DNA from: Deltaproteobacteria bacterium
GTDB taxonomy: Bacteria; Desulfobacterota_D; UBA1144; Nemesobacterales; Nemesobacteraceae
Direction: 5' to 3'
Length of the DNA: 41,104 nucleotides
Assembly: GCA_029262295.1 (NCBI GenBank)
Contig: JAJCZR010000053.1
Span: forward strand, 1-41,104
In this document: positions 1 to 41,104 of the stretch, piece by piece
Numbering within the stretch: the stretch's first letter is position 1
How the letters are laid out: each line of letters starts with the position of its first letter
Translations under genes and position numbers: made by a program
Notes under the pieces: model-generated
Seen by the model: only the letters and a program-made list of their open reading frames with translations
The model's database searches: none
What the model was told of the DNA's origin: nothing

Positions 1-1031
1 TCACCAAGATGTTTATCAACCTGATCCTTATAATCCTGCTCTAAACCGAAAAGACCAAGATGACCATAAAAACTATGAATAGGTCTAAACTCACTATTCG
101 GGGTCATTTTCTGTTCTGGTTCACAGTCTCTTGGAGGAAAAAACATATCTTCATCAATAGGCATTACAAACACTTTTGCCTTTATTCTGGCAAACGCCTT
201 TTCGAGATCCCCACCAGTATTTCTGCTTATATCCCCTCTTTGCCACTTCCATGCCATGCAAAGAAGATCATTAGGATCCATAAGAGCAAAATAGCCTTGT
301 GTAAAACCAACGCGAAAATCTTCCATTGACTCAAATCCAAGATCACGCCACATCTCACGCTTAAACATTTCAGTGCTATAGCCCATAACAGACCAAAGAT
401 CAGCGTGGTGAGCTAAACCAGCTTTTACAGCATGGGGATCGGTGTAAGCACCACCGCTCCAGGCAGGATCAGATGTAATTGCATAGTTTAATGTCTCAGT
501 ATATAGAAAATCATGAGGTGTGTTTTTTGCAGTGCCTGCAATTGGAGCTGCACGTTTTACCATGTCGGGATATTTCACTGCCCACTCCCACGTCTGCTGT
601 GCACCCATAGAACCGCCGACAACAAGTTCGAGTTTTTCAATTCCATATTTCTCAGTGAGAAGTTTGTGCTGAGCGCGCACATCATCACCAATTCTCACAT
701 GCGGGAAATTAGCCATACCGTTTGGGCCGTCTGTATTATGCGGGGATGTTGATAGCCCGTTTCCAATCTGATTTATGATAATAATAAAATACTTATTTGG
801 ATCGAGCGGCCTTCCTTCACCTATATAGACCTGTTCCATAATCTTACTTGTGCCCGAATACCAGGTGGTCATTAATATTGCGTTGTCTTTATTGGCATTT
901 AACTCTCCAAAAGTAGCGTAGGCAAGGTTACAATCTTTTATTACTCCGCCTTCTTCCAACTCATGATCACCAATATTATGAAGCTCATACGGGCCATGAT
1001 TCTCCTGACTATAATATTCGTTATCTAACAT
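1..1031 (-). CDS. MetX-like alpha/beta hydrolase (3' end cut by window)
   Basis: The frame is open from ATG at 1031 to the window edge (343 codons), so the C-terminus is missing. The protein is an alpha/beta-hydrolase of the homoserine O-acetyltransferase (MetX) superfamily. A nucleophile elbow reads GGSMGAQQTW. Near the end come an acidic segment (PIDEDMFFPP) and a late His (SFYGHLGLF), which would complete a Ser-Asp-His triad. The family trans-acetylates or succinylates homoserine, or acts as a general hydrolase; I see no neighbouring methionine gene, so the substrate is uncertain. A strong Shine-Dalgarno (GAGGAG, complement of 1038-1043) and a near-consensus promoter support the start. Superfamily assignment is firm; the metX symbol is not justified. 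Confidence 0.8.
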   Translation of the reverse strand, partial: MLDNEYYSQENHGPYELHNIGDHELEEGGVIKDCNLAYATFGELNANKDNAILMTTWYSGTSKIMEQVYIGEGRPLDPNKYFIIIINQIGNGLSTSPHNTDGPNGMANFPHVRIGDDVRAQHKLLTEKYGIEKLELVVGGSMGAQQTWEWAVKYPDMVKRAAPIAGTAKNTPHDFLYTETLNYAITSDPAWSGGAYTDPHAVKAGLAHHADLWSVMGYSTEMFKREMWRDLGFESMEDFRVGFTQGYFALMDPNDLLCMAWKWQRGDISRNTGGDLEKAFARIKAKVFVMPIDEDMFFPPRDCEPEQKMTPNSEFRPIHSFYGHLGLFGLEQDYKDQVDKHLG

Positions 1032-1080
1032 ACAACTCTCCTCTTTTATGATTTTTTAAATAATTTATCAACCAGTTACG

Positions 1081-1109
1081 ATTATCTAATAACGGCCAGG
1101 TAATGTCAA
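1081..1109 (-). promoter_or_regulatory. Sigma70-type promoter of the MetX-like gene
   Basis: On the minus strand TTGACA (complement of 1104-1109) is followed, after exactly 17 bases, by GATAAT (complement of 1081-1086). That is 6/6 and 5/6 to consensus. It lies about 50 bases upstream of the ATG at 1031. Confidence 0.6.
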
Positions 1110-1146
1110 GAAGATTAAAGTACTGAGAGAATGAAACGCTTATAAA

Positions 1147-2148
1147 CTATCTGAATAAAATCAAGGCAATCAAAATCACAAGAAGAACAGTTGAAGTAAT
1201 TATTGCAAAGTATGTGGATTTTCTAGCTTTGTCTTTTTCCCACCATGTAATTGGTCTTACCCCCTGAAGGACAAATGTAATTACACCTGAAAGATTTACT
1301 GCGATTACATTTACAAGTAAAAGGATTAAAGCTCCGTAAGCAAGACCAAAATTCCCCGATCCAAGTAACATCCCAAACGCGACAAGTGGTGGAAGAAGTG
1401 CCACTGCAACCATCACCCCGATCAATGCACTTGGAAGTCCAATTGTAAAAGAAAGCGCTCCCGCTGAACCTGAGGCAAGGGCTAAGACAATATCCCCTAG
1501 ACCAACTTCAGTTCTTGACCTTAGTTCATGAATTGTGGGATCAATGTAAAGAAAATAGCCGATGGAAATTGAGACAATTAAACCTATAACAACTCCCAGT
1601 ATATTTACCCTTATTGATTTCTTTGAAAGTTCAATATCCCCAAGCGTAACAGAAAGTGCAAGAGCAACATTAGGGGCCAAAAGCGGAGCAATTACCATAG
1701 CACCGATTATTACCGCAACATTGTCTTTTAAGACACCAATTGAGGCAACAATTGAAGAAAGGATAGTTAAAAATATAAATACCTTTGATGTCTGAATCCC
1801 GCTTGTAATGTCTGAGTAGAGCTCTTCGCGACTTATACTAAGGCTTTTAATCTTCTTTGGTTTGTTTTTATCCTCATCAGCTATTTTCTTGTCAACTTCA
1901 ACCCTTGGTATGGTTGCCTCAACCGGAAGAAGTATCATTCTGAAATTATCAGTTGAAGAAAAGCGTTTCTGGATAATATCCATCAACTCACCACTTTCTT
2001 CTGAAGAAACAAGGATTTTTACAGTATGTTGATTGCCAACTTCACTTTCGGTCCAAACAGCATGAACCTCAAGTTCTTCAATTTGTTCATTAATCCAGGA
2101 AAGGTTTTCCGAGGAAGGTACATAAACTTCAAGTAAGCGAAGCGGCAT
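1147..2148 (-). CDS. DUF389 / TIGR00341 family membrane protein
   Basis: A 333-residue protein of the DUF389 family, whose function is unknown. Residues 1-115 are soluble and charged, a putative ligand-binding domain. From about residue 120 on there are six or seven hydrophobic segments. They carry the family's conserved glycine/proline-rich motifs, GAMVIAPLLAPN near residue 150 and VALLPPLVAFG near 250. It lies 62 bases downstream of trxB on the same strand and may be co-transcribed. I see no good ribosome binding site before the ATG. Inner-membrane localisation is inferred from the hydrophobic segments. Confidence 0.85.
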   Translation of the reverse strand: MPLRLLEVYVPSSENLSWINEQIEELEVHAVWTESEVGNQHTVKILVSSEESGELMDIIQKRFSSTDNFRMILLPVEATIPRVEVDKKIADEDKNKPKKIKSLSISREELYSDITSGIQTSKVFIFLTILSSIVASIGVLKDNVAVIIGAMVIAPLLAPNVALALSVTLGDIELSKKSIRVNILGVVIGLIVSISIGYFLYIDPTIHELRSRTEVGLGDIVLALASGSAGALSFTIGLPSALIGVMVAVALLPPLVAFGMLLGSGNFGLAYGALILLLVNVIAVNLSGVITFVLQGVRPITWWEKDKARKSTYFAIITSTVLLVILIALILFR

Positions 2149-2210
2149 AAGGAGATATAATAAGAAGTATTATTAATAATTGAAAGAGCTAAAGTAACAG
2201 ACTGAAAATA

Positions 2211-3164
2211 TCATTCGTTCTCTTCCAGAAATCTCTCAGCATCAATTGCTGCCATACAGCCAGTTCCGGCAGCAGTTACAGCCTGTTTGTAACGGGTATC
2301 CTGAACATCACCTGCAGCGTAGACTCCGGGCACATTTGTTTCAGAAGTTTTATCATTTGTAATAAGGTAACCATTTTCATCCATATCTAACTGACCTTCA
2401 AAAAGGTTTGTGTTTGGAGTATGTCCAATAGCGACAAACATCCCCTCACATTCCTTGATCCATGTCTCATCAGTTTTAATGTTTAGAACTTTAACCCCGG
2501 TAACCCCATCCTGTTTATTGCCAATCACTTCTTCAACTACAGAGTCCCATAAAAACTCAATCTTATCGTTTTTGAGTGCCCTTTCCTGCATTATCTTTGA
2601 AGCCCTTAGTTCATCCCGCCTGTGGATTACGGTTACTTTAGAGGCAAACTTTGTGAGAAACACGGCCTCTTCCATTGCTGTGTCACCACCACCAATCACA
2701 ACAATCTCTTTCTCTTTATAGAAAAATCCATCACATGTGGCACATGTCGAAACGCCATAACCGAGCATCTGTTTTTCTGATTCTATTCCGAGCATCTTTG
2801 CAGTTGCACCTGAGGATATAATAAATGTTTCAGCTTCAACCTGATCGCCATTTCCAGTTATAATTTTGAAAGGTCTTTTAGAAAGGTCCACAGATGTGAT
2901 CTCGCCGTTAACACAGTTGGCCCCAAAACGTTCAGCCTGTTTTCTCATCGCATCCATAAGTTCCGGGCCCATTATTCCTTCTGGAAATCCGGGATAGTTT
3001 TCCACATCAGTTGTAGTAGTAAGCTGGCCTCCCGGTTCGAATCCGGCAATTACAGTTGGCTCCAGATTTGCCCTTGCTGCATAAAGTGCCGCAGTAAGTC
3101 CGGCAGGCCCCGAACCCATTATGAGTACTTTGGTTTTACTTTTAAGTTCATTAGTTTCAGACAT
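2211..3164 (-). CDS. trxB: Thioredoxin reductase
   Basis: A 317-residue low-molecular-weight thioredoxin reductase, which passes NADPH electrons through FAD and a redox disulfide to thioredoxin in the cytoplasm. The FAD-binding motif GSGPAG is at residues 17-22. The active-site CATC has cysteines 141 and 144. The NADPH domain shows GGGDTA at 158-163 and HRRDxxRA at 181-188, the Arg pair typical of NADPH preference. A C-terminal AAGD FAD motif is also present. Length and motif order are normal. It is transcribed divergently from ygfZ, and both have roles in redox or Fe-S upkeep. Confidence 0.97.
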   Translation of the reverse strand: MSETNELKSKTKVLIMGSGPAGLTAALYAARANLEPTVIAGFEPGGQLTTTTDVENYPGFPEGIMGPELMDAMRKQAERFGANCVNGEITSVDLSKRPFKIITGNGDQVEAETFIISSGATAKMLGIESEKQMLGYGVSTCATCDGFFYKEKEIVVIGGGDTAMEEAVFLTKFASKVTVIHRRDELRASKIMQERALKNDKIEFLWDSVVEEVIGNKQDGVTGVKVLNIKTDETWIKECEGMFVAIGHTPNTNLFEGQLDMDENGYLITNDKTSETNVPGVYAAGDVQDTRYKQAVTAAGTGCMAAIDAERFLEENE

Positions 3165-3190
3165 TAATTAACCTCTTTTAAAATTTGAAG

Positions 3191-3224
3191 TTTATACTAC
3201 ATTTAGCTATTGCTTTTTCAATAG
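3191..3224 (-). promoter_or_regulatory. Putative trxB promoter with overlapping hairpin
   Basis: A perfect 6-bp inverted repeat, CTATTG (3207-3212) and CAATAG (3219-3224) with a 6-base loop, overlaps a minus-strand TTGAAA (complement of 3216-3221). Possible -10 elements are TAGTAT (complement of 3194-3199, spacing 16) and TATAAA (complement of 3191-3196, spacing 19). Promoter and any regulator binding are inferred. Confidence 0.3.
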
Positions 3225-3293
3225 GAAAGAAAAAAGGATACAAGTTTTAGAACAAATTCTACATATAAGGATTCAGGAGCTAACCATATATCA

Positions 3294-3299
3294 TATAAT
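3294..3299 (+). promoter_or_regulatory. Possible -10 box for ygfZ
   Basis: A perfect TATAAT lies 26 bases before the ygfZ ATG. I find no convincing -35 at 16-18 bases upstream, so this is only a candidate. Confidence 0.25.
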
Positions 3300-3325
3300 A
3301 GTTAAGATAAAACCGGAGACCAATT

Positions 3326-4399
3326 ATGAATAAAACCCCACTGTTTGAATTTGAAGAGACACTTAATGCTAACTTCAAAAATATTAATGAATGGCAGCTG
3401 GCAAAAGACTATGGCAACAAAACTAAGGAAGTAAGCAACACAAGAAATGGATTAACTTTTTGTGATATTTCAAACAGAGGAAAACTGAGACTATCTGGAA
3501 AAGATCACCTTAAACTCCTTCAGGGAATGCTTACAAATGACGTTTTAAATCTAAAAACAGGAGAAGGAAACCTCTCCGCAGTATTAACAAATAAAGGAAG
3601 AGTCATTTCAGATATGAGGGTATATAAAGATGAAGGTTCAGTTTTTCTTGATACTGAACCCGGGCTTAATAAAAAGCTAAAAGATCATTTACTTAAGTTC
3701 AGGCTTTCATACAAAGCCGAGATTGACGACGTAACAAAAGATTATGGCCTTGTTCATATCTCGGGAACAAAATGTATTGATTTCCTAACCGACTCTTTTA
3801 ATATCGGCAGAGATAATCTTGATGAATATGAACACATCAAAGAAAATGGAATTAAAATTATCAAGATCAACAGAACTGGCGACCTGGGTTTTGATATTCA
3901 ATTTGAAAATAATATGTCAGATAAAATCATAAATTTAATTTCAAGCCCAGCTTTTAATATTAAACCAGCTGGTCTTGAAGCTATGGAAATTATGAGAATA
4001 GAAGCTGGGATACCCAAATATGGTGTGGATATAGATGAAAGAACAATCCCTATTGAAGCCGGGCTTTGGAGTGCACTTGATTTTGAAAAGGGTTGTTATG
4101 TGGGCCAGGAAGTCGTGGCAAGAATAAAGTGGCGAGGAAGGGTAAACCGTCATCTTGTCAGCCTGAGAGTTGAAGGTGAAAAAGTTCCAGGGCCTAAAGA
4201 TAAAATAATCTCTGACGAAAAAGAGATTGGAAAAATCACTTCTTCGGTATTCTCACCAACTGTAAATAAAGTTATCGCACTTGGTTACATAAGAAGAGAA
4301 TTTAAAGATCATGGAAGTAAAGCAGAAGTTTTATTTTCTGACGGAAGTAAAACAGGCGTGGAAGTTATAGAAAACTCTTTTCACCAAAGATTTAGTTAG
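3326..4399 (+). CDS. ygfZ: YgfZ-type folate-binding protein (GcvT family)
   Basis: A 357-residue protein with the fold of the glycine-cleavage T protein (aminomethyltransferase). The YgfZ signature KGCYxGQE, with its conserved Cys at residue 257, separates it from true GcvT. YgfZ proteins bind folate and help assemble or repair certain Fe-S enzymes. No gcvH or gcvP is nearby, which also argues against a glycine-cleavage role. The N-terminal region has the usual GcvT-like segments, including LLQGMLTNDV near residue 70. It is divergent from trxB, and GGAG just upstream of the ATG serves as a Shine-Dalgarno. Confidence 0.9.
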   Translation: MNKTPLFEFEETLNANFKNINEWQLAKDYGNKTKEVSNTRNGLTFCDISNRGKLRLSGKDHLKLLQGMLTNDVLNLKTGEGNLSAVLTNKGRVISDMRVYKDEGSVFLDTEPGLNKKLKDHLLKFRLSYKAEIDDVTKDYGLVHISGTKCIDFLTDSFNIGRDNLDEYEHIKENGIKIIKINRTGDLGFDIQFENNMSDKIINLISSPAFNIKPAGLEAMEIMRIEAGIPKYGVDIDERTIPIEAGLWSALDFEKGCYVGQEVVARIKWRGRVNRHLVSLRVEGEKVPGPKDKIISDEKEIGKITSSVFSPTVNKVIALGYIRREFKDHGSKAEVLFSDGSKTGVEVIENSFHQRFS

Positions 4400-4437
4400 A
4401 TAATTGCCTATTATCTCCAATTGTTACCTTAATTGAC

Positions 4438-4466
4438 TTGATTTTAAGATACTGTCGTTCTATTAT
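4438..4466 (+). promoter_or_regulatory. Candidate promoter of the mre operon
   Basis: TTGATT (4438-4443), a 17-base spacer, then TATTAT (4461-4466). The -10 is 5/6 and the -35 is 4/6 to sigma70 consensus. It sits about 40 bases before the preferred mreB start. Confidence 0.4.
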
Positions 4467-4490
4467 ACTGTGATAACTTTTATTTGGCTT

Positions 4491-4497
4491 GGGAGGA
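4491..4497 (+). promoter_or_regulatory. Ribosome binding site deciding the mreB start
   Basis: GGGAGGA ends 10 bases before GTG at 4508. It lies inside the reading frame if TTG at 4484 is used, so it argues for GTG 4508. Confidence 0.7.
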
Positions 4498-4507
4498 ATT
4501 CCATTTA

Positions 4508-5545
4508 GTGATATTTAATTCGATTTTAGGACTGTTTTCCAACGATTTGGCTGTGGATTTAGGTACAGCAAACACTCTTGTATTTGTAAAAGGCAAAGGG
4601 ATCATTGCTAATGAACCCTCAGTTGTAGCTGTGCAGGAAGATCAAAAGGGGGCAAAGAAACTCCTTGCAGTGGGGAAAGAGGCAAAAGACATGGTAGGAA
4701 GGACCCCCGGATCAATTAAGGCAATCAGGCCTCTTCGTGACGGAGTTATAGCCGATTTTGATATAGCCCAGAAGATGCTTGAATACTTTATTAAAAAATC
4801 CCATAACAACAGAAAAAGCCTTGTACGTCCAAGAATTATTATTTCTGTTCCTATAGGTATAACCGAAGTAGAAAAAAGGGCTGTAAGAGAGTCTGCGGAG
4901 GCTGCAGGGGCAAGAGAAGTCTATCTTATTGAGGAAACAATGTCTGCGGCAATTGGTGCAGGAATGCCAGTAACAGAACCAACAGGTAGCATGGTAGTAG
5001 ACATCGGTGGAGGCACAACTGGTGTGGCAGTTATCTCACTTGCCGGCATTGTTGTAAGTAAATCCATAAAAGTTGGCGGAGATAAAATGGATGAATCTAT
5101 AATGCAATATATAAAAAGGAACTATAATATGCTTATAGGTGAGAGAACTGCAGAAGAGGTTAAAAAGCACCTTGGTAAAGAAATTGACAATAGTGAGATG
5201 ACAACCATGAAAGTAAAAGGAAGGGACCTTAGATCAGGTATCCCGATGACGATAGAGATTAGCTCAAATGAAGTAAAAGAAGCTTTATCGGAACCTGTTA
5301 GTGAAATTGTGGATGCAATTAAGCAAACTTTAGAGAGGACCCCGCCCGAACTTTCTGCCGATATTGTTGATACAGGGATAACACTTGCGGGTGGAGGGGC
5401 ACTTCTTGGTGGCCTTGATAAATTGATAAGCCAGGAAACAGGCCTGCCAGTAATGATTGCAGAGGATCCTCTTACTTGTGTGGTTTTAGGTTCTGGAAGA
5501 GCACTTGATGAATTAAAAATATTAAAAGAGCTTAGTGTTTGGTAA
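4508..5545 (+). CDS. mreB: Rod-shape actin homologue MreB
   Basis: MreB is the bacterial actin that forms membrane-bound filaments guiding lateral wall synthesis. The ATP-binding phosphate-1 motif VDLGTANT follows the N-terminal membrane-associated segment, and phosphate-2 is VDIGGGTT. The frame is open back to TTG at 4484. I prefer GTG at 4508 because a strong Shine-Dalgarno precedes it and because the resulting N-terminus ([14 protein letters not shown]) matches the usual MreB beginning; this gives 345 residues. It heads the operon mreB-mreC-mreD-mrdA-rodA. Confidence 0.97.
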
Positions 5546-5565
5546 ACTAAACTGATAAATTTGAT

Positions 5566-6432
5566 ATGATACAAAAGTTTTTTAAAAATTATCCATTTCT
5601 TTCATCACTAATATTTATTATCTTCTCAATACAGATAATTCCTTTCGCATTAAATGCGGACAAAAACGATAATGTTGCCACTAAACTTATTATGGAAATA
5701 AATTACTATCCATCAAAGTTGATTGATAATGTTAAATCAACTGCAAGGGGTTCCTGGGACGACTATATTTCCCTTGTGGACACAGAAAAAGAAAATGAGC
5801 TTTTAAAAAAAGAGATTGAGATTCTAAGAAATGAATACTACCAACTGGAAGAAGCAAAGATACAGAATCAAAGGCTAAAAAAACTTCTTAACTACAAAGA
5901 AGAACATGCAGAAAAGGTTATAAGTGCGAACGTAATTGCCGGAAGCCCCTCAATTATCAGACCAGAGTTTTTGATGATAGATAAGGGAGGAAAGTCAGGA
6001 GTAAAAAAAGAGATGGCAGTTTCCACTAATCTTGGTGTTGTTGGAAGGGTACACTCAGTAGGTAAAAACAACTCGATGATAATGCTTATTACTGATCCCC
6101 TTAGCTCGATTGATGCGATAGTTCATAGAACACGTGAAAGAGGTATTGTGAAAGGGCTAGGAAATAAATGTCTCATGCAATACATAGAAGATAAAGATAA
6201 TATCTCAGAAGGCGATAAAATCATGTCATCTGGAAAAGATGGAATATTCCCAAAAGGCATAGTAATTGGCACCGTTGCAAAAATTGAGGCAGATGGTGGT
6301 CTTTATGAAGCAACCATAGAGCCCGAGATTGACACCAATACGCTTGAAGAGGTACTCATCATTCTTGAAGAAAAAAAAGAATTTCAAGAACAGCCCGCAG
6401 AACAACTTGAAGAACAACCCCTAAATGAATAA
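5566..6432 (+). CDS. mreC: Rod-shape protein MreC
   Basis: A 288-residue bitopic protein with a short cytoplasmic tail and one membrane helix at about residues 10-30. A charged coiled coil follows at about 78-112, then the periplasmic beta-rich MreC core (VIAGSPSIIRPEF onwards). MreC links MreB, MreD and penicillin-binding protein 2 and helps activate PBP2. The last 20 residues are rich in Glu and Gln, a low-complexity tail. It starts 20 bases after mreB, and its stop codon overlaps the mreD start by 8 bases, so translation is probably coupled. Confidence 0.93.
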   Translation: MIQKFFKNYPFLSSLIFIIFSIQIIPFALNADKNDNVATKLIMEINYYPSKLIDNVKSTARGSWDDYISLVDTEKENELLKKEIEILRNEYYQLEEAKIQNQRLKKLLNYKEEHAEKVISANVIAGSPSIIRPEFLMIDKGGKSGVKKEMAVSTNLGVVGRVHSVGKNNSMIMLITDPLSSIDAIVHRTRERGIVKGLGNKCLMQYIEDKDNISEGDKIMSSGKDGIFPKGIVIGTVAKIEADGGLYEATIEPEIDTNTLEEVLIILEEKKEFQEQPAEQLEEQPLNE

Positions 6433-6916
6433 ATCTTTACACTTTATTTATTACATTTTAGTCTCAATAATTCTAATAATAGTTCAAACTGCAATTCTCA
6501 CTCCCAGGCTTATGGGCCTGTTCTCACCTGATCTCAACCTTATACTGATAATATATCTTTCAATAAATCCAAAAATTAGCAACGCTTTTATTCTTGTTGT
6601 TTTAAACGGTTTGTTAATGGATTTTTTTTCCGGCAACACGCTTGGTCTTCATACACTTACAAGAATAATTGTGTACATATTTCTTAGAAATAGCGTCTCA
6701 AAGTTTGATTTTAAGGAAACCCCGCCTCAGGTATTCGCATTATTAATAGCAACAACATTTTTTTGGGCACTGATCTTTTTAATTTTGAAGGTTAAATCTA
6801 TTGAGAGTTTTACAATTTCTTTGAATCTCATAATTCATCAAGCTACTATTAATACATTAGTTGGTATTTTCTTAATAAAATTTTTCAGAAAAATAGATGC
6901 AAAATTTCAAAAGTAG
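6425..6916 (+). CDS. mreD: Rod-shape protein MreD
   Basis: A 163-residue, very hydrophobic protein with about five membrane helices, the size and topology expected of MreD. The FSPDLNLILIIYLS segment near residue 34 and a GLLMDFFSG motif near residue 62 are typical. MreD sits in the inner membrane with MreC in the elongasome. Its start overlaps the end of mreC by 8 bases, and its own end overlaps mrdA by 20 bases. Identification rests on both sequence and position. Confidence 0.9.
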   Translation: MNKSLHFIYYILVSIILIIVQTAILTPRLMGLFSPDLNLILIIYLSINPKISNAFILVVLNGLLMDFFSGNTLGLHTLTRIIVYIFLRNSVSKFDFKETPPQVFALLIATTFFWALIFLILKVKSIESFTISLNLIIHQATINTLVGIFLIKFFRKIDAKFQK

Positions 6917-8681
6917 ATTAATAATTTCAGCCATAATTCTGAGCCAGTTCTTTTTAATTTTTTTTGGGAGGCTTTTTTACCTTCAAATATTAAAAGGAGA
7001 AGAGTTTGAAAAGTTCTCTGCAGAAAACAGTATCAGGCTCCTGAAAGTGCCTGCTCCCAGGGGGAAAATTCTTGACAGAAATGGAAAAGAAATTGTGGTG
7101 AACCGTCCTTCTTTTAACCTCGTGGTCTTTCCAAGAGAGATAAAAGATGTAGAAGCTATATCACATAAATTATCAGAAATACTCGGGAAACCTCAATTTG
7201 AGTTGGAGATTACACTCAAAAAATTAATCAAACAAAATTTTTACACGCCCACACCAATTGCAAAAGATATAACAAGGGATGAGCTTGCAATCGTGGAGAT
7301 AAATCGTGATGTTCTAAAAGGAGTGGATATAGAAGTTAACTACGTTAGAAGCTATCCCCATGGAAACTCTGGTTCATTGATACTTGGTTATCTTGGCCTT
7401 GCAAGTGAAGATGAAATTAAAGAGGACCCTTCAATAGAAGCAGATCAACAAACAGGGAAATTTGGCATTGAAAGAAATCTTGAAAAAAATCTGGTTGGCG
7501 AAAAAGGGCAAAAGTATATTGTGGTAGATGCCCTTGGAAGAAAAGTGGAAACACCTTTTTTCAAGGACCGGCTTCATGATAAAGACAGCTCACCGGGAAA
7601 TGATGTTCAGCTTACAATTGATATTGACCTTCAAGATACCGCAGAAAGTTTACTCGAAGATAAAAGCGGTGCGATTGTTGCAATGGATATCAATACTGGA
7701 GAAATACTTGCCCTTGCAAGCAGGCCTTCATTTGATCTAAGGGATTTTTCATCCTCAATTACCAGAGAGAAATGGCTTGAAATAACAAATGATGAAGATT
7801 TTCCGTTTCTTAACAGGGCCACTCAGGGCACCTACCCTCCGGGTTCTGTATTTAAAATTGTTACTGCTTACGCAGCACTTAATGAAAAAGCAATTGATTA
7901 CAACACCAAATTTTACTGCCCTGGTCATTACAAAATAGGGAAAAGGAAATTTCATTGCTGGAAACGGGCCGGGCATGGATGGGTAGATTTCAAGAGATCC
8001 CTTGTAAAGTCATGTGATGTTTACTACTACCAGGTTGCAGAAAAACTTGGAATTGACAAGCTTTCAAAATATATAAAAGTTTTTGGTTTCGGAAGCAAAA
8101 CCGGTTTTGATCTTTTTGAAAAAGAAGGTGTTGCGCCAAGTAGGGAATGGAAACTCAGAAACTTCAAAAAGCCCTGGTATAAAGGTGAAACAGCTATCAC
8201 ATCAATTGGGCAAGGTTATCTAAATGTAACACCTATCCAGGTAAATGTTATGACGGCTGCTGTTGCAAACAATGGAATTATTTTAAAACCTACCCTTATT
8301 AAAGGGCCGGTAGAGGAAAGTGATGATAGTGATAAGATAAGACAAGTGGTCCTGGAACGTTCAATAGTTAAAAAAATAAATGATGCACTCTGGGCAGTTG
8401 TGAATGAAAGAGGTGGCACCGGGGGAAGGGCTAAATCAAAACTCCTAGATATATCAGGCAAAACAGGCACTGCTCAGGTAGTTGCGCTCGGATCTGAAAA
8501 GGGAAGTGATAAGTTTAAAGACCATGCCTGGTTTACTTCTTTCGCCCCTTCTGAATATCCGGAAATTGCCGTAACAGTATTAGTTGAAAACGGTGGAAAA
8601 GGTGGTTCAGTTGCTGCACCAATCGCAAAAGAAATCATTGAAAAGTATCACCAAATAAAGAATCCATCAGATGATATTTGA
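6897..8681 (+). CDS. mrdA: Penicillin-binding protein 2 (elongation transpeptidase)
   Basis: A 594-residue class B PBP that cross-links peptidoglycan during side-wall growth. It has an N-terminal membrane anchor (residues 7-25) and a dimerisation region with LKVPAPRGKILDRNG. The transpeptidase motifs follow: SVFK with catalytic Ser317 and Lys320, SCD at 372-374 (the second motif), and KTGT at 522-525. The domain faces the periplasm. The gene overlaps mreD by 20 bases and rodA by 11 bases. Its partner glycosyltransferase is the adjacent RodA. Confidence 0.96.
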   Translation: MQNFKSRLIISAIILSQFFLIFFGRLFYLQILKGEEFEKFSAENSIRLLKVPAPRGKILDRNGKEIVVNRPSFNLVVFPREIKDVEAISHKLSEILGKPQFELEITLKKLIKQNFYTPTPIAKDITRDELAIVEINRDVLKGVDIEVNYVRSYPHGNSGSLILGYLGLASEDEIKEDPSIEADQQTGKFGIERNLEKNLVGEKGQKYIVVDALGRKVETPFFKDRLHDKDSSPGNDVQLTIDIDLQDTAESLLEDKSGAIVAMDINTGEILALASRPSFDLRDFSSSITREKWLEITNDEDFPFLNRATQGTYPPGSVFKIVTAYAALNEKAIDYNTKFYCPGHYKIGKRKFHCWKRAGHGWVDFKRSLVKSCDVYYYQVAEKLGIDKLSKYIKVFGFGSKTGFDLFEKEGVAPSREWKLRNFKKPWYKGETAITSIGQGYLNVTPIQVNVMTAAVANNGIILKPTLIKGPVEESDDSDKIRQVVLERSIVKKINDALWAVVNERGGTGGRAKSKLLDISGKTGTAQVVALGSEKGSDKFKDHAWFTSFAPSEYPEIAVTVLVENGGKGGSVAAPIAKEIIEKYHQIKNPSDDI

Positions 8682-9786
8682 TAGACAACTACTTAGAAAC
8701 TTTGGCTTCTCCCTGATTATTCTATCAATCGTTTTTTCGTTGATAGGACTTTTAAACCTATATAGTTCATCATACCACACGGGGCTTTCCTCATTTAAAA
8801 AACAGACACTCTGGGTATTTATTGGCATTGTATCAATGATTGCCACAAGCTTTATAAACCCAAACCTTTTAAAAAGGTACTCTCCTCATATTTACGTTGG
8901 TGCAATTCTTATCCTTCTTCTTGTAATATTTTTTGGAAAAGAGGTGTCTGGATCAAAGAGCTGGTTTCAGTTTGGCCCTTTTTCGGTGCAGCCCTCAGAG
9001 TTTGTAAAAATAGCTTTAATACTAATTATTGCAAGATTTTACAACGATGATTTTAATGATGGCCCGTTTGGACTTTTTGATCTGCTAAAACCAATAGCTT
9101 CAATGATTATACTTTTTGGACTTGTAATGCTTCAGCCTGATCTTGGCACAGGGCTTATATTACTTCTAATTGGAGCAAGCATTTTTTTGTTTATGGGATT
9201 AAAAAAAAGATCACTACTTTTTATATTGGTGATAATAGCGGGACTTTCCATTCCTACATGGAACTTTTTTCTTAAGGATTACCAAAAAGACAGAATTCTT
9301 TCCTTTATAAATCCTTATGAAGATCCCCTTGGCTCAGGATACAACTCAATACAATCTCAAATTGCAGTAGGTTCGGGGAAAATGTATGGGAAAGGTTTTA
9401 TTGAAGGATCACAGTCTCAGCTGAGGTTTGTTCCTGCACAACAAACAGACTTTGCTTTTTCCGTTTTGGCTGAAGAATGGGGGTTTGTGGGCTCGATTTT
9501 CACCCTTTTAGTTTATTTCCTGATAATACTAACTATGCTCGACACCGCAGGATCTACTAAGGATAAATTTAGAATGCTTGTATGCTTTGGGGCAGCTGCA
9601 CTCTTTTTCTGGCACTCGGTAATAAATATAGGAATGGTAATTGGGCTTTTACCCGTCACAGGAGTGCCACTTTTACTCTTTAGCTATGGGGGTTCATCAA
9701 CCCTCACAGCTTTTATTGCTATTGGGATTGTGCTTGGAATAAGAAACCGTCAGGTGCCTAAGCCAGAAGAAGATATTGCTCTGTGA
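8671..9786 (+). CDS. rodA: RodA peptidoglycan glycosyltransferase (SEDS family)
   Basis: A 371-residue polytopic protein with about ten membrane helices. SEDS signatures include QPSEFVKIALI near residue 110, LQPDLGTGLILL near 155 and PAQQTDFAFSVLAEEWG near 250. The last holds the Asp essential for polymerase activity in the family. RodA polymerises lipid II and works with PBP2. The ATG at 8671 lies within the end of mrdA, so the two are probably translationally coupled. It is the last gene of the operon. Confidence 0.96.
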   Translation: MIFDRQLLRNFGFSLIILSIVFSLIGLLNLYSSSYHTGLSSFKKQTLWVFIGIVSMIATSFINPNLLKRYSPHIYVGAILILLLVIFFGKEVSGSKSWFQFGPFSVQPSEFVKIALILIIARFYNDDFNDGPFGLFDLLKPIASMIILFGLVMLQPDLGTGLILLLIGASIFLFMGLKKRSLLFILVIIAGLSIPTWNFFLKDYQKDRILSFINPYEDPLGSGYNSIQSQIAVGSGKMYGKGFIEGSQSQLRFVPAQQTDFAFSVLAEEWGFVGSIFTLLVYFLIILTMLDTAGSTKDKFRMLVCFGAAALFFWHSVINIGMVIGLLPVTGVPLLLFSYGGSSTLTAFIAIGIVLGIRNRQVPKPEEDIAL

Positions 9787-9794
9787 CTATAGTA

Positions 9795-9813
9795 TTAGAA
9801 CGGCTTTTTCTAA
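9795..9813 (+). terminator. Weak hairpin after rodA
   Basis: TTAGAA (9795-9800) and TTCTAA (9808-9813) form a 6-bp AT-rich stem around a 7-base loop, 9 bases after the rodA stop. There is no downstream T-tract after the stem, so intrinsic termination is uncertain. Confidence 0.2.
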
Positions 9814-9883
9814 CGAAATTACAATCATAATTAATCTACTCAAAAGCTCTTTTTTTAAGTAATAATACAGGTTCAAACCCAAC

Positions 9884-9911
9884 TTGACAGCATAACTCAA
9901 TCAGATACACT
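9884..9911 (+). promoter_or_regulatory. Candidate promoter of the oxidase operon
   Basis: A perfect TTGACA (9884-9889) is followed after 16 bases by TACACT (9906-9911, 4/6). Just downstream, a 14-base palindrome GTGCTT-CT-AAGCAC (9927-9940) lies in the predicted leader and could be an operator or a small stem. Confidence 0.4.
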
Positions 9912-10033
9912 CTACCTCGTTTTTGAGTGCTTCTAAGCACCCTTTAATATGCAATTTTTTAGTAAAAATCAACAGTTTTCTACTTTTTCTTTATTCTCCA
10001 GGGAATAAGGCGTACAAATGAAAAAAATAAATA

Positions 10034-10042
10034 TTTTTTTTT
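10034..10042 (+). other. Run of nine T: apparent frameshift in the SCO signal peptide
   Basis: ATG at 10018, with AAGG seven bases upstream, opens a frame that stops at 10042-10044 immediately after this T-run. One extra T would join it to the downstream SCO frame and give a classical signal peptide (MKKINIFFLTM, then a hydrophobic stretch ending SSFA). Causes could be an assembly or sequencing error in the homopolymer, slippage during expression, or true length variation. Confidence 0.7.
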
Positions 10043-10046
10043 AACT

Positions 10047-10829
10047 ATGTTAGCTCTAAACTCATTATCAACTTTATTTCCAGCTAGCAGTTTTGCTATA
10101 TCAAATGTTAACGATATTAAAGCTGTGGGTTTTGCAGAAAGACTTTCTTCAAAGGCTGACATTGATACTGAGTTTACAAACTCTGATGGCAAGCAGTTAA
10201 GACTTTCAGAATATTTTGATGGTAAACTTCCCGTAATAATTAACCTTGTTTACTTTAATTGCCCGAGGGTTTGCACATTTGGCACTGACGGTGTGCTCGA
10301 AGCAATAAATGAGCTGGAAGCACTCGATCTTACCAATGACTATAAAGTATTAACAATAAGCTTTAACAATAAAGAAACCCCTGAAGTATCATCAAAAAAA
10401 TCCAAAAGATACCTTAGCAGCCTAAGAGACGGGCTCTCAGGCAAAAACAGTTGGGAGTTTCTCACCGGAACTGAAGAAAATATAATAAGGTTAACAAACT
10501 CACTTGGATTTAAGTTTAAAAAAGACGGAAAAGAATTTGCCCATCCATCAGGGATCATTATTCTTACTCCCAATGGAACAATTTCCCGTTATCTACACGG
10601 AATTCAGTATAGCAAGAAAGATTTAAGGCTTGCACTGATTGAAGCTTCAGAGGGCAAAATTGGTAAATCATCACTCTTTAACTCAGTACTGTTATTTTGT
10701 TATAAGTTTGATCCGATTGGAAAAAGGTACGCCCTTCATGCACTTAATGTTTTAAAAGTTGGCGGATTTATCACGCTTGCTGTGCTTGTAGGTTTTCTTT
10801 CAATCATGTGGAAAAGAAACAAAGTTTGA
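10047..10829 (+). CDS. SCO1/SenC family copper chaperone
   Basis: A thioredoxin-fold SCO protein, which delivers copper to the CuA site of cytochrome oxidase subunit II. The copper ligands are visible as CPRVC (CxxxC) near residue 73 and a His in FAHPSG near residue 165. A C-terminal membrane helix occupies about 235-255, ending in basic residues. The uninterrupted frame starts at ATG 10047 but has no ribosome binding site and only half a signal peptide. The natural start is probably ATG 10018, one base out of frame across a T-run, which would give about 270 residues. It lies 33 bases before coxB, consistent with a role in CuA assembly. Confidence 0.9.
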   Translation: MLALNSLSTLFPASSFAISNVNDIKAVGFAERLSSKADIDTEFTNSDGKQLRLSEYFDGKLPVIINLVYFNCPRVCTFGTDGVLEAINELEALDLTNDYKVLTISFNNKETPEVSSKKSKRYLSSLRDGLSGKNSWEFLTGTEENIIRLTNSLGFKFKKDGKEFAHPSGIIILTPNGTISRYLHGIQYSKKDLRLALIEASEGKIGKSSLFNSVLLFCYKFDPIGKRYALHALNVLKVGGFITLAVLVGFLSIMWKRNKV

Positions 10830-10862
10830 TTATTAATCATTGGTGGAGGTTATGTATTTCAA

Positions 10863-11810
10863 ATGACCAGTTGGATACCTGAATCAGCATCTAATTTAGC
10901 TAGTAATGTAGATAATATAACGCTTTTTGTAACGGTGTTATCAGTATTTTTCTGTGTATTGATCTCCTTTTTTCTAATATACTATTCAATAAAATATAGA
11001 AGAAAAAGTGAAAATCAGGAAACTGCTTACATTACAGGAAATGAACTTATAGAGATTATCTGGACAGTTATTCCCAGCATTTTGCTTATGGTTATATTTG
11101 CATGGGGATATATCGCTTTCAGGGAGCTCAAACACCCACCCGCAGACGCACTTGAGATCAATGTTATCGCAAAACAATGGCTTTGGCAGTTTGAATATTT
11201 TAATGGAAAGAAAAGCATTAATGAGATGTATGTTCAAAAGGGCCGACCCGTAAGGCTCATAATGAGATCGGATGATGTTATTCACAGCTTTTTTGTACCA
11301 CAATTCAGGGTTAAACAGGATGTCTTACCTGTCAATTATTCCCAGCTTTGGTTTACACCTACAAAAACAGGCACATACGATATTTACTGCACTGAATACT
11401 GTGGTGCAGGTCACTCCAAAATGCTTGGAAAAGTAAATGTTTTAAGCCCCGAGGCCTATGCAAGATGGGAAAGAGCAGATGAGTTTGGTGGAGATGCTGT
11501 AGCAGGTGGATCAGACCTACCACCGGCAGAGAGAGGCGAGAACCTTTACTCGCAAAGAGGATGTAATGCCTGCCATAGTCTTGATGGAGCAGATGGTGTG
11601 GGGCCAACATTTAAAGGACTATTCGGAAGAGAAGAAAAACTTGTTGACGGCTCAGTTGTAATAGCAGACGAAAATTATATTAAAGAATCTATTTATGTGC
11701 CGCAAGCAAAAATGGTTGCAGGCTATGCACCTGTGATGCCTGCTTTCAAAGGTATCCTTTCAGATGATGAAGTTACAGCAATTATTGAGTTTTTAAAAAC
11801 TCAGAAGTAA
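10863..11810 (+). CDS. coxB: Cytochrome c oxidase subunit II with fused cytochrome c (caa3 type)
   Basis: A 315-residue subunit with two membrane helices (about 18-42 and 62-86) and a periplasmic cupredoxin domain. The binuclear CuA site is complete: His141, Cys176, Glu178, Cys180, His184 and Met187. A C-terminal cytochrome c domain has CNACH (Cys234, Cys237, His238) and a probable Met ligand in VMPAF near residue 292. This fusion defines caa3 oxidases, which accept electrons directly at the attached heme c. The Shine-Dalgarno GGAGG (10845-10849) lies 13 bases from the ATG, rather far. A four-codon ATG..TGA minicistron (10852-10866) overlaps the start. Confidence 0.96.
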   Translation: MTSWIPESASNLASNVDNITLFVTVLSVFFCVLISFFLIYYSIKYRRKSENQETAYITGNELIEIIWTVIPSILLMVIFAWGYIAFRELKHPPADALEINVIAKQWLWQFEYFNGKKSINEMYVQKGRPVRLIMRSDDVIHSFFVPQFRVKQDVLPVNYSQLWFTPTKTGTYDIYCTEYCGAGHSKMLGKVNVLSPEAYARWERADEFGGDAVAGGSDLPPAERGENLYSQRGCNACHSLDGADGVGPTFKGLFGREEKLVDGSVVIADENYIKESIYVPQAKMVAGYAPVMPAFKGILSDDEVTAIIEFLKTQK

Positions 11811-11830
11811 GTAATTAGGAGGAAGGAAAT

Positions 11831-13432
11831 ATGGCAAACGGTATTGCCGCAGATTCAACTTATGAATCATATTTAGCCAAAAAAGGTTTTACTGCCTGGG
11901 CTTTAACAACGGATCATAAAAGAATTGGGATAATGTATCTCATTACTATCTCTTTTTTCTTCTTACTTGCAGGGGTAACAGCCCTTCTTATGAGATATGA
12001 GCTGCTTACCCCAGAGCTTGATTTCTTCAGTACCACGACACAATACAATGTGGCTTTTACGCTTCACGGATCACTTATGGTCTTTTTCTTTATTGTGCCA
12101 GGGATTGCGGCAAGCCTCGGAAATTTCCTTATTCCACTTATGATTGGGGCAAGGGATGTTGCCTTTCCAAGACTCAATTTGCTAAGCTACTGGGTTTATC
12201 TTGTCGGTACAGTAATTCTAATGACAGCCCTGGCTCAACCTGCAGACACGGGATGGACATTTTATACTCCCTACAGTGTTGAAACCGGAACAAATGTAAT
12301 ACTTATAACCCTTGGGGTTTTTGTACTCGGATTTTCTTCTATTCTGACGGGTATGAACTTCATTGTAACAGTTCATAAACTTCGTGCCCCGGGTATGACA
12401 TGGAACAGATTGCCACTATTTATCTGGGCATCTTACGCAACTGCAATTCTTCAGCTTCTTGCAACACCAGTAGTAGGAATAACACTTCTGCTTCTAATAA
12501 TGGAAAAATCCCTCGACATAGGATTTTTTGATCCTGCAAAAGGTGGAGATCCAATATTATTTCAAAATTTCTTTTGGTTTTACTCTCACCCTGCTGTTTA
12601 TATCATGGTAATACCCGCTTTTGGGATTATTTCTGAGATTATTCCCGTGTTTGCACGAAAACCAATATTTGGATATAGGGCAATTGCATATTCAAGTTTT
12701 GCAATCGCAATAATAAGCTTTTTTGTATGGCTTCACCATATGTTTGTGAGCGGTATATCCGAAACTGCAGCTGCTATTTTCTCGTTTCTAACTATGCTTG
12801 TCGCTATACCAACAGCAATAAAGGTGTTTAACTGGCTTGCAACTTTATACAAAGGTTCAATAGAGTTTCACTCATCTATGCTCTACGCACTTTCGTTTAT
12901 CTTCTTATTCACCATCGGAGGGCTTACAGGGGTATTTCTCGGCGCTCTTGCCGTGGACGTGCATCTGCACGACACATATTTTGTTGTAGCGCACATGCAC
13001 TACGTAATGATTGGTGGAACAGTAATGGGATTTTTCGGGGCGCTACACTTTTGGTATCCAAAGTGGTTTGGTAAAACATTTAATGAACTCACAGCTAAAG
13101 CATCATGGTTTTTAGTGTTTGTTGGTTTTAATGTAACTTTCTTTCCACAGTTTTTTATGGGTTATCAGGGAATGCCACGAAGGTATGCCACCTATCCTGA
13201 ACAGTTTCAATCGGCTCATGTTTTATCAACATATGGCTCATGGATACTTGGATTAGGGATATTTATCATGACAGTTAATTTGATAGCTGGTATTTTTAGC
13301 AGAAAGGTGCCTGAAGGCAATCCTTACAAATCATTATCACTTGAGTGGCAAATGCCTTCTCCGCCACCACATAATAATTTTGAGGATATACCAATAGTTA
13401 CAGATTGGACTTATGCATATGGTAAAAAATAA
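11831..13432 (+). CDS. coxA: Cytochrome c oxidase subunit I (A2-type heme-copper oxidase)
   Basis: A 533-residue catalytic subunit with about 12 membrane helices, which reduces O2 to water at the heme a3/CuB centre and pumps protons. Metal ligands: His79 and His390 (low-spin heme), His388 (heme a3), and His253, His302 and His303 (CuB). Tyr257 is positioned for the His-Tyr cross-link. The motif is YSHPAVY rather than GHPEVY, so the D-channel glutamate is absent and the Tyr/Ser pair of the A2 subfamily replaces it. A GGAGGAAGG Shine-Dalgarno precedes the ATG. Confidence 0.97.
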
Positions 13433-13455
13433 ACTTTGGAGGCATTCAAAAGAAA

Positions 13456-14079
13456 ATGAGCACAACAACAGCAGATCACACTGAAGATCATGCACACGCA
13501 CACGGACATGGATTAGGTGAAGCAGTTACTCATGATGCTGCAAAGTTTGGGATGTGGCTTTTCCTTGGAACTGAAATTCTTCTATTCGGTGGACTATTTG
13601 CAGCATATGCACTCTTCAGGGCAAAGTATCCTGATTTATTTGTGGAGTATCACAAAAACCTTGATCTTGAAAAAGGGGTTTTTAATACCTTTGTGCTGCT
13701 TTTTAGCAGTTTTACAATGGCACTTGCTGTGCTTTTTGCCCAGAGAAAAAAACAACTTTATACTACAATTTTTCTTGCAATAACCTTTGTTTGTGGAGCA
13801 ATTTTTGCGATTGTAAAATACTTTGAATACGCCCATAAATTTGAAGACCATATTTACCCAAGTAAAAATATATTTTATGCACTTTACTACATGACGACAG
13901 GCCTTCACATGATTCACGTATTCATAGGAATGATAATCATCCTTGCCCTTCTTGGAATGAATATGAAGGGGAAATTTGTGAAGGGCAGATACACACCGGT
14001 TGAAGTTGGCGGGCTTTACTGGCACCTTGTCGACCTTATCTGGATATATCTTTTTCCATTAATGTATCTTATAGGCTAA
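13456..14079 (+). CDS. coxC: Cytochrome c oxidase subunit III
   Basis: A 207-residue protein with about five membrane helices, the short bacterial form lacking the first two helices of mitochondrial COX3. The motif KFGMWLFLGTEILLFGG after the N-terminus and GLHMIHVFIG near residue 150 are family hallmarks. The N-terminal 26 residues are rich in His and Asp/Glu (HTEDHAHAHGHG), a possible metal-binding tail. It is 23 bases after coxA, with a GGAGG Shine-Dalgarno. Confidence 0.95.
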   Translation: MSTTTADHTEDHAHAHGHGLGEAVTHDAAKFGMWLFLGTEILLFGGLFAAYALFRAKYPDLFVEYHKNLDLEKGVFNTFVLLFSSFTMALAVLFAQRKKQLYTTIFLAITFVCGAIFAIVKYFEYAHKFEDHIYPSKNIFYALYYMTTGLHMIHVFIGMIIILALLGMNMKGKFVKGRYTPVEVGGLYWHLVDLIWIYLFPLMYLIG

Positions 14080-14091
14080 TAGGAGAATAAA

Positions 14092-14409
14092 ATGAGCATT
14101 GAAAACCGCGATCACATTGAGGAACATCACACAAATATCTGGTCATACGTGTTTGTTTTACTGGCTTTATTCACCCTTACTGCTTTCACTGTATTAACAG
14201 CAATAAAAGTGGATATAGGTAGTCTGAATATAGTTCTTGCAATGATTATAGCCTCTGTAAAAGCATCTATAGTTGCCTTGTTTTTTATGCACCTTAAATT
14301 TGAAGACAAACTCACATGGCTATATGCACTTTATCCTTTGTTTTTACTGTTTCTTTTAATCTTTTTTACACTTATGGAGACCTTCACAAGGGTTCCGGTT
14401 TTGAAATAG
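14092..14409 (+). CDS. Cytochrome c oxidase subunit IV family protein
   Basis: A 105-residue protein with a short hydrophilic His-containing N-terminus and three membrane helices (about 17-38, 44-66, 75-98). It matches the prokaryotic small subunit IV (COX4_pro/CyoD-like), including the ALFFMHLKFE segment near residue 63. This subunit stabilises the oxidase core. It sits 12 bases after coxC and 6 bases before ctaA. Confidence 0.85.
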   Translation: MSIENRDHIEEHHTNIWSYVFVLLALFTLTAFTVLTAIKVDIGSLNIVLAMIIASVKASIVALFFMHLKFEDKLTWLYALYPLFLLFLLIFFTLMETFTRVPVLK

Positions 14410-14415
14410 TATCAA

Positions 14416-15270
14416 ATGCTTCCAAAAGCTACACTTGGATTATTATTCCTTCTTTTAATATGGGGAAATATGGTAGCTGGCCTGGGTGCCGGGCTTGCCT
14501 GCCCCGACTGGCCCCTATGTTACGGGAAATTTTTCCCACAAATGAGATGGGATATTTTTATGGAACACACCCACAGGGTAATCGGTGCTGTGTTTTCAAT
14601 CCTGTTTTTCATTTACGCATATAAAACCTATAAAAGATACTCAGGCAACTATAAATTAATTCCAGTAATAACAGTAATACTTCTGATCATCCAGATTGTT
14701 CTTGGAGGAATAGTAGTATTAAAAAAACTTCCGGTCGACCTGACAACTTATCACTTTGCAAACGCTATGGTCATTTTTTGCCTTGTTCTTTACGTAGTAT
14801 ATTTTGACGGTGAAAAAAGAAACCCCAAGTTAAAGTTTAATGGCGCATCAGGAATTTTCTTTGGATTATCTTTTCTGGTATTAATTCAACTTGTTTTAGG
14901 TGCTTATGTCAGGCACTCAAAAGCAGGGCTTGCCTGCCCTGATTTTCCAACTTGCCTCGGATTCATCATACCACCTGATTTATCTGGAATTGTGCTTACA
15001 CATTTTAGCCACAGAGTGATGGCCTATATAATTTCACTTATTTTTATTGTTCTTTTTATAATTTCTAAACTGACAACAACATTCAAAGATGCACGTAAAA
15101 ATATTGACTTGGTTTTGCTTTGTGTCATAACACAGATTGTTCTTGGAATGTGGGTTGTTTACTCACGGCTTACTTTTTATGTTACCGCCCTTCACCTCAG
15201 TCTTGCACTTATAATCCTTTCAATTACTTTACTAACCTGGTTTAAATATATAGATAAACGCTATATCTAA
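14416..15270 (+). CDS. ctaA: Heme A synthase
   Basis: A 284-residue COX15/CtaA protein with eight membrane helices arranged as two four-helix halves. It oxidises the heme O methyl group to the formyl group of heme A. Both halves carry the extracellular Cys pair (Cys29/Cys35 and Cys174/Cys180 in repeated GLACPD motifs). Candidate heme ligands are His51 or 53, His113, His196 or 199 and His260. Its stop codon overlaps the ctaB start by one base (TAATG). Confidence 0.93.
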   Translation: MLPKATLGLLFLLLIWGNMVAGLGAGLACPDWPLCYGKFFPQMRWDIFMEHTHRVIGAVFSILFFIYAYKTYKRYSGNYKLIPVITVILLIIQIVLGGIVVLKKLPVDLTTYHFANAMVIFCLVLYVVYFDGEKRNPKLKFNGASGIFFGLSFLVLIQLVLGAYVRHSKAGLACPDFPTCLGFIIPPDLSGIVLTHFSHRVMAYIISLIFIVLFIISKLTTTFKDARKNIDLVLLCVITQIVLGMWVVYSRLTFYVTALHLSLALIILSITLLTWFKYIDKRYI

Positions 15271-16181
15271 TGGAGAAAAAAAATAAAAATTCTGCCGGCA
15301 AAGTAGTTGTTTCTGCCATACTTCTTTCAAAGCCGGGGATTATTGTAAGCGTTGCTTTCACTGGCTTTGCCGGAATGGTTGTTGCAGAGAGAGGAATCCC
15401 TTCCCTATCTGTGATAGCGCTTGGAATTATCTCACTTCTTCTCAGTGCAGCTGGCTCCGCGATACTCAACAATGTTTTTGATAAAAAAATAGATAAAGAG
15501 ATGAAACGTCTCAATAAGAGGGTCGAAGCCCTCGAGACTCTTGGGGATAAGAACGCAGTGATCTTATCTTCAATTATAATTATTATCTCTCTTGTAATCT
15601 CACTTTTCTTTTTTAACTATCTAAATACCACTCTAATTGTTGCAGCAATTTTTAGCTATACCGTTCTATATACACTGTTTTTAAAAAGAAGTTCACCGTT
15701 TGGTACTATTCTTGGCGGAATCCCCGGGGCCCTTCCAGTAATTATTGGTTATACGTTTGTAAATAGCTACATTGGACTTGATGGTATAGTTTTATTCACC
15801 TTTATGATGCTCTGGCAACCGCCACATTTTTGGGCACTTGCCCAAAAGTATAAAAAGGATTACGAACAGGCAAAAATACCCGTCTTACCAGTTGTTTTCA
15901 GTAGCGAATACACAAATATACTAATCCTTATTTATACTCTTTCCCTTCTGCCCCTAACATTAATTCTTTGGTTTATTGGACTAAATTCAGTCTATTTTGC
16001 TTTTTTTGCAGTACTTGCAGGTCTATACTTTGATTATGTAGTAATAAAAAGTGTTTACCGGAATGCAGGATATGGAAAAGCTTTTGCAATTTCCATTCTT
16101 TATATGCTTGCTATAATGCTATTTATTATTATTGATATATCAGTTTCCTCATTTACACCAGTCAGAGGAATTATTAACTAG
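15270..16181 (+). CDS. ctaB: Protoheme IX farnesyltransferase (heme O synthase)
   Basis: A 303-residue UbiA-superfamily prenyltransferase that converts heme B to heme O, the substrate of CtaA. The first Asp-rich motif N67-x3-D71-x3-D75 and the second conserved region DYEQAKIPVLP near 210 are present, within about nine membrane helices. The start is inside the ctaA stop. It is the last gene of the oxidase operon, and its TAG stop shares the tetranucleotide CTAG with the stop of the convergent glgA. Confidence 0.95.
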   Translation: MEKKNKNSAGKVVVSAILLSKPGIIVSVAFTGFAGMVVAERGIPSLSVIALGIISLLLSAAGSAILNNVFDKKIDKEMKRLNKRVEALETLGDKNAVILSSIIIIISLVISLFFFNYLNTTLIVAAIFSYTVLYTLFLKRSSPFGTILGGIPGALPVIIGYTFVNSYIGLDGIVLFTFMMLWQPPHFWALAQKYKKDYEQAKIPVLPVVFSSEYTNILILIYTLSLLPLTLILWFIGLNSVYFAFFAVLAGLYFDYVVIKSVYRNAGYGKAFAISILYMLAIMLFIIIDISVSSFTPVRGIIN

Positions 16182-17671
16182 TTTAGATTTCCATTTTGAT
16201 CTACAAGTTTTTGATACTCTTCAACGTAAAGTTTACTCGACTTTGTCCAGGAAAACCTTTTTTTCATTGCCCTTTGTACAAGTTTATTCCACTCTTGTTC
16301 GTTATTGTAAACTTTTAAGGCTTTTTTCAGAGAGTCCAATAAACTTGCAATTGAAAAGTTTTCAAAAACAAAACCAATACCACTTTTTTTATTTTTCGAA
16401 TAATCTGAAATTGTATCAATAAGGCCTCCGGTGGCCCTAACTATTGGGATGGAACCATATCTTAGTGCAATTATCTGAGAAAGACCACATGGTTCATAAC
16501 GTGAGGGCATTAAAAACATATCAGATGCGGCAAAAATCCTTCTTGCTATTTTTTCGTTATATTTTACGAGTGCACAAACATTCCCTTTATACATTTCATT
16601 TACTTGGACAAGCATTTTCATATATTTTTCTTCACCGGATCCAATCAGAATTACCTGAAAACCCATGTCTACAATTATATCCAAAGCTTCAACTAAAAGG
16701 TCTATTCCTTTTTGTTCTGCAAGTCTGCAAACAAGACCCACTAAAGGCTTTTGGACGTCATCATTTAGTTCAAATTGATTTTTAAGTTTGCTTTTGTTTA
16801 TAGCTTTTTTATGGAAGTTTCTATAGCTGTAATTTTCATACAATAGTTTATCAGTCTCCGGGTTCCACTTTCCATAATCAATACCATTAAGAATACCAAT
16901 GACCTTATTTGATCTTTCCGATTTATGCCTTATTACACCTTCCAGGCCTTTTCCCTGGTTTGATGTTTGAATTTCCTCACTGTAAGTTGGGCTCACTGTT
17001 GTAACCAGATCGGAATAGATGATACCACCCTTCATCAAATTGATTTTTCCATAATACTCAAGGCCTTCCTGCGAATAGATATAATTCGGAAAACCCAAAA
17101 TATCTAAAACATAAGAATCATATACTCCCTGATAACCTATATTGTGAATTGTAAAAACAATTTTAGTGTCTGAAAAAAACGAAAATTCTTTAATTGAATC
17201 TTTTGTGTTCTTTAGATAAATAGGCACAAATGATGTGTGCCAATCATGACAGTGAATAACATCAGGCTTATAGTTGATCAACTGAGAAGTTTTTAATGCG
17301 GCTATGCAAAACGCCCCGTATCTTACACAATTATCTGCATAATCGCCCTGGGGGGTAGAGTAAACAAAATCTCTGTCAAAGAGTTCTTTGTTTTGTAGAA
17401 AATAGACTTTTATTCCACTAATATCAGTGACATTTACTTCAAATATATAATCAATAGAGTTAACCCTGACAGTAATATCATGCTGAAGTATTTTTTTTTC
17501 GATACTTAATTCTCTAAGCTTTTTTTCAGCCGCTTTATAAAGCGGAACTATAACCCTTATCTCGCAATCATTTTTCTTAATCTTCTTTGGAAGGCTTCCT
17601 ATAACATCCGCAAGTCCACCGACTTTGACAAATGGATCCATTTCTGAAGCCACAAAAAGTACATTTAGCAT
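16178..17671 (-). CDS. glgA: Glycogen synthase
   Basis: A 497-residue GT5 glycosyltransferase that adds glucose from a nucleotide sugar (typically ADP-glucose) to glycogen. The N-terminal nucleotide-sugar motif KVGGL is at residues 16-20. The C-terminal EPCGLSQI and RATGGL motifs of the GT-B catalytic cleft are near residues 395 and 415. It is last in the minus-strand run glgB-glgX-malQ-glgA, 100 bases after malQ. No glgC (ADP-glucose pyrophosphorylase) is in the window. Confidence 0.95.
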   Translation of the reverse strand: MLNVLFVASEMDPFVKVGGLADVIGSLPKKIKKNDCEIRVIVPLYKAAEKKLRELSIEKKILQHDITVRVNSIDYIFEVNVTDISGIKVYFLQNKELFDRDFVYSTPQGDYADNCVRYGAFCIAALKTSQLINYKPDVIHCHDWHTSFVPIYLKNTKDSIKEFSFFSDTKIVFTIHNIGYQGVYDSYVLDILGFPNYIYSQEGLEYYGKINLMKGGIIYSDLVTTVSPTYSEEIQTSNQGKGLEGVIRHKSERSNKVIGILNGIDYGKWNPETDKLLYENYSYRNFHKKAINKSKLKNQFELNDDVQKPLVGLVCRLAEQKGIDLLVEALDIIVDMGFQVILIGSGEEKYMKMLVQVNEMYKGNVCALVKYNEKIARRIFAASDMFLMPSRYEPCGLSQIIALRYGSIPIVRATGGLIDTISDYSKNKKSGIGFVFENFSIASLLDSLKKALKVYNNEQEWNKLVQRAMKKRFSWTKSSKLYVEEYQKLVDQNGNLN

Positions 17672-17771
17672 TTATAAACATCCTGATAATAATTTAGGTG
17701 AAAATTCTTATTATTTAACTTAATATACCCAAGTAAATAAACCTAAAACCAAGTTTTGGGCATATATAGAT

Positions 17772-19286
17772 TTAACCCCTTAGATACTTTTCAGTTAATA
17801 ACCTTAAATGTTTTTGATGATGATCTCCAACCGCTGATTCATCAAATCTCCACTCCCAATTGCCAGATTCAGAAGATGGTTTGTTCATTTTAGCTTCCTC
17901 ACCTAAGCCAAGAATATCCTGAAAAGGTATGATTGAAATTTTTGCTTTTGATCTTTGAGCAAGCTCAATAAAAACCCAGTTTATTCCATCTTTTTCAATA
18001 TCTAGGGAATCCCCAATATAGCTTGAAACCCTTTCTCTTTCATTTGAGTTTGACTCTTTTTCCCACCACCCCAAAGTGGTGTTGTTATCATGAGTACCTG
18101 TATAAATAATGCTGTTTTCAAGGTTATTATCAGGTAAAAAACTTCCATTGGGAAAATCATCTCCAAAAGCAAACTGAAGAATATTCATGCCCGCCAAATT
18201 CAACTTATTACGCATCTCAATTACGTCTGGTGTTATCTCGCCCAAATCTTCAGCTATAAAATCTTTTGAACAGAAATGGTCAAATATTGTATTAAAGAAA
18301 TCTTCTGAAGGAACATCCTCCCAGCACCCTTTAACAGCTGTCTTTTCATTCACTGGTATCTCCCAGTAAGATAAAAACCCTCTGAAATGATCCAGTCTAA
18401 TCATATCAAAAAGTTTAAGGTTATGCCGCAACCTTTTTATCCACCACTCATAACCACTATCTTTTAAAACTTCCCAATTGTAAACCGGGTTTCCCCATCT
18501 TTGCCCAGTCTTACTGAAATAATCTGGAGGCACCCCCGACACAACATTAGGTCTGCCCTTGCCATCAAGTTTAAAAATTTTTTGATTAGACCACACATCA
18601 GCACTATCGTGGTTTAGATATATTGGAAGATCGCCAATTATCTTCACTCCTCTTTCATTGCAATACTTTTTTAATTCACCCCACTGCTGAAAGAAAAGAA
18701 ATTGGATAAATTTCGCACGGGTAATATTTTCAATCAGGCCACCAATTAGGTCAGAAAAAAATGGCTCTTTTTTCTCCCTTATTTTAAAAGGAAAATCTAC
18801 CCAGCTTATCTCGCCAAAATATTCCCTTAAGGAAATATATAAAGAATAATTATCAAGCCATTCTTTATTCTCAGAACAAAAATAAATAAATTCCTGATCA
18901 TTTGAGATTTTCGATCTGTAATTATTAAATGCGTTGTCTAAAATTTGATTCTTAAACTTAATAGCTTCTCCATAATCAACGCGTTCTTTAGAAAATAAGG
19001 GGATATCAGATAAAAAGCTTTCAGATAAGTATCCGTCTCTAACTAACAATTCGGGACTAATAAGGAGCGGGTTACCGGCAAACCCTGAAAAAGAACTATA
19101 GGGCGAGTTTCCAAAAACAGGTGTTGTAGGGTTTATGGGAAGTACCTGCCAATAGCTTTGTTTGGTTTCAATTAAAAAGTTGCAGAAATCATAAGCACCA
19201 CTTCCAAGGTCGCCAACACCGAAAGGGGAAGGAAGAGATGTTATATGGAGCAAAACACCGCTTTTCCTATTCAAAACCTTCTCCAA
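17772..19286 (-). CDS. malQ: 4-alpha-glucanotransferase (amylomaltase)
   Basis: A 504-residue GH77 enzyme that transfers alpha-1,4-glucan segments between maltooligosaccharides, recycling the short chains left by debranching. Catalytic residues by motif: nucleophile Asp299 in RLDHFRG, acid/base Glu346 in EDLG, and a third carboxylate in TGTHDN near residue 393. The N-terminal SLPSPFGVGDLG is typical. It overlaps the end of glgX by 20 bases, so the two are likely coupled, and functionally it follows GlgX. Confidence 0.95.
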   Translation of the reverse strand: MEKVLNRKSGVLLHITSLPSPFGVGDLGSGAYDFCNFLIETKQSYWQVLPINPTTPVFGNSPYSSFSGFAGNPLLISPELLVRDGYLSESFLSDIPLFSKERVDYGEAIKFKNQILDNAFNNYRSKISNDQEFIYFCSENKEWLDNYSLYISLREYFGEISWVDFPFKIREKKEPFFSDLIGGLIENITRAKFIQFLFFQQWGELKKYCNERGVKIIGDLPIYLNHDSADVWSNQKIFKLDGKGRPNVVSGVPPDYFSKTGQRWGNPVYNWEVLKDSGYEWWIKRLRHNLKLFDMIRLDHFRGFLSYWEIPVNEKTAVKGCWEDVPSEDFFNTIFDHFCSKDFIAEDLGEITPDVIEMRNKLNLAGMNILQFAFGDDFPNGSFLPDNNLENSIIYTGTHDNNTTLGWWEKESNSNERERVSSYIGDSLDIEKDGINWVFIELAQRSKAKISIIPFQDILGLGEEAKMNKPSSESGNWEWRFDESAVGDHHQKHLRLLTEKYLRG

Positions 19287-21399
19287 TCATCCTAAAGAGG
19301 CTAAGGCTTCTTTCCTCAAGATAGTACTGTTGCCTACCTGCTATTGGTTCTTTAAAGCTTAATCCATCAATATTTTTTGTCTCAATCAAAGTTTCCCATT
19401 TGCTCTGGGATCGAAAGGAAGGAAGAGTAAAAGTAATTGGTTCATAATAAGAATTTAAAAGCAAAAGAAGTTTATCGTCGTCTATTTTATTTCCCTTTTC
19501 GTCAAACTGTTCTATCAGATCACCATTAATCAAAAGCCCAATACATTTACTGTGACCATTATTCCAATCCCCTTCAGTCATCTCTTTGCCGTCGGGGCGC
19601 AACCAGACAATATCTTTAACATTTGAATTTCTAATTACTTGTCCTTTAAAAAACTTTCGTCTTCTTAAAACCGAATGGTTTTTCCTGATTTTTATTAAAT
19701 ACTTTGTAAAACGAAAAAATTCATTATCAAGTGCCAACTCATCCCAGTTTATCCACGAAATTTTATTGTCCTGACAATATGGATTGTTGTTTCCCAGTTG
19801 AGACCTTCCTCTTTCGTCTCCTGCAAGTAACATGGGAACTCCCTGAGACAAAAGTAAGGTTGCCATCATATTTCTTTTTTGTTTTGCACGAAGCTCATTA
19901 ATTTTTTGGTTTTTTGTCTCTCCTTCAACACCGCAATTCCAGTTTAAGTTATTGTCATTTCCATCTTTATTGTTTTCCATATTTGCTTCATTTAGTTTTT
20001 TTTCATATGTAACAAGATCATGAAGGGTAAAGCCGTCATGACAGGTAATAAAATTAATACTTGCATATGGCCTTTTACCAGTCTCTTCATAAAGATCACT
20101 CGATCCTGTAAGCCTGTATGCAAGCTCAGCAACCTGTTCACTATCCCCCTTCCAATAACGCTTGATATTGTCACGGTATTTACCATTCCACTCAGCCCAA
20201 AGCACAGGGAAATTACCAACCTGGTAACCCCCCTCTCCTAAATCCCATGGCTCCGCAATCAGCTTCACCCTGGACAAAACAGGATCCTGATGGATTATAT
20301 CAAAAAAAGCGCCAAGTTTATCCACAGAATGAAGTTCTCTTGCAAGAGTTGAGGCAAGATCAAAGCGAAATCCATCTACGTGCATCTCATTAACCCAGTA
20401 ACGCAGGCTATCCATTATCAGCTGCAGTACTCGTGGGTGAGTCATGTTAAGCGTATTGCCACAGCCTGTGTAATCTATATATAAATTCTTGTCATTAACG
20501 TTCAGACGGTAATAAGAACTGTTATCAATTCCTCTAAAACTAATTGTTGGCCCCTCGTGATTGCCCTCTCCGGTATGATTGTAAACCACATCAAGTATTA
20601 CTTCGATGCCCTCGGAGTGCAGGGTTTTCACCATTGATTTAAATTCAGCAACCTGTTCACCCCCGGTTCCTGAGCTGGAATATCTGCTATCAGGAGCAAA
20701 ATAACCGATAGAATTATATCCCCAGTAGTTTGTAAGTCCTTTATCCACTAAATGTTTATCAGCTGTAAATTGGTGCACTGGCATCAGCTCAAGTGCAGTT
20801 ACACCTAAAGACTTTAAGTATTTGATAACTGCAGGGCAGGCAAGCCCCGAATATGTTCCCCTTTTAGTTTTAGGTACATGCGGATTAAGTGCGGTAAACC
20901 CCTTCACATGAAGTTCATATATTAATGTTTTGTGCCAGGGTATTTTTGGAGAACTCACTCCTTTCCAGTCAAAGTAGTCATTGACCACAACACATTTTGG
21001 AATTGCATGGGCGCTATCCTTACTGTTTTCAAATAAGGAATCATCCCAGTTTATAGTGCCTGAAATTGCTTTGGCATAAGGATCCAGAAGTAGTTTTGAT
21101 GAATTAAACTTATTACCGTTTTTCGGATCATACGGGCCATATACCCTGTAACCATAAAGAAGGCCCGGCTTGGCATTTGGAAGATACACATGCCAAACCA
21201 TGTCGGTCTTTTCAACAACCTCAATTCTTTCAACCTTTTTTTCCGGACTTTTACTTTCAAAAAGACAAAGTTCAACTCTCTTTGCATTTTCAGAGAAAAG
21301 TGCGAAATTAACTCCTTCACCATCCCATGTTGCTCCAAGGGGATATGAATTTCCGGGCCAAATTTCAGTTCTCATATTTTGGGTGAACACATTACTCAT
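19267..21399 (-). CDS. glgX: Glycogen debranching enzyme (isoamylase type)
   Basis: A 710-residue GH13 enzyme that hydrolyses alpha-1,6 branches of phosphorylase-trimmed glycogen. Residues 10-110 form the N-terminal CBM48 domain (PLGATWDGEGVNFALFS). The TIM barrel follows, with nucleophile Asp347 (FRFDL), acid/base Glu383 (AEPWDLG) and the CHDGF motif near 455. Length matches GlgX/TreX proteins. It overlaps glgB by one base and malQ by 20 bases. Confidence 0.95.
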   Translation of the reverse strand: MSNVFTQNMRTEIWPGNSYPLGATWDGEGVNFALFSENAKRVELCLFESKSPEKKVERIEVVEKTDMVWHVYLPNAKPGLLYGYRVYGPYDPKNGNKFNSSKLLLDPYAKAISGTINWDDSLFENSKDSAHAIPKCVVVNDYFDWKGVSSPKIPWHKTLIYELHVKGFTALNPHVPKTKRGTYSGLACPAVIKYLKSLGVTALELMPVHQFTADKHLVDKGLTNYWGYNSIGYFAPDSRYSSSGTGGEQVAEFKSMVKTLHSEGIEVILDVVYNHTGEGNHEGPTISFRGIDNSSYYRLNVNDKNLYIDYTGCGNTLNMTHPRVLQLIMDSLRYWVNEMHVDGFRFDLASTLARELHSVDKLGAFFDIIHQDPVLSRVKLIAEPWDLGEGGYQVGNFPVLWAEWNGKYRDNIKRYWKGDSEQVAELAYRLTGSSDLYEETGKRPYASINFITCHDGFTLHDLVTYEKKLNEANMENNKDGNDNNLNWNCGVEGETKNQKINELRAKQKRNMMATLLLSQGVPMLLAGDERGRSQLGNNNPYCQDNKISWINWDELALDNEFFRFTKYLIKIRKNHSVLRRRKFFKGQVIRNSNVKDIVWLRPDGKEMTEGDWNNGHSKCIGLLINGDLIEQFDEKGNKIDDDKLLLLLNSYYEPITFTLPSFRSQSKWETLIETKNIDGLSFKEPIAGRQQYYLEERSLSLFRMIGEGFE

Positions 21400-23324
21400 T
21401 ACTGTGTTTGAGGTTTGAGAAACATAACTCCAAGTGGAGGAATATTTAATTTGATGGACAGTTCTTTACCGTTGGCAGGTTCATTACGGGATTTCATTCC
21501 TTTCGAATTACAGCAACCACTTCCTCCATATTTTTTGGAATCACTGTTTAAGCATTCTTTCCAGATTCCCTCTTCGGTTACTCCGACAGGGTAATTCTCC
21601 TTTGTAACCGGGGTAAAATTACAAACAACTAAAATACTGTTGCTATTCTTATCTTTTCTTATAAAACTGATAATACTGCTTTTGGCATCTGCAAAATCAA
21701 TCCATTCAAAACCGTTACAAGAAAAGTCCACTTCATATAAACATGGTTCATTCTTATAAAATGAATTTAGGTCTTTTACCCACTTCTGCAAACCACTATG
21801 ATTTTCATATTGAGTAAGATGCCAGTCAAGGCTGTTATTATGGTCCCATTCATTGCGCTGACCAAATTCACAACCCATGAATATAAGTTTTTTACCAGGA
21901 TGGCCAAACATATAACCAAAAAGTGCCCTGAGATTTGCAAATCTTTGCCAGTCATCACCAGGCATCTTGCTAATTAATGATCCCTTTCCGTGTACAACTT
22001 CATCATGGGATAGTGGGAGCATGAAATTTTCAGTAAATGCATACCAAAGACTGAATGTAAGTTGGTTCTGGTGGTATTTTCTATAAACTGAATCTGTTGA
22101 AAAGTAGGAAAGTGTGTCATTCATCCAGCCCATATTCCATTTCATTCCAAAACCAAGCCCGCCAATCTCAGTCGGCTTGGAAACCATAGGCCATGCAGTC
22201 GATTCTTCTGCAATAATTAGTATTCCTTTGTGATTTTCATATGCATTTTTATTAAATTGCCTTATAAGATTTATTGCCTCGTTGTTTTCCCTCCCACCAA
22301 ACTCATTTGGAATCCACTCACCCTCATTCCTGCTATAATCCAAATAAAGTAAAGAAGCAACGGCATCCACCCGAAGAGAGTCAATATGGTATTTATCAAG
22401 CCAAAACATTGCACTACTAATTAAAAATGACCTGACCTCGTTTCTTCCGTAGTTGAATATATAACTTTTCCAGTCGGGGTGAAATCCCTTTCTCGGATCT
22501 GCATGCTCAAACAGGTGAGTACCATCAAAAAGACCAAGCCCATGTTCATCAACAGGAAAATGAGAAGGGACCCAGTCAAGTATCACTCCAATATTGTTTT
22601 GGTGAAGGTAATCTACAAGATACATAAAGTCCTGAGGTGACCCATATCTGCTTGTAGGGGCAAAGTAACCTAGGCACTGATAACCCCACGAACCGTAAAA
22701 TGGGTGTTCCATTACGGGCAAGAATTCAACATGGGTAAAGCCCATATCTTGTACATATTCACAAATCTCATGCGCCAGTTCTTTATAATTAAGAAACCTG
22801 CCCTTTTCTTCGACAACTCTTTTCCAGGAACCAAGATGAAGCTCATATACAGATATTGGACTCTCAAAACCATTAAGGTCTTCTCTTGTATTAAGCCACT
22901 CCGTATCATCCCATTTATAATCTAGGTGAGATACCACTGAAGCTGTCTTGGGTGGAGTTTCAAAATGAAAGGCAAAAGGATCGGCCTTTTCAAGAATCTT
23001 TTCACTGAATTTTGGTTTTATTGCATATTTGTACAGACAATCTATCTCAATTTCCGGGATAAACCCTTCCCAGATACCAGAACTATCCCACCTGGGGGCA
23101 AGTTTATGTGCATCAGGGTTCCAGAAATTGAAATCCCCTATTACTGAAACTGAATCTGCATTTGGTGCCCAAACGGAAAACAAAGTGCCCTTTTTTCCAT
23201 CAAACTCGGTAACATGAGATCCAAGCTTTTCATAAAGCTTGAAATGCATACCTTCTTTAAAAAGGTGAATGTCATAGTCAGTAAAGAGGCTAAATCCGTG
23301 TTTCACTGTATAATTTTTTGTCAT
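21399..23324 (-). CDS. glgB: 1,4-alpha-glucan branching enzyme
   Basis: A 641-residue GH13 branching enzyme that creates the alpha-1,6 branch points of glycogen. It has a short N-terminal module plus CBM48 (about residues 25-130). The catalytic barrel shows nucleophile Asp320 (LRVDAV), acid/base Glu373 (IAEES) and LSHDEVVHGK near 440; the D-to-E spacing of 53 equals that of well-studied GlgB enzymes. The C-terminal beta domain contains a Cys-Cys and Ser/Gly-rich stretch (near 605). It is the first gene of the minus-strand glycogen run and divergent from glgP. Confidence 0.96.
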   Translation of the reverse strand: MTKNYTVKHGFSLFTDYDIHLFKEGMHFKLYEKLGSHVTEFDGKKGTLFSVWAPNADSVSVIGDFNFWNPDAHKLAPRWDSSGIWEGFIPEIEIDCLYKYAIKPKFSEKILEKADPFAFHFETPPKTASVVSHLDYKWDDTEWLNTREDLNGFESPISVYELHLGSWKRVVEEKGRFLNYKELAHEICEYVQDMGFTHVEFLPVMEHPFYGSWGYQCLGYFAPTSRYGSPQDFMYLVDYLHQNNIGVILDWVPSHFPVDEHGLGLFDGTHLFEHADPRKGFHPDWKSYIFNYGRNEVRSFLISSAMFWLDKYHIDSLRVDAVASLLYLDYSRNEGEWIPNEFGGRENNEAINLIRQFNKNAYENHKGILIIAEESTAWPMVSKPTEIGGLGFGMKWNMGWMNDTLSYFSTDSVYRKYHQNQLTFSLWYAFTENFMLPLSHDEVVHGKGSLISKMPGDDWQRFANLRALFGYMFGHPGKKLIFMGCEFGQRNEWDHNNSLDWHLTQYENHSGLQKWVKDLNSFYKNEPCLYEVDFSCNGFEWIDFADAKSSIISFIRKDKNSNSILVVCNFTPVTKENYPVGVTEEGIWKECLNSDSKKYGGSGCCNSKGMKSRNEPANGKELSIKLNIPPLGVMFLKPQTQ

Positions 23325-23371
23325 GAAAAGGCAGAAATGTTATTAAATCAAGTGATAAAGAAAATTGCATC

Positions 23372-23420
23372 TTGTAAAATTCTCATAAGTTGTAAAATTT
23401 ATATGATTACATTACAAAAT
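23372..23420. promoter_or_regulatory. Repeated TTGTAA motifs between glgB and glgP
   Basis: TTGTAAAATT occurs at 23372-23381 and again at 23390-23399, a period of 18 bases. An inverted TTGTAA core follows within ATTACAAAAT (23411-23420). The group lies 48-96 bases upstream of glgB and about 100-140 upstream of glgP, a natural place for a shared operator. Function is inferred. Confidence 0.3.
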
Positions 23421-23512
23421 CAACATTTATACATTGTTGCTAAACTGAATAAAAACAATAACCTTTTTAACCTTATTATCGACAAAAATTAAATTTACAA
23501 ACGAGGTTCGCA

Positions 23513-25966
23513 TTGAGTCAGGTTGTAGTAGAGAACAAACTATCCAAGATTATTAATTCGATTATTTATCATATCAATTACACAATTGGGAAAAGAATGA
23601 ATAAAGCATCAAGAGAAGATATATCCCGTGCTCTTTCTTTAACAGTTAAAGATATGGTCCAAGACAGGTTAAAATCTTCTCAGGAAGTCTACAAAGAAAA
23701 TGACTCAAAAAAAATCTACTATATATCTATTGAATTTCTTGTAGGAGCTTCTCTTGAAAACAATCTTTTTAATTTACACATTTATGATGAGTGCGAAGAG
23801 GCACTTTCCAGATTAGGGTTTAATCTTCAAGATATAATTGATGTGGATGTTGAACCTGCGCTTGGTACAGGCGGACTCGGGAGGCTTGCAGCATGCTTTC
23901 TTGACTCTATGGCAACCCTTGGAATCCCCGGTTTTGGATATGGAATTAACTATGAGTTTGGTTCTTTAAAACAGGAAATAAAAAACGGATATCAAACCGA
24001 AAAACCTGATGATTGGAACAGGGATATATATCCTTTTTTCATCGAAAGGCCCGATAATAAAATTGAAGTTCCGGTTTATGGCCATGTTGAAGTACTAAAA
24101 GATATAGATGAAGGATATAGATATAGATGGGAAAATCAAAGATTTGTAACAGGGATACCATATGACCTGCCTATCGTTGGATACGGTGGAAAAACAGTTA
24201 ATTATCTTAGGCTTTACACTGCAAGAGCTTCAAACAAACTTGATTTTGAAAAATTTTATTACGGGAATTTTGCCCAGGCTACAAAAGATAAAACTTTTTC
24301 GGAAAATATTTCAAAAATAATTTACCCTTCCGATTCAAACACCAAAGGAAGGGAATTAAGGCTTCTGCAGGAATATTTTCTTGTTGCATGTTCATTAAAA
24401 GATATTATCGACCAGTATAAAAAAGACCATAATACATTTGAGGATTTCTCATCAAAAGTGGCTATTCAGATTAATGATACTCATCCGGCCCTTGCAATTG
24501 CAGAGCTTATGAGAATTTTGACTGATGAGATAGGAATGAGCTGGGAAAGGGCCTGGGAAACTACTACCAATACTTTTAGTTACACAAATCATACACTGCT
24601 TCCCGAAGCGCTTGAAAAATGGTCTGTCTCACTTCTAGAAAAAGTAGTCCCCTTGCACATGGAAATAATATATAAGATCAATGCCAATTTTCTCAAAAAA
24701 GTAGAGGCAAAGTGGCCCGGGGACTTTGAAAAACTCAGATCGATGTCATTAATAGAAGAAAATGAAACAAAAAACCTTAGAATGACAAATCTTTCTATTG
24801 TGGGTAGCCATTCAGTGAATGGGGTTGCAGCTGTACATTCAGAGCTTGTGAAAACAAACCTTGTGCCGAATTTTTATGAACTTTGGCCTGAAAAGTTTAA
24901 CAATAAAACCAATGGAATAACCCAAAGGCGCTGGCTTTTAAAGTCCAATTCAGAGCTTTCACACCTTATTACATCCAAGATAGGTGATAGCTGGATAACA
25001 AATCTTTATAAACTAAAAGAGCTCGAAAACTACTGTGAGGATAATAATTTTCAATCTAATTTTCTTGAGATTAAATATAAAAACAAACAAAAACTTGCCC
25101 AAACAATCTATAACCTCACCGAAATATCAGTAGATCCCGACTCAATATTCGATATACAGGTAAAAAGAATTCACGAATATAAACGCCAGCTCTTAAATGC
25201 AATGAATATTATTCATACTTATCTAAGAATCATAGAAGATGGAGATATTCTTGAGAACCCCCGCACTTTTATTTTTGCAGGAAAAAGTGCCCCCGGATAT
25301 TTTGCAGCAAAACAGATTATTAAGCTTATAAATAATCTTTCAAAAATAATTAATAGTGACAAGAGGGTTAAAAACAGCCTTAAAGTTGTTTTTATACCGA
25401 ATTACAGAGTCAAACTTGCAGAAATAATTTTTCCCGCAGCAGATGTAAGTGAGCAAATATCAACTGCTGGAAAAGAGGCTTCCGGCACAGGGAACATGAA
25501 GTTTGCCCTTAACGGAGCTCTGACAGTCGGCACACTTGACGGTGCTAATATAGAGATAATGGAAGAAGTTGGAGAAGAAAATATTTATATATTCGGAAAG
25601 AAAGTGAAAGAGATAAAGAAAATGCAGACTGAAGGATCTTATAATCCGAAAGAATATTATAATAAAAATGAGAATATAAAAAGGATAATGGACTCATTTA
25701 ATTCAGATATTTTTTGCAATGGTGAACCAGGAATATTTAAATGGATTTTTGAATCCATAATGGACTATGGCGATGTATATTTTCATCTTGCAGATATACA
25801 AAGCTATATCGATACACAAAAAAAGATAGAAAAAGATTTTTGTAACAGATCAGACTGGGCTAAAAAAGCAATACTCAATACTGCCAGGTCAGGAAAATTT
25901 TCAAGTGATAGGACTATCTCTGAGTATGCAAAAGATATATGGAATGTTAAAAGTGTTATAAACTAA
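23513..25966 (+). CDS. glgP: Glycogen/starch phosphorylase
   Basis: An 817-residue GT35 phosphorylase that releases glucose-1-phosphate from glycogen ends. The pyridoxal-phosphate lysine is Lys663 in ASGTGNMKFALNG. Other hallmarks are KRIHEYKRQLLNA near 560 and an N-terminal ALGTGGLGRLAACF near 120. The start is TTG at 23513, with GAGG at 23503-23506 six bases upstream. It is divergent from the glgB operon, and its TAA stop overlaps the stop of the convergent CBM48 gene. Confidence 0.96.
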   Translation: MSQVVVENKLSKIINSIIYHINYTIGKRMNKASREDISRALSLTVKDMVQDRLKSSQEVYKENDSKKIYYISIEFLVGASLENNLFNLHIYDECEEALSRLGFNLQDIIDVDVEPALGTGGLGRLAACFLDSMATLGIPGFGYGINYEFGSLKQEIKNGYQTEKPDDWNRDIYPFFIERPDNKIEVPVYGHVEVLKDIDEGYRYRWENQRFVTGIPYDLPIVGYGGKTVNYLRLYTARASNKLDFEKFYYGNFAQATKDKTFSENISKIIYPSDSNTKGRELRLLQEYFLVACSLKDIIDQYKKDHNTFEDFSSKVAIQINDTHPALAIAELMRILTDEIGMSWERAWETTTNTFSYTNHTLLPEALEKWSVSLLEKVVPLHMEIIYKINANFLKKVEAKWPGDFEKLRSMSLIEENETKNLRMTNLSIVGSHSVNGVAAVHSELVKTNLVPNFYELWPEKFNNKTNGITQRRWLLKSNSELSHLITSKIGDSWITNLYKLKELENYCEDNNFQSNFLEIKYKNKQKLAQTIYNLTEISVDPDSIFDIQVKRIHEYKRQLLNAMNIIHTYLRIIEDGDILENPRTFIFAGKSAPGYFAAKQIIKLINNLSKIINSDKRVKNSLKVVFIPNYRVKLAEIIFPAADVSEQISTAGKEASGTGNMKFALNGALTVGTLDGANIEIMEEVGEENIYIFGKKVKEIKKMQTEGSYNPKEYYNKNENIKRIMDSFNSDIFCNGEPGIFKWIFESIMDYGDVYFHLADIQSYIDTQKKIEKDFCNRSDWAKKAILNTARSGKFSSDRTISEYAKDIWNVKSVIN

Positions 25967-26295
25967 ACAACAACAACCGAGTCATCACCACCAAAACTGT
26001 TTGGAACATACTTATCTGCATTCCAGTCGTTTTCCCAATGTTCTCCATCTATCAGATATTTAAACTTATATTCCTTACCAGTGCCAAGATTCATATCAAG
26101 TTTAAATTCCCCACTTTTAAGTTTTTTCATTGGAGTTGATCTTATGTTCCAGTCATTAAAGTCTCCAACAATATTAACTTTTTTCCCGCTATTAACTGCC
26201 GCTTTTGGTAAACGAAATGTTACCTTGCACTTTTTACCTGATTTTAAATATTTTTTTTTAATTTTTCCGACAGGTTTTCTTGTTTTTTTCTCCAT
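25963..26295 (-). CDS. Free-standing CBM48 glycogen-binding protein
   Basis: A 110-residue protein with a lysine-rich N-terminal tail (residues 1-24) followed by a single CBM48 / AMPK-beta-like glycogen-binding domain. The domain has VNIVGDFNDWN near residue 43, YKFKYLIDG near 77, and an N-S-F-G near the C-terminus. There is no catalytic domain and no signal peptide, so it is probably cytoplasmic. Its gene ends inside the glgP stop codon, in the glycogen cluster. It may target a partner to glycogen or act on branching; that is inference. Confidence 0.85.
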   Translation of the reverse strand: MEKKTRKPVGKIKKKYLKSGKKCKVTFRLPKAAVNSGKKVNIVGDFNDWNIRSTPMKKLKSGEFKLDMNLGTGKEYKFKYLIDGEHWENDWNADKYVPNSFGGDDSVVVV

Positions 26296-26479
26296 TTTTT
26301 CCTCCCCATCAAAGTGATATAAATAATAGAGAATACTACTATTTAGATAATTTCAAGAAAAATTTTTTTTTAGATATCAGAAACTAGATCAAATTGTAGT
26401 TATAATTTAAATTGTTTATAGGAATTTGCGTTATCAATTTGATATTCGCCCACTAATTTTGATTTAAACATAAACAATT

Positions 26480-27478
26480 ATGCATACAAAATCTTTATCA
26501 TTATTATTTCTTTTGCTTATAGTTTCATGTTCTCAAAATGAAAATTCTTTGTACCAAAGAGCATTTTACACCATGGGGTCAAGTCTTGAAATAATGCTCT
26601 ACACAGAGAATGAAGAACTTTTCTACAAAATCACGGATGAATCTATTGAGAGGGCAAATAAGATTGATCATCTTTTTAGCAATTACAAAGATGACAGTGT
26701 TCTTGCAAAAGTAAATAAAGATGCTGGTAAAACTCCTATTACTGTCCCTGCTGAGTTTATTGATCTAGCACAAGCTTCAATTAGTTACTCTCAAAAAACA
26801 GGTGGCACATTTGATATATCAGTTGGCAATATTTTTGAGTTATGGAAGTTAAGTGGCAAAAAAAAATCACTCCCTTCTGAAAACGAAATTAATTTAGCTT
26901 TACAATGCACCGGATATAAAAATATAAAGCTGGATGGTGACAAAATATCTTTTATAAAAAATTGCATTGAGCTTGATTTTGGGGCAATTGGAAAGGGATA
27001 TGTGGTTGATGAGATTATCAAGATAGCTAAAAGTTATGGGGTAAAAAATGGTCTTATAAATTTTGGTGGTAATATTTATGCTTTAGGTTCTCCATACGAC
27101 TCCGATGCCTGGGATGTTGGGATTAATGATCCAGCCACCCCTGGTAGCATTATCAGTGATCTATCATTAAAAAACTATGGAACTGCCACATCAGGAGATT
27201 ATGAAAAATTCTTTGAGATAAACGGCAAAAAATACTCTCACATTATCGATACACAAACAGGCTTGCCAGTTAAAGATATTTCTTCGGTCACGGTTATAGC
27301 AAAAACTGCAACAGATGCAGATGTCTATTCAACTGCTTTTTCTGTAATGGGTGTTGAAAAGACAAAAGAGTTTATTCAAAAGAATGAAGGAATTGCAGTA
27401 ATGTTTATATCAAAAGAAAAAGATAAGACCAGCATATACAAATCTGACCTTTTTAAAGAACTTGAAGTATCTAATTAA
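26480..27478 (+). CDS. apbE: FAD:protein FMN transferase ApbE (lipoprotein)
   Basis: A 332-residue ApbE. The N-terminus is a lipoprotein signal peptide with lipobox IVSC, giving a lipidated Cys17. Family motifs: MGSSLEIML near residue 32, the ELDFGAIGKGYVVD segment near 170, NFGGNIYALG near 194, HIIDTQTG near 254 and DVYSTAFSVMG near 278 (metal site). ApbE uses FAD to attach FMN covalently to Thr/Ser of exported proteins. A candidate target is encoded 0.5 kb away on the other strand. No clear Shine-Dalgarno precedes the ATG. Confidence 0.95.
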   Translation: MHTKSLSLLFLLLIVSCSQNENSLYQRAFYTMGSSLEIMLYTENEELFYKITDESIERANKIDHLFSNYKDDSVLAKVNKDAGKTPITVPAEFIDLAQASISYSQKTGGTFDISVGNIFELWKLSGKKKSLPSENEINLALQCTGYKNIKLDGDKISFIKNCIELDFGAIGKGYVVDEIIKIAKSYGVKNGLINFGGNIYALGSPYDSDAWDVGINDPATPGSIISDLSLKNYGTATSGDYEKFFEINGKKYSHIIDTQTGLPVKDISSVTVIAKTATDADVYSTAFSVMGVEKTKEFIQKNEGIAVMFISKEKDKTSIYKSDLFKELEVSN

Positions 27479-27487
27479 AAATAGTGA

Positions 27488-27979
27488 TTAACTTTCTTTT
27501 TTTGTTTTTTCAAACAAGTATTTACAAACAATTGCTATCAAGAGCAAGAGTGAAATTTGAAATATCAAAAATGAAGATATTTTAAGATAAGCAAATCCGG
27601 GGTGCAAAAATCTTATAAGCCAGCCGCTTATTATATCAAAGAAAGCAGAAACATAAGAGATTACAATAATTAGAAGCTTGTTAACCGACTTAATATTGGT
27701 GAAGAGAATTAAGTGATTTAATGTCACAAGAATTATTGCAATGGAAAAAAAATGAAAATGAGCCTCTTCAAGCAAACCTAAATAACTTTTTGGAGGTCTG
27801 AAAGTTTCTTCTGAGCCCCTGTAATATTCAACAACACTCTCGTAGCTTAACCCAACTTTTAAATATAAAAGAAGATTGGTCAGCCAGAGAAAAACAAAGA
27901 AAATGACCGTAAATAAAATTATTAGTTTTAATAGATCATTCTTTCTTATGTCAGATGATATAAAGAATCTCAATTTCAA
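27488..27979 (-). CDS. Four-helix membrane protein with intramembrane histidines
   Basis: I do not recognise a named family. The 163-residue protein has four predicted membrane helices (about 18-40, 75-95, 101-121, 132-154). A hydrophilic periplasmic-type loop after helix 1 contains YYRGSEETFRPPKS. His74 and His76 lie at the start of helix 2, His89 within it, and His126 between helices 3 and 4. Such a pattern could bind heme or quinone, but this is inference. The start is TTG at 27979, directly abutting the TAA stop of the FMN-binding gene, with AAGGA just upstream, so translation is probably coupled. It may pass electrons to the FMN protein. Confidence 0.7.
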   Translation of the reverse strand: MKLRFFISSDIRKNDLLKLIILFTVIFFVFLWLTNLLLYLKVGLSYESVVEYYRGSEETFRPPKSYLGLLEEAHFHFFSIAIILVTLNHLILFTNIKSVNKLLIIVISYVSAFFDIISGWLIRFLHPGFAYLKISSFLIFQISLLLLIAIVCKYLFEKTKKES

Positions 27980-28537
27980 TTAATCCTTTTTAGTATAGTT
28001 CTCACTACTTTTTACAGCTATATCATAAATTGCGAGCACTTTCCTTGTAGCCTCTGCAAAAGAGTGAGAAGTGATTGTTGCACCTGTAATATTAGGCACA
28101 TCTTTTCCAACTACAAGTGAGTCTGTTAAATCCTTATCAAGAAAAAGGTTAACCCATTTTCCACCCTGCATATAATCCTGCGGTTCAAAAAAAGCAAGAA
28201 TCTCTGCTTTCTTTAATTTTCCATTGGGTTCAATCACAAAGAGAACTGTCTCAGTGGAAGTTCGAAGTTTATGTGTATCAATAACTGCATAACCTATCTC
28301 GTCTTCACCTTTTTTTGCTACATAAAAGATATACAGTTTTGAATTTATCCTGGTTTTTGCAAGCTGCTCAGCTTCTGTTATCTGATCTGTTGATAAAAAT
28401 ATTTGACGTTTTTCTATCTCTGTTGCATTGGGAAAAGAAAGCTCAAGTGCTTTGTTCTTTGTCTGAAACACTTTTGCGATTGCAAAGTTTGATAAAAACA
28501 AAATAGATATTGTAGCAATTGTAATAGTTTTAAACAC
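27980..28537 (-). CDS. Secreted FMN-binding domain protein, likely ApbE substrate
   Basis: A 185-residue exported protein. The signal peptide ends at about AIA (residues 19-21). An FMN_bind domain follows, with the flavinylation motif TGAT (Thr151-Gly-Ala-Thr154) preceded by Asp146. Thr154 is the expected site of covalent FMN attachment. The same fold occurs in NqrC/RnfG and in flavin-based extracellular electron-transfer proteins. The gene lies between the porin (12 bases upstream) and the four-helix protein (no gap), and apbE is close by, so maturation and function are probably linked. Confidence 0.88.
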   Translation of the reverse strand: MFKTITIATISILFLSNFAIAKVFQTKNKALELSFPNATEIEKRQIFLSTDQITEAEQLAKTRINSKLYIFYVAKKGEDEIGYAVIDTHKLRTSTETVLFVIEPNGKLKKAEILAFFEPQDYMQGGKWVNLFLDKDLTDSLVVGKDVPNITGATITSHSFAEATRKVLAIYDIAVKSSENYTKKD

Positions 28538-28549
28538 TTCAACTACTCC

Positions 28550-29983
28550 CTAGTAAACGTAACCCAGACCAAAGTTCACCTGTGTTGTTGCACTCTCAGC
28601 AGAGTTATCAATCCGCTGCACTTCACCCTTTACAACTACATTTGGAATTGGTTTATAATTCAGGCCAAAAGTTGTTTCCTGCCTCTCATTTGCATCATTT
28701 GCAAAAAATCCAGATGGAACATCATGTTGAGTGTCATACCACTCATACCTTGCAAATACATCTAAATTCTGCAGATACTTACTTGATAAATTCAGTTCAT
28801 TAAAAATATTATAAGCGCCAACAATATACCAACCCAGCTGATTTTCTCCAACGGAACTATCACCATCAAAACCTAGGTTAGCATTTATAAGCTCAACATC
28901 GTCAATAAATGTGTATGCGATCAGTGTTCTAAGATCAAAGCCCCTCCACTGAAGTTGAAGATCGGCTTCATATATCTGGAAAAAGGCATCAATGTTATCA
29001 CCATCAAAAGAGGAAGCAACATTATCTACATTTTCATTCTGGCCTGTATTTCCCAAGAATGTTGAGAAACCAACTTTTATACCAGGATATGGATCATATT
29101 CGGCCCTACCCACAAATGCCACATCATTAAACCTTGATCTATTGCCTCTGGTTCTAAGCCCTCTGTTACTTGATGCTGTAAATCCTCTTGAATCAAAACT
29201 GTTCATTAAATATGCCCTGTAGCCAAGAGAACCTGCAGTTCCAAGATCAATATCTCCAAATATACCAACCCCTCCTTCTCTAGAGGTTGAGGGAATTATA
29301 AATCTTTCAACAGATGGTCTAAAAACTCCCCAAAATGTGGTCGGCTCATGCACTTCGTTTACAATCCCGAGGGGTGATAGAAGTATTCCTCCCCTTAAGT
29401 TCAACTCATCATAGATAAGGAAATCAAGTGCTGCAAACTCAACGGACACTGAACCATCCCTGTCATCAAGATTGTCTTCAGTGGTTGCATGCTCAAATTC
29501 TATTTCTGAGTTAAAAAATATTCGATCGTTGAATTTATACCCTGTATAAAAAACCACTCTTTGTGCATCAAGAATATTATCTGCATCCTCTTCTATCTGC
29601 CCTATAAATATTTCTCCGTAACCTCCAAAGGAAATACCCGTCTTTTCTTTTTGATATATCTGCGAAGCACCTGGGGCAAGTCCGTATTTAGACTCATAAG
29701 TTCTTTCATCACCCACTTCTGAAGATTTAAGATTATCAATCTCTTCAGCAAGGATATCTATCTTCTCTTCAACCTTTGTTTCACTTCTTTTTTCCATTTT
29801 TATCTCTTTAAGCTCTTCAGTAACTGTCTGAAGAGTCTCAGTTAAAGCTTTTAGCTGTTTTTCTAGTTCTTCAATTCTTTTATCAGAACTGGGTTGAGCA
29901 AAAACACTGAAGGGATAAAGAATCATAATCGCAACAAAAATAGAAGTGAATATGATGCCTTTTCTTAAATAAAAACTGTACAT
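28550..29983 (-). CDS. Outer-membrane porin with N-terminal coiled coil
   Basis: A 477-residue protein. Its signal peptide is cleaved after about Ala29 (VFA-Q). A coiled coil follows at 34-88, rich in Glu, Lys and Leu heptads, then a long beta-barrel region of alternating strands. It ends in GLGYVY, so the last residue is aromatic as in many outer-membrane barrels. It resembles the phosphate-selective OprO/OprP-like porin group, though the substrate cannot be told. It heads a minus-strand unit with the FMN-binding and four-helix proteins. GGAGG precedes the ATG. Confidence 0.8.
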   Translation of the reverse strand: MYSFYLRKGIIFTSIFVAIMILYPFSVFAQPSSDKRIEELEKQLKALTETLQTVTEELKEIKMEKRSETKVEEKIDILAEEIDNLKSSEVGDERTYESKYGLAPGASQIYQKEKTGISFGGYGEIFIGQIEEDADNILDAQRVVFYTGYKFNDRIFFNSEIEFEHATTEDNLDDRDGSVSVEFAALDFLIYDELNLRGGILLSPLGIVNEVHEPTTFWGVFRPSVERFIIPSTSREGGVGIFGDIDLGTAGSLGYRAYLMNSFDSRGFTASSNRGLRTRGNRSRFNDVAFVGRAEYDPYPGIKVGFSTFLGNTGQNENVDNVASSFDGDNIDAFFQIYEADLQLQWRGFDLRTLIAYTFIDDVELINANLGFDGDSSVGENQLGWYIVGAYNIFNELNLSSKYLQNLDVFARYEWYDTQHDVPSGFFANDANERQETTFGLNYKPIPNVVVKGEVQRIDNSAESATTQVNFGLGYVY

Positions 29984-30008
29984 TTAAAGCCTCCAAAAAA
30001 GTTTGATA

Positions 30009-30103
30009 ATTATAGGAAATAATGTAAAACCTGTATCTGTTTTATATCATGGATACAAATTATCCAGAATAGTGATGTTAGCATTATGGACTTTCTTTGT
30101 CAA
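30009..30103 (-). promoter_or_regulatory. Candidate promoters of the porin operon
   Basis: A perfect TATAAT on the minus strand (complement of 30009-30014) lies 26 bases before the porin ATG but has only a weak -35. Further up, TTGACA (complement of 30098-30103), 17 bases, then TAACAT (complement of 30075-30080). Either or both could be used. Confidence 0.35.
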
Positions 30104-30240
30104 GAATAAAAAAACAAATAATTACGGGTGTTTAGATGGTAATATTTTGCAAATGGAAATAACTTTCAACTGGTAAAAAGAACCTCAACTTTTAATCTAT
30201 AGAGTCAATCTTAACAAAAATCATTATAAGAAATTTATTA

Positions 30241-30269
30241 TTGACAACAAAGGTCTAGAATGTTTTAAT
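30241..30269 (+). promoter_or_regulatory. Promoter of the cytochrome c-FTR1 gene
   Basis: TTGACA (30241-30246), a 17-base spacer, then TTTAAT (30264-30269): 6/6 and 5/6 matches. The ATG is 36 bases downstream, so the leader would be about 30 bases. Confidence 0.55.
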
Positions 30270-30305
30270 ACACGCTCAAACACTTCAATTTCAGATAATT
30301 GCTTT

Positions 30306-32474
30306 ATGAGAAAAAAGAGCGCTGTTTTATCATTAATCACAATCTTTTCTATTCTTTTATTTTCTTCTTATGCATTAGCATCCGTTGAAATCCAGCGAAT
30401 TGTTTCGCTAGTGGATTATATAGGTGGTGATTATAAAAATGCTGTAAATAATGGTGAAATAATTAATAGAGAAGAATATCAGGAGATGCTCGATTTTTCC
30501 TCGGCAATCCTGGATTTATCAAATTCTGTGGATATTGATGAAAGTTTCAAAAGTAGATTTAAAACATTAAAAGAAAAAATTGATTCAAAAGAAGATACCA
30601 CATCTGTAAATGAGCTTGCAACAGACCTAAAAAAAGATTTAATTGCAGCTTTTGGCCTCAAGCCTTATCCAAAGAAAACACCAGACCTCTCAGCAGGAAA
30701 GCTCCTTTATGAAAACAACTGTTCAACCTGCCATGGAATATCTGGCAGGGGAGACGGTGTATTATCAGAAAATCTCGAACCACCACCCACAGACTTCACA
30801 GAAGAAGGAACAAAGCAAATACTATCACCTTTTAAAATCTACAATACCGCTACCTTTGGAATTGAAGGAACGGCAATGCCATCTTTTAAGACTTTCGGTG
30901 AAGATGAAAAATGGGATGTTTCCTTTTATGTTGCATCGCTTGGCTACAGAGGTAGAGGCGGCAACAATACTACTTCAGGTGAAAGCAGTGGTGGTGGACT
31001 AAGCGGGAATAAGATTCCGAACAATTTAAAAGATTTTAAAAACCTTGCAACACTTAGTAATGATGAGTTGAATTCACAACTAAGCCAGGTCGTAAATTCA
31101 CCTGAGGAAGCAGTAGCCTTTTTAAGAACAAATTATTTACAGAAAGGCCCTGGTAATGAAACTCAAAGCCCTATTGAATTTACAAAATCAAAACTTGGGA
31201 ATGCCTTAAAATTATATAAGTCAGGCAATAAAAGCGGGGCACTAAAAGAATCAATTGATGCATATCTTGATGGTTTTGAAAGTGTGGAACCAGATATTTC
31301 CGCTAAAGACAGTTCACTTGTGCTGGATATGGAAAAAAAGTTTTCAGCTTTCAGATCGGGGATTAAGTCTGAAAAGCCTGTTGATAAGATTGAAAACCTG
31401 TATTCAGTGATAATAGCGGATCTTGATAAGGCCGATGCTATTCTATCAAGCGACTCTTCTTTAAGCTCTTACGTAACTTTTTTAAGCTCTTTTTCAATTA
31501 TTGTAAGAGAAGCTCTTGAAGCAGTGTTAATAATTGCCGCAATTATTGCATTTCTTTATGCCTCTGGTTCAAAACACGCGGTCAAGTATATACATTTTGG
31601 ATGGATTGCAGCTGTATTTGCGGGTTTTATCACATGGTTTGTGGCAACCAATGTTATAAAGATATCAGGTGCCCAAAGAGAGGTGATAGAAGGCGTCACA
31701 TCACTCATAGCAGCGGCTGTGCTTTTTTATGTAAGTTACTGGCTTATATCAAAAATTGAGGTCAACAAGTGGAAAGATTACTTAAAAGATAAACTCAACA
31801 CTGCATTAAATAAAAAAAGCATTTTTGCATTAATGTCAGTCTCATTTCTTGCAGTTTACAGAGAGGCATTCGAAACAGTTCTTTTTTATCAGGCACTTAT
31901 TTATCAGTCAGAATCAACAATACCTGAGGTAATTTGGGGCCTTCTGGTTGGAATTGTTTTTATCTCACTTATTATGATTATAGTTCATAAACTGGCTTTA
32001 AAAATACCACTTAAATACTTTTTTTCTTTCACAAGTTTATTTTTATATTTTCTATGCTTTATCCTGGTTGGAAAAGGGGTTAAGGAACTTCAAAGCGCCG
32101 GCTACATTTCTGCTACAGCTTTCGACATGCTGCCCTACATTGATTTTCTTGGCATCTATCCAACTTATGAAACAGCTATTCCTCAGTTTGTAATAATGAT
32201 TGCATTTGTATTTGCATTTTGCTGGATAGCCTATGTGACAAATGTGAAAGAAAGAAATGAAATAACCGAAAGTGTCTCAAAAATATCAAATGAGATAAAA
32301 ACTATCCAGATGTCATTCGATCACATAAAGGGCCATATAATAGAGTGGAAAAAGTGTGAACACATTGATCTTGAGGCTGAAGAGCTTGATAGCCAGATAC
32401 ATCAGGCCTCAAACCATTTTGATCAATTAAAACAAAAACTTGATAAATTCAACCTCACTGTTGGCGATTCCTGA
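30306..32474 (+). CDS. Cytochrome c-FTR1 iron permease fusion
   Basis: A 722-residue fusion. After a signal peptide (to about Ala25) there is a helical region (30-120). A cytochrome c domain follows, with CSTCH (Cys139, Cys142, His143) and a likely axial Met191. A linker region is next, then an FTR1 permease domain (about 390-650) of seven helices. Iron-binding RExxE motifs are at 401-405 (REALE) and 519-523 (REAFE), with a third at 458-462. A charged coiled tail ends it. FTR1 proteins import iron coupled to oxidation; the fused heme could serve that redox step. It is divergent from the porin and FMN genes. Confidence 0.9.
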   Translation: MRKKSAVLSLITIFSILLFSSYALASVEIQRIVSLVDYIGGDYKNAVNNGEIINREEYQEMLDFSSAILDLSNSVDIDESFKSRFKTLKEKIDSKEDTTSVNELATDLKKDLIAAFGLKPYPKKTPDLSAGKLLYENNCSTCHGISGRGDGVLSENLEPPPTDFTEEGTKQILSPFKIYNTATFGIEGTAMPSFKTFGEDEKWDVSFYVASLGYRGRGGNNTTSGESSGGGLSGNKIPNNLKDFKNLATLSNDELNSQLSQVVNSPEEAVAFLRTNYLQKGPGNETQSPIEFTKSKLGNALKLYKSGNKSGALKESIDAYLDGFESVEPDISAKDSSLVLDMEKKFSAFRSGIKSEKPVDKIENLYSVIIADLDKADAILSSDSSLSSYVTFLSSFSIIVREALEAVLIIAAIIAFLYASGSKHAVKYIHFGWIAAVFAGFITWFVATNVIKISGAQREVIEGVTSLIAAAVLFYVSYWLISKIEVNKWKDYLKDKLNTALNKKSIFALMSVSFLAVYREAFETVLFYQALIYQSESTIPEVIWGLLVGIVFISLIMIIVHKLALKIPLKYFFSFTSLFLYFLCFILVGKGVKELQSAGYISATAFDMLPYIDFLGIYPTYETAIPQFVIMIAFVFAFCWIAYVTNVKERNEITESVSKISNEIKTIQMSFDHIKGHIIEWKKCEHIDLEAEELDSQIHQASNHFDQLKQKLDKFNLTVGDS

Positions 32475-32484
32475 TTTTTAGTTG

Positions 32485-32766
32485 CTAGTTGTCTACTCGC
32501 TGAAGTTCTATATACCTGTCTGTATCCTTATCGTACTGCTCTCTTTGGGGAACGCAGTTGTAAACATCCTCATCATTTTCATTCATACATTTCATGTATG
32601 CTTTTTTTGATTTTTTTACATCCTCTCTTGCCTGAGTAAGGTTTTCTTTTCGGCCCGCTTCCTTTAAAGGGCTATTATCATTTATATAGTCTTTACTCTT
32701 TTGTATTGAGCTACAACTCAAAAGAAGTGCTGAGAACAGGGCTAAAATTAATAATCTTGTATACAT
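32485..32766 (-). CDS. Small lipoprotein
   Basis: A 93-residue protein not recognised as a known family. Residues 1-17 form a lipoprotein signal peptide with lipobox LLSC (lipidated Cys18). The mature part is short, charged and mostly helical, with Cys60 and Cys71 that could form a disulfide. It ends 10 bases from the convergent FTR1 gene. A role with the envelope iron module is possible only by proximity. Confidence 0.65.
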   Translation of the reverse strand: MYTRLLILALFSALLLSCSSIQKSKDYINDNSPLKEAGRKENLTQAREDVKKSKKAYMKCMNENDEDVYNCVPQREQYDKDTDRYIELQRVDN

Positions 32767-32840
32767 TTTATTTTTCTCTTTCTGATTAATTTGGGTTTAT
32801 AAACCACTAATATCTTTAAATATTTTGTTTTTTACGCTTA

Positions 32841-32870
32841 TTTACATGTAATTTTAAGCAAGTATATTAT
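32841..32870 (+). promoter_or_regulatory. Candidate promoter of tig-clpP-clpX
   Basis: TTTACA (32841-32846), then TATATT after 16 bases (32863-32868) or TATTAT after 18 (32865-32870). It lies about 50 bases before the tig ATG. Confidence 0.4.
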
Positions 32871-32917
32871 CACACTTATTTTACAATAAAAACAAAAACT
32901 TAAAGAGGTTGTATCAG

Positions 32918-34231
32918 ATGAAAGTTAGTATTGACGATATTAGCAGTACGGAAAAGAAAATTGAAGTGATTATTCCGAACGAAACTGTAAGGGAAAAAAG
33001 AAACTTTATTTTTAATCAATTTAAACAAGAGGCAAGCATTAAAGGGTTTAGGCCCGGAAAGGCCCCAAACCATGTTATAGAATCAAAGTATGGCAATAAT
33101 ATAAAGGAAGAAGTAATCTCAAAACTTGTTTCTGAATCATTTGAAGATGCAGTAAATGAAAGTTCGCTCACACCAATTAATCGCCCCGACATCACGCCTG
33201 GTGAAATAAACATAGAAGATGATTTTAAGTACTCCGCCGTTTTTGAAATACTTCCTGAGTTTGAACTTGCAGGCTACACAGGGCTAAACCTTAAAAAAGA
33301 TAAATACAAAGTTGAACAAAAAGATGTGGATGAAGCCATTAAAAGAATCAGGGAAAACCAGGCACAATCAAAGCTAATAGAAGAAGATCGGCCTGCCAAA
33401 GAAGGGGATTATGTTTTCATAGATTATGAAGGGGTACTAGGGGATGGAAGCACAATTGATGATCTGAAAAAGGACAATGTAAGGTTTTTACTTGGTGAAA
33501 ACCAGCTGATACCGGAGTTTGAGGAAAACATCCTCGGTAAGAAAGCAAATGAAGAATCAAATTTCCCTGTTAGTTATCCCGAGGACTTTGCGATAAAAGA
33601 AGCAGCAGGAAAAACAGTTAATTTTAATTTAAAAATAAAAGAAATACATGAAAGGATACTTTCGGAGCTTGATGACGATTTTGCAAAGGATATTGGCTTT
33701 GAAGACCTTAAAGATCTAAAGAAAAAGATAGAAGATGATATTTCCGCTCAGTATGAACAAAGTGCAAATGCTAAACTCAAACAGGATATAATCGAGGTTC
33801 TCGAAAAAGAAAACTCAATTGATCTTCCTGATAGTCTTGTAAAAAATGAAGAGCACCGCCTTAAACATCAGTTTGCGAATGATATGCAAAGCCAGGGCAT
33901 GCAGATGCCTGAAATAAACGATGAAGTTAACACCAAATTTAACGAAAAAGCAGTTTCCAGCGTAAAAAGCTCTATAATATTAAATAAGATTGCACAAAAA
34001 GAGAGTATTGAGGCTTCAACAAAAGAGATTAACGACAGAGTTAAGCAGATAGCCGATTCCTACCAAGTGCCTTTTGAGACTGTAAGGGAAGCCTATGAAA
34101 AAAACAACATGCTTGAGAACTTTGAGTCGGCAATTATTGAGCAAAAAGTTATTGATCTAATTATCGAAAAAGCCAATATTGAAGAGGTTTTGGTAGAAAA
34201 AGATAAGATTGACAATGAAAATCCAAGTTAG
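32918..34231 (+). CDS. tig: Trigger factor
   Basis: A ribosome-associated chaperone and peptidyl-prolyl isomerase. The N-terminal ribosome-binding signature GFRPGK is at residues 43-48. An FKBP-like domain (about 155-245) and the helical chaperone arms follow. Length is 437 residues from ATG 32918. The frame extends to TTG at 32909, but AGAGG at 32904-32908 is nine bases from the ATG and touches the TTG, so the ATG is the start. The order tig-clpP-clpX is widely conserved. Confidence 0.95.
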
Positions 34232-34248
34232 TATACTCCAAAGAAATT

Positions 34249-34848
34249 ATGGCTAGTTTTGTACCCTACGTAATAGAGCAGACAACGAGAGGCGAGCGTG
34301 CATATGATATTTTTTCCCGCCTCTTAAAAGACAGGATTATTTTTATCGGCTCAGCAATAGACGATGCCGTGGCAGATGTTGTCATTGCACAGCTTTTGTT
34401 CCTTGAGTCTGAAAGCCCTGAAAAACCTATATATATTTATATTAATTCACCAGGTGGGCATGTAACTTCCGGGCTCGCTATATACGACACGATTCAGTAT
34501 ATAAAACCCGAAGTTTCCACTATATGTATAGGCCAGGCGGCAAGTATGGCAGCAGTGCTTCTTGCATCAGGCGCTAAAGGAAAAAGGTTTGCCCTACCCC
34601 ATGCAAGGGTAATGATCCATCAGGTACTTGGCGGGGTACAGGGCCAGGCTACCGACATTGAAATACATGCAAAGGAAATTCTGAGAATAAGACAAGAGCT
34701 AAACCACATACTCGAAAAACATACAGGTCAGACACTTGAGAAGATCATGGATGATACAGATAGAGATTTTTTCATGCCTGCACAGTTTGCACTTGAATAT
34801 GGAATTATTGACAATATAATTGAGAGTAGAGAGGAGGGCTTAGAGTGA
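34249..34848 (+). CDS. clpP: ATP-dependent Clp protease proteolytic subunit
   Basis: A 199-residue serine protease that assembles into a 14-mer and degrades proteins fed in by ClpX. The catalytic triad is Ser99 (QAASMA), His124 (MIHQ) and Asp173 (DRDFFM). The N-terminal [17 protein letters not shown] is canonical. It begins 17 bases after tig. Its TGA stop overlaps the GTG start of clpX (GTGA). Confidence 0.98.
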
Positions 34849-36122
34849 CAACCAGAAGAGAAGGAAAAGAAGGAAAACTTTACTGCTCTTTTTGCGGCAA
34901 AAGCCAAAAAGAAGTTAGAAAACTTATAGCGGGCCCAACGGTCTACATTTGTAATGAGTGTATTGAGCTTTGTAATGAGATAATTGCTGAGGAAGATGCA
35001 AAAGAAGATACTATTACAAGATCATATTCCACCCTTCCCACTCCTCATGAAATAAACTCTTTTCTTGATGAATATGTAATTGGACAGGAAGGTGCAAAGA
35101 AAGTACTTTCAGTTGCGGTCTATAATCACTTTAAAAGGGTTGAACTTAACAGCCTTAACAAAAGAAAAAACAACGAAATTGAAATTCAAAAAAGTAATAT
35201 CCTTTTGGTTGGTCCCACAGGTTCAGGAAAAACACTTCTTGCACAAACACTTGCAAAGATGCTGGATGTGCCATTTACAATTGTGGATGCCACATGTTAT
35301 ACAGAAGCAGGATATGTGGGTGAAGATGTTGAAAACATGATTGTAAGCCTTCTTCAGGCTGCAGATTATGATGTTGAAAAAGCATCCAAGGGAATTATCT
35401 ATATAGACGAGATAGATAAACTTGCAAGAAAATCAGGTGATAGTCCATCCATAACAAGGGATGTATCAGGTGAAGGTGTACAGCAGGCACTTCTTAAAAT
35501 CATGGAAGGCACCACAGCTAATGTACCACCAAAAGGCGGAAGAAAGCATCCTCAACAGGAATTTATCCAGATTGATACAACAAATATTCTTTTTATTTGT
35601 GGTGGTGCTTTTTGCGGACTTGAAGAAGTTATTCAGGCAAGAATTGGCGAAAAATCAATCGGTTTTGAAGCCAATATTGAGAACTTTGAGAAAAAAGATT
35701 ACGGAACATTAATGAAAGAAGTTCAGCCTGAAGATCAAATTCAGTTTGGCCTTATTCCAGAGTTTGTAGGCAGGATACCAATTGTAGCAACCCTGGAAGA
35801 GCTTAAAGAAGATAAATTGGTAGAGATTCTGACTAAACCCAAAAATGCTGTGATCAAGCAGTTTCAAAGACTCATGGAACTTGAAGGAGTTGAGCTTGAA
35901 GTCACAGAAGAAGCCCTTCTTGAAATTGCAAAAGAAGCTATCAAAAGAAAAACTGGAGCTAGAGGCCTAAGGGCAATTATTGAAGCAATAATGCTCAACA
36001 TTTCCTATGATGTTCCATCACTTGAAGACCTTAGACGATGCGTTATTAATGAGAAAGTCGTTGCTGGTGAAAGTGAACCGGTACTTTACTTTGAAGAAGA
36101 AGAAAGAAAACTTGGAGCTTAG
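34845..36122 (+). CDS. clpX: ATP-dependent Clp protease ATPase subunit ClpX
   Basis: A 425-residue AAA+ unfoldase. The N-terminal zinc-binding domain has Cys14, Cys17, Cys36 and Cys39. Walker A is GPTGSGKT at 123-130, Walker [10 protein letters not shown] near 185, and the ClpP-contacting loop is in the expected position. The start is GTG at 34845, with GAGGAGGG seven bases upstream, overlapping the clpP stop. It ends 12 bases from the convergent carD. Confidence 0.98.
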
Positions 36123-36134
36123 TTAGTTTAAGTT

Positions 36135-36632
36135 TTAAGAAAGAAGACCTTTTATCTCTTCAGATACAAATTCCTCTTTTTTCTTGGTTGCCACAGATAG
36201 CTCTTTAACTACAAGAGAAAGTGCATTTTCCATAATTCTCTTTTCGCCAAAGGACAGATCTTTTTCTTTTTTCAAATGGTGTATATCTTTAAGAACATTT
36301 GCTATCTCAAAAATATCCCCGCTTTTAAGCTTGTCGGCATATTCCCTGTATCTTTTATTCCAGCTTTGTGATTCAAGGCTGTCATCATCTTTGGTTTTTT
36401 TGGAAATTATCTTGAGGATTTTTGGAACTTCTTTTTTTGCTACTATAGGCCTAAGGCCAACAGAAGTTACATTACTAGTTGGGACCATCAGTTTTACATC
36501 GCTTTCAATGACCCTGAGTATATAGAAATTCATTTTAGAACCTGCAATTTCTTTTATCTCAATTCCTTCTACTTCCACTACCCCGTGTGCTGGGTAAACA
36601 CCTTTTTGACCTACTTTAAATTTTTTCGCCAT
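36135..36632 (-). CDS. carD: CarD family transcription regulator
   Basis: A 165-residue protein with an N-terminal RNA-polymerase-interacting domain like that of TRCF (KVGQKGVYPAHGVVEVEGIE near residue 5) and a helical C-terminal DNA-binding domain. CarD binds the polymerase beta subunit and stabilises open complexes at many promoters. Acidic and lysine-rich linker residues lie near 80-95. It converges on clpX with a 12-base gap in which I see no hairpin. Confidence 0.92.
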   Translation of the reverse strand: MAKKFKVGQKGVYPAHGVVEVEGIEIKEIAGSKMNFYILRVIESDVKLMVPTSNVTSVGLRPIVAKKEVPKILKIISKKTKDDDSLESQSWNKRYREYADKLKSGDIFEIANVLKDIHHLKKEKDLSFGEKRIMENALSLVVKELSVATKKKEEFVSEEIKGLLS

Positions 36633-36729
36633 GTAAGAGGACTATATTATCATATTTTGGGGTAAGTAGCAATGAGAAACAGGTTATAGTTAGAATTTAA
36701 CAGTTAAGCAAGTTAGATTTACTCAAAAA

Positions 36730-37920
36730 ATGATTAAATCATGTGATTTTTTAATAATAGGCGGAGGAATTATTGGGTTAACAGTTGCAAACGAACTGAT
36801 TTTGCGTGGTTTCTCAAATATTGCCATAATCGAAAAAGAAGATGAGCTTGGAAAACACGCAAGTGGAAGAAATAGCGGTGTCCTTCATGCTGGCATCTAT
36901 TATTCTCCAGATTCCTTGAAAGCTAAATATTGCATGCAGGGCAACAACCTTCTTACAGAGTTTTGTAAAAATAATAAGCTCAATTTACATAAATGTGGAA
37001 AAGTAATAGTTGCAGATTCAAAAGAAAAACTAAAGGGGCTTGAAGAACTAAAAAAAAGAGCCGACAAAAATGGAGTTGAGGCACGATTTATAGATCCAAA
37101 AGAACTGTGGGAGATTGAACCACACGCCTACACATTGGAAAAGGCTATTTATTCACCAAAAACCGCTGTGTTTGATCCTCTCGAGATACTTAAGGCACTC
37201 AACAAAAAGATCAAAACCAAAGAAGATTGTTCGATAAGTCTTAATACTGCTTTCATATCAATAACGAATAACTCTGAGGTATTAACCAATCATGGCAAAA
37301 TTAAATATAAATTTCTAATAAATGCTGCAGGCAATTATGCAGAGAAGATAGCTCACAAATTTAAAATAGGTTTAAATTACAAATCTATTCCATTTCTTGG
37401 AACTTATACCGAGCTTTCAGAACAAAGTTCACATCTGGTAAATGGAAATATATATCCCGTTCCTGATGCCAGAAACCCTTTTTTGGGAGTTCATTTCACT
37501 AAAGGAATTGATGGTAAAGTCTATATAGGGCCAACCGCAATCCCGGTATTTGGAAGAGAGAGTTACAGTTTGTTTGAGAACTTATCATCTGAATCACTCT
37601 CATTTCTTTACCGAGATGTACTGATGCTTCTCAAAAGCGCACCTTTCAGATCAAATGCAATATCTGAAGTAAAAAAGTATTTTGGAAAATATCTTTATCA
37701 AGAGTGCAAAAAACTCATTCCAGATCTAAAAAAAGAAGATATTCTGGCATCAAACAAAGCCGGAATCAGGGCGCAACTTGTAGACTGGGACAAAAAAGAG
37801 CTGGTAATGGATTTTGTTGTTGAGAAGAAAGAAAACAGCGTCCATATATTAAACGCAGTTTCCCCTGCATTTTCCTCTTCAATGTCATTTGCAAAATATG
37901 TTGTTGATCAGGTTGTTTAG
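36730..37920 (+). CDS. lhgO: L-2-hydroxyglutarate oxidase
   Basis: A 396-residue FAD enzyme of the DAO family that oxidises L-2-hydroxyglutarate to 2-oxoglutarate and passes electrons to the membrane quinone pool. The FAD dinucleotide motif GGGIIG is at 11-16. The LhgO-specific stretch SGRNSGVLHAGIYY near residue 46 and the C-terminal KAGIRAQLVD near 345 support this over other DAO members. It lies alone on the plus strand, convergent with the downstream flavoprotein. Confidence 0.88.
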   Translation: MIKSCDFLIIGGGIIGLTVANELILRGFSNIAIIEKEDELGKHASGRNSGVLHAGIYYSPDSLKAKYCMQGNNLLTEFCKNNKLNLHKCGKVIVADSKEKLKGLEELKKRADKNGVEARFIDPKELWEIEPHAYTLEKAIYSPKTAVFDPLEILKALNKKIKTKEDCSISLNTAFISITNNSEVLTNHGKIKYKFLINAAGNYAEKIAHKFKIGLNYKSIPFLGTYTELSEQSSHLVNGNIYPVPDARNPFLGVHFTKGIDGKVYIGPTAIPVFGRESYSLFENLSSESLSFLYRDVLMLLKSAPFRSNAISEVKKYFGKYLYQECKKLIPDLKKEDILASNKAGIRAQLVDWDKKELVMDFVVEKKENSVHILNAVSPAFSSSMSFAKYVVDQVV

Positions 37921-37934
37921 TATCTTTACTCTGG

Positions 37935-37956
37935 ATCCCTGATCGGAGTCAGGGAT
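37935..37956. repeat. Palindromic repeat between convergent genes
   Basis: ATCCCTGA (37935-37942) and TCAGGGAT (37949-37956) form a perfect 8-bp stem with loop TCGGAG. The surrounding TGGATCCCTGA...TCAGGGATGACA resembles dispersed palindromic elements found between genes in many bacteria. It may also act as a bidirectional terminator, though T-tracts are weak. Confidence 0.6.
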
Positions 37957-37969
37957 GACAAGATATAAA

Positions 37970-39169
37970 TCACACATTAATAGCAAACTTGCGGGTAGAT
38001 TGCCTCAGAAATTCTTTGATAAGCACATTTCTAAGATTTGGGCTTTTAAATATTTTGAGAACAGCATCTTTGTGCCAGTCAAACTTTCCACTCTCAGAAA
38101 TAAAATCCAATATCTGGTCTTCTTTTGCAGCATCAAAAAGCTGATTTATCTGATAGTCATTGAGCTTTGAATAAAACTTGTGAAAAAATTCGCCAAATTT
38201 TATTTCCTTTGAGAAACTGTTATTAATTAACTTTTGGTATTTGGAGAGAAATTTTTCATCAAACCTTTTTTCTTTAAAAGCTTCTGTTATCAGGCCTGAG
38301 GCAATTTCAGCACTTATCAGTCCGTAGTAAATTCCACCGCCTGTGGTTGTCTTTATCAGACCTGCAGCTTCGCCCACAGCTACAACTCTGTTTGAATAAT
38401 TCTTTTTTATTTGTCCGAAAGATATGCCTCTTCTATTTATTTTAAGGCTATCTGAGTAAGAAAGCTTTTCTTTACCAAGCTTTTTTAAAGTGTAGTTAAA
38501 ACAATCGATGGGATTATCTTTTGTCATCACCCCTATTTTAAGATTTCCATTTGAAAGAGGGATTCCCCAGCTAAAAAATCCATCTGAGAATTTATTTCCC
38601 CAAAAAAGGTTTAGTTTTTTTACTTCCGGAGCTTTTATCTCAGCCTGTATCCCTTTTAAAATATTCTTAGGCCTTCCCATACCAAGTGAATTTTGAAGGT
38701 TAAAACTTACCCCTGTGGCAATAACAATCAGAGCTGCTCTAACTGTTTTAATTTCATCTTTAGCCTTTATTTTTACTTCAGCATACTCTTTCGTATTTTT
38801 TATTGATATTACCTTTGAGTTATTAAAAATCGAAGTGCCATTTTGGACTGCCGATTTTCCAAGCTCGGAATCAAATAGTTTTCTGTTAACAACAACCACA
38901 TCCTCTTCAGGATGTTCATAATCAATATTATTGCCGGAAGGAGAATGCAAGACCGCCTCTTTAAGTGAGCCAACTATTGCAGAACCGGGAAAATTGTATC
39001 TGCTAAATGCCTCTTTACTTACAACACCCGAGCAAACAACGTTATCCCCTATTGCAGACTCTTTATCAAAGAGTGCAACAGAAAGACCTTGCTTTGAAAG
39101 CAAGCTTGAGGTGAAAAGACCACTCGGACCTCCACCCACTATCACTACATCATAACTATTCTTTAACAA
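37970..39169 (-). CDS. Geranylgeranyl reductase family FAD oxidoreductase
   Basis: A 399-residue flavoprotein of the geranylgeranyl-reductase (GGR) group. It has FAD motif GGGPSG at 12-17, CSGVVS near 47, a WGIPLSNG segment in the substrate region near 200 (GGR proteins usually show an aromatic-x-FP motif), and GEAAGLIKTTTGGGIYY near 265. GGR enzymes hydrogenate isoprenoid chains of quinones, chlorophyll or lipids; the substrate here is unknown. The start is uncertain: TTG at 39169, or ATT at 39175, which sits 7 bases after AAGGGA. Confidence 0.82.
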   Translation of the reverse strand: MLKNSYDVVIVGGGPSGLFTSSLLSKQGLSVALFDKESAIGDNVVCSGVVSKEAFSRYNFPGSAIVGSLKEAVLHSPSGNNIDYEHPEEDVVVVNRKLFDSELGKSAVQNGTSIFNNSKVISIKNTKEYAEVKIKAKDEIKTVRAALIVIATGVSFNLQNSLGMGRPKNILKGIQAEIKAPEVKKLNLFWGNKFSDGFFSWGIPLSNGNLKIGVMTKDNPIDCFNYTLKKLGKEKLSYSDSLKINRRGISFGQIKKNYSNRVVAVGEAAGLIKTTTGGGIYYGLISAEIASGLITEAFKEKRFDEKFLSKYQKLINNSFSKEIKFGEFFHKFYSKLNDYQINQLFDAAKEDQILDFISESGKFDWHKDAVLKIFKSPNLRNVLIKEFLRQSTRKFAINV

Positions 39170-39207
39170 ATTAATGAATTAGTCCCTTGAGGAATGTTTT
39201 CCAATTA

Positions 39208-39237
39208 ATAATAATCAGTAAAAATGTTATTAGTCAA
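39208..39237 (-). promoter_or_regulatory. Promoter of the GGR-family gene
   Basis: On the minus strand TTGACT (complement of 39232-39237), 18 bases, then TATTAT (complement of 39208-39213). Both are 5/6 to consensus. The predicted leader is about 30 bases. Confidence 0.5.
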
Positions 39238-39344
39238 TTTGATAATAATTTTACTGCAATTTACTTGAAAAATCAGATTTATAGAATTAAATATTAGGTG
39301 ATTTTGCTACCTTCAATAAACTATCGTCAATAAGGATACCCCAA

Positions 39345-40637
39345 ATGCCTGAACTGAGAGTTATAAGAAAATATGTAGAAAGAGAAGACTCACATACACT
39401 GAAATCCTACGTTTCGTCCGGTGGCTACGCTGCTTTAAATAAAGCCCTGAAGATGGACACTGAAGAGATAATTGAGATTGTAAAAAAATCCGGCCTCAGG
39501 GGAAGGGGTGGAGCAGGATTCCCTGCTGGCATTAAGTGGAGTTTTGTACCTAAAGATTCTAAAAAGCCCGTTTATCTTTGTTGTAATGCAGATGAAAGTG
39601 AACCTGGAAGTTTTAAAGACAGGGAGATTCTCGAGAAAGATCCCCATCAGATGATAGAAGGAATTATTATTGCCTGCTACGCAATAAATTCCCATAAAGC
39701 TTATATCTATATAAGGGGTGAAATGCCTTATGGTGCCGCGCAGATTGAAAATGCAATAAAAGAAGCCTATCAAAGAGGTTATCTTGGACAGAACATTTTG
39801 AACTCTGGTTTTGATATTGATATTTCCCTATACAGAGGAGCAGGAGCTTATATTTGTGGTGAGGAAACAGGACTTCTTGAATCAATTGAAGGTAAAAAAG
39901 GTGAGCCCAGGCCAAAACCTCCTTTTCCAGCTCAAATAGGATTGTTTGGTTGTCCGACTATTATTAACAATGTTGAAACACTTGCTTGCGTTCCACACAT
40001 AATTAATAACGGGCCCGAGTGGTTTGCGGAAATTGGTACACCTAAAAACACAGGAACAAAAATCTACGGGCTCAGCGGTTGTATAAACAATCCGGGTCTA
40101 TACGAACTCCCTCTTGGAATTACAGCACAAGAGCTTATTGATGAGTATGGTGGAGGAACCATTGGTGGCAAAAAAATCAAAGCAATTTCCCCGGGAGGTT
40201 CGTCTTCAGCAATCCTTACTGCAGACCAGCTTGATCTTAAACTCGACTTTGATACTATGGCCGAAGTGGGCTCAATGCTTGGCACCGCAGGAGTTACTGT
40301 AATAGATGAAAGTGTAAGTATGGTAAAAGTTGCCCAGAACCTTGCTCACTTTTATCGTGATGAATCATGCGGACAGTGCGTTCAGTGCAGGGAAGGCACA
40401 TGGTGGCTTGAAAAAATGCTCCGCGAGATAGATGAAGGAAAAGGATCAATGGAGTATATAGATATTATTCTTGATGCCTGCTCTCAAATGAGGGGAACAA
40501 CAATTTGCGCCCTCGCAGATGGCTGTGCAATGCCTGTGGCATCAATTGTTACAAAGTTCAGGGATGAGTTTGAAGAACATATAAAAACCGGGCAATCTCC
40601 TGCCGAAAGAAAACACTATATGGGAGATTGGGCCTAA
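39345..40637 (+). CDS. nuoF: NADH-quinone oxidoreductase subunit F
   Basis: A 430-residue NADH-binding flavin and Fe-S subunit of complex I. GRGGAGFP (53-60) belongs to the NADH/FMN site, and a second glycine-rich stretch RGAGAYICGEETG lies near 164-176. The [4Fe-4S] cluster N3 ligands are Cys342, Cys345, Cys348 and Cys388, the expected CxxCxxC-x39-C. FMN accepts hydride from NADH and the cluster passes electrons on. No nuoE or nuoG lies beside it, so it is either a stand-alone gene or a split complex I locus. Confidence 0.96.
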   Translation: MPELRVIRKYVEREDSHTLKSYVSSGGYAALNKALKMDTEEIIEIVKKSGLRGRGGAGFPAGIKWSFVPKDSKKPVYLCCNADESEPGSFKDREILEKDPHQMIEGIIIACYAINSHKAYIYIRGEMPYGAAQIENAIKEAYQRGYLGQNILNSGFDIDISLYRGAGAYICGEETGLLESIEGKKGEPRPKPPFPAQIGLFGCPTIINNVETLACVPHIINNGPEWFAEIGTPKNTGTKIYGLSGCINNPGLYELPLGITAQELIDEYGGGTIGGKKIKAISPGGSSSAILTADQLDLKLDFDTMAEVGSMLGTAGVTVIDESVSMVKVAQNLAHFYRDESCGQCVQCREGTWWLEKMLREIDEGKGSMEYIDIILDACSQMRGTTICALADGCAMPVASIVTKFRDEFEEHIKTGQSPAERKHYMGDWA

Positions 40638-40646
40638 CTCCGAAAT

Positions 40647-40787
40647 ATGAACAAAGAAAATCTTCTTCTTATCCTAAAAATTATTTTTATTGCATCAATT
40701 CTCGTTTTAGTTCCACTCACACTTATGCTTCCTGAAAAAGACCTTACGAGCCTTATTCTTATCTTTGAGAAAATCGACTGGTTTTAA
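40647..40787 (+). CDS. 46-residue single-helix membrane peptide after nuoF
   Basis: ATG at 40647 opens a 46-codon frame ending TAA at 40785-40787, 9 bases after nuoF. The peptide begins MNKENLLLILK, has one hydrophobic helix (about residues 5-27), then a short amphipathic tail ending KIDWF. No family is recognised and no strong Shine-Dalgarno is seen. Its spacing to nuoF and membrane-like composition favour a real gene, but chance cannot be excluded. Confidence 0.45.
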   Translation: MNKENLLLILKIIFIASILVLVPLTLMLPEKDLTSLILIFEKIDWF

Positions 40788-40806
40788 CTAAAGAGAACTT
40801 TTAAAT

Positions 40807-40844
40807 CCTCCGCACCGTAAATAATTATTAGTTTATAACGGAGG
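40807..40844 (+). promoter_or_regulatory. Hairpin sequestering a Shine-Dalgarno
   Basis: CCTCCG (40807-40812) is perfectly complementary to CGGAGG (40839-40844), which contains the ribosome binding site of the next gene, with a 26-base AT-rich loop. An internal alternative pair, CCGT (40815-40818) with ACGG (40838-40841), competes for the same bases. This could be a translational switch, such as a thermometer or attenuator, by inference. Confidence 0.4.
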
Positions 40845-40849
40845 TATTT

Positions 40850-41026
40850 ATGGCAAGTTGTGCACTTTGTGGAAAAGAAGTCGATTCAGTAACACATATT
40901 GCTGAACATTGGTTAATCAATAACATAAAAGAAGACCATCCAGAATGGGTTGAAAAGGATGGGAGCTGCAAAAAATGTATTGATTACTACAAAAGCCTTG
41001 ATGATGTTGTAGAAAAAAGGGATTAG
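40850..41026 (+). CDS. 58-residue CxxC/CxxC zinc-ribbon-like protein
   Basis: ATG at 40850 gives 58 codons to TAG at 41024-41026, preceded by GGAGG five bases upstream. The protein starts MASCALCGKEVDSVTHI. It has Cys4 and Cys7 near the start and Cys40 and Cys43 in SCKKCIDYY, a CxxC-x32-CxxC layout suited to one zinc ion. Between them is a His, Trp and Asn-rich helix. No family is recognised; nucleic-acid or protein binding is possible. Confidence 0.7.
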   Translation: MASCALCGKEVDSVTHIAEHWLINNIKEDHPEWVEKDGSCKKCIDYYKSLDDVVEKRD

Positions 41027-41034
41027 TTTCTTTG

Positions 41035-41104
41035 CGTCATTCTGAACTCGTTTCAGAATCTATGTCTGTCATACCTTACTTGACTGTACTGAGCTTGTAG
41101 AATG
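41035..41104. repeat. Dispersed-type palindromic repeat at window end
   Basis: ATTCTGAA (41039-41046) and TTCAGAAT (41052-41059) form a perfect 8-bp stem with loop CTCGT. The following stretch (41067-41104) reads like further dispersed palindromic sequence and is cut by the window edge. It is non-coding and follows the zinc-ribbon-like gene. Confidence 0.5.

Follow-up and report, generated by a model that had tools for sequence, protein, structure and literature searches.

A conserved porin, flavoprotein and membrane-protein operon that looks like an undescribed route of iron reduction for uptake

About half of the genomes bearing ApbE lacked a characterised electron-transfer system in a 2021 survey (as restated in PMC11334425). 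Here we examine a locus in which ApbE has genes for a porin, an FMN-binding protein and a small membrane protein without a family name as neighbours, in a 41,104-nucleotide stretch of a deltaproteobacterial genome (contig JAJCZR010000053.1, positions 1 to 41,104; hereafter the window). The operon that we describe is conserved in several uncultured bacterial groups, where it lies close to genes for iron transport or to sites for an iron regulator, and it looks like a means, not described before, of reducing iron for uptake.

An earlier note, made from the sequence of the window, had described four genes in a convergent arrangement, and our reading confirms all of their positions. An ApbE gene on the forward strand (26480–27478) meets, with 9 nt from stop to stop, a reverse-strand unit encoding a porin (28550–29983), an FMN-binding protein (27980–28537) and a four-helix membrane protein that we call TM4 (27488–27979). 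The TGAT flavinylation motif of the FMN-binding protein (residues 151–154; 28076–28087, reverse strand) lies exactly where the note had placed it, with the codon of Thr154 at 28076–28078. That TM4 abuts the FMN-binding gene holds for its longest reading frame (163 aa, TTG at 27979), although the Met conserved in relatives aligns with a second TTG at 27973, a trivial difference; TM4 residue numbers in the invariance counts below run from this conserved start. Unmentioned until now was a cytochrome c–FTR1 iron permease gene (30306–32474, forward strand), which is divergent from the porin gene across a gap of 322 bp and belongs to the same neighbourhood.

Judged by its sequence, the ApbE protein (332 aa) is a canonical exported FAD:protein FMN transferase. 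It matches Pfam ApbE with 275 bits (cut-off 25.6; E = 8e-82), has homologues in the PDB (E = 6e-54), and carries a lipoprotein lipobox that reads LIVSC. The FMN-binding protein (185 aa) passes the Pfam FMN_bind cut-off narrowly (24.6 bits against 22), and its family profile recovers RnfG structures from the PDB (E = 1.9e-8). The protein does not reach the cut-off of the RnfG model TIGR01947 (18.4 bits against 102), and its gene has no Rnf or Nqr neighbours, standing instead beside those for the porin, TM4, FTR1 and ApbE. This RnfG-like, secreted flavoprotein is the predicted ApbE substrate: the window genome encodes a single FMN_bind protein, and searches for DUF2271 and DUF3570 found neither there, which makes it the only recognised ApbE substrate of that genome. 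The acceptor threonine, Thr154, is invariant among the 53 homologues (53/53), and the surrounding motif takes the canonical [ST]GA[ST] form, as TGAT or SGAT, in 37 of them, the remainder reading AGST, SNST, SGST and similar.

Is this arrangement more than chance? The earlier note had beforehand made its case depend on the families occurring together, and they do. Porin and FMN-binding genes stand beside TM4 in the regions of all 20 relatives found by means of TM4 (20/20), a degree of synteny that argues against a chance arrangement. Their order, porin, FMN-binding protein, TM4, is nearly constant, with ApbE inserted in one locus (L050). A GTDB-wide contig scan yielded 36 TM4 loci, in Candidatus Dadabacteria, Deltaproteobacteria/Desulfobacterota, Binatia and marine bacteria, and 34 of these have both partner genes; the two exceptions are a locus that reaches the end of its contig (L077) and one from which the genes are absent (L079). 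The three-gene unit is also present in a second phylum. Flanking genes (metF, ubiE and the like, identified by eye) differ between clades and thus lie outside the unit. Across 58 genomes, with ApbE called at E < 1e-20, TM4 and ApbE are both present in 40 and both absent from 13, with 2 having TM4 only and 3 ApbE only (Fisher p = 1.6e-8, a value that carries no phylogenetic correction). The three genes of the unit travel together, but ApbE is not always next to them: it adjoins them in the window's family, in some members of family f5, in families f7 and f8 and in Binatia, and in family f3 it lies elsewhere in the genome.

TM4 itself has no match in Pfam, NCBIfam or the PDB, whether by sequence or by fold. 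Its AlphaFold2 model (pLDDT 84, pTM 0.74) has helices at residues 13–40, 64–89, 96–122 and 127–154. Twelve residues are invariant in an alignment of 56 sequences (N33, Y51, G53, E69, H72, F73, H74, F76, L85, H87, K99 and W118), and the three histidines among them (56/56 each) all fall on one transmembrane helix, helix 2. By the positive-inside rule, both ends of TM4 should be cytoplasmic, which would put H72 and H74 in the periplasmic part of that helix and H87 at its cytoplasmic end.

More distant relatives bear on what these histidines might do. In a second phylum, that of a Binatia genome, 15 of 297 genomes have a TM4 match of the module type, and the matches in 8 are weak and of a different type, to longer proteins (227–264 aa where measured). 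Most of the weak matches that we examined have the same transmembrane segments, together with a CxxCH motif in the periplasmic loop between helices 1 and 2; one (L117) is without it. The membrane part of the CxxCH proteins scores 98.3% against TM4 in hhalign over 100 columns (E = 1.4e-14, a pairwise value), and proteins of this type adjoin c-type cytochromes in L119/L121 and L125, the last within a cluster of molybdo-oxidoreductase and multihaem genes. The c-haem branch keeps H72 and H74 and replaces H87 with R, K or A, so a simple path over two haems is not conserved across the TM4 superfamily. The homologues with a monohaem CxxCH insert (L116, L118, L119 and L121–L125) form a group that has no Pfam or NCBIfam name.

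The role of membrane electron carrier that had been proposed for TM4 thus gains backing from its homology to membrane-anchored c-type cytochromes and from its three invariant transmembrane histidines; at the level of sequence comparison, the homology supports electron transfer and suggests that one membrane scaffold may be served equally by a haem c domain or by a flavin protein made as a separate chain. TM4 could instead be redox-inactive, an anchor, assembly factor or chaperone for the flavin protein or the porin, with electrons coming from elsewhere. Neither a haem nor a flavin domain is detected in it, it has no fold match, and HxH could bind another metal, but the invariant HxH...H on a single transmembrane helix and the kinship with proteins that carry a fused haem c make this unlikely.

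The porin (477 aa, Pfam BBP2) is modelled with about 16 strands and an N-terminal, periplasmic coiled coil, at a mean pLDDT of only 70. The model matches OmpC/OmpK36-type porins in Foldseek (E = 2e-11), and the porin profile matches mostly coiled coils among PDB sequences.

A first link to iron comes from the divergent gene. Its product combines an N-terminal cytochrome c domain (Pfam Cytochrom_C, E = 3e-10; CSTCH) with an FTR1 permease domain (E = 4e-26, 92 bits) and has two RExxE motifs, REALE at 401 and REAFE at 519; the architecture is not new, since 'Cytochrome c/FTR1 family iron permease' is already in use as an annotation name (PMC9230427). FTR1 adjacency is restricted to part of the clades: a long, divergent cytochrome c–FTR1 gene in the window's family and, separately, a short FTR1 in the marine family f8. 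At the level of whole genomes, co-occurrence of TM4 and FTR1 is not significant (p = 0.066). Two small proteins were also seen in these surroundings. Next to the FTR1 gene of the window, 32485–32766 encodes a 93-aa lipoprotein with a weak CHCH-like cysteine pattern and no assigned family. In a marine family whose genomes are of 1 Mb, a secreted helical protein (116–137 aa, no family) adjoins the module (L048, L049, L051 and L074–L076); in L051 and L074–L076 its gene separates TM4 from FTR1.

A second link comes from regulatory sites. Using one pre-chosen 19-mer consensus, non-redundant upstream regions and a threshold of 15/19 or more, we found Fur boxes in 12 of 48 porin upstream regions against 2 of 464 for other genes of the same loci (p = 9e-12). 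The porins so preceded belong to families f3 and f5 and to the GC-rich lineages L082, L137 and L139. The window has none, its best match (12–13/19) being no better than shuffles, and its family likewise is without such a box; Fur-family proteins are nevertheless encoded in all genomes of that family. Clades with an adjacent FTR1 are mostly without a Fur box and those with Fur boxes are without an adjacent FTR1, so that the two amount to partly independent links to iron.

The gap between porin and FTR1 genes in the window contains two promoter-like sequences, TTGACA-N17-TAACAT for the porin operon (30075–30103, reverse strand; its TTGACA is conserved in the family alignment) and TTGACA-N17-TTTAAT for the FTR1 gene (30241–30269, forward strand, within a block conserved in the family). 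Just after the −10 element of the former, the family has in place of a Fur box a palindrome of the form GGATAN5TATCC (GGATACAAATTATCC, 30051–30065), a putative operator. No other exact copy exists in the window genome of 2.2 Mb, and the palindrome recurs at the same place in all five of the module-bearing relatives sampled (5/5). Among the copies in the sampled relatives (L141–L154), two others are intergenic, one preceding an imelysin gene (Pfam E = 1e-58; L144, genome G004) and one beside a cytochrome c gene that is followed by a gene for an Rrf2 regulator (E = 6e-32; L148, genome G002), with the remaining copies inside coding genes. A small iron regulon under an Rrf2-type regulator is a possible explanation of these sites.

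The interpretation offered before, a membrane carrier feeding a periplasmic flavin, therefore stands as to the conserved unit and its co-occurrence with ApbE, but it had overlooked the iron link formed by FTR1, the Fur boxes and the GGATAN5TATCC operator. We propose that the unit is an assimilatory iron reductase of the envelope, linked to iron starvation, in which electrons pass from TM4 to the flavin and on to Fe(III), and FTR1 or a different transporter brings the iron in. Thr154 of the periplasmic FMN-binding protein would receive its FMN from ApbE. TM4, probably carrying haem b and perhaps acting as a homodimer, would be fed by the membrane quinol pool and would hand the electrons to the flavin. 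Fe(III), entering probably as small chelates through the dedicated porin, would be the acceptor that the flavin reduces, and the released iron would be imported by the adjacent cytochrome c–FTR1 or, in lineages without one, by an unlinked transporter.

This is our best reading of the combined sequence evidence, namely the conserved unit, the co-occurrence of ApbE and TM4, the sole recognised ApbE substrate, FTR1 adjacency, the Fur boxes, the palindromic operator, and the homology and invariant histidines of TM4, and we give it about an even chance of being right. Against it weigh the loss of H87 in the c-haem branch, the patchy adjacency of FTR1 and its non-significant genome-level association with TM4, the lack of a Fur box in the window, and the degenerate motif (SNST, AGST) of some FMN-binding homologues. 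Furthermore, fungal FTR1 works with the oxidation of Fe(II) rather than the reduction of Fe(III).

That last point invites the reverse flow, since permeation by fungal Fet3–Ftr1 is paired with ferroxidation: the flavin protein, with the cytochrome c domain of FTR1, would accept the electrons that Fe(II) gives up on oxidation, a step coupled to permeation, and TM4 would return them to the membrane pool. The FTR1 protein here does have a cytochrome c domain, and in the window's family flavin and cytochrome partners both lie near FTR1. Many clades, however, have the unit with Fur boxes and without an adjacent FTR1, and the flavinylated iron systems described so far in PMC8238504 are proposed to be reductases; we consider the reverse direction improbable. 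Improbable, too, is a respiratory or detoxifying outlet, in which the flavin protein would reduce some acceptor, organic or inorganic, let in by the porin, and the regulation by iron would be incidental, for although several respiratory systems use FMN_bind proteins (PMC8238504), a general porin suits small solutes and a haem-c homologue of TM4 sits in the L125 cluster, the conserved unit contains no catalytic reductase subunit and is tied to iron by Fur boxes in several clades and by FTR1 in two.

How does the assimilatory reductase compare with known systems? Clusters in which P19 accompanies FTR1 and an FMN-binding gene, for which iron assimilation has been inferred (Meheust et al. 2021, PMC8238504), resemble it in the adjacency of FTR1 permease and FMN_bind genes but are, in that account, mostly Gram-positive; here a porin and TM4 are present, and P19 (PF10634) is absent from the seven proteins spanning 25963 to 32766. 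PepSY-like, MsrQ-like and DUF4405/FezC cytochromes likewise pair a small membrane protein with conserved transmembrane histidines with ApbE and a flavinylated partner, several flavinylation-associated membrane cytochromes are linked to iron, and FezC has been modelled as a haem-holding homodimer (PMC8238504, PMC11334425). TM4 differs in its own invariant pattern (N33, YxG, E69, HFH, H87, K99, W118), and neither it nor its homologues match the Pfam families of PepSY, MsrQ, NapH, DsbD, NqrB/RnfD-like proteins or DUF4405. RnfG and NqrC share the FMN_bind domain and a TGAT-type motif, whereas the protein here has a signal peptide, a separate membrane partner and no Rnf or Nqr genes beside it. Fur-regulated porins of Geobacter and Desulfuromonas, likened here by description, also have Fur boxes before the gene and a proposed role in iron entry, but the passages of PMC545781 devoted to them describe no accompanying FMN-binding protein or TM4.

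We see in the porin–FMN-binding protein–TM4 operon a new variation on the flavinylation systems already known. A search of the open-access literature found no paper describing the gene set, and the portions of PMC8238504 and PMC11334425 that deal with the nearest systems name neither it nor the TM4 family. More tentatively, and at somewhat less than an even chance, TM4 may found a new class of minimal transmembrane electron carriers, paired in the periplasm with a fused haem c as redox partner in one branch and with a separate ApbE-flavinylated protein in the branch of the window; the latter arrangement would give uncultured bacteria an iron-regulated route of reductive uptake that includes a dedicated porin. 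Its membrane component has no name as yet but a conserved set of partners, and the operon comes with a testable role in iron and with candidate operators. It is also a concrete example of one membrane scaffold whose partner is in some proteins a flavin protein and in others a haem c domain, and it may provide a route for iron in bacteria that are known chiefly through environmental genomes.

Several candidate features were set aside. Kinship of TM4 with haem-copper oxidases, suggested by AHFHF and the AHFHY of oxidase helix X, finds 0.4% in hhalign against the CoxA of the window and oxidase matches at E > 6 in Foldseek. H124, considered as a haem ligand, is His in 8 of 56 sequences and Ser in 48 of 56. 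Apparent TM4–ApbE fusions in L081, L082, L085 and L086 are artefacts of a long ApbE reading frame that overlaps TM4 in another frame; in L080, L087 and L097 the two are separate genes.

Elsewhere in the window, a 110-aa stand-alone glycogen-binding (AMPK1_CBM) protein (25963–26295), convergent with glycogen phosphorylase, ends a glycogen gene cluster. Sco, cytochrome oxidase subunits (subunit II with a C-terminal CxxCH) and CtaA/CtaB are encoded in one run (10047–16181), which indicates that this genome encodes an aerobic respiratory chain.
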